The position numbers were made by a program, and so were the translations under genes. Below, one piece after another: positions 1 through 33,720 of a stretch of 33,720 nucleotides of DNA. Each line of letters opens with the position of its first letter. Positions within the stretch are counted from its first letter, which is position 1. The notes under the pieces were generated by a model. It made no database searches and was not told the origin of the DNA. It saw only the letters and a program-made list of their open reading frames with translations. The stretch is from Bacteroidia bacterium (GTDB lineage Bacteria > Bacteroidota > Bacteroidia > UBA4408), in assembly GCA_023262495.1 (NCBI GenBank), contig JALRAS010000003.1, positions 26,692 to 60,411 on the forward strand, in the 5' to 3' direction.

Positions 1-57
1 ATTCCGAATGATTTGCTGAACTGTTTGGCGGAGCTTTTTTTTATTGATTAGTTCCAT
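1..57 (-). CDS. possible start of an unknown downstream gene (partial)
   Basis: An ATG at 57 on the minus strand opens a frame that runs without a stop to the window edge. It reads MELINKKKLRQTVQQIIRN and overlaps the last 17 bases of the preceding gene. The Lys/Gln-rich, helical-looking N-terminus is compatible with a real protein, but only 19 codons are visible and no ribosome binding site is present. Alternatively this frame is just the continuation of a frameshifted upstream gene, because an eight-A run lies right at the overlap. I do not recognise a family. Confidence 0.25.
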   Translation of the reverse strand, partial: MELINKKKLRQTVQQIIRN

Positions 58-901
58 GAGCAATATATTCAGAAGTTTTAGAGGACACGTCAAGTTGTTT
101 CCAAACAAATTCCGTTGTTCCCAGTTGTTGGTCAATAACTTGCCAGGTGGTGCCGCCATTAATCGTATATTCTAAATCAACAATGCTGGTGCCGGTTGAG
201 TTCCAAGTGATATTATAAGTTGTCGTAGAATTTAATGTTTCACCACCATTTGGTGTTAACACGGTACCATTTGAAGGCAGGGCTTCTATGGTAAAAGCAT
301 CACTATTTTGTTGAACTGAAGGAGATGAAACATCTAAAATTTTAATACGGCATGCAGTGGAGGATACGGGTGGAATTGTCCAATTGTAGTTAAAGGTATT
401 GGGGGCATTGGCAGCAATAGTGTCGTAGTTAGAGCCATTGTCGCTGCTGAATAATAAACATACCTCACTTCCTACGATATTGCCAGACCAAGTCACATTA
501 ATTTGTTGTCCGGGGTTAAAAATAAGTCCTGAAGTGGGGTAGGTAATCTGTAATGAAGGATTAACAATATTAAAAGTGGCATTACTTACATCACTCACCA
601 CAGCTGTAGTGGACTCTGTTAATCTGATAATTGCATTGCTGCTGGCGGGTCCTGTCACAGTCCACGTGTAGCTGCTTGGAAAAACACTTACACTGGTATC
701 AATACTAATAAAAGTTGCACCATTGTCAATCGAGTATTCAATATCTATCTGATTAATTCCTATCGATGCCCATGTAATGGTTTGTTGTGAACCAATAGCA
801 AAGGTTTGACCGCCATCGGGTGTGAGTAAAATCACGAATTGAGCGCTGGCTATGTTTATTGAAAATAGTAATAAAAAAGCTGAGAGGAATTTTTTCATCA
901 T
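41..901 (-). CDS. secreted protein with Ig-like repeats, apparently truncated
   Basis: The protein has a signal peptide (residues 1-20, ending IASAQ) and about three repeats of roughly 90 residues. Each opens with a motif like TPxGGxT or YPTSG, then an xxITW/NVTW strand and a YSxDNG/FSSDNG strand. This is the pattern of bacterial Ser/Thr-rich Ig-like surface proteins of the Bacteroidota. Repeats 1 and 2 are complete. Repeat 3 breaks off just after its W-strand and the protein ends in HGTNQ, with no T9SS sorting domain although one would be expected. It begins 22 bases after the cystathionine beta-synthase gene on the same strand, so the two are probably co-transcribed. Start choice is ATG at 901 or the adjacent ATG at 898. 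Function is unknown: adhesion or a structural surface role is only an inference. Confidence 0.7.
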   Translation of the reverse strand: MMKKFLSAFLLLFSINIASAQFVILLTPDGGQTFAIGSQQTITWASIGINQIDIEYSIDNGATFISIDTSVSVFPSSYTWTVTGPASSNAIIRLTESTTAVVSDVSNATFNIVNPSLQITYPTSGLIFNPGQQINVTWSGNIVGSEVCLLFSSDNGSNYDTIAANAPNTFNYNWTIPPVSSTACRIKILDVSSPSVQQNSDAFTIEALPSNGTVLTPNGGETLNSTTTYNITWNSTGTSIVDLEYTINGGTTWQVIDQQLGTTEFVWKQLDVSSKTSEYIAHGTNQ

Positions 902-922
902 TTTGTCTCTAATTCATTTTTG

Positions 923-2290
923 CTATAACATGAGTGCTTTCAATATGTCGTGTTTGGTAATGATAAATGTTTTATCGGTTTTAAAGTCTCTTACCAAAAC
1001 TGCCGGATTTGCTGGTGTTATCATTCTTGAAAGAGAGTCAATAGGGGTGGTAATATCAGCAAAAGGAAAAGCAGCCTCCATGTATTCGCTCACTAGCTTT
1101 TGCTTAACTTCCGGATTGATTACGATGGCTTCATAAATTTTATTTTCATTAACTGAACCTATAATTCTTTTATCACTCGTAACCGGTATTTGTGATATAT
1201 CTAAATTATTCATCAAAGAAAGAGCTTTTTCAACAGTGTCGTTGGCTTCAATTGTAATCAATTCACCTCCTTTATTGCTGTCAACCAAATCTTTTGCGGT
1301 TAGTCCTTTTTTATCAAAAAAACCTTTGGAACGCATCCATTCATCATTGAACATTTTTCCTAAATAGCGCGTGCCGTGATCGTGAAAAATAACTACCACA
1401 ACATCCTTTTCAGTTAGCTTATCTTTCAGTTGCATGAGTCCTGCCATGGCCGCCCCCGCACTATTACCTGCAAAAATTCCTTCTTTTTTGGTTATCTCTC
1501 GGGTCATCATAGCAGCATCCTTGTCAGTCACTTTTTCGAACAAGTCAATTACACTGAAATCAACGTTTGCAGGTAAAAAATCTTCCCCAATACCTTCTGT
1601 AATGTATGGATAAATCTCTTCCTTATCGAAAATGCCTGTCTCCTTATATTTCTTAAAAACCGACCCGTAAGTATCTATACCCCATACCTTGATATTCGGA
1701 TTTTTTTCTTTCAAATATTTACCGGTTCCGCATATGGTACCCCCCGTACCAACACCAACTACCAAGTGGGTAACCTTGCCATCAGTTTGTTCCCAAATTT
1801 CAGGACCTGTTTGTTCGTAGTGCGCCATAGCATTTGATGGGTTGTCGTACTGATTCGGTTTCCAAGAGTTTGGAATTTCCTTTTCTAGCCTAGAAGATAC
1901 AGAATAATATGACCTCGGATCTTCAGGTTCCACATTGGTTGGGCATACAATGACATCTGCTCCAAATGCTCGCAAGGCATCAACCTTTTCTTTACTTTGT
2001 TTGTCGGTGGTGGTAAAAATACACTTATATCCTTTTATGATTGCAGCAATAGCTAGCCCCATCCCTGTATTTCCGCTTGTGCCCTCAATAATTGTTCCTC
2101 CGGGTTTCAACCTTCCGTCTTTCTCCGCATCTTCAATCATTTTAAGTGCCATTCTGTCTTTTATGGAATTGCCGGGGTTGAAGGTTTCAATTTTAGCAAG
2201 TACGGTGGCTTTACAATCTTTGGTTAGTTGATTAATTCTTACAAGGGGTGTATTCCCTATGGTTTCAAGTATGTTGTTGTATATTTTCAT
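923..2290 (-). CDS. cbs: cystathionine beta-synthase (PLP enzyme with CBS domain pair)
   Basis: Fold type II PLP enzyme that condenses serine (or an activated serine) with homocysteine to make cystathionine in the cytosol. The N-terminal domain has IGNTPL at residues 11-16, the PLP lysine K44 in PGNSIKDR, the substrate loop GTSGNTG at 70-76, and the phosphate-binding GVGTGGT. The C-terminal ~110 residues carry two CBS-type repeats (VEKALSLMNNLDISQIPV and a weaker second copy), which normally regulate the enzyme. No heme-binding N-terminal domain is present. Length (455 residues) suits a full bacterial CBS rather than a cysteine synthase. A longer frame starts at 2311, but its extra seven residues lie across a good -7 promoter box at 2309-2316, so I use ATG 2290. 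The secreted Ig-like gene follows 22 bases later. Confidence 0.92.
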   Translation of the reverse strand: MKIYNNILETIGNTPLVRINQLTKDCKATVLAKIETFNPGNSIKDRMALKMIEDAEKDGRLKPGGTIIEGTSGNTGMGLAIAAIIKGYKCIFTTTDKQSKEKVDALRAFGADVIVCPTNVEPEDPRSYYSVSSRLEKEIPNSWKPNQYDNPSNAMAHYEQTGPEIWEQTDGKVTHLVVGVGTGGTICGTGKYLKEKNPNIKVWGIDTYGSVFKKYKETGIFDKEEIYPYITEGIGEDFLPANVDFSVIDLFEKVTDKDAAMMTREITKKEGIFAGNSAGAAMAGLMQLKDKLTEKDVVVVIFHDHGTRYLGKMFNDEWMRSKGFFDKKGLTAKDLVDSNKGGELITIEANDTVEKALSLMNNLDISQIPVTSDKRIIGSVNENKIYEAIVINPEVKQKLVSEYMEAAFPFADITTPIDSLSRMITPANPAVLVRDFKTDKTFIITKHDILKALML

Positions 2291-2308
2291 TTGTTTAATA
2301 GATAAATG

Positions 2309-2316
2309 CAAAGTTA
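2309..2316 (-). promoter_or_regulatory. -7 box of the cbs promoter
   Basis: Read on the minus strand this is TAACTTTG, an exact match to the Bacteroidota -7 consensus TAnnTTTG. Transcription would begin near 2304, giving a leader of about 14 bases to ATG 2290. This excludes the upstream ATG at 2311 as the start. Confidence 0.6.
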
Positions 2317-2713
2317 ATCAATCATTTAATAATTAAGAATTTTTTACGAGGCAATTAATTCATGTAAAAAGTAAGGTGTGCTTTTACTTGATCTCATCAA
2401 CTATGATTTATGCTTTCAATCCATCAAATGAGCAAGTTACGAAAGAAGGAAACCTCTTAGAGCATTGTTTGTGTGATGCATTCTCTGTAATCATTACGAA
2501 TTGCAGTAAAAATTTCCACCTATTGAATAGGATGGCAATCACAATTAAACGATGTGGTATTGCAATCGAATAATGTACTGAGTAAGTTAAAACGAGTGGA
2601 AAAATATTACTATCAACTCAAAATCGGGCCCCTACACCTGATAACAATGGTTAATCAAAGAATTTTTTTAGTTGCCAAAAAACAGTAATTTTGCTGCTTA
2701 ACTTATCACACTG
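2317..2713. other. intergenic region between divergent genes, no convincing gene
   Basis: About 400 bases between divergent cbs and the M43 protease. A 65-codon frame at 2376-2573 has no recognisable domain, signal peptide or promoter and its composition looks random. I see no tRNA or clear hairpin. The right end holds the protease promoter. The long distance leaves room for regulatory sites or a small RNA, but nothing in the sequence points to one. Confidence 0.5.
2686..2693 (+). promoter_or_regulatory. -7 box of the M43 protease promoter
   Basis: TAATTTTG matches TAnnTTTG exactly. A T-rich segment about 19 bases upstream could serve as the -33 element, although the TTG there is not ideal. 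It leaves a leader of about 15 bases before ATG 2714. Confidence 0.55.
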
Positions 2714-4657
2714 ATGAAAAAATATACGCTTATTCTATTGACGGCAATTGGTTTTTTATTTGCCAAAAACACATTCGCTCAACTCAGGGCCACCGCAACC
2801 AACATTCATAGTGCTGCGGTGAATAATCAAAGCCCTCAAAAGGTTGGCCCACAACAAAGAAATTGTGGTACCATGGATTATTTGGCAAAGCAAATTTTAG
2901 CCAATCCTTCTCTGTCTGCTCGGATGAATGACCAAAAGCAACGTTTAAAAAATTATGTTGATAATCATTATGAGGAGCTTAGTCAACAAAAGGTTATTTA
3001 TACCATCCCTACCGTGGTGCATGTGGTGTACAGAAACGCAACCGAAAACATCAGCGATGCTCAAATAATATCTCAAATTACTGTGCTTAACGAGGATTTT
3101 CGTAAGCTAAATACCGATGTAGGCAGTGTGCCTGCTGTGTGGGCAAATTTGGCTGCCGATGCCGGTATTGAGTTTTGTTTAGCTACCCGCGACCCTCAAG
3201 GAAATGCCACTAATGGCATTACAAGAACTTCTTCAACCCAGTCCTCTTTTGATGTTTCAAACAACAATATGAAGTTTAATAGTACAGGAGGAAAAAATGC
3301 ATGGCCTACCGATCAGTACCTTAATATTTGGGTTTGTAATCTCGATGGAAGTTTGCTCGGATATGCTCAGTTTCCCGGAGGCGGATCACCCTCAACAGAT
3401 GGAGTTGTGGTTGATTATGATGATTTTGGAACTACAGGAACAGCAACACCTCCTTTCAACTTAGGGAGAACAGCAACTCATGAAGTAGGACATTGGTTGG
3501 GCTTGTACCATATTTGGGGAGATGAGCCAAATTGTGCTGCCGATGATGGTGTGGCTGATACGCCTCAGCAAAAGGATAAAAATTATGGATGCCCTTCGTT
3601 TCCGCAAGGGAGCAGCCAAGCAGGTGGCAGTTGCTCAGGATCAAGTCCGGGTGCAATGTTTATGAATTATATGGATTATGTAGATGATGCTTGTATGTAT
3701 ATGTTCACCAATGGGCAAAAGGCCAATATGATAGCTGCGCTTACGCAAGACAGAGCGCCTTTGCTCACATCCAACGGTTGCAGTGGCGTTATTCCAAATC
3801 CAAACACCTGCGACAGCATCACTAACTATGCTGCAAATGCTACCCCTCAAATTTATCGTCCAAGCGAAGTAGGTGCAACGGGCACCGGTTGGGTTTCAGG
3901 AACAAACAGCTTTTTAGACAAAGCTAAAGCAGATAAATACACCGCCTCAACAGGATTGCAAATAAAAGGTCTGTGGATTTATTTTGGCGCATTATACAGC
4001 CCAGGAAGTGGAACATCAACCGTAACCTATAAAGTATGGAATGCCAACGGTACTGCAGGAGCACCCAATACTACTTTGGGTAGCCAAACTACTACAACAC
4101 TGAACATATACAATAACTTAATCTTAAACCCTTCTCAACCAACTTATGTGCAGTTTCCTTCTCAGATTGCTCATACAGGAACATTTTATGCAGGTGTTGA
4201 GTTTGATCCGAGCAATGGCGATAGTATTGCAGTGGTTACTAATACGATGAATCTTTCTCCAAATACGGCATGGGAGCAATGGAGCAACAACGTTTGGTAC
4301 GCCTATGATAATGCTAACAGTTGGAATGCGCAAATGTCTCATCTCATGTTCCCGGTATTGTGCTCACCAACAACTACTCAAGACTACAGCTATCCTGTAA
4401 ATCAATTTGACATAGAGGTGTTTCCTAATCCCGTTAATGATATATTGTATATAGGGCTTTCGAATGATGTGTTGAATCAGCAACCAATCGAAATTAATGT
4501 GGTAAATATGCTCGGTGAAGTGGTAGCATCTAAAAAAATGCTGGCAAACAGTTCAACGGTGAGTTTAGCACTTGCCGATTTAAGCAATGGATTGTATGTG
4601 TTGGAAGTAAAACAAAACGAAAAGGTGAGCTTCAAGAAATTCCAGGTAGCACACTAA
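2714..4657 (+). CDS. secreted M43-type zinc metalloprotease with T9SS sorting domain
   Basis: A pappalysin/cytophagalysin-like metalloprotease exported through the outer membrane. Residues 1-22 are a signal peptide (ends NTFAQ). The propeptide-like region is followed by the catalytic domain: the zinc motif HEVGHWLGLYH starts at residue 256 (HExxHxxGxxH complete), and a Met-turn MNYMDY follows after two Cys-containing loops typical of this family. A beta-sandwich-like region covers about 370-555. The last ~80 residues (about 564-647) are a type A T9SS sorting domain with FPNPVND near its start and NGLYVLEVKQN near its end. The gene stands alone between its own promoter and a strong terminator. 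Substrate is unknown; a role in extracellular protein breakdown is inferred from family. Confidence 0.9.
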   Translation: MKKYTLILLTAIGFLFAKNTFAQLRATATNIHSAAVNNQSPQKVGPQQRNCGTMDYLAKQILANPSLSARMNDQKQRLKNYVDNHYEELSQQKVIYTIPTVVHVVYRNATENISDAQIISQITVLNEDFRKLNTDVGSVPAVWANLAADAGIEFCLATRDPQGNATNGITRTSSTQSSFDVSNNNMKFNSTGGKNAWPTDQYLNIWVCNLDGSLLGYAQFPGGGSPSTDGVVVDYDDFGTTGTATPPFNLGRTATHEVGHWLGLYHIWGDEPNCAADDGVADTPQQKDKNYGCPSFPQGSSQAGGSCSGSSPGAMFMNYMDYVDDACMYMFTNGQKANMIAALTQDRAPLLTSNGCSGVIPNPNTCDSITNYAANATPQIYRPSEVGATGTGWVSGTNSFLDKAKADKYTASTGLQIKGLWIYFGALYSPGSGTSTVTYKVWNANGTAGAPNTTLGSQTTTTLNIYNNLILNPSQPTYVQFPSQIAHTGTFYAGVEFDPSNGDSIAVVTNTMNLSPNTAWEQWSNNVWYAYDNANSWNAQMSHLMFPVLCSPTTTQDYSYPVNQFDIEVFPNPVNDILYIGLSNDVLNQQPIEINVVNMLGEVVASKKMLANSSTVSLALADLSNGLYVLEVKQNEKVSFKKFQVAH

Positions 4658-4675
4658 TAAATATTTTAATGAAAG

Positions 4676-4708
4676 GAAGAGTCCACCATAAGTGGACTCT
4701 TCGTTTTT
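4676..4708 (+). terminator. intrinsic terminator after the M43 protease
   Basis: A perfect 11-bp stem GAAGAGTCCAC / GTGGACTCTTC with a 5-base loop, followed by GTTTTT. It begins 18 bases after the protease stop. Confidence 0.9.
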
Positions 4709-4715
4709 AGGACCT

Positions 4716-5411
4716 ATGTATAAACATATATTTTTTGATTTAGACCACACCCTTTGGGATTTTGAAAGCAATTCTAAAGAGGCGCTGTTTGAAATTTTTA
4801 TTGAGCTGCAGTTAAATAATATTTTAGGTTGTGCCTTTGAAGATTTTTTAAAAACCTATCATCGTATCAACCAGCAATATTGGGATGAGTATAAAATGGG
4901 AAAGGTATCACGAGAAACGCTGCGTAATGCCCGTTTTGCAGATACACTTTCAACTTTCAATCCAGATAGTGCCACACTATCTCTTCAAATAAGTGAGGCA
5001 TATATTGCCCGAAGCCCATACAAAAAGCAGCTTTTTGATGGTGCTGTAAGGGTGCTGGACTACCTTACGCACAAAGGATATAAATTGCACATTATTACCA
5101 ACGGATTCAATGAAGTGCAGTTTATTAAGTTAACAGAAAGCAAGTTGCTGCCTTATTTTAAAACCATTACCACCTCTGAGAATGCAGGTCATAACAAGCC
5201 CGATGCCAAAATATTTATGCATGCATTAAATGCTGCAGGAGCATCAACAAATGAGAGCATCATGATTGGCGATAATAAAGAAGCTGATATTATAGGAGCT
5301 CTAAATGCTGGGCTTACAGCTATTTGGTTTAACCCCGAAAAAACAATGGTTGAACATGATTCAAGGTATAAAACCATTTACCATTTGCTGGAACTTGAAG
5401 AAATTTTCTAG
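4716..5411 (+). CDS. yjjG: YjjG/YfnB-type HAD nucleotidase
   Basis: A HAD-superfamily phosphatase of the noncanonical pyrimidine nucleotidase group, which dephosphorylates nucleoside monophosphates and protects against damaged pyrimidines. Visible motifs: I, FFDLDHTLWDF with both Asp residues near the N-terminus; II, IITNGF; III, the Lys in HNKPDAKIF; IV, IMIGDNKEADIIGA. The alpha-helical cap lies between motifs I and II. Length 231 residues suits the family. A longer frame starts with GTG at 4692, inside the upstream terminator stem, so ATG 4716 is the credible start. It is convergent with DUF1599, with 11 bases between stops. Family is confident; exact substrate is not shown by sequence. 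Confidence 0.85.
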   Translation: MYKHIFFDLDHTLWDFESNSKEALFEIFIELQLNNILGCAFEDFLKTYHRINQQYWDEYKMGKVSRETLRNARFADTLSTFNPDSATLSLQISEAYIARSPYKKQLFDGAVRVLDYLTHKGYKLHIITNGFNEVQFIKLTESKLLPYFKTITTSENAGHNKPDAKIFMHALNAAGASTNESIMIGDNKEADIIGALNAGLTAIWFNPEKTMVEHDSRYKTIYHLLELEEIF

Positions 5412-5422
5412 AGAAAATTGAT

Positions 5423-5968
5423 TTACTGATTCATTTTAATCAATGCAAATACAGCGTAATTAATCATATCCAAGTAGTTGGCATCTATTCCTTCAGATAC
5501 CAATGTTTTTCCGGCATTATCTTCAATTTGTTTGGTGCGTAGTATTTTCATTAGAATTAAATCAGTGATTGAACTCACACGCATGTCGCGCCAGGCCTCT
5601 CCATAATCATGATTTTTGTTGCTCATTAAATCTTTGGCTGTTTTAATGTACTTATCGTAAAGCGCCATCGTAAACTGCTCGTCCATGGTATTTTCAACAG
5701 ATATGCCCAACTCCAACTGTATCAAACCTATTACAGAATAGTTGATGATACCTATAAATTCACCCTGAATATCCTCATCTACCTTTGATACCCCTTTTTC
5801 TTGAATGCTTCTGATGCGTTGCGCCTTGATAAATAGTTGGTCGGTAATTGAGCTGTGTCTTAATATTCTCCATGCTGTGCCATAGTCTTTCATTTTCTTT
5901 AAAAAAAGCTCTCGGCAAATGAATATTTCCTTATCGTATTGATCGGAGGTGTTTAACTTATTTCCCAT
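5423..5968 (-). CDS. DUF1599 protein with duplicated domain
   Basis: A 181-residue cytosolic protein made of two copies of one helical module. Copy 1 (about 18-88) has KKMKDYGTAWRILRHSSITD followed by INYSVIGLIQLELG. Copy 2 (about 108-180) has NHDYGEAWRDMRVSSITD followed by INYAVFALIKMNQ. The DYGxAWRxxRxSSITD signature is that of DUF1599, which has been linked by comparative genomics to nucleotide modification, although its reaction is not established. Divergent from folP, an arrangement that recurs in Bacteroidota. A candidate promoter is present 37-66 bases upstream. Confidence 0.85.
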   Translation of the reverse strand: MGNKLNTSDQYDKEIFICRELFLKKMKDYGTAWRILRHSSITDQLFIKAQRIRSIQEKGVSKVDEDIQGEFIGIINYSVIGLIQLELGISVENTMDEQFTMALYDKYIKTAKDLMSNKNHDYGEAWRDMRVSSITDLILMKILRTKQIEDNAGKTLVSEGIDANYLDMINYAVFALIKMNQ

Positions 5969-6004
5969 AGTTGGTTAATGACAGTTTGTTAAATTCAATG
6001 AGAT

Positions 6005-6034
6005 GAAAAATATTTGAATTATTTTTACTCCCAA
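6005..6034 (-). promoter_or_regulatory. candidate promoter of the DUF1599 gene
   Basis: On the minus strand: TTG, 19 bases, then TATTTTTC, one mismatch from TAnnTTTG. The spacing is right. The leader would be about 30 bases. Confidence 0.4.
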
Positions 6035-6053
6035 TAAATTGTCAGCAAAGTAA

Positions 6054-6914
6054 ATGATAAATCCTTTATCGACACAAATTCCATTCTCAATTAATATAAA
6101 AGGTAAGCTTTTGTCCTTGTCTAAACCAATTGTAATGGGTGTTGTAAATATTACTCCCGATTCTTTTTTTAAAAATAGCCGTGTACATGACTTGGAAGAA
6201 TTGTGCAGCAAGGTGCAAGAAATGTGGGAGCTCGGAGCAGCTATCATTGATATTGGTGCAGCAAGCAGCAGGCCTGGTGCGAAATTGGTGTCTTCAAACG
6301 ATGAGTTGAAAGTACTGTTACCTGCGCTGCAATCATTGGTTAAAAAATTTCCCGAAATTCCTTTTTCTATAGATACATACAACGCTGAAACTGCTCGTGC
6401 CTGTGTAGGCGAAGGAGCTGCAGTCATCAATGATATTTCTTCAGGAAGCATTGATTCCAATATGTTTCAAACAATAGCATCTTTACGTGTACCATACATC
6501 ATGATGCACATGCAGGGCATTCCTGAAAATATGCAGCAAAATCCAACTTATTCAGATGTTTTAGATGAAATCATCGAGTTTTTTTTGAAAAAGATTTTAC
6601 TCGCCCGAGATAGCGGTGTTAATGATATCATCATTGATCCTGGCTTCGGTTTTGGAAAAACACTTGAGCATAATTATTTTTTGCTTCGATATTTGAAGCA
6701 ACTGAATATTTTGCAATTACCCATATTATGCGGGCTTTCTCGAAAATCATTTATCAACAATGTAATACATACAAAGCCCGAAACAGCACTCAATGGAACA
6801 ACAGTGCTCAATACCATTGCATTGTTAAATGGCGCAAATATTTTGCGTGTGCATGATGTATTGGAAGCCAAACAAGCAATTGACTTGATTAACTTTTATC
6901 AAACCGCCAATTAG
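6054..6914 (+). CDS. folP: dihydropteroate synthase
   Basis: Joins para-aminobenzoate to the pterin pyrophosphate in folate synthesis; the target of sulfonamides. Key motifs: MGVVNITPDSFF (pterin loop 1, about residues 28-39), DIGAASSRPGA (loop 2), FSIDTYNAE, VINDISSG, and IIDPGFGFGKT followed by the SRKSF segment. Length (286) is normal. The start at 6054 is the first ATG in frame with a complete N-terminus. A weak promoter candidate lies at 6014-6041 (TTG, 18 bases, TAAATTG). The next gene, a secreted metalloprotease, starts 2 bases after the folP stop, so translation is likely coupled. Confidence 0.95.
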   Translation: MINPLSTQIPFSINIKGKLLSLSKPIVMGVVNITPDSFFKNSRVHDLEELCSKVQEMWELGAAIIDIGAASSRPGAKLVSSNDELKVLLPALQSLVKKFPEIPFSIDTYNAETARACVGEGAAVINDISSGSIDSNMFQTIASLRVPYIMMHMQGIPENMQQNPTYSDVLDEIIEFFLKKILLARDSGVNDIIIDPGFGFGKTLEHNYFLLRYLKQLNILQLPILCGLSRKSFINNVIHTKPETALNGTTVLNTIALLNGANILRVHDVLEAKQAIDLINFYQTAN

Positions 6915-6916
6915 TC

Positions 6917-8674
6917 ATGAGAGGTGTACCGCCAAATCAATTATATTTTTTGTTGCTTTTTCTGCTAAGCATCAATGCAAACGCACAATGTGGGTTGTAT
7001 GAGGTATTGTTAGAGGAAAAAGTGCGCGAAAGTGCGTTGGTGGTTGAAGGTCGCGTAGAAAGCCAGAGTTGTTTTCATCACCGAAGCAATCAAAAAATTT
7101 ATACCCTTAATACCATTCATGTTTACGGGGTATTTAAAGGGAACACCGCGCGTGAAATAAAAATTATTACTGCTGGAGGTCGTATTGGTCAGCATATGGA
7201 ATTGGCCTCCTCGCTACTTACGCTGCATGTTGGGCAATCAGGAATGTTTTTTCTAAATAAATATTCAGATGCAGCTGTTGCAAACGACATAGTTTATGAG
7301 GTTTACGCTTCCGCCCAAGGTTTCTATTGTTACAACTTCCATGAAAGCAAGGTTGGCGATGTATTCATGCAAATGAGTAACAATGGTAATGCCTTTTATA
7401 AAATGCTGGCAGATGATTATGGCTTAAATAAAAAGATGGAATATCAGTCATTTGATTGGCATGTTGGATCAAACTCAAATCGCCTTACCTTTATCAATGA
7501 TTTCTCTCCCCAAACAATAAATGCAGGTGCAGGAGAGCCGCTCACTGTTTCAGGTTTTGGATTCGGCAACACACGAGATACCAGTAAAGTTTGGTTCAAA
7601 AATGCCGACAACGCAGGTGCCAGCGAAATAGCTGCAGAGGCAGCACAGTACCTCTCATGGTCAGATACCAAAATCGTGGTTATAGTGCCAAGTAAGGCAG
7701 GTACCGGAAAGATTTCGGTTACTGTAGGAACAATACGTGATCAAAGTACCCAAACATTAAAGATTAATTATGCTTTCATCAATACCGGCACGAACGCATT
7801 ATTACACATCCCCAAACATATTTCGCGCAATGCAAACAGAGGATATGTGTGGAACATGAATAAAAACTTTGAAAGTGACAGTACAGCTGTATCTGAGTTT
7901 TTGATATCCTTTAAAAAATGGCGGTGCAAAACATTTATCAATTGGTCTATAGGAAGAAACACTGATATTAATTTTTCTGAGAGAGACACAGTGAGTGTAA
8001 TAACCTTTGATGAACGCAATGAGCTGCCTGCTGGGGTGCTTGGATTGTGTTATGCCTATTACAGCGGATGCACTGAGGATGACTGGTACATAGAAGAGCA
8101 AGATATGCTATTCAGAAAAACCGATCGTTGGTATTTTGGAAATGGTACCACACCTTCCAATAAAGTTGATTTTCAATCTGTGGCTTTGCATGAACTCGGT
8201 CATGCGCATCAATTGGCACATGTTATAGATAACAATGATTTAATGCATTTTTCAATTAACACAGGAGTGCAAAAAAGAAATATCGAGGCCCTTAATTTGA
8301 CGGCTGCACAACAAATGGTAAATGGCAGTGTTGAAAGCGCTCCTTGTGGGAAACCTAAAATGCAATTGCTTGATGCTGATTTATGCAACGATGAACTTTT
8401 TGGATTTTATAATTACCGCATCTACCCCAACCCGTTTGACGAAAATTTAAATGTTGAGCTATATCTCACAAGAGATGATATACTTAAAATTCAATTGTTC
8501 GATATTACAGGTAAGTTGATAGGGGGCTACGAAAATGAAGAAGTTACTAAAGGTATTTTTGCCATTAATTTTAATATCCCACAGGAACAAATAAGCAACG
8601 GGTTATACATCATGAAGATTGATTTTGGAGAGGAAAAAACAATCAGAAAATTGATGCGTTTTTCGGGCAAATAA
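6917..8674 (+). CDS. secreted metzincin-like metalloprotease with TIG and T9SS sorting domains
   Basis: Signal peptide at 1-23 (ends NANAQ). Residues about 25-180 form an unassigned beta-rich domain with AxVVEGRVES and a VFKG strand, reminiscent of netrin-like folds. An IPT/TIG domain follows (about 193-290, opening FINDFSPQTINAGAGE). The catalytic part has HELGHAHQLAH at residues 425-435: zinc His residues at 425, 429 and 435 and Glu 426 are present, while the metzincin Gly position is Gln 432. LMHF at 442-445 supplies a likely Met-turn. The final ~80 residues are a T9SS sorting domain (YPNPFDENL ... NGLYIMKI). Starting 2 bases after folP, it shares that transcript, with no obvious functional link. 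Proteolytic activity is inferred from motif only. Confidence 0.85.
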   Translation: MRGVPPNQLYFLLLFLLSINANAQCGLYEVLLEEKVRESALVVEGRVESQSCFHHRSNQKIYTLNTIHVYGVFKGNTAREIKIITAGGRIGQHMELASSLLTLHVGQSGMFFLNKYSDAAVANDIVYEVYASAQGFYCYNFHESKVGDVFMQMSNNGNAFYKMLADDYGLNKKMEYQSFDWHVGSNSNRLTFINDFSPQTINAGAGEPLTVSGFGFGNTRDTSKVWFKNADNAGASEIAAEAAQYLSWSDTKIVVIVPSKAGTGKISVTVGTIRDQSTQTLKINYAFINTGTNALLHIPKHISRNANRGYVWNMNKNFESDSTAVSEFLISFKKWRCKTFINWSIGRNTDINFSERDTVSVITFDERNELPAGVLGLCYAYYSGCTEDDWYIEEQDMLFRKTDRWYFGNGTTPSNKVDFQSVALHELGHAHQLAHVIDNNDLMHFSINTGVQKRNIEALNLTAAQQMVNGSVESAPCGKPKMQLLDADLCNDELFGFYNYRIYPNPFDENLNVELYLTRDDILKIQLFDITGKLIGGYENEEVTKGIFAINFNIPQEQISNGLYIMKIDFGEEKTIRKLMRFSGK

Positions 8675-8682
8675 AACGCTTT

Positions 8683-8701
8683 CCCATTTTTTATGGGTTT
8701 T
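8683..8701 (+). terminator. weak hairpin between convergent genes
   Basis: A 5-bp stem CCCAT / ATGGG with a 5-T loop, followed by TTTT. It overlaps the stop codon of the convergent gene on the minus strand. Too short to be certain. Confidence 0.3.
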
Positions 8702-9617
8702 GAAACCAAGCAATCAGTTCGGCCGCATCAAGCTCGGTATATTTGGTGCGATTCACCACTTGACCATCCTTAACCCATAAAATGGCAGGTAAGTTAATGC
8801 CTGCATTTTTAATAAAACCTTCTTGCATCGACATAAATCGATATTCGATATCCTTGGTTTTGGAGGATTCTAGAAATTCCTGCAAATCGGAAGTTTCACC
8901 GTTTAAAATAAAGTAAATGGGCAAATCAGGATTTTGCTGATGAATTAAATTTAACTTCTGCGCCCCTATTTTGCAGTGTGGGCAAGTAAGACTTAAAAAT
9001 GCAATCACCCTTTTACCTTTCATAAGGTCAACCGAAGGGGCGTCAGGTCTTTGTTTGGCGTATAGGGCATCCAAATTTAAACGATAATTGATTTCCTCTG
9101 CATGCGGAGGATGCCCGCTAGATAGTGGATTTACTACAAATGGTGTGGCAATAGAAGCAATAGCACATGACAAGATGATGTATTTTTTTGAAGATAAATT
9201 ATCCTGTCTTTGTTGTAATAATAACACTGATGCAAGACTAATTAAAACGATATTTTTAATGATAGACTCCAGCGGAGTCATTTTTATGTAGTTACCAAAA
9301 CAGCCACAATTACCGCTATTTCCTTGAAAAAAAATGATGGCAATCAGGTAAATGGTAAATACGCCTAAAAGCATGATGGTAAATTTTGCGAGCATGCGAT
9401 TGCCTGCATTCCAATTCAATAATAACAGTATACCAAGAAAAAACTCTAGGGCTAAAAATAACCTTGCTATGAAAGGAGCGGTGGTCCAGTTCGCCACTTT
9501 AATTTCTATAAAGGAGAATTCAAAAATCTCGATAGGAAATAATTTGGTGTATGCCGAAAAAATAAACATCGCACCCAAGATGAGCGATATCACCGCAAAT
9601 AATATTTTTTTTAGCAT
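8691..9617 (-). CDS. MauE/DoxX-like membrane protein fused to a thioredoxin-like domain
   Basis: The N-terminal half has about four to five membrane segments (about 5-25, 48-66, 76-97, 115-133, 143-163) and the motif NCGCFGNYIKMTPLESIIKN, characteristic of MauE/DoxX-type proteins. The C-terminal half is a thioredoxin fold facing the periplasm: SLTCPHCKIG with the active cysteines C212 and C215, and a cis-proline region GINLPAILWVKDG. This suggests a membrane-bound thiol-disulfide relay. Its substrate is not shown. The start lies 16 bases after the terminator of the upstream lipoprotein gene and no separate promoter is visible between them, so expression may rely on read-through. Confidence 0.8.
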   Translation of the reverse strand: MLKKILFAVISLILGAMFIFSAYTKLFPIEIFEFSFIEIKVANWTTAPFIARLFLALEFFLGILLLLNWNAGNRMLAKFTIMLLGVFTIYLIAIIFFQGNSGNCGCFGNYIKMTPLESIIKNIVLISLASVLLLQQRQDNLSSKKYIILSCAIASIATPFVVNPLSSGHPPHAEEINYRLNLDALYAKQRPDAPSVDLMKGKRVIAFLSLTCPHCKIGAQKLNLIHQQNPDLPIYFILNGETSDLQEFLESSKTKDIEYRFMSMQEGFIKNAGINLPAILWVKDGQVVNRTKYTELDAAELIAWFQNP

Positions 9618-9633
9618 AGTTGGAATGGTAGTT

Positions 9634-9671
9634 AAAAAAAAAGCTGCTCTGAGGGAGCAGCTTTTTTTTTT
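9634..9671 (-). terminator. strong hairpin between the lipoprotein and the thioredoxin-fusion gene
   Basis: Stem GCTGCTC / GAGCAGC extended by a run of A on one side and T on the other, so it can act in both directions. It lies 12 bases beyond the lipoprotein stop on the minus strand. Confidence 0.85.
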
Positions 9672-9683
9672 AAGCTAAATTAA

Positions 9684-9902
9684 TTACTTAATTGAGCAAG
9701 AAACTTCAGCACCTACAGTTGTTGCATCACCTTTGTCACAAGTTTCAGTGGCATTTTTCTTGGTGTCATTGATGGTTGTTGAAGTAGTTGCTGTCATTCC
9801 TAATACTGTAGCAGTGCACTCGCAAGTGTAATCTTTCTTGCAAGAAGTCATTGTTGTAGCTACAAGAGCTAAAGCAGCAATTGATAATACTAATTTTTTC
9901 AT
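9684..9902 (-). CDS. small cysteine-rich lipoprotein
   Basis: A 72-residue protein with a lipoprotein signal: positively charged MKK start, hydrophobic core, and MTSC lipobox with the lipidated cysteine at 21. The mature part CKKDYTCECT... has further cysteines at about 27, 29, 54 and 68, so one or two disulfides are likely, and is rich in Thr. Family not recognised, though small lipoproteins of this type are common in Bacteroidota. A longer frame begins at 9938 but that ATG overlaps the promoter, so ATG 9902 is used. Own promoter at 9936-9964 and a strong terminator follow; the thioredoxin-fusion gene lies next and might act on its disulfides (inference). Confidence 0.75.
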   Translation of the reverse strand: MKKLVLSIAALALVATTMTSCKKDYTCECTATVLGMTATTSTTINDTKKNATETCDKGDATTVGAEVSCSIK

Positions 9903-9935
9903 TGTTTTGTTTTTAAAGGTTAATAAATTTTGCCA

Positions 9936-9964
9936 CAAATGTATAAAAGATTTGTAAACTACAA
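9936..9964 (-). promoter_or_regulatory. promoter of the small lipoprotein
   Basis: On the minus strand: TTG (9964-9962), 18 bases, TACATTTG (9943-9936). Both boxes match the Bacteroidota consensus. The leader is roughly 28 bases. It overlaps the in-frame ATG at 9938 and so settles the start at 9902. Confidence 0.7.
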
Positions 9965-10118
9965 ATCATTTAGATAGGCAATCTGTTAAAGTTTTTCACA
10001 AATTAGTTTTAATTATTTCAATTTGAATTTTGAAGGTAGGCAAAGCACTTGCGTTATATATTAACAGTTTAAAATCTAATCTTGATTATATTGCATTGGA
10101 TTCAACAACAGAGCGCAG

Positions 10119-10781
10119 CTAAACAGCTGTGCTTCTATTCAAGAAATTAATCAATGGTAGCAAATGTGTCAACTTTTCAGATACTGTTTTGTGAAAATCC
10201 GGTTTTACCACATCTTTATCGCTAAAATTACAAAATGCAACAAAACTCTTTAATTTAATACACTTGATACCTTCGTTGAGATTGTCATAGCCCCTGGGAG
10301 GGTTCTTCAAAGTATCCTCCATATCAAGGCCTCCGTAATGCTTAATAAAATGCTTGTTCTCGATAATCGTTTTAAACTCATCAAGGTTGTAATCTATTTC
10401 TTGCCTTATAGGAGCTAGTATTTCAGCAGGTGGTTGGTAGCAACCGCCACCTATGAATGAAAGTCCGGGTTCGAGATGTACATACAAACCGGCCTTAAAT
10501 GATTTTTTACCAAAGGTATTAATACTTGCGCCAAAATTTGTTTTGTAAGGAGATTTATTATGTGAGAATCGCACATCCCTATTAATCCTGAAAATACATC
10601 TAGAAGCTTCAATCCCGCTGTAGTCATTAGATTGTTTCGCCAAATGTTCTATGATGCCAGCAATAACTTCAATAAATGATGATTTTGCGCTAAGATAACT
10701 TTTTTGATTAGCCAAGAACCATTCCCTGTCGTTATTTGATTTTAAATCCTTTAAAAAAGTTAGAGTACTTGTAGAGATCAT
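10119..10781 (-). CDS. DUF2461 family protein
   Basis: A 220-residue cytosolic protein with the N-terminal DUF2461 signature: TLTFLKDLKSNNDREWFLANQKSY, then RCIFRINRDVRFSHNKSPYKTNFGA and GLYVHLEPGLSFIGGGCYQP. Length is standard. The family is widespread in Bacteroidota and other bacteria, with no established biochemical function. The gene stands alone, divergent from the PorE-like gene, and nothing nearby hints at its role. I call the family, not a function. Confidence 0.85.
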   Translation of the reverse strand: MISTSTLTFLKDLKSNNDREWFLANQKSYLSAKSSFIEVIAGIIEHLAKQSNDYSGIEASRCIFRINRDVRFSHNKSPYKTNFGASINTFGKKSFKAGLYVHLEPGLSFIGGGCYQPPAEILAPIRQEIDYNLDEFKTIIENKHFIKHYGGLDMEDTLKNPPRGYDNLNEGIKCIKLKSFVAFCNFSDKDVVKPDFHKTVSEKLTHLLPLINFLNRSTAV

Positions 10782-10927
10782 TATGGGCTTAATTTTAAGG
10801 TATTTGCAAAGTAAATGAAGTTTTAAACAAATCGCTTAATCATCAAAAAAATAAATAAATTTTGGTGTGATAAATAATAATTTGTTTACATTAGCCCTCG
10901 TTTTTTACACAGATAAACTATACACCT

Positions 10928-12934
10928 ATGAGAATAAGCAAAATATTGTGTGTCCTAACCGCAGTTTTATTAATTTCTGCTCATGCCTCTGCGCAATCAT
11001 CAAAAACAAGAAAAGCAGATGAAGCATACAACAATTGGCAGTGGAGCGAAGCCATCGAACTTTACAAAAAGGCGCTCACTAAAATTGATAACAAGGCACT
11101 TAAAGCTGAGGTATTGTTTAAAACAGCCGAATGCTACCGAAACATCAATGACTTAAAGAATGCCGAAAGTAACTATGCAAAAGCTATTAAGTCTAAATAT
11201 CCTGACCCTCGTGCTCAATTGCTATTGGCCGATTGTCAAAAAGCACAAGAGAAATATACAGATGCTATCAATTCATACAATGAATACAAAAAGCTTGTGC
11301 CAAGTGATTCAAGAGGAGAAGATGGTGTTAAATCATGCACCATTGCTCAAAAATGGAAAGACACTCCTACACGTCACGAGGTAACACTTTGTCCTTTTAA
11401 CAGTAAGGTATTGGACTTTGCTCCAAGCTATGCTGATAAAAAATACAATACCATTTGGTTTTCTTCAATGAGAGAAGGCGCCACAGGTTCTGGTACTGAC
11501 GGAACAACCGGACAAGCTTTCTCTGATATTTACGAAGTAAAGCGCGACAAAAAAGGTGCATGGAATACCCCATCCTTGGTAGATAAGATGATTAACACCG
11601 GAGAAGGTGAAGGTGCAATGGCTTTCAACAAAAAGAAAGATGCAGTTTATTTTACAAGATGTCCTAAAGAAACCAAAAAAACCTTGGGTTGTATGATCAT
11701 GGTATCAACCAAAAAAGGTAATGGTTGGGGACCTGCAGAAGAAATAGTTTTATGTGCCGACTCATTTACTGTTGGGCATCCTGCCATTTCGCCTGATGAA
11801 ACTACACTTTATTTCGCCTCTGATATGCCGGGTGGTCTTGGTGGAAAAGATATTTGGAAAGTGAAATTGACTAAGCAACGCAAACCTGATGGAAATCCTA
11901 TTAATCTTGGTCCTTCTATAAATACCGCAGGTGATGAAATGTTTCCTTATGTTACTGAAAGTGCATTGTACTTCGCTTCAAACGGACTTATCGGAATGGG
12001 TGGTTTAGATAATTTCAAGGCAGCTATTTCCGGTGACGGATTCAGCACGCCTGAGAATCTTAAGTTTCCAATCAACTCTGCAGCCGATGATTTTGGTATT
12101 TGCATAGAAAACAAAAACGAAAACGGTTTCTTTACTTCATCTCGTGCAGGCGGCAAAGGAATGGATGATATTTATGAATTCAGATTGCCTCCTGTATTGT
12201 TCTCTTTGGCCGGTGTAGTAAAAGATATTGATACCGGTGAGCCTTTAATTGGTTCTACAGTTAAATTAATTGGTTCTGACGGTTCAAGTGTTGAAAGTAA
12301 GAGTGATGCTACAGGAAATTACCGTTTTGATTTTACGCCTGATGGCAAGCGTTATGTAAATGCAAATGTATCGTATACTGTTTCTGCTTCCATGGAGAAT
12401 CACTTAGCAGATACAAAAGATTTTACAACCGTTGGTATTGAAACCCAAACAGATTTTGTGAAGGACCTCGCTTTGAAATCTATCAAAAAAGACCCTATTC
12501 GTTTGCCGGATATTTTATATGATTTAGCTGCTTGGGATTTGAAACCACAATACCAAGATTCGTTAGCTGGTTTGGTGAAAACCATGAATCAAAATCCAAA
12601 TATTGTTATCGAATTAGGTTCGCACACTGATACCCGTGGTGATAACAAATCAAACGAAATTTTAGCGCAAAAACGTGCTCAAAGTGTTGTTGATTATTTA
12701 ATTTCTAAAGGTATTGCCGGAGACAGAATGGTGGCCAAAGGATATGGTGAAAATCGCCCGTTGATAAGCGACAAACAAATTTCTGCCATGGCCACTGAGG
12801 AAGAAAAAGAAGCAGGTCACCAAAAAAATAGAAGATCTGAATTCAAAGTGATCAGAGAAGATTATGTGCCTAAGGAAGACCCAAGCACGAAACTAGCTCC
12901 CAAGATTCAAAATGTTGAAGAGGACGAGGAGTAA
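10928..12934 (+). CDS. PorE-like OmpA family protein (TPR, beta-propeller, CRD, OmpA)
   Basis: Four-part architecture: a signal peptide (1-22, ends ASAQ); TPR-like helices (about 28-145); beta-propeller repeats of the PD40 type (about 150-415, with TIWFSSMREG, TLYFASDMPGG, ALYFASNGLIG); a carboxypeptidase regulatory-like domain (about 423-505); and a peptidoglycan-binding OmpA domain (about 535-650). The last has IELGSHTDTRGDNKSN and AQKRAQSVVDYLISKG with the conserved Asp and Arg. This matches PorE of the T9SS, which anchors the secretion machinery to peptidoglycan. Several Bacteroidota OmpA proteins share the layout, so the PorE assignment is probable, not proven. No lipobox is seen, unlike the lipoprotein form. 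The window also encodes several T9SS cargo proteins. Confidence 0.85.
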   Translation: MRISKILCVLTAVLLISAHASAQSSKTRKADEAYNNWQWSEAIELYKKALTKIDNKALKAEVLFKTAECYRNINDLKNAESNYAKAIKSKYPDPRAQLLLADCQKAQEKYTDAINSYNEYKKLVPSDSRGEDGVKSCTIAQKWKDTPTRHEVTLCPFNSKVLDFAPSYADKKYNTIWFSSMREGATGSGTDGTTGQAFSDIYEVKRDKKGAWNTPSLVDKMINTGEGEGAMAFNKKKDAVYFTRCPKETKKTLGCMIMVSTKKGNGWGPAEEIVLCADSFTVGHPAISPDETTLYFASDMPGGLGGKDIWKVKLTKQRKPDGNPINLGPSINTAGDEMFPYVTESALYFASNGLIGMGGLDNFKAAISGDGFSTPENLKFPINSAADDFGICIENKNENGFFTSSRAGGKGMDDIYEFRLPPVLFSLAGVVKDIDTGEPLIGSTVKLIGSDGSSVESKSDATGNYRFDFTPDGKRYVNANVSYTVSASMENHLADTKDFTTVGIETQTDFVKDLALKSIKKDPIRLPDILYDLAAWDLKPQYQDSLAGLVKTMNQNPNIVIELGSHTDTRGDNKSNEILAQKRAQSVVDYLISKGIAGDRMVAKGYGENRPLISDKQISAMATEEEKEAGHQKNRRSEFKVIREDYVPKEDPSTKLAPKIQNVEEDEE

Positions 12935-12957
12935 GTAATTTAATTATAGATAATTTC

Positions 12958-12997
12958 GAAGTCCCGTTTCCTAAAAGTTACGGGACTTCTTATTTTT
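12958..12997 (+). terminator. intrinsic terminator after the PorE-like gene
   Basis: Perfect 10-bp stem GAAGTCCCGT / ACGGGACTTC with a 12-base loop and a T-rich tail TTATTTTT. The tail overlaps the purM -7 box. Confidence 0.85.
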
Positions 12998-12998
12998 G
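12991..12998 (+). promoter_or_regulatory. -7 box of the purM promoter, inside the terminator tail
   Basis: TATTTTTG, a full match to TAnnTTTG, ends four bases before ATG 13003. The predicted start of transcription falls on or next to the A of the ATG, so the mRNA may be leaderless. A -33 element would fall inside the terminator loop (TTC at 12968-12970, 20 bases upstream). Confidence 0.55.
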
Positions 12999-13002
12999 CC
13001 AC

Positions 13003-14199
13003 ATGACAAATAGCAGTAATTCAAGATATCAACAGCGCGGAGTTTCTTCCGATAAGGAAGATGTACATGCCGCAATTAAGCACGTTAGCAAAGGCATTTT
13101 TCCGAAAGCGTTCTGTAAAATTGTTCCCGATTTTTTATCTAATGATGATGACTATTGTATCGTAATGCACGCTGATGGGGCAGGAACTAAATCTTCTTTG
13201 GCCTATATGTATTGGCGCGAAACAGGTGATATGTCGGTTTGGAAAGGTATTGCGCAAGATGCAGTTGTGATGAACACTGATGATTTGCTGTGCGTAGGAG
13301 CTACCCAAAATATTTTGTTGTCTTCAACAATTGGAAGAAATAAAAATCGTATACCGGGTGATGTAATCAGCGCTATCATTAATGGTACCGAAGAGTTTCT
13401 TGAAGAGTTGAGATCTTATGGAATCAGTATATATAGCACAGGAGGGGAAACAGCTGATGTAGGCGACCTAGTAAGAACAATTATTGTGGACTCCACCGTA
13501 GTTTGCCGAATGAAAAGAACCGATGTGATTGATAATGCAAAAATTGTTGCAGGCAACGTTATTGTAGGTTTAAGCTCAATCGGAAAGGCAACTTATGAGA
13601 GTGATTATAATGGTGGCATGGGTAGCAATGGTCTAACATCTGCAAGGCACGATGTATTTAAAAATGAATATGCTAAGCGCTACCCTGAAAGTTTCGACAA
13701 CGATATTGATGCATCTGTGGTATACAGCGGAGGTATGGATTTACTCGATATGGTTTCAATCAATGATGATACAAAGATTACTGCAGGCAAACTTGTGCTG
13801 TCACCAACAAGAACATATGCTCCTATCATTAAAAAAGTTATTGATGAACTAGGTGCGCATATCAATGGCATGGTACATTGCAGCGGAGGTGGGCAAACCA
13901 AAGTATTGCACTTTTTACATCAAGATTTAGCGGTCATCAAAGACAACCTTTTCGATGTTCCTCCTTTGTTTAATTTAATACAGCAAGAGTCAAATACTTC
14001 TTGGGAGGAAATGTACAAGGTGTTCAATATGGGGCATCGAATGGAAATTTATGTTGCTGAAGAATTTGCTGAAAAGATCATTGAGATTTCCCAATCATTT
14101 GGAATAGATGCCCAAGTTATTGGCAAAGTCAAAGAAAAGCAGGCCGGTGATCCGCGATTGACAATTAAATCAGACAGAGGTATTTTTACCTATAATTAA
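13003..14199 (+). CDS. purM: phosphoribosylformylglycinamidine cyclo-ligase (AIR synthase)
   Basis: Makes aminoimidazole ribotide from FGAM in purine synthesis. Visible signatures: RYQQRGVSSDKEDVHAAI at the N-terminus, IVMHADGAGTKSS, GIAQDAVVMNTDDLLCVGA (the metal/ATP loop with MNTDDLL), YSTGGETADVGD, VGLSSIGKATYESDYNGGMG and HCSGGGQTKVL. Length (398) matches the longer Bacteroidota form. It sits directly behind the terminator of the PorE-like gene with its own promoter, and is followed by dnaB with a separate promoter. Confidence 0.93.
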   Translation: MTNSSNSRYQQRGVSSDKEDVHAAIKHVSKGIFPKAFCKIVPDFLSNDDDYCIVMHADGAGTKSSLAYMYWRETGDMSVWKGIAQDAVVMNTDDLLCVGATQNILLSSTIGRNKNRIPGDVISAIINGTEEFLEELRSYGISIYSTGGETADVGDLVRTIIVDSTVVCRMKRTDVIDNAKIVAGNVIVGLSSIGKATYESDYNGGMGSNGLTSARHDVFKNEYAKRYPESFDNDIDASVVYSGGMDLLDMVSINDDTKITAGKLVLSPTRTYAPIIKKVIDELGAHINGMVHCSGGGQTKVLHFLHQDLAVIKDNLFDVPPLFNLIQQESNTSWEEMYKVFNMGHRMEIYVAEEFAEKIIEISQSFGIDAQVIGKVKEKQAGDPRLTIKSDRGIFTYN

Positions 14200-14325
14200 A
14201 ATTGAAGTCAACTTTCAATCTCACTTTGAATTTAATGTTTGCCAGCTATTCAGTTGTAAAATAGTGATTTAAAAAAATACCATAAAGGTTAATAACATTT
14301 AACTCTTTTACTGCTAAGTTTAAAA

Positions 14326-14354
14326 TTGAAGGCACCAAATACTGATTAATTTTG
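14326..14354 (+). promoter_or_regulatory. dnaB promoter
   Basis: TTG (14326-14328), 18 bases, TAATTTTG (14347-14354), then four bases to the ATG at 14359. Both boxes are full matches and the spacing equals that of the lipoprotein promoter at 9936-9964. Transcript probably leaderless or nearly so. Confidence 0.75.
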
Positions 14355-14358
14355 AAGC

Positions 14359-15900
14359 ATGGAAAACGGACAAGATCAAAAGAAAAATACAACTTTTAAA
14401 CGTACAAAAAGGGCTGGCGATTTAAGTTTTAATCCTTTCGATGTAGGTAAATTACCTCCTCAAGCGCCTGATTTAGAAGAGGCGGTGCTAGGTGCGCTGA
14501 TGCTCGAGAAAAATGCATTATCTGCTGTGGTAGATATTTTAAAGCCGGAGGCATTCTATGTTGATGCGCATAGTAGAATTTATAATGCAATTTTAAATCT
14601 TTGGAAAGATAAACAAGCGGTTGATATCCTAACGGTTACCAATCAATTGAAGAAAACCAGTGAGTTGGAAATTGTTGGAGGGGCCTATTATATCTCAAAA
14701 CTTACCAACCGCGTTGCCTCTAGTGCCAATATTGAATTTCATGCGCGCATCGTATTGCAGAAGTTTATACAACGTATGCTCATTCAAATTAGCACAGAAA
14801 CTATTAAAGATGCTTTTGAAGACAGTACCGATGTATTTGATTTGCTGGATAAAGCTGAGTCAGGACTTTTTGCAATAGCAGAAAATAACATCAAGAAGAA
14901 CTATTCCAAGATGAGCGATTTGCTGAAAGAAGCCATCGAACAAATAGAAAATGCAAAAACACAAGAAGATGGTGTAAGCGGCATACCATCGGGCTTTAGT
15001 GCACTCGATAAGGTTACAGCTGGCTGGCAACGTTCCGATTTAATAATTCTTGCAGCCCGTCCCGGTATGGGTAAAACAGCGTTTGTATTGGCTCTTGCGC
15101 GAAATGCTGCCATCGATTTCAAAAAGCCGGTTGCTTTCTTTTCATTAGAGATGAGCTCCGTGCAATTGGTTACTCGTTTGATCTCAGGTGAGACAGGTTT
15201 AAAGGCCGATAAGCTCAAGCGCGGACAATTGGAACCACACGAGTGGCAGCAACTTCATTCACAAATTACAAAGTTGGCCGATGCGCCTATATTCATAGAT
15301 GATACACCTGCTTTAAATGTATTTGAATTAAGAGCTAAACTGCGAAGACTCAAATCAGAGCAAAATATTGATATGGCCATCATCGATTACCTTCAGTTGA
15401 TGACTGCCGGTGGCGAAGGAAAGGGTAATCGTGAGCAAGAGGTGAGTACCATCTCGCGATCCTTAAAGGCAATTGCCAAAGAGCTCAATATTCCAATCAT
15501 TGTGTTGTCACAGCTCAACCGTCAAGTAGAATCTCGTGGAGGTGCCAACAATAGCAAACGTCCACAGCTTGGGGACCTTAGAGAATCGGGTGCTATAGAG
15601 CAAGATGCCGATATGGTGATGTTCATTTATCGCCCCGAGTATTATAATATTACGCAAGATGATAGCGGGAAAAACTTACAAGGATTAGCTCAAATTATTA
15701 TAGCAAAGCACAGAAACGGTTCACTCGAAGACGTTGATTTAAGGTTTATTAGTGAGAACGCCAAATTTACCGACTACCACACCGATAACCTACCACCGTT
15801 CGATGCTATGGGGCCAAATGATGATTTCTTCGACAGAGACTCTGCACCAAGTATCACCATGAGTTCCAAGATCAATAACATGAGTGATGATGAATTTTAA
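14359..15900 (+). CDS. dnaB: replicative DNA helicase DnaB
   Basis: Hexameric helicase that unwinds DNA at the replication fork. N-terminal domain opens with PPQAPDLEEAVLGALMLEK (about 33-51) and a linker precedes the RecA-like motor. Walker A is AARPGMGKTAF (about 232-242), Walker B IIDYLQLM (about 340-347), followed by IIVLSQLNRQVESR and the arginine-finger region RPQLGDLRESGAIEQDADMV. Length (513) is normal. No intein interrupts the motor, although inteins are frequent in dnaB. An acidic, Met/Ser-rich tail is typical. Confidence 0.96.
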   Translation: MENGQDQKKNTTFKRTKRAGDLSFNPFDVGKLPPQAPDLEEAVLGALMLEKNALSAVVDILKPEAFYVDAHSRIYNAILNLWKDKQAVDILTVTNQLKKTSELEIVGGAYYISKLTNRVASSANIEFHARIVLQKFIQRMLIQISTETIKDAFEDSTDVFDLLDKAESGLFAIAENNIKKNYSKMSDLLKEAIEQIENAKTQEDGVSGIPSGFSALDKVTAGWQRSDLIILAARPGMGKTAFVLALARNAAIDFKKPVAFFSLEMSSVQLVTRLISGETGLKADKLKRGQLEPHEWQQLHSQITKLADAPIFIDDTPALNVFELRAKLRRLKSEQNIDMAIIDYLQLMTAGGEGKGNREQEVSTISRSLKAIAKELNIPIIVLSQLNRQVESRGGANNSKRPQLGDLRESGAIEQDADMVMFIYRPEYYNITQDDSGKNLQGLAQIIIAKHRNGSLEDVDLRFISENAKFTDYHTDNLPPFDAMGPNDDFFDRDSAPSITMSSKINNMSDDEF

Positions 15901-15978
15901 ATCCTGAATTAGCCAGTTGAGCCTACGAATGTAGCGCAATTACTATTTTATGAGCAATAGCTCTTTATACCAAATCAA

Positions 15979-16008
15979 AAATTATTTTAAATTATTTTAA
16001 ATTATTTT
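15979..16008. repeat. three 10-bp A/T repeats upstream of the A2M-like gene
   Basis: ATTATTTTAA is repeated in tandem at 10-bp spacing (third copy ends CT). Regular A/T tracts at one helical turn tend to bend DNA, which could help the promoter of the gene starting at 16074. No clear TAnnTTTG box is visible here; ATGTTTTG at about 16030 is the nearest candidate. Confidence 0.5.
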
Positions 16009-16073
16009 CTTTCTGTTTATGGAATGAATAAATGTTTTGCATCAACTTGATGTAACCATTTAATTCCATAACT

Positions 16074-19000
16074 ATGAAACGCTTTATCATTTTAACTCTT
16101 GCAGCATCTGCCTGCATTTTATTAGTATCGGGCCTCATGCAGGCCGATATGGTGTATACGCCTGAAACAGAAAATGCATTCATTCTCAAACTCAAAGAGA
16201 AATTCAAAAAAATGAACGATGCCATTCCTCAGGATCGTGTCTATTTGCAAACAGACAAAACATTTTACAGTCCGGGTGAAACTCTATGGTTTAGCGCTTA
16301 TGTGGTAGATGCCTCAGATATGGGGCGTTCGCAAAAAAGTGACGTGCTCAATATTCAATTAATATCACCCAAAGGAAGTATTGAAAATGCTTACCGACTG
16401 ATTTGTAAAAATGGAAAAGCTGCCGGTGATTTTACTTTTTCGGAAAACATGCAAGGCGGCATTTATAAAATAAGGGCTTTTACAAATTGGCAAAAGAATG
16501 AGCCCGACAGTTTATTCTTCGAAAAGGAAATTACAGTTCAAAATTTTGTGGTGCCTCGATTAAAAATGAAGTTAGACTTTGATCGAAAGGCCTATGGAGC
16601 AGGCGATGAGGTGATTGCTAAACTTAATCTGGAGAGTAATTCTAATGAGCTGCTGGCAAACTATCCGTTCGAGTATAAAGTGGATATTTCAGGAAAAGAA
16701 AAACTAAGACAGAGGGCAACCACGGATAAGGATGGAGCTATGCATATCAAGTTTAAATTACCCGAAAATCTACATACAAATGATGGCTTACTCAATATTG
16801 TGTTGGTATACGATGGTATTGATGAAAGTATTTCAAGAAGCATTCCAATAGTGCTCAATAAAATTTCACTTGATTTTTATCCCGAGGGGGGCGATTTGGT
16901 TGAAGGAATTCCAAATAAAATTGCATTCAAAGCGCTTAATGAATTTGGTAAGCCGGCAGATGTTGAAGGAGTAGTGCTCGATAAGCAAAATAATCAGGTG
17001 GCAACATTCAGCAGCTATCATCAGGGGATGGGTGCCTTCATATTGGCTTGTGAACCTGAAGCGGACTATACTGTAAAAATAACAAAACCCGAAGGAATTA
17101 ATCAGGAGTTTAGCTTGCCTCAAATGCTTGATGAAGGATATGTTTTGAATGTGGTTGAGCAAAATAGTAAAACATTGCAATTGTCGGTTAAAGGAAGTGA
17201 GCATGAACAAATGTCATTGATTGCTCAGGTAAGAGGTAAGATTTATTACAGCACATCAATAGATCTTAAGTCCACAGAGGAAAAAATAAATATCCCACTT
17301 TCGATGTTCCCATTCGGTGTTTGTCAACTTACTTTGTTCGACAGCAAAGGCATCGCAAGATGCGAACGCCTTTTATTTGTAAACCGTCACAAGCAACTAA
17401 ATGTTAACATCACAACCGATAAAGAAAAGTATGCTCCACGAGAAAAGGTGACGGCACAAATTGCTGTATCAGATGAAAATGGTTCACCGGTGCCTGCTCG
17501 CTTAAGTTTGAGTGTAAGCAATGATGAACTGTTAAGTTTTGCAGATGATAAACAAGGCAATATCCTTTCTCAATTGTTTCTGCAGCAAGATTTACGCGGT
17601 AAAATAGAAGAGCCCGCTTTTTATTTTACCCAAGCACCAAAAGCCAAAGAAGGACTTGATTATGTGATGTTGACTAACGGTTGGAGACGTTTTAAATGGG
17701 AGCCCGTGCTGAATGGACAATTGCAAGTAGCAAAATTCAAGGGCGAGAAAGCCATTTTAAAGGCAACCGTGATTGATAACATGACAGGTAATCCTATGCC
17801 CGATGTAAAGGTAACTATCGGTAAGCAGGTATTGCAAACAAACCGGAATGGTATTTTTATATGTAAAAATTTAGACATTATTGAAAAGCCGAAACTTACC
17901 ATTCAAGTTCAAGGATTTGATAAATATGAGGAAATCATTGCTGATTTTTCTGATGAAAAAGTGATTTATTTATCAAACCAAAAACTTTTTGTAGTTCAAC
18001 ACGAAGAGCGAGAAATGATGGTGAATGAAGTGGGAGTGGAAAGAATTAATGATGTAGGAAGATTGGCAGTTGAAGATTTTGCTAAAGCTGCTGCTCCTGC
18101 GCAAATGCAAGATGAGATTAATCATCGTAAACAGGCTAGAGACAACCAAAAAATAGCACAAGCCGAAAAACCCGCAAATAATGCCCCTCACAATAGAAAT
18201 AACAAGAAACTTCCGCACGTAAATGCTGGCGTATTGGATGAAAATTTTAAATTCGTTGGTGCAAAGCTCGAAGTAAAAAATCAAGAACAACAAGCGGCAG
18301 GCGCTCAACATAATCCACTGCAATATTATCGCGCAAGAGTTTTTAACTGCCCCGATTACAGCCAAAATCAGGTTGCTCCCAGCAGAACAGATTTTCGTAA
18401 AACTGTTTATTGGAACCCCAATATTTTGATTGATAAAACAGGAAAAGCTACAATCAGTTTTTACAATAACGATGAGATTGCATCATTCAAATTCATTGCT
18501 GAAGGTATTGGTGCCAATGGAAGTCCCGCTTATGTCGAAAAGAAAATCTTTACACAATTGCCTTTTGAAATGAGTCTTAAAATGCCCGAAAATTTAATTC
18601 AAGATGATGAGATTTTTATTCCTCTGGTATTAAAAAATAACAGCCCTAGTATAATTAAAGGCAACTTAAAAGTTCAAATTTCAGAGGAAATGACCTTGCT
18701 TCAAAAACTTCCTGAAATAACCGAAATTCCTGCTTCAAATAGTATTACTCTTTATATGAAATACAAGGTTGGCGAAGCAAATAGTAATGCCAATATTTCG
18801 GTTGCTTTCAATGCCGGATCTGTTTCCGATGCGTTTGAACAAACCTTTAAAATACATGCAAAAGGATTTCCGGTAAACGTTTCTTTCAGCGGAAAAGAAA
18901 CCAATCGTGCCTATATGGTTGATGTCACCGAAATGGTTAAGGGATCATTAGTTGCCTCTGCCACAGCATACCCCAGTGTTGTAAGTGATTTAATGAAAGG

Positions 19001-20447
19001 GGTGGAAAGCATTTTCAGGGAGCCGGGTGGCTGTTTTGAACAAACATCAATGAGTAGCTATCCTAATATTTTGGTGAAGGATTATTTGCAAACAATTGGT
19101 AAGAAAGATCCCGAATTAGAGGCCAAAGCAAATCAACTGATTGAAAGGGGATACAAGAAGTTAATAGCTTTTGAAACAAAAGAAAAAGGTTACGAATGGT
19201 TTGGGGGGGCACCGGGACATGAGGCACTTACGGCATATGGTTTAATGCAATTTAATGATATGAAAAAAGTATATGCCGGTGTTGACCAAGCCATGATTGA
19301 TCGCACTGCTAATTGGTTGATGGCAAGCAAAGATGGTAAAGGTGGTTATAAGAGAAATGCTCGAGCATTAGACAACTTTGGTGGCGCAGACATGCAAATT
19401 ACAAACGCATATATTACTTATGCTCTTGCTTGCGCAAAGTATAACGATATCAATGTTGAGTTAGATCACTTGTATGAGCAAGCCAAATCATCAAAAGATG
19501 CTTATATACTTGGCCTTGCTGCCAATGCATTATTTGAGCATAACAAAGATAAAAGGGCAGGGAGTATTGTTGCTCAGTTGATTAAAATGCAGGAAGCAGA
19601 TGGCAGTTTTATGGGGGCATTGCATTCTATCACACGTAGTACTCATCATGCACTTAGAATTGAAACTACTTCATTGGCAATTATGGCAATGCTAAAAGCT
19701 GAGAATATTAATCATGTTGTAATGAATAATGCGGTTGCTTTTCTTATTGGTGCGCGCAGCGGATATGGAGATTTTGGCAATACACAGTCAACAATTATGG
19801 CTTTGAAAGCGCTCACGCAATATGCTAATTACGCAAAGCAAACCAATGAGGCAGGTATACTTGAAATGTATGTAGATGGAAAAAAAGTATCTGAAAAACC
19901 ATACAAGGCAGGCGAACGAGAAGCTATAGTTATCAGCGGCCTTGAAAAACATTTAACTGCAGGAAAAAATAAGCTTGAGCTAAAATACAAGCAAGCACGC
20001 AATCCACTTCCATATAGCATAGCTGTTTCTTGGAATACAACTAAGCCGGCATCGCACAGTGAATGTCAAGTTGATTTAAATGTGGCCTATCAAAAATCAA
20101 CAGTTAAAACAGGAGAAACAATCAGATTAAAGGTTACATTGGAAAACAAAACGGAGCAGGGCCTGCCTAGTACAATGGCCATTGTTGGAATACCTGCAGG
20201 TTGCAGCGTACAACCATGGCAACTAAAAGAATTACAGGATAAAAAGTTAATTGATTACTATGAAATTAGCGGAAATAAGCTCAATATCTATTATCGACAA
20301 ATGGCGCCCCGCGAAACCAAACAACTCAATTTTGATTTAAAAGCTGAGGTGAAAGGGAAGTTTTTGGCACCTGCAAGTTGCGCCTATCTGTATTATACCA
20401 ACGAATTCAAAAACTGGCAGTCGACACCTGTATTGGAAGTGCTTTAA
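16074..20447 (+). CDS. alpha-2-macroglobulin-like protein with thioester
   Basis: A 1457-residue exported protein; A2M relatives trap proteases in the periplasm or at the surface. A hydrophobic N-terminus (1-24) acts as signal. An MG2-like domain follows at about 52-145 (DRVYLQTDKTFYSPGETLWF), then further MG domains (about 170-620). A linker of about 100 residues (643-745) is rich in Lys, Arg, Gln and Asn. The A2M domain opens at about 779 (YWNPNILIDKTGKATISF). The thioester site is PGGCFEQTSMSSYPNILV with Cys 987 and Gln 990. The helical thioester domain follows (GGAPGHEALTAYGLMQF, residues from about 1045). No lipobox is convincing (C14 has Ala at -3). No penicillin-binding partner pbpC is adjacent, unlike many proteobacterial cases. 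Ends with a bidirectional terminator. Confidence 0.88.
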   Translation: MKRFIILTLAASACILLVSGLMQADMVYTPETENAFILKLKEKFKKMNDAIPQDRVYLQTDKTFYSPGETLWFSAYVVDASDMGRSQKSDVLNIQLISPKGSIENAYRLICKNGKAAGDFTFSENMQGGIYKIRAFTNWQKNEPDSLFFEKEITVQNFVVPRLKMKLDFDRKAYGAGDEVIAKLNLESNSNELLANYPFEYKVDISGKEKLRQRATTDKDGAMHIKFKLPENLHTNDGLLNIVLVYDGIDESISRSIPIVLNKISLDFYPEGGDLVEGIPNKIAFKALNEFGKPADVEGVVLDKQNNQVATFSSYHQGMGAFILACEPEADYTVKITKPEGINQEFSLPQMLDEGYVLNVVEQNSKTLQLSVKGSEHEQMSLIAQVRGKIYYSTSIDLKSTEEKINIPLSMFPFGVCQLTLFDSKGIARCERLLFVNRHKQLNVNITTDKEKYAPREKVTAQIAVSDENGSPVPARLSLSVSNDELLSFADDKQGNILSQLFLQQDLRGKIEEPAFYFTQAPKAKEGLDYVMLTNGWRRFKWEPVLNGQLQVAKFKGEKAILKATVIDNMTGNPMPDVKVTIGKQVLQTNRNGIFICKNLDIIEKPKLTIQVQGFDKYEEIIADFSDEKVIYLSNQKLFVVQHEEREMMVNEVGVERINDVGRLAVEDFAKAAAPAQMQDEINHRKQARDNQKIAQAEKPANNAPHNRNNKKLPHVNAGVLDENFKFVGAKLEVKNQEQQAAGAQHNPLQYYRARVFNCPDYSQNQVAPSRTDFRKTVYWNPNILIDKTGKATISFYNNDEIASFKFIAEGIGANGSPAYVEKKIFTQLPFEMSLKMPENLIQDDEIFIPLVLKNNSPSIIKGNLKVQISEEMTLLQKLPEITEIPASNSITLYMKYKVGEANSNANISVAFNAGSVSDAFEQTFKIHAKGFPVNVSFSGKETNRAYMVDVTEMVKGSLVASATAYPSVVSDLMKGVESIFREPGGCFEQTSMSSYPNILVKDYLQTIGKKDPELEAKANQLIERGYKKLIAFETKEKGYEWFGGAPGHEALTAYGLMQFNDMKKVYAGVDQAMIDRTANWLMASKDGKGGYKRNARALDNFGGADMQITNAYITYALACAKYNDINVELDHLYEQAKSSKDAYILGLAANALFEHNKDKRAGSIVAQLIKMQEADGSFMGALHSITRSTHHALRIETTSLAIMAMLKAENINHVVMNNAVAFLIGARSGYGDFGNTQSTIMALKALTQYANYAKQTNEAGILEMYVDGKKVSEKPYKAGEREAIVISGLEKHLTAGKNKLELKYKQARNPLPYSIAVSWNTTKPASHSECQVDLNVAYQKSTVKTGETIRLKVTLENKTEQGLPSTMAIVGIPAGCSVQPWQLKELQDKKLIDYYEISGNKLNIYYRQMAPRETKQLNFDLKAEVKGKFLAPASCAYLYYTNEFKNWQSTPVLEVL

Positions 20448-20527
20448 CTACAATTGTTTTAGCTATTTACCGGTTGGGTTGAAATAATACCGAATGCCTG
20501 AATAGTTCAACCTTGCAGTTAGGGAGG

Positions 20528-20569
20528 AAAAAGAGAAAGCCGTTAGTTACTAACGGCTTTCTCTTTTTT
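20528..20569. terminator. bidirectional terminator between A2M-like gene and yceI
   Basis: A stem of at least 16 bp around AGAAAGCCGTTAG / CTAACGGCTTTCT with a 3-base loop, and A and T runs at the ends. It can stop transcription from both convergent genes. Confidence 0.9.
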
Positions 20570-20590
20570 GGGGAGATTTAAATGATAAGG

Positions 20591-21169
20591 TTATTTAGCT
20601 TGAGCGTATTCTAAATTTACAACTATGTTTACTTCATCAGCAACAACGGAAATTGCCTCGGTCATCACATTCCACTTTAAACCATATTCCATTCTTTTAA
20701 TACTTCCGGTAGCTTTAAATCCAGCTTTGGTATTACCATAAGGGTCTTTTTGTGTGCCTCGGTAAACGACATCAAATTTTACTTTTTTGGTTACGTCTCT
20801 TATCGTTAAGTCACCCTCTAAAATATATTTATTACCACTTACCTTTTTAAAAGAACTGCTTTTGAATTTCATTTGAGGATATTTCTCAGCGTTGAAAAAG
20901 TCATCACCCTGTAGGTGCTTATCACGCATTTCGTTGTCGGTATTGATTGATTTAACATCAACAGTAAAGGTAATATCAGCATCAGTAAAATCGGCATTTT
21001 TGGAAACGAGCGTTCCGTCAAAACTTTTAAAATTCCCTTCTGTTTCAGACACTGCGAGGTGTTCAACAGCAAATTTTACGTTGGAGTGTGAATTGTCAAG
21101 TTTCCAATTGGTTTGTGCAAACGCCATTGTTGACACGGCTAAAGATAAAATAGTTGTTAAGTTTTTCAT
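20591..21169 (-). CDS. YceI family periplasmic protein
   Basis: Signal peptide 1-18 (ends MAFAQ). The mature protein has the YceI pattern WKLDNSHSNVKFAVEHLAVSETEGNFKSFDGTL at the N-terminus, FTVDVKSINTDNEMRDKHLQGDDFFNAEKYPQMKF in the middle, and GNKYILEGDLTIRDVTKKV followed by the final strands. These eight-stranded lipocalin-like barrels bind polyisoprenoid lipids in characterised members. The ligand here is not known. Length is standard. The gene is monocistronic. Confidence 0.88.
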   Translation of the reverse strand: MKNLTTILSLAVSTMAFAQTNWKLDNSHSNVKFAVEHLAVSETEGNFKSFDGTLVSKNADFTDADITFTVDVKSINTDNEMRDKHLQGDDFFNAEKYPQMKFKSSSFKKVSGNKYILEGDLTIRDVTKKVKFDVVYRGTQKDPYGNTKAGFKATGSIKRMEYGLKWNVMTEAISVVADEVNIVVNLEYAQAK

Positions 21170-21351
21170 TGTTTTTAGTTAATTGTTTGTGCAAATGTTG
21201 GTAATAATAAATTTAAATTTGTTGATGTAGGATAAGATTTGAAAATCTTGATATAAACAAGAAAAACAAATTAGGGTTTATATTATTGTGTAAATTTTAT
21301 CATTAGAATAATTATTTTCGCAATCTTTTAAAACCGACAAACAAAATTAAA

Positions 21352-22239
21352 ATGAAAAATATAACTGTTATTGGCTCAGGGACAATGGGAAATGGTATTG
21401 CCCACGTTTTTGCGCAACATAATTTTAAGGTTAACTTGGTGGACATTTCACAAGCTGCACTCGATAAGGCTATTGCTACCATAACTAAAAACCTCGAAAG
21501 AATGGTTGCTAAAGGAACTATTACTGAGGAAATCAAAAGTCAAACACTCGGTAATTTAACCACTTACACCAATCTCAAGGAGGGGGCTGCAAATGCCGAT
21601 TTGGTTGTTGAAGCAGCAACCGAAAATCCCGAAATTAAGTTTCAGCTGTTCAAGGATCTTGATAGTTTTTGCAAACCTGAAACCATTTTGGCAAGCAATA
21701 CCTCAAGTATTTCTATTACCAAGATTGGCGCGCAAACCAAAAGGTCCGATAAGGTGATCGGAATGCATTTTATGAATCCGGTACCCGTGATGAAATTGGT
21801 TGAAGTGATCAGGGGTTACTCTACCTCAAATGAAACAACACAGGCCATCATGGATTTGTCTGTGCAACTCAATAAAATTCCTACTGAGGCCAATGATTAT
21901 CCGGGCTTTGTGGCTAATAGAATTTTGATGCCAATGATTAATGAAGCCATTATTTCATTACAAGAAGGTGTAGCAGGTGTTACCGAAATTGATACGGTAA
22001 TGAAACTGGGTATGGCACACCCAATGGGACCGCTTCAATTGGCAGATTTTATAGGTTTAGATGTTTGTTTGTACATCATGCGTGTATTATATGAAGGGTT
22101 GGGAAAAGATAAATATGCACCTTGCCCACTTTTAGTAAACATGGTTACGGCCGGACATCTTGGGGTGAAAAGTGGAAGCGGGTTTTATCAGTACACGGCC
22201 GGATCTAAAGAGCTTGTTGTTGCTCCTATGTTCAAATAG
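21352..22239 (+). CDS. hbd: 3-hydroxyacyl-CoA (3-hydroxybutyryl-CoA) dehydrogenase
   Basis: Oxidises 3-hydroxyacyl-CoA with NAD in beta-oxidation or butyrate-type metabolism. The N-terminal Rossmann motif is VIGSGTMGNGIAHVF (residues 5-19), followed by DIS at the adenine-binding end of strand 2. The catalytic region is KVIGMHFMNPVPVMKLVEVIRG (His about 140), and the dimerisation domain has YPGFVANRILMPMINEAI and KLGMAHPMGPLQLADFIGLD. Single-domain length (295) separates it from the two-domain FadB fusion. Substrate chain length cannot be told. A candidate -7 box TATTTTCG lies at about 21313. Confidence 0.9.
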   Translation: MKNITVIGSGTMGNGIAHVFAQHNFKVNLVDISQAALDKAIATITKNLERMVAKGTITEEIKSQTLGNLTTYTNLKEGAANADLVVEAATENPEIKFQLFKDLDSFCKPETILASNTSSISITKIGAQTKRSDKVIGMHFMNPVPVMKLVEVIRGYSTSNETTQAIMDLSVQLNKIPTEANDYPGFVANRILMPMINEAIISLQEGVAGVTEIDTVMKLGMAHPMGPLQLADFIGLDVCLYIMRVLYEGLGKDKYAPCPLLVNMVTAGHLGVKSGSGFYQYTAGSKELVVAPMFK

Positions 22240-22307
22240 TTTTTGAATTTCCTCATCTGATCGCCAATCATCAAAACAAGAAATTTTTTAAATTAAATTC
22301 AAAAGTG

Positions 22308-22315
22308 TAATTTTG
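22308..22315 (+). promoter_or_regulatory. -7 box upstream of the secreted two-repeat protein
   Basis: TAATTTTG, a full consensus match, with a T-rich stretch about 19 bases upstream for -33. The leader is about 16 bases. Confidence 0.55.
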
Positions 22316-22336
22316 ACACTTTAAAAATTAAATCCA

Positions 22337-24037
22337 ATGACAACAAAAAAAATAAAATCTACAGCCACATTGCTAATAGCATTTTTAATGTGTTTAAACA
22401 TGGGGCAAATCATGGCTCAAAACTTTGTATTTCACGCGGAATTTGTCAACGCTTGGTCGGGGCCTGGCTATTTGTTTACAAACGATATCAATGGTTATCC
22501 ATCTGTCACAGTGCAAGCAACATCAACTGATGATGAGTTCATTATTGAAGCTGACAACTATTACAACAAATGGGATAACTATTCAACCTGCGATGTGAAT
22601 GTGGTTACACCTTTTGTTTTTTATGGCAATACACCAGCTTTTGATCCCGGTAACTCATTTTTAACCGACAGCACCATTGTTGGAAGATACTACACCACAC
22701 GTATTCAAAACGTTGGTTATTCTTCTACCAATGTTATTATTATGGAGACAGATAGTTTACCGGTTGCTTTTGCAAGCGCCAATGCTGTGTCTCAAATTCC
22801 TGCCGCGAATGCTGTTCCTGCTAATGCAAGCGTTGAAGTAACGGTAAATTTAGAAAAAGCTAAAAGTGCGCAAGAAAAAGTTTACGTTCGCTATACTATT
22901 GATAACTGGGCTACATCTCAAGTAGTAGAGGTTAATTTTGCCAATCCTCAAGCCATTACTGGGAATGCCACTATACCGGCACATGTCGGTGGTGTAACTG
23001 TAAAGTATTACATCATGACAACAACCTACGATGTTTCAATGGGTGTGGGCAATTATGACCTAATTACCTTAAGGCAAGAAACCAATGCAGGTGCGAATTA
23101 TGAGTATACTGTGATGATGCCACTTGTAGGTACTGCTCAAATTACTTTTTTAGTGAACATGTCAAATCAAACAATCAGCGGAGGAGTCTTTGTTGCAGGC
23201 TCATTCAATGGTTTTAATACTACTGCAAATCCAATGACTGATATAGGCAATGGTGTTTATGCTACAACAATCACTGTTGATACCAATGTGGTTTTACAAT
23301 ACAAATTTTTAAATGGAACCCAATTCGAAAACGGAAATGCATCATGTGGTGTGGATGATGGTTTTGGGGGCTATAACAGATTTTATTCTGTACCAGAAGT
23401 AGACGATACCATTGCAGTTGTGTGCTTTAACGAATGCTCTAATTGTGCGTTACCTGCTTTTGCTGATGTTACTTTCCGAGTGAACATGAGTAGTCAAATC
23501 GTATCTCCGCAAGGTGTATTCTTAGCGGGCACTTTCAACAGCTTTAGTGCAACTGCCGACAGCATGATTGCAATTGGAAATGGAGTTTATGAGTTAACAC
23601 TAAACCTTGATACAACTCTTTCTGTTCAATATAAATTCGTAAACGGCAGTATATACGAAGCAGGAAATGCCGCATGCGGTGTAGCCGATGGATTGGGAGG
23701 TTTCAACCGTGTGTTAGATGTTCCGGGTGCTAATATAGTATTGCCTACAGTGTGCTTCAACGAATGTTCTGATTGCATCACTGTTGGAATGTCGCCTATA
23801 GGAAACAATAACATTAGCGTTTATCCGGTTCCTGTAAATGATATCTTGCATATCATACATAATCACAAGGGTAGCACCAATTTTGAGGTGATTAATCAAA
23901 TAGGTAGTATTGTTATATCAGGTAATCTATTGCCTAACACTGATACTATCAATTTGGAAAATCTTCCCGCAGGTATTTATTTTTTAAGACTCCAAGGTGA
24001 GAGTTTTAATGCGGTGAAGCGCTTTAGCAAAGACTAA
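22337..24037 (+). CDS. secreted protein with two E-set-like repeats and T9SS sorting domain
   Basis: Signal peptide 1-27 (ends IMAQ). Residues about 28-265 are a beta-rich domain without a recognised family. Two homologous ~105-residue repeats follow (about 267-372 and 375-482). Each has VNMSxQ, GVFxAGxFNxFxxTAxxM, IGNGVY, QYKFxNG, GNAxCGVxDGxGGxNR and VCFNECSxC. The AGxFN and GNGVY strands look like the glycogen-binding or starch-binding modules that bind polysaccharide, so carbohydrate binding is possible but inferred. Each repeat has its cysteines in the same places, so disulfides are likely. The final ~75 residues are a sorting domain (VYPVPVNDIL ... AGIYFLRLQG). Confidence 0.8.
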   Translation: MTTKKIKSTATLLIAFLMCLNMGQIMAQNFVFHAEFVNAWSGPGYLFTNDINGYPSVTVQATSTDDEFIIEADNYYNKWDNYSTCDVNVVTPFVFYGNTPAFDPGNSFLTDSTIVGRYYTTRIQNVGYSSTNVIIMETDSLPVAFASANAVSQIPAANAVPANASVEVTVNLEKAKSAQEKVYVRYTIDNWATSQVVEVNFANPQAITGNATIPAHVGGVTVKYYIMTTTYDVSMGVGNYDLITLRQETNAGANYEYTVMMPLVGTAQITFLVNMSNQTISGGVFVAGSFNGFNTTANPMTDIGNGVYATTITVDTNVVLQYKFLNGTQFENGNASCGVDDGFGGYNRFYSVPEVDDTIAVVCFNECSNCALPAFADVTFRVNMSSQIVSPQGVFLAGTFNSFSATADSMIAIGNGVYELTLNLDTTLSVQYKFVNGSIYEAGNAACGVADGLGGFNRVLDVPGANIVLPTVCFNECSDCITVGMSPIGNNNISVYPVPVNDILHIIHNHKGSTNFEVINQIGSIVISGNLLPNTDTINLENLPAGIYFLRLQGESFNAVKRFSKD

Positions 24038-24111
24038 AATTGGTTGTTTCTCTGACTTAATGCTGTTTATTTTTTAGTAGGCACGTAGATTGATATACAA
24101 CTAGTAGAATA

Positions 24112-24139
24112 GATTCTGTATTTTCTAATACTGAATTTG
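24112..24139 (+). repeat. hairpin element, copy 1 of a dispersed intergenic family
   Basis: GATTCTGTATTTTCTAATAC followed by TGAATTTG. The stem GTAT / ATAC encloses the loop TTTCTA in approximate form. It matches the copy at 33459 at about 24 of 28 positions, and the stem differences change paired bases together. Confidence 0.45.
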
Positions 24140-24263
24140 TGATAATTGTAATTGCTCCCTACTGTTTTGCATTTTTCTGACTTTTCATCTATGCGATTTA
24201 ATCCATAACCATTAGAATTGGTCTATAATTTCATTTATTATCAAAAAATTGAGGCAATCAGTT

Positions 24264-24271
24264 TATATTTG
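24264..24271 (+). promoter_or_regulatory. -7 box of the wbpD-wbpB operon
   Basis: TATATTTG, a full match to TAnnTTTG. A leader of about 10 bases precedes ATG 24287. It lies inside the longer frame that starts at 24218, which argues for the start at 24287. Confidence 0.6.
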
Positions 24272-24286
24272 CATAAAAATAGTAAG

Positions 24287-24862
24287 ATGGAAAAAGAATT
24301 TTTTGCGCATGAAAGCGCCTATATCGATGAAGGATGTTCAATAGGAAAGGGAACTAAAATATGGCACTTTAGCCACATCATGTCAAATTGTGTTTTGGGT
24401 GAAAATTGCAACATTGGACAAAATGTGGTGATTTCGCCATCTGTAACACTTGGAAGAAATGTAAAGGTTCAAAATAACGTGAGTATCTATACAGGTGTAT
24501 CCTGTGATGATGATGTTTTTCTTGGTCCCTCCATGGTATTTACCAATGTGATCAATCCAAGAAGTGCTGTGAATAGAAAAAGTGAATATGCCAAGACACA
24601 TGTTGGGAAGGGCGCTAGTATTGGAGCCAATGCAACCATTGTGTGCGGCCACAACATTGGTGAATACGCTTTCATAGGCGCAGGTGCCGTTGTTACTAAA
24701 AATGTACCCCCATATAGTTTATGGATCGGCAACCCTGCAAAGCAGGCGGGTTGGATGAGTGAATTTGGGCATCGTTTAAATTTTAAAGATGGCGTTGCCG
24801 TTTGCCCAGAATCAAATGAAACTTATCGTTTAGAAAACGGAGTAGTATCAAAAATAAAATAA
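24287..24862 (+). CDS. wbpD: WbpD-like UDP-sugar N-acetyltransferase (left-handed beta-helix)
   Basis: A hexapeptide-repeat acetyltransferase that uses acetyl-CoA to acetylate the 3-amino group of UDP-2-acetamido-3-amino-2,3-dideoxy-glucuronate, a precursor of surface polysaccharides. The sequence shows [20 protein letters not shown], repeated hexad turns ([19 protein letters not shown]), the loop [17 protein letters not shown], and the C-terminal [21 protein letters not shown]. Length 191 residues equals the family norm. A longer frame starts at 24218, but the promoter box lies within it, so ATG 24287 is used. wbpB follows 6 bases later. Confidence 0.88.
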
Positions 24863-24868
24863 ATTAAT

Positions 24869-25888
24869 ATGATAAAGTTTGCGGTAATAGGAGCAGGTCA
24901 TATTGGAAAGAGACATGCTGAAATGATTAAAAGACATGATGAAGCGCAGCTTACAGCGATTTGCGATGTGAGACCTATTGAAGATACTGATGCTGAAAAA
25001 TTTGGAGTCCCATACTTCAATAAAGTAGAAGATTTGTTTAATTCAGGAATAGATTTTGATGTGGTGAACATATGTACTCCCAACGGATTACATGCGCAGC
25101 ACTCCTTATTGGCACTTGAAAATAAAAAGCATATTGTTTGCGAAAAGCCCATGGCACTGCATAAGCACGACTGTGAAGCAATCATATATAAGGCCTTGCA
25201 GATGCATAAAAATGTTTTCTGTGTGATGCAAAATCGCTATTCACCTCCTTCGGCTTGGCTTAAGGATGTTGTGGAAAAAAAGATTATTGGTGATGTATAC
25301 ATGGTGCAACTCAATTGCTATTGGAACCGTGACGAACGGTATTATAAAAAAGGTGGTTGGAAAGGCACCGAAGATCTTGATGGTGGTACATTATTTACTC
25401 AGTTCTCTCACTTCATCGACATCATGTATTGGCTATTTGGTGATATTAAAGATGTTCAAGCTAAGTTTAGTGATTTTAACCATCAAAGCCTTACCACATT
25501 TGAAGATAGCGGTTTTGTGAACTTTAACTTTATCAATGGCGGCATGGGGGCTGTTAATTACTCCACATCAGTTTGGGATACCAACCTCGAAAGTTCGCTT
25601 ACCGTCATTGGCAGTAAAGGAAGCATAAAGATTGGTGGACAATATATGGACAAGGTGGAATACTGTCATATCAAGGATTATCAAATGCCTGAACTCGCGC
25701 CAACAAATCCTGCAAACGACTATGGTGCTTATAAAGGCTCAGCCAATAATCATGGTTTTATTATTGATAATGTTGTTGATACGCTCAAAGGAAGAACTAC
25801 CATTACCACCAATGCATTGGAGGGATTAAAAATTGTTGATATCATTGAGCGCATTTACAGCCTAAGAAATAACGGTAATAAGTCTTAA
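24869..25888 (+). CDS. wbpB: WbpB-like Gfo/Idh/MocA UDP-sugar dehydrogenase
   Basis: Oxidises UDP-N-acetyl-glucosaminuronate at C3, the step before transamination and WbpD-type acetylation. The NAD(P) motif VIGAGHIGKRHAEM opens the protein, CEKPMALHKHDC carries the active-site Lys (about residue 93), and GGTLFTQFSHFIDIMYWLFGD holds the conserved His. The sequence YWNRDERYYKKGGWKGTEDLDGG is specific to this subgroup. It starts 6 bases after wbpD. The other steps (WbpA dehydrogenase, WbpE aminotransferase, WbpI epimerase) are not in this window. Confidence 0.85.
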   Translation: MIKFAVIGAGHIGKRHAEMIKRHDEAQLTAICDVRPIEDTDAEKFGVPYFNKVEDLFNSGIDFDVVNICTPNGLHAQHSLLALENKKHIVCEKPMALHKHDCEAIIYKALQMHKNVFCVMQNRYSPPSAWLKDVVEKKIIGDVYMVQLNCYWNRDERYYKKGGWKGTEDLDGGTLFTQFSHFIDIMYWLFGDIKDVQAKFSDFNHQSLTTFEDSGFVNFNFINGGMGAVNYSTSVWDTNLESSLTVIGSKGSIKIGGQYMDKVEYCHIKDYQMPELAPTNPANDYGAYKGSANNHGFIIDNVVDTLKGRTTITTNALEGLKIVDIIERIYSLRNNGNKS

Positions 25889-25899
25889 GCCAAACGGGT

Positions 25900-26169
25900 T
25901 TATCTTTTTGAAATTTTATTGTTAGAAATGCCTCTTTGAAGATTGCATTTGAAGCGACCTTCCATGAAGTTTCTTTTCTTTAAATGTTTGGTAGTTCGCC
26001 CTTGAACACGTTCCCGCCACATTCTGAAAGAACTCGCCCGCATGTGTTTACGCATAATTTTTATAACTTCTTGTTCCGCAATGCCAAACTGCGCCTTAAT
26101 TGCATCAAAAGGAGTGCGGTCTTCCCAAGCCATCTCAATAATCCTGTCTATATCAAGTGTCGTAAGCAT
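25900..26169 (-). CDS. DUF2805 family protein
   Basis: A short conserved protein of 89 residues: DIDRIIEMAWEDRTPFDAIKAQFGI, then EQEVIKIMRKHM and SSFRMWRERVQGRTTKH. This pattern is DUF2805 (TIGR03643-like), with a helix-turn-helix-like core and no established function. The frame extends upstream to a TTG at 26271, but the extra 34 residues match nothing and the usual start is just before the DIDR motif, so ATG 26169 is preferred. The C-terminal ~27 residues beyond TKH are unusually long and basic. Stop is 12 bases from the convergent wbpB stop. Confidence 0.8.
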   Translation of the reverse strand: MLTTLDIDRIIEMAWEDRTPFDAIKAQFGIAEQEVIKIMRKHMRASSFRMWRERVQGRTTKHLKKRNFMEGRFKCNLQRGISNNKISKR

Positions 26170-26355
26170 GGGCTCGGTTTCATCAGTGTTTACTTTATCG
26201 GCTTGCTGATAAGCCCACACAGAAGGCAAACCGCTATATTCACAATGTAAGTTTTTTGATGTAGTCTCCAATTTTTTTATACCTTAACCTATTATAACTT
26301 TTTTAAGCTACTTTTCATATAACATTAACCTGCTGTTTTTGTTCGTTTCACACCC

Positions 26356-26441
26356 AATGTGTTTGTAATACCTTACACATTTTGAATAAGTACATCGATT
26401 TTAGGATAATGAATACTGAATGGAAATAAGTTTGTACAAAC
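26356..26441. other. imperfect hairpin and 12-bp palindrome downstream of the ATPase gene
   Basis: Stem AATGTGT (26356-26362) / ACACATT (26375-26381) with a 12-base loop, and a perfect palindrome GTTTGTACAAAC at 26430-26441, 19 bases beyond the ATPase stop. The rest of the 190 bases between DUF2805 and the ATPase holds no gene. The palindrome could be an operator or a weak stop; I cannot decide. Confidence 0.35.
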
Positions 26442-26459
26442 GCTATAAAACATTGTGAA

Positions 26460-27629
26460 TTATTTAATAAGTAGGTTTGTGTCCTTCCAAGAAGTAACAT
26501 GCATGCCATTCTTCTTGTAGCTATAATCACCTGTATATATCAAATTTTTCTTGGCTACATGGCTTCCCTCAAGTGCCGAAAAATAATTAATGTCTTTAAA
26601 GAAGTCATCTTTAATTGTTTCAGTTGTTTTAACTTCAGTAACGCTCAACCTGTCATCAAGGTATGTTAGTAAATCTACTTCATGTCCTGATGAGTCTCGC
26701 CAAAAACTAAAATCAGCATGAAGATATTGATGTTCGTTTTGTTTAATGAGTTCAGATAACGCAAAGTTTTCAAAAATACTGCCTTTCAGCGTGTGCATGG
26801 ATATTCCTGAGGCCTGCGTTATTTTAAGCAGATGGCACAATAAGCCGGTGTCATAAAAATAAAGCTTGGGAGTTTTAATCACACGTTTGTTGAAATTGGC
26901 GTAGTGAGGTTGAAGTAAATAAATAATATAGCTACTTTCAAGCACCGAAATCCATGCTTTTGCAGTTGGTTGAGATATGCCGCAATCGTTAGCAAGTGAG
27001 TTCAGATTCAACAAATGACCACATCTCGCTGCACAAAGACTTAAAAATTTCCTGAATTGCCTCAAATCCCTTACTTCGAGCAATTGTTTAAGATCTTTTT
27101 CAACATAGGTTTGAATGTAATTCGAAAAAAAAACTTTAGGCGTGATAGCCCTATTGTATAAGGCAGGGTAGCAGCCCTTCACCAATAATTCTAAATAATC
27201 ATCTGTTAAAAGACCCGATTGTTTTAACTCTCTTAAATCATAGGGTAGTAGTTTAAATAAGGCAACTCTTCCTGCTAAACTTTGCGTGATATTTTCCATC
27301 AGTTGAAAGTTTTGAGAGCCCGATAGAATATACTGTCCCATTTTTCCGGTGGCATCTACCTTTGCTTGAATAAAAGAAAAAAGCAAAGGGGTTTGCTGAA
27401 CTTCATCAAGTATTAATTTCCCGGGATAGGATAAAAAAAATTCTTTAGGCGAATTCAATGCAAATTCACGCAACAAAGGATCCTCCAAATTCAAATAAGT
27501 GTAATCAGGAAGCATGTTTTTTAGCATGGTTGTTTTTCCAGATTGCCTTGGCCCTGTGACAGCAATCACAGGGTATTTTTTTGAGTAATAACGGATTGAA
27601 CTTTCTATGGTTCTGTGAATTGATTTCAT
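26460..27629 (-). CDS. AAA ATPase with DUF4143 domain
   Basis: A 389-residue AAA_14-type ATPase of unknown cellular role. Walker A is GPRQSGKTTML (about 26-36), Walker B LILDEVQQ, and ILSGSQNFQLMENITQSLAGR is the sensor-1/arginine region typical of AAA_14. The middle holds a winged-helix-like segment (NLNSLANDCGISQPTAKAWISVLESSYI). The C-terminal DUF4143 part contains HEVDLLTYLDDRLSVTEVKTT, which resembles a PD-(D/E)xK nuclease core (EVD and EVK). These genes are common in Bacteroidota and often mobile or multi-copy. Here it is monocistronic, starts 19 bases from its -7 box, and a 22-bp tandem repeat array lies directly behind that promoter. Confidence 0.85.
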   Translation of the reverse strand: MKSIHRTIESSIRYYSKKYPVIAVTGPRQSGKTTMLKNMLPDYTYLNLEDPLLREFALNSPKEFFLSYPGKLILDEVQQTPLLFSFIQAKVDATGKMGQYILSGSQNFQLMENITQSLAGRVALFKLLPYDLRELKQSGLLTDDYLELLVKGCYPALYNRAITPKVFFSNYIQTYVEKDLKQLLEVRDLRQFRKFLSLCAARCGHLLNLNSLANDCGISQPTAKAWISVLESSYIIYLLQPHYANFNKRVIKTPKLYFYDTGLLCHLLKITQASGISMHTLKGSIFENFALSELIKQNEHQYLHADFSFWRDSSGHEVDLLTYLDDRLSVTEVKTTETIKDDFFKDINYFSALEGSHVAKKNLIYTGDYSYKKNGMHVTSWKDTNLLIK

Positions 27630-27647
27630 AACCTCTTATTTGTGCCT

Positions 27648-27655
27648 CAAAAGTA
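27648..27655 (-). promoter_or_regulatory. -7 box of the ATPase gene
   Basis: TACTTTTG on the minus strand, a full consensus match. The leader is about 14 bases. The -33 region lies in the first unit of the 22-bp array, so a protein bound to the array could control this promoter. Confidence 0.6.
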
Positions 27656-27660
27656 CTAAT

Positions 27661-27883
27661 AATTTTGAAATAACATCATTTGAATTTTGAAATAACACGA
27701 CTTGAATTTTGAAATAACATAGATTTAAAATCGAAAAAAACATAGCACGAATTTTGAAATAACATGATATGAATTTTGAAATAACATAGATTTAAAATCG
27801 AAAAAAAACATAGTACGAATTTTGAAATATCATCATTTGAATTTAGAAATAACATGACTTGAATTTTGAAATAGCATGACTTG
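27661..27883. repeat. 22-bp tandem repeat array, ten units
   Basis: Eight units of exactly 22 bp share a 16-base core AATTTTGAAATAACAT followed by a 6-base variable part (such as CATTTG, GACTTG, AGATTT). Two further units, at 27727-27749 (23 bp) and 27794-27817 (24 bp), are diverged: AAAATCGAAAAAAACATAG plus a short tail. Core mismatches are few: one base in units at 27683, 27818, 27840 and 27862. There are no unique spacers, so it is not a CRISPR array. The nearest gene is the ATPase, whose promoter abuts the array. The 22-bp period is two helical turns, so each unit presents the same DNA face, as in iteron-like operator arrays. Confidence 0.9.
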
Positions 27884-27911
27884 ATTTGGATGTGGTAACG
27901 AATTAAATCAA

Positions 27912-27962
27912 CATTCCGCATTGAGAAATGCGGCATCACTAAAACACCTGCTAAGCGGGATT
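27912..27962 (-). repeat. dispersed intergenic element, copy 2 (inverted)
   Basis: Two parts. The hairpin CCGCATT (27916-27922) / AATGCGG (27927-27933) has a perfect 7-bp stem and a GAGA loop. Next to it, 27941-27962 is a 22-base segment that on the minus strand reads AATCCCGCTTAGCAGG and then TGTTTT. It is the exact reverse complement of 33389-33410. The whole element matches copy 3 at 33389-33486 in part. Confidence 0.7.
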
Positions 27963-28139
27963 AATTTCATCATGCCAATTTCATTTATTTTTTAGGACTA
28001 AGATTTAATAAGTAAAATTTTGAAGATGGAGGCATAGATTGTAAACTTAACAGTCAGCTAATACCTTTACTTATTTCAAATTAGTCCATGATTTTTCGGT
28101 ACTCGCTCAAAATCGAGAACAAAATATCAAGAATTTTAT

Positions 28140-28307
28140 ATGAAAGATTCGACTGCACTGTATTTGCTTTTAGTATTGCTGGCTATTGCGAATTTAGCCT
28201 ATGGCTCAAAGATGTTTAAAAGCTACTTTAACGATTCCGCATTTATGATGCGATTAATTAGTGGCTATGTTCATTTACATCTGTTTGAGGCGCTGCTGTT
28301 TTGTTAG
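28140..28307 (+). CDS. small hydrophobic ORF, possible gene remnant
   Basis: A 55-codon frame beginning MKDSTALYLLLVLLAIANLA, with a membrane segment at about 7-22, and ending EALLFC. The same frame is open upstream for 16 more codons, and after the TAG it is open again for 26. It faintly resembles the first membrane part of DUF4271 proteins, but I cannot confirm that. Most likely a short membrane protein or the remains of a longer one. It contains a 13-base match to the dispersed hairpin element. Confidence 0.3.
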   Translation: MKDSTALYLLLVLLAIANLAYGSKMFKSYFNDSAFMMRLISGYVHLHLFEALLFC

Positions 28308-28339
28308 CAATTTCACAATAACTCAATGCGTGCTTTTTA

Positions 28340-28347
28340 TATTTTTG
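28340..28347 (+). promoter_or_regulatory. -7 box upstream of the transketolase subunit gene
   Basis: TATTTTTG, a full consensus match, six bases before ATG 28354 and 15 before ATG 28363. No good -33 TTG is present at 18-20 bases. Confidence 0.5.
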
Positions 28348-28353
28348 ACCAAA

Positions 28354-29322
28354 ATGTTTTTTATGCCATTATTCCCGATATTAGATAAGAAAGATACGCG
28401 CTCAGGTTTTGGCGCTGGTTTGTTAGAGTTAGGAAAAACCAACCCAAACGTTGTTGCCCTGTGTGCCGACCTTACGGGGTCATTAAAAATGGATGCTTTC
28501 GCAAAGGAATTTCCCGATCGCTTTTTTCAGGTGGGTATTGCAGAAGCAAATATGATGGGCATTGCTGCGGGCCTCACCGTTGGTGGTAAAATTCCGTTTA
28601 CCGGTACTTTCGCTAATTTTTCCACAGGCCGCGTATACGATCAAATCAGACAAAGCATTGCTTATTCTGATAAAAATGTAAAGATTTGTGCTTCTCATGC
28701 AGGTTTAACACTGGGTGAAGATGGTGCCACTCATCAAATTTTGGAAGATATTGGACTAATGAAAATGTTACCGGGGATGACAGTTATCAACACGTGCGAC
28801 TATAATCAAACGAAAGCAGCAACCATTGCCATAGCTGCGCATCATGGCCCTGTTTATTTGAGATTTGGGAGGCCGGTTGTTCCTAATTTTATGCCCGCAG
28901 ATATGAATTTTGAAATCGGTAAAGCACTTACGCTGTGTGATGGTTCAGATGTGAGTATTTTTGCAACCGGACATTTGGTGTGGCAAGCCCTTGTTGCACA
29001 AGAGGTTTTGAAAGAAAAAGGAATCAATGCTGAAATAATAAATATACATACCATTAAACCTTTTGATGTGAATGCAGTCATAGCTTCTGTTAAGAAAACA
29101 GGATGTGCCGTAACAGCCGAAGAACATCAGTTTAATGGAGGGTTGGGAGATAGTGTGTCGCAAGCATTGGCGCGATTTTTCCCCGCTCCGGTTGAATATG
29201 TTGGTGTAAACGACTCGTTTGGCGAAAGCGGCACCCCTGAGCAATTAATGGTAAAATACGGACTCAGCAGTAACAATATAGTTGAAGCCGCGCTGAAAGT
29301 AATTGCAAGAAGAAAAGCATAA
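28354..29322 (+). CDS. transketolase C-terminal subunit
   Basis: The pyrimidine-binding and C-terminal domains of a split transketolase of the pentose phosphate pathway (or a DXP synthase relative). Visible: KKDTRSGFGAGLLELGKTNPNVVALCADLTGS, FFQVGIAEANMMGIAAGLTVGGK with the catalytic Glu of thiamine binding, FANFSTGRVYDQIRQS, and the C-terminal AEEHQFNGGLGDSVSQALA and DSFGESGTPEQLMVKYGL. About 320 residues is the norm for the split form. The frame continues upstream to 28261, but those residues are cysteine-rich and unlike the family. ATG 28354 fits the -7 box; ATG 28363 is an equally possible start. The N-terminal thiamine-pyrophosphate subunit is normally next door; it is absent here. Confidence 0.85.
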   Translation: MFFMPLFPILDKKDTRSGFGAGLLELGKTNPNVVALCADLTGSLKMDAFAKEFPDRFFQVGIAEANMMGIAAGLTVGGKIPFTGTFANFSTGRVYDQIRQSIAYSDKNVKICASHAGLTLGEDGATHQILEDIGLMKMLPGMTVINTCDYNQTKAATIAIAAHHGPVYLRFGRPVVPNFMPADMNFEIGKALTLCDGSDVSIFATGHLVWQALVAQEVLKEKGINAEIINIHTIKPFDVNAVIASVKKTGCAVTAEEHQFNGGLGDSVSQALARFFPAPVEYVGVNDSFGESGTPEQLMVKYGLSSNNIVEAALKVIARRKA

Positions 29323-29371
29323 GGGTTACAACGCTATCTTTATTGCTCAACTTTTTGCCACATAAAATTTA

Positions 29372-29923
29372 ATGATGCAAGAATACAGTGATAAAGATTT
29401 ATTAGTCATGTTTAGGGAAGAAAGTTCCAAGAACTTCGCTTTCAATTTGATTATTAAGAAATATCAAAAAAAACTTTACAGCATTATTAGGCGCATGCTC
29501 ATCAATCACGATGATACTGACGATGTGCTGCAAAACACCTTTATAAAAATGTGGCATCACCTTGACGGTTTTAAGGAAGATGCTCAACTTTATACTTGGC
29601 TCTACCGAATTGCAACCAATGAATCGCTAACCTTTTTAAAGAAAAAAAGAACACGTTTTTTTGTTCCAATGGTGGATGTAGAGTATAAGCTCACACAAAA
29701 TTTGGAGGCCGATAGTCAATTTAAAGGAGATGAAATACAAATGCGTTTGCAAAAGGCCATTCTTAAATTGCCTGAAAAGCAACGCTTGGTATTTAATATG
29801 AAGTATTTTGAAGAAATGAAATATGAAGATATGAGTGAAATACTAGGTACCTCAGTGGGTGCGCTCAAGGCCTCTTATCATCATGCAGTAAAAAAAATTG
29901 AAGAATATATATTGGCCTATTAA
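29372..29923 (+). CDS. ECF-type RNA polymerase sigma factor
   Basis: A 183-residue sigma-70 family factor. Region 2 covers about 20-90, with LYSIIRRMLINHDDTDDVLQNTFIKMWHHLDGF and LYTWLYRIATNESLTFLKKKR. Region 4 covers about 125-178, with LPEKQRLVFNMKYFEEMKYEDMSEILGTSVGALKASYHHAVKKIEE. It directs RNA polymerase to a set of promoters that cannot be named from sequence. It starts with MM (ATG 29372 or 29375). Downstream, 45 bases away, follows a membrane protein with repeated PxxYF motifs, then a Spy-like protein and an outer-membrane protein in the same direction. Confidence 0.93.
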   Translation: MMQEYSDKDLLVMFREESSKNFAFNLIIKKYQKKLYSIIRRMLINHDDTDDVLQNTFIKMWHHLDGFKEDAQLYTWLYRIATNESLTFLKKKRTRFFVPMVDVEYKLTQNLEADSQFKGDEIQMRLQKAILKLPEKQRLVFNMKYFEEMKYEDMSEILGTSVGALKASYHHAVKKIEEYILAY

Positions 29924-29967
29924 ACCTTTTGTAAAAATAGATATCTCAACTACAACAATTCGGTACA

Positions 29968-30714
29968 ATGAGCAATCAAAAGCATAGCAGCAACACAAAA
30001 CACTCAGGTGATCGTCCCCGTGTGCTCAGCGCTATCCCTAAGTTTGGCGTTGAAGATTGTTTTGTAATACCGCATGCTTACTTCGAACGCATGCAGCAGA
30101 AGGTCATTAATCATGCATTTGTGAAAGCTTCCAATAATTTTGTGGTTCCTCCGCATTATTTTGATACGCTTTCTGAAAAGGTTTGTAACCACGCGTTCGT
30201 AAGTAATAATAGCACATTTCCTATTCCTGAAAATTATTTTGAACAGCTTCCCTCTGCCATAGAACAAAAGGTTGTTGGAATTCGCATTTCTTCAATTAAT
30301 CAGGAGATTCCTGAGGGATATTTTGAGCAATTGCCTGTAAAAATTCAAGACCGCCTTTACCAACAGAAGAAGCAAGCAGCTGTGTATCGAATGCCCCAAT
30401 TTGCTCAATTACGACCTGTGCTAGCGGCAGCTACCATTGTTTTATTGATTGCCATGCTATTTTACCTTAAAATATTTGATAACGGCACACAAGGCAATGA
30501 CCAATTAGCAGTTAATAAGCATCCTGTAAATCATATGGTAATACTAAACGAGCAGATACATGAATATGATGAAAACATACTCATTGAGGCCATTGACCAA
30601 CCGTTGCAAATTGATATTGCTAGTCAATCAGAGCAACAACTATTGAATGAACATATCACAGATTTCTTAATCGATAACCAAATCACCACAGATGATATAG
30701 CATCAGAAATTTAA
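29968..30714 (+). CDS. putative membrane-bound regulator with four PxxYF repeats (anti-sigma candidate)
   Basis: A 248-residue protein with one membrane segment (about 150-167: LAAATIVLLIAMLFYL). The cytoplasmic N-terminal half has four repeats of about 25 residues, each built on [VI]PxxYFexlxxki: FVIPHAYFERMQQKV, FVVPPHYFDTLSEKV, FPIPENYFEQLPSAI and IPEGYFEQLPVKI. The C-terminal ~80 residues are acidic and lie outside. Position right after an ECF sigma gene and this topology suggest an anti-sigma factor, but no known anti-sigma domain is visible, so this is inference. The next gene starts 7 bases later. Confidence 0.6.
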   Translation: MSNQKHSSNTKHSGDRPRVLSAIPKFGVEDCFVIPHAYFERMQQKVINHAFVKASNNFVVPPHYFDTLSEKVCNHAFVSNNSTFPIPENYFEQLPSAIEQKVVGIRISSINQEIPEGYFEQLPVKIQDRLYQQKKQAAVYRMPQFAQLRPVLAAATIVLLIAMLFYLKIFDNGTQGNDQLAVNKHPVNHMVILNEQIHEYDENILIEAIDQPLQIDIASQSEQQLLNEHITDFLIDNQITTDDIASEI

Positions 30715-30721
30715 AAATAAC

Positions 30722-31159
30722 ATGAAGTACCTATCTAAATATATATTAATCATTTGCTGTATCTTACTGTCGTTTGCAGCAAAAGCACAGCCGGGAGCCG
30801 ATAAAAAGGAACAAATTGCTTCCTTGCGAGTTGCCTTTATTACCAAGGAATTGAGTCTTACAAGTAAAGAAGCACAAAACTTTTGGCCTGTTTATAACGA
30901 GTATCAAGATAAACTAGATGCGCTAAGAACAACAAGAAGAAAGGAAAATAAAAAGTTGCTTGCCGAAACTTTGACCGATCAAGAAGCAGAGAAATTTGTA
31001 GATAACGAAACCGATTTTAGAGTGAATGAAGCCAACCTCTATAAACAATATTACAACCGATTTAAACAATGTTTGCCCATTAAAAAACTAGCATTGCTCA
31101 TCAAGGCAGAAGAGGACTTTAAACGTGAGCTATTGAAGCAATTAAAAGATAAAAATTAG
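30722..31159 (+). CDS. Spy/CpxP-like periplasmic protein
   Basis: A 145-residue exported, mostly helical, highly charged protein. Signal peptide 1-22 (ends AKAQ). The mature region has RVAFITKELSLTSKEAQNFWPVYNEYQDKLDALR, a form of the LTxxQ-like motif that marks Spy/CpxP relatives and the sensor proteins placed with ECF sigma factors in Bacteroidota. Predicted role: periplasmic chaperone-like sensor or helper for envelope stress. Part of a four-gene run; the outer-membrane protein gene starts 9 bases later. Confidence 0.72.
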   Translation: MKYLSKYILIICCILLSFAAKAQPGADKKEQIASLRVAFITKELSLTSKEAQNFWPVYNEYQDKLDALRTTRRKENKKLLAETLTDQEAEKFVDNETDFRVNEANLYKQYYNRFKQCLPIKKLALLIKAEEDFKRELLKQLKDKN

Positions 31160-31168
31160 TTAGCACCT

Positions 31169-32368
31169 ATGTTTAACAGTCACTATAAAAACTCTGTTAT
31201 AAACCATCCACTTATGTTGATGTGCTTGCTGCTGTTTTCGATGTCAAGTGCATCTTGGGCTCTTACCGACAGTATTGTAAAAAAGCAGGTAAAGGTACCT
31301 CGACACTATATTAGGCCAAGTATTTATTTTTCAGGTTATGGTATCAATCAACGCGAAATTACGCCTCGAAAAGATACCTTATCAATTGCCGGCAGATACT
31401 TCGAATTTGCTCAACGCAATTTTGGATTGAATGCACCGCTCTGCACCAAAACGTGGGCAGAAAATGATAGTTCGGAAATTAAAAGTTTTCAGCTCATTAC
31501 AACCATTAACTCAACCAGAGAAAAAATAGAATCTTCCATACTCAACGAAGCACGCATCTTTAGAAGAACTTCAATAGCATTTAAAGGAATTTACAGTGAT
31601 GGAAGAAAGAATTCATTTTTTTTAGCTGTGGCTCCTTTCTCCTCCTATGACCAATATACCAATGCAAGAAAAGGTGGTCGATTAGCGATGGTGTTCATAT
31701 ACAATCGTACGGTAAGTGAAAAGTTCAGCTATCGTTTAGGTTTTATGCGCACATTCGTATTCGGAAAAAGATTACCACTCCCGATCATTGGTTTTAGATT
31801 TGGAAGATTGGATGGTGTAAACTTCAACATACAGCTGCTAAGGAATATGTCATTAAATGTGCCATTAGGCAAGCGCTTTAACTACAGTTTGTTTACGAGG
31901 CCAATAGGAAGCGCCTATAGTTTTAAAAATGATTTGAATGCAAGTATTCCAAATTTTGGAAGTACCTTAGAGTTGAGAAGATGGGAGCTATTAACAGGTA
32001 TGACATTAAGTTACAAAGCAAGTAGCCGTTTTAGCATGTTTGTGTCCGCGGGTACAAGTAGGGGAGCCATTGCATTCGCAGAAAATACAAACCGAATCAT
32101 TTTGAAAAGAGACAGCTACCAACAGTATGATTTGCGTAGGGGGGGCTTCATGAATATTGGACTCAATTTCTATTTTGGAAGGAGCAAGCAAATCAATGGT
32201 AATTACACCATGTACGATGTGTTGGATTTAAACAGCACTTACGGTAACGATGATAATAATATCAATTTAGGGAATAGTCAAATTCCGGCCCAAAACAAGG
32301 CCATGCAGGTAAAGAACCTGCAGTTTAATGATGTAAAGGATTTGATAAGTGAGACGGATATTTATTAA
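31169..32368 (+). CDS. outer-membrane beta-barrel-like protein, unknown function
   Basis: A 399-residue protein with an N-terminal signal (about 15-32, ending SSASWA). The rest alternates polar and hydrophobic residues, ends many strands in aromatic residues (for example FSYRLGFMRTFVFGKR, FNYSLFTRPIGSAYSFKN, MNIGLNFYFGRSK) and has turns rich in Gly, Asn and Ser, as expected of a barrel. It has no T9SS sorting domain. I do not recognise a family. As last gene of the sigma cassette it may be its regulated output or the sensed envelope component (inference). Confidence 0.6.
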   Translation: MFNSHYKNSVINHPLMLMCLLLFSMSSASWALTDSIVKKQVKVPRHYIRPSIYFSGYGINQREITPRKDTLSIAGRYFEFAQRNFGLNAPLCTKTWAENDSSEIKSFQLITTINSTREKIESSILNEARIFRRTSIAFKGIYSDGRKNSFFLAVAPFSSYDQYTNARKGGRLAMVFIYNRTVSEKFSYRLGFMRTFVFGKRLPLPIIGFRFGRLDGVNFNIQLLRNMSLNVPLGKRFNYSLFTRPIGSAYSFKNDLNASIPNFGSTLELRRWELLTGMTLSYKASSRFSMFVSAGTSRGAIAFAENTNRIILKRDSYQQYDLRRGGFMNIGLNFYFGRSKQINGNYTMYDVLDLNSTYGNDDNNINLGNSQIPAQNKAMQVKNLQFNDVKDLISETDIY

Positions 32369-32488
32369 ATTAAAATACTGAAAACTATAAATTGACTAGG
32401 CATTAATTGATTATGATCCTTTTCAATTTCATGAATTAGCTTACGTTACTTCAATTCCACAAACTTATTATTATTGAAAAGACATTAA

Positions 32489-32764
32489 GCTTGTGCCTTC
32501 TTTTTTGCGTGGCATAAAACTTTATTGAATGTTTCCTATAAAATTAAAAACTGGTTAAATGGTAAATTCTATTTAACCAATGAAATAGGTTTCATTTACG
32601 GAAACATGAAAATTAATATTGAATACCATCAAGACACAAATTATTCTTACACACAAAGTAGTTATTGTTAGGATGAAACTGAAAGCAATTCAAATAACAA
32701 CTTTAATGCTAAAGTATCATTTAATCATGATTATTGCATTCTAGGAATTTATTACAATAGGTAA
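32489..32764 (+). pseudogene. possible remnant of a barrel-like protein gene
   Basis: One frame stays open from 32489 for 60 codons, stops at TAG 32669-32671, and is open again for 30 codons to TAA at 32762. The translation reads LNGKFYLTNEIGFIYGNMKI and, after the stop, FNAKVSFNHDYCILGIYYNR, with alternating hydrophobic residues and tyrosines as in barrels. It has no good start. The surrounding 32369-32825 is otherwise empty apart from an 8-bp stem GGTTAAAT / ATTTAACC at 32553-32578. Random A+T-rich sequence can look like this, so treat it as tentative. Confidence 0.25.
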
Positions 32765-32825
32765 ATCAATTAATTGAAATTTCAAGCTAAAAATCTCCTT
32801 CAATATATCTTTCTTTGGCGATAAA

Positions 32826-33262
32826 CTACTCCGGACACCCATTCCTTACCCAACAATCTAATTTGTTAATGCTGACATCCGATAATTTTGACTGCCCTTG
32901 AGGCATTGCTTTAACGCCACTTGCGTGGTGCACCGAAGCAAATGCGGTGTTACTATTTATAAACTCATTTTTTGCTTCAGCATAACTTGATAGGTCAATA
33001 CCATCTTTTTTGGATGCGGCATTATGGCATCCCTGCGTAGCGCAACTTGCATTTAAAATTTGGGCAATGTCGGCCGTGTAGGTGGGTGTGCTTGTGCATG
33101 AAGCTGCCTCCGCATAATTGATATCCTTGTTTTTATTACAAGCAGCGCAGCAAAAAACAAACATGCTAGTGCCATTGATGCAACTAGCGCAAAGGGGTTT
33201 AAAATAACGGATGTTTGTGTGGTGAACAACCTTACAAATCTACTTTTATAATTCATCATCAT
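32826..33262 (-). pseudogene. cytochrome c lipoprotein gene with likely frameshift
   Basis: The 3' part encodes a small mono-heme cytochrome domain: TADIAQILNASCATQGCHNA with a CxxxxCH heme site and a Met ligand candidate in KAMPQGQSKLSD. Its in-frame ATG at 33164 gives only MFVFCCAACNKNKD, too short for a signal peptide. A second frame from 33262 encodes a proper signal (MNYKSRFVRLFTT ... MALACLFFAA) and runs past the same place. Adding one base in the six-T run at 33152-33157 joins both into a normal lipoprotein of about 145 residues (…MALACLFFCCAACNKNKD…). So this is a frameshift, true or an error. Cytochrome fold and lipidation are inferred. Confidence 0.65.
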
Positions 33263-33388
33263 GTAATTTAACAACTGATATATACCGCATAAAAAAATAA
33301 TTTCACCGAAAGAGATAGTGCGCAACAATGTAAACCCGAATTAATCAATAGAAGTTACGCAAGTAACGCACTAGTAATTTTATAAGGC

Positions 33389-33486
33389 AATCCCGCTTAG
33401 CAGGTGTTTTCAATCCATTGAACCAATAGATTGAATTACAGCCGTTTCAGCGATTCCGCATTTTCTCATGCTGAATTTGGGGTAAA
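33389..33486 (+). repeat. dispersed intergenic element, copy 3, with several hairpins
   Basis: The element opens with the 22-base segment (33389-33410) that is an exact inverted copy of 27941-27962. A 12-bp stem with one mismatch follows (TTCAATCCATTG at 33409-33420, loop AAC, CAATAGATTGAA at 33424-33435), and then the hairpin CCGCATTTTCTCATGCTG around 33463-33480. It lies between the rplT terminator and the cytochrome gene. No start codon and frame combination suggests a protein. Confidence 0.7.
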
Positions 33487-33496
33487 TCAATCCCAT

Positions 33497-33528
33497 AAAA
33501 AAAGCCTCCCGGTTAAGGGAGGCCTTTT
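33497..33528 (-). terminator. intrinsic terminator of rplT
   Basis: On the minus strand the stem GCCTCCC / GGGAGGC has a 6-base loop and is followed by seven T. It lies 22 bases beyond the rplT stop. Confidence 0.88.
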
Positions 33529-33550
33529 ACCAATTATTAAGTGATTAAAA

Positions 33551-33720
33551 TTATTTTACACTATCAACAACTGCTTTAAATGCAGCCGGGTGATTCATCG
33601 CTAAGTCAGCTAAAACCTTACGGTTTAATTGAACATTCTTAGCATGAATTTTACCCATAAATTGAGAGTAAGATAATCCATGAGGGCGAACACCGGCATT
33701 GATTCTTTGAACCCATAACG
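33551..33720 (-). CDS. rplT: 50S ribosomal protein L20, C-terminal part
   Basis: The last 56 codons of L20, a primary 23S rRNA-binding protein needed early in assembly of the large subunit. The visible sequence includes [20 protein letters not shown] and [19 protein letters not shown], then [12 protein letters not shown] and TAA at 33551-33553. The rest of the gene lies beyond the window on the minus strand, where rpmI and infC would usually be found. A strong terminator follows. Confidence 0.95.

What the first reader, a model, noticed from the sequence alone, without database searches (positions are those of the whole stretch)
27661..27883. A 22-bp repeat array abuts the promoter of an AAA/DUF4143 ATPase gene
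Ten units with a 16-base core (AATTTTGAAATAACAT) repeat at exactly two helical turns, starting 5 bases beyond the -7 box of the ATPase gene, which carries a winged-helix-like segment and a nuclease-like C-terminal domain. The array could be an autoregulatory operator, a site the ATPase assembles on, or a module involved in movement or partition. I know of no named system with this pairing, but similar cases may exist.
Basis: partly seen in the sequence, partly recalled or inferred. Interest (0 to 1): 0.6.

Follow-up and report, generated by a model that had tools for sequence, protein, structure and literature searches.

The report
ATPase gene's self-recognised operator array
The ten-fold 22-base repeat is very probably the docking site, in its own promoter, of the ATPase encoded next to it; over a hundred surveyed relatives of this very common, untested phage-defence candidate carry a matching site, and a few amino acids of each protein largely predict its site's letters.

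Summary
The array is real (27661-27883): ten units, eight with an intact core, 5 bp upstream of the -7 box of an AAA_14/DUF4143 ATPase gene. It is not a local oddity. All 36 distinct homologs with at least 50% identity carry a 22/23-bp array there (0 of 141 in downstream controls), and these form one clade. Most more distant homologs carry instead a 41-bp palindrome whose half-site resembles the array unit. Members on plasmids or viral contigs of other phyla show either form. Across 121 homologs, the operator bases that vary track two spots in the protein: the first residues of the winged-helix recognition helix (219-221) with the inner half of the site, and a loop beside the fully conserved nuclease motif (313-314) with the outer half. 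The top nine of 7,580 residue-base pairs all fall there; DNA further upstream shows no such signal. I conclude that the ATPase reads its own operator, most likely as an autoregulator. The gene plus operator also moves as a compact unit, sometimes with a second palindrome behind the stop codon, so a mobile-element reading stays open. PADLOC files the protein as PDC-S01, among the commonest defence candidates; I found no solved relative by sequence and no description of the operator.

The parts
27661..27883 (-). operator array: ten head-to-tail half-sites; gene-sense unit ~ ATGTTATTTCAAAATTCAAnTG
27661..27682 (-). promoter-proximal unit; its inner edge lies 5 bp from the -7 box, so it covers the expected -33 region
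   Evidence: 26 of 34 array homologs have the same 5-bp spacing
27727..27749 (-). degenerate unit, 23 bp
27794..27817 (-). degenerate unit, 24 bp
27648..27655 (-). Bacteroidota-type -7 box TACTTTTG (TAnnTTTG)
26460..27629 (-). AAA_14/DUF4143 ATPase gene, 389 aa, PADLOC PDC-S01
27225..27572 (-). AAA_14 ATPase domain (residues 20-135); Walker A GK and Walker B DE invariant in 121 homologs
26913..27065 (-). winged-helix region, residues 189-239
   Evidence: secondary structure
26967..26975 (-). residues 219-221 (SQP), start of recognition helix; covary with half-site positions 14-16
26688..26693 (-). residues 313-314 (SS), loop before the nuclease motif; covary with half-site positions 4-7
26628..26681 (-). 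PD-(D/E)XK motif, residues 317-334: E317, D319, E332 invariant 121/121; K334 120/121

Best explanation
The array is the operator of the ATPase gene and is read by the ATPase itself. Each unit carries an inner box (TTTCAAAAT) contacted by the first residues of the winged-helix recognition helix (219-221), and an outer box about one helical turn away (ATGTTA) contacted by a loop (313-314) of the PD-(D/E)XK-like domain. In most of the family two such half-sites face each other as a 41-bp palindrome; in the clade of the window the half-site is repeated in one direction every 22-23 bp. Shown by computation: the site, its fixed place at the promoter, its near-universal presence, and its covariation with those residues. 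Inferred: physical binding; cooperative assembly of ATPase subunits along one face of the array; repression of the gene by covering the -33 region, with relief when the ATPase is called away or changes nucleotide state (perhaps during phage attack, since this is a defence candidate).
For: Array in 36/36 distinct homologs >=50% identical, plus one more; downstream control 0/141, shuffles 0.1%. Array holders form one clade of 36 plus one separate origin. Palindromes centred on one base in 87 of the remaining 107 homologs, paired at ~0.8-0.95 to position 18 against 0.28 expected. Spacing from last unit to -7 box: 5 bp in 26 of 34, 4-6 in all 34. Covariation: top 9 of 7,580 pairs are residues 218-221 with positions 14-16 and 313-314 with positions 4-7; palindrome-only set gives the same top 8, control DNA 30-70 bp away peaks at 0.21 against 0.48. 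These residues predict bases in homologs <50% identical (positions 15, 16: 0.88; 6, 7: 0.83-0.84; best random residue set 0.58-0.67). In sister pairs, residue 221 is the column that best tracks a change at 15-16. Paralogs in the same genome have their own variants. Same genus, same locus, 72% identical protein: all units changed together.
Against: No binding or expression data. Covariation on a tree is partly inherited: independent-pair tests on well supported branches have little power (5:0 for 221P with AA, p 0.06). For positions 14 and 5-7 other columns rank above the code residues among sister pairs, and position 4 is predicted no better than the majority base. Of four cross-phylum predictions written down beforehand, residue 221 was right in two and 220 in two; two misses carry residues outside the code. 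Some homologs show neither clear array nor palindrome. Direction of regulation is not shown.
Confidence: 0.8

Rival explanations
1. Operator-plus-gene is a small mobile element: the protein recognises the palindrome or array as the end of the element, and its AAA+ and nuclease parts act in its movement; control of the promoter is secondary.
For: Between three genera of one family the shared DNA is the gene with a palindrome on each side and unrelated flanks. Own half-site behind the gene in 9/120 homologs against 0.3% control, and in Treponema. In pairs with different flanks homology starts at the operator's outer side and ends near the stop codon. In Emticicia it sits between araA and araD while several relatives have the two joined. 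Nuclease motif invariant.
Against: Most members have a site on one side only; no target duplication noticed; the site is tied to the -7 box at fixed spacing; no gene-less palindromes elsewhere in the genomes searched. Ordinary horizontal transfer also explains relocated units.
Confidence: 0.25
2. A separate host transcription factor binds the repeats.
For: Many operators resemble each other and sit at a promoter.
Against: Site letters follow the neighbouring protein's own residues; paralogs in one genome differ; in the genomes tested the sites are absent from other genes.
Confidence: 0.04
3. The repeats act as RNA (hairpin or leader), not as DNA.
For: Long palindromes would fold.
Against: The -7 box lies downstream of the array, so the array is not transcribed from this promoter; direct repeats do not form a hairpin; no Rfam match.
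Confidence: 0.03
4. A partition or replication-type iteron array.
For: 22-bp direct repeats by an ATPase gene look like iterons; the fold search lists Orc1/Cdc6.
Against: Fixed promoter spacing; sister lineages have a palindrome at the same place; two same-genus relatives lack gene and array altogether.
Confidence: 0.04

Closest known systems
PDC-S01 (PADLOC phage-defence candidate; COG1373-like AAA_14 + DUF4143 ATPases)
   Same: The window protein matches PDC-S01 at E 4e-96. PDC-S01 is described as an ATPase fused to a PD-(D/E)XK-superfamily domain, fourth most common defence across prokaryotes, with validation pending for most PDCs (PMC12988326).
   Different: No cognate operator was found in the literature searched here.
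Autoregulatory operators of plasmid initiators (iterons) and similar self-repressing DNA-binding proteins (from general knowledge)
   Same: Direct repeats of about two helical turns, or an inverted form, in the protein's own promoter.
Pyrococcus abyssi Walker-type ATPase PABY2304 (2qen), Orc1/Cdc6 and RuvB structures
   Same: Nearest solved folds of the ATPase and winged-helix part.
   Different: Sequence identity only about 12-16%; TM-scores 0.27-0.45; none is described as having a nuclease-motif domain that reads its own promoter.
Can2/Card1-type nucleases (8q41, 1xmx)
   Same: Fold-search hits, taken to reflect the PD-(D/E)XK-like C-terminal domain.
   Different: Those are CRISPR-associated effectors activated by cyclic oligoadenylate (general knowledge); here AAA_14 and a winged helix precede the domain, and no CARF domain was matched by Pfam.

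Membership tests
PDC-S01 / AAA_14-DUF4143 ATPase | AAA_14 followed by DUF4143, above the curated Pfam cut-offs | tested here: met
PDC-S01 / AAA_14-DUF4143 ATPase | matches the PADLOC PDC-S01 models | tested here: met
   E 3.9e-96
PDC-S01 / AAA_14-DUF4143 ATPase | protects against phage | not testable with these tools
   the literature calls it a candidate
PD-(D/E)XK nuclease | acidic residues and E-x-K motif conserved | tested here: met
   E317, D319, E332 121/121; K334 120/121
PD-(D/E)XK nuclease | cuts DNA | not testable with these tools
   no assay
Self-recognised (autoregulatory) operator | site at the gene's own promoter at fixed spacing | tested here: met
Self-recognised (autoregulatory) operator | site letters follow the protein's DNA-reading residues | tested here: met
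Self-recognised (autoregulatory) operator | protein level changes promoter activity | not testable with these tools
   needs a reporter assay
Transposon with own ends | recognition site at both ends | tested here: inconclusive
   both sides in a minority
Transposon with own ends | target duplication or empty site with exact joints | tested here: inconclusive
   Emticicia relatives without the insert exist, no duplication noticed
Plasmid iteron/partition site | array tied to replication or partition genes | tested here: not met
   no such gene recognised beside the array in the window ORF list; site tied to the ATPase promoter

The most novel reading that the evidence does not exclude
PDC-S01 proteins are site-specific AAA+ nucleases that recognise a palindrome or array at the edge of their own gene and use it both to control themselves and to move: a single-gene mobile, defence-like element whose target is encoded by a readable two-part amino-acid/base code.
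Probability: 0.25. Interest if true: 0.92.

Novelty: new variant of a known kind. Interest (0 to 1): 0.78.

Why it matters
PDC-S01 is reported as the fourth most common defence candidate in prokaryotes, and I found no report of what it binds. This result gives every member a predicted DNA target, readable from the DNA next to the gene, and a short list of residues that set it. That turns a protein of unknown function into one that can be tested at once by gel shift, footprinting and specificity swaps. If the nuclease-motif domain reads part of the same site, the control site may also be the enzyme's substrate, which would be unusual and bears on whether these genes are defence systems, mobile elements or both.

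Tried and rejected
A single-protein scan of viral contigs found nothing; an alignment query worked. My first genome-wide array pattern had 23-bp spacing by mistake and was repeated at 22 bp. Short exact patterns also hit unrelated arrays (21 bp in an uncultured Kiruna genome, 23 bp in a Clostridiales genome) with no ATPase homolog nearby. RNA structure rejected: -7 box downstream of the array, no Rfam match. Dispersed repeat or MITE rejected: sites lie only at the gene or its remnants in the genomes searched, apart from one solo three-unit array (G144:C21) and one different minisatellite. Host regulator rejected by covariation. No PDB relative by sequence, no NCBIfam model. Independent-pairs test was underpowered.

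Full report
OBSERVATION. The array is present as described. On the strand of the ATPase gene it reads as ten units of about ATGTTATTTCAAAATTCAAnTG at 22-bp spacing, eight with an intact core and two degenerate (23 and 24 bp). The -7 box TACTTTTG follows after 5 bp. The ATPase has AAA_14 and DUF4143 and matches PADLOC PDC-S01 at E 4e-96.

RELATED LOCI. A scan of 84,980 species genomes for two tandem cores found 16 stretches. Every multi-copy 22-bp case in named Bacteroidota (four Belliella, one Cognataquiflexum) lies directly upstream of a 51-55% identical DUF4143 gene. Multi-copy arrays of 21 or 23 bp in a Kiruna bin and a Clostridiales genome do not.

FAMILY SURVEY. I collected 144 distinct homologs with flanks. 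All 36 with at least 50% identity have a 22/23-bp array in the last 150 bp before the start codon, plus one at 43.6%. The downstream controls give 0 of 141, shuffles 0.1%. The array holders form one clade of 36, with one separate origin. Most other homologs have a palindrome of two 20-base halves around one centre base, paired in about 80-95% of cases out to position 18 (expected 28%). Sister lineages of the array clade have half-sites that resemble the array unit (L145 TATGTAAATTTAAAGTT; array TATGTAATTTCAAAGTA), so the array looks like half of the palindrome made tandem. In Belliella and some others the last unit faces an inverted half-site that is also the -7 box.

PROMOTER GEOMETRY. In 34 of 36 array homologs a -7 box (at most one mismatch) starts 4-6 bp after a unit; the spacing is 5 in 26. 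The unit next to the promoter therefore covers the expected -33 region. In the palindrome class 26 of 87 have an exact TAnnTTTG on the right side, against 2 expected.

WHO READS THE SITE. For 121 homologs I computed corrected mutual information between each protein column and each half-site position. The top nine of 7,580 pairs all involve residues 218-221 with positions 14-16, and residues 313-314 with positions 4-7. The palindromes alone give the same top eight pairs; 20-base stretches 30-70 bp away reach at most 0.21 against 0.48. The code is readable: K221 goes with GG at 15-16, P with AA, N with GC; residue 220 N/Y goes with A at 14, T/V with T, S/Q/M mostly with C, H with G; 313-314 KT goes with GGA, SN with TATGTA, NH with TGTACA. 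Using only these residues, bases of homologs below 50% identity are predicted at 0.88 (15, 16) and 0.83-0.84 (6, 7), against 0.58-0.67 for the best of 40 random residue sets; position 4 is not predicted. In the AlphaFold2 model (pLDDT 91.6) a helix starts at residue 220 within the winged-helix region, and 313-314 lie in the turn before the strand that carries E317 and D319. E317, D319 and E332 are invariant, K334 nearly so.

LIMITS OF THE CODE. Homologs share ancestry. On well supported branches few independent changes exist (221P with AA: 5 for, 0 against, p 0.06). Among 53 disjoint close pairs residue 221 is the best tracker of positions 15-16, while for 14 and 5-7 the code residues rank high but not first. 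I wrote down four predictions for other phyla before reading the residues: residue 221 was right in Treponema and Agrobacterium, wrong in Moraxella (D) and Allochromatium (T); residue 220 was right in Moraxella and Allochromatium, wrong in Treponema and Agrobacterium. Read afterwards and without prediction, several viral-contig homologs agree: VSQP beside TCAAAG, AVN and SSN beside GC, DGK and DRK beside GG. In the Ruminococcus and one viral-contig array the units point the other way relative to the gene.

SPECIFICITY IN GENOMES. In ten palindrome genomes the GGAATC-type site was found only at the gene, or on both sides of it (one genome had none at that stringency). In 37 genomes three-unit 22-bp arrays were found at the gene in 26 of 29 array carriers and in none of the eight non-carriers. 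The exceptions are a different minisatellite (G553:C11), a solo three-unit array (G144:C21), and, at 23 bp, an array before a truncated copy of the gene in G345.

MOVEMENT. Three genera of one family share the gene and a palindrome on each side, with unrelated flanks. Elsewhere homology between relocated copies starts at the operator side and ends near the stop codon. In the window's genus, one relative has an ortholog at the same place beside the transketolase gene and two lack it. In Emticicia the gene lies between araA and araD; several relatives have the two joined, two hold decayed copies and one appears to keep only an operator remnant. I saw no target duplication. This fits a mobile unit but also plain horizontal transfer with decay.

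MECHANISM. Shown by computation: site, placement, near-universality, covariation. Inferred: the ATPase binds the half-sites with winged helix and nuclease-like domain, several copies line up on one face of the array, and the gene is thereby held down. Why one clade replaced a palindrome by an array is open; more units could make the response steeper or store more protein.

KNOWN OR NEW. PDC-S01 is described as an ATPase fused to a PD-(D/E)XK-superfamily domain, the fourth most common defence across prokaryotes, with experimental validation pending for most such candidates (PMC12988326). The papers found here say nothing of an operator; subscription papers and preprints were not searchable. Self-recognised operators are a known kind; a two-part operator code in a AAA+ protein with a nuclease motif is, as far as I could find, new.

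Noticed in passing
L083, L096, L097, L055, L081, L068, L106-L108, L205 (downstream of the gene): A second copy of the gene's own palindrome, or part of it, follows the stop codon in a minority of homologs; in Treponema it is followed by a T run, so it may also be a terminator.
   Followed up: partly
L179, L145, L176, L159, L151 upstream regions: Palindrome arms extend perfectly to 25-30 bp, beyond the part that covaries with the protein, and the outer arms differ between close relatives while staying symmetric; something other than protein reading may keep them symmetric.
   Followed up: partly
L027 201-360, L032 630-810, L036 4436-4595: 21-bp arrays of a similar motif (GTTATTTCAAAAGTTTCATTC) at three places in one uncultured genome (Kiruna bin 04925), with no DUF4143 gene found nearby.
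   Followed up: no
L029 1741-1845: Five 23-bp units (GTCTTTTGAAATAACTGGTCAAA) in a Clostridiales genome, 52 bp from a 116-aa ORF; no relative of the ATPase detected.
   Followed up: no
L266, L268, L264: Decayed copies of the gene with their operator (L266, L268) and an apparent operator remnant without the gene (L264) beside araD in Emticicia relatives.
   Followed up: partly
L235 (G144:C21), L231 (G345:C61): A solo three-unit array without a gene, and an array before a copy of the gene cut off after about 11 codons.
   Followed up: partly
window 27676-27939, minus strand: An 87-aa GTG-start ORF made of the repeats; probably not a gene.
   Followed up: no
window 25900-26271, minus strand: A DUF2805 gene lies 188 bp downstream of the ATPase on the same strand; no link was tested.
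   Followed up: no
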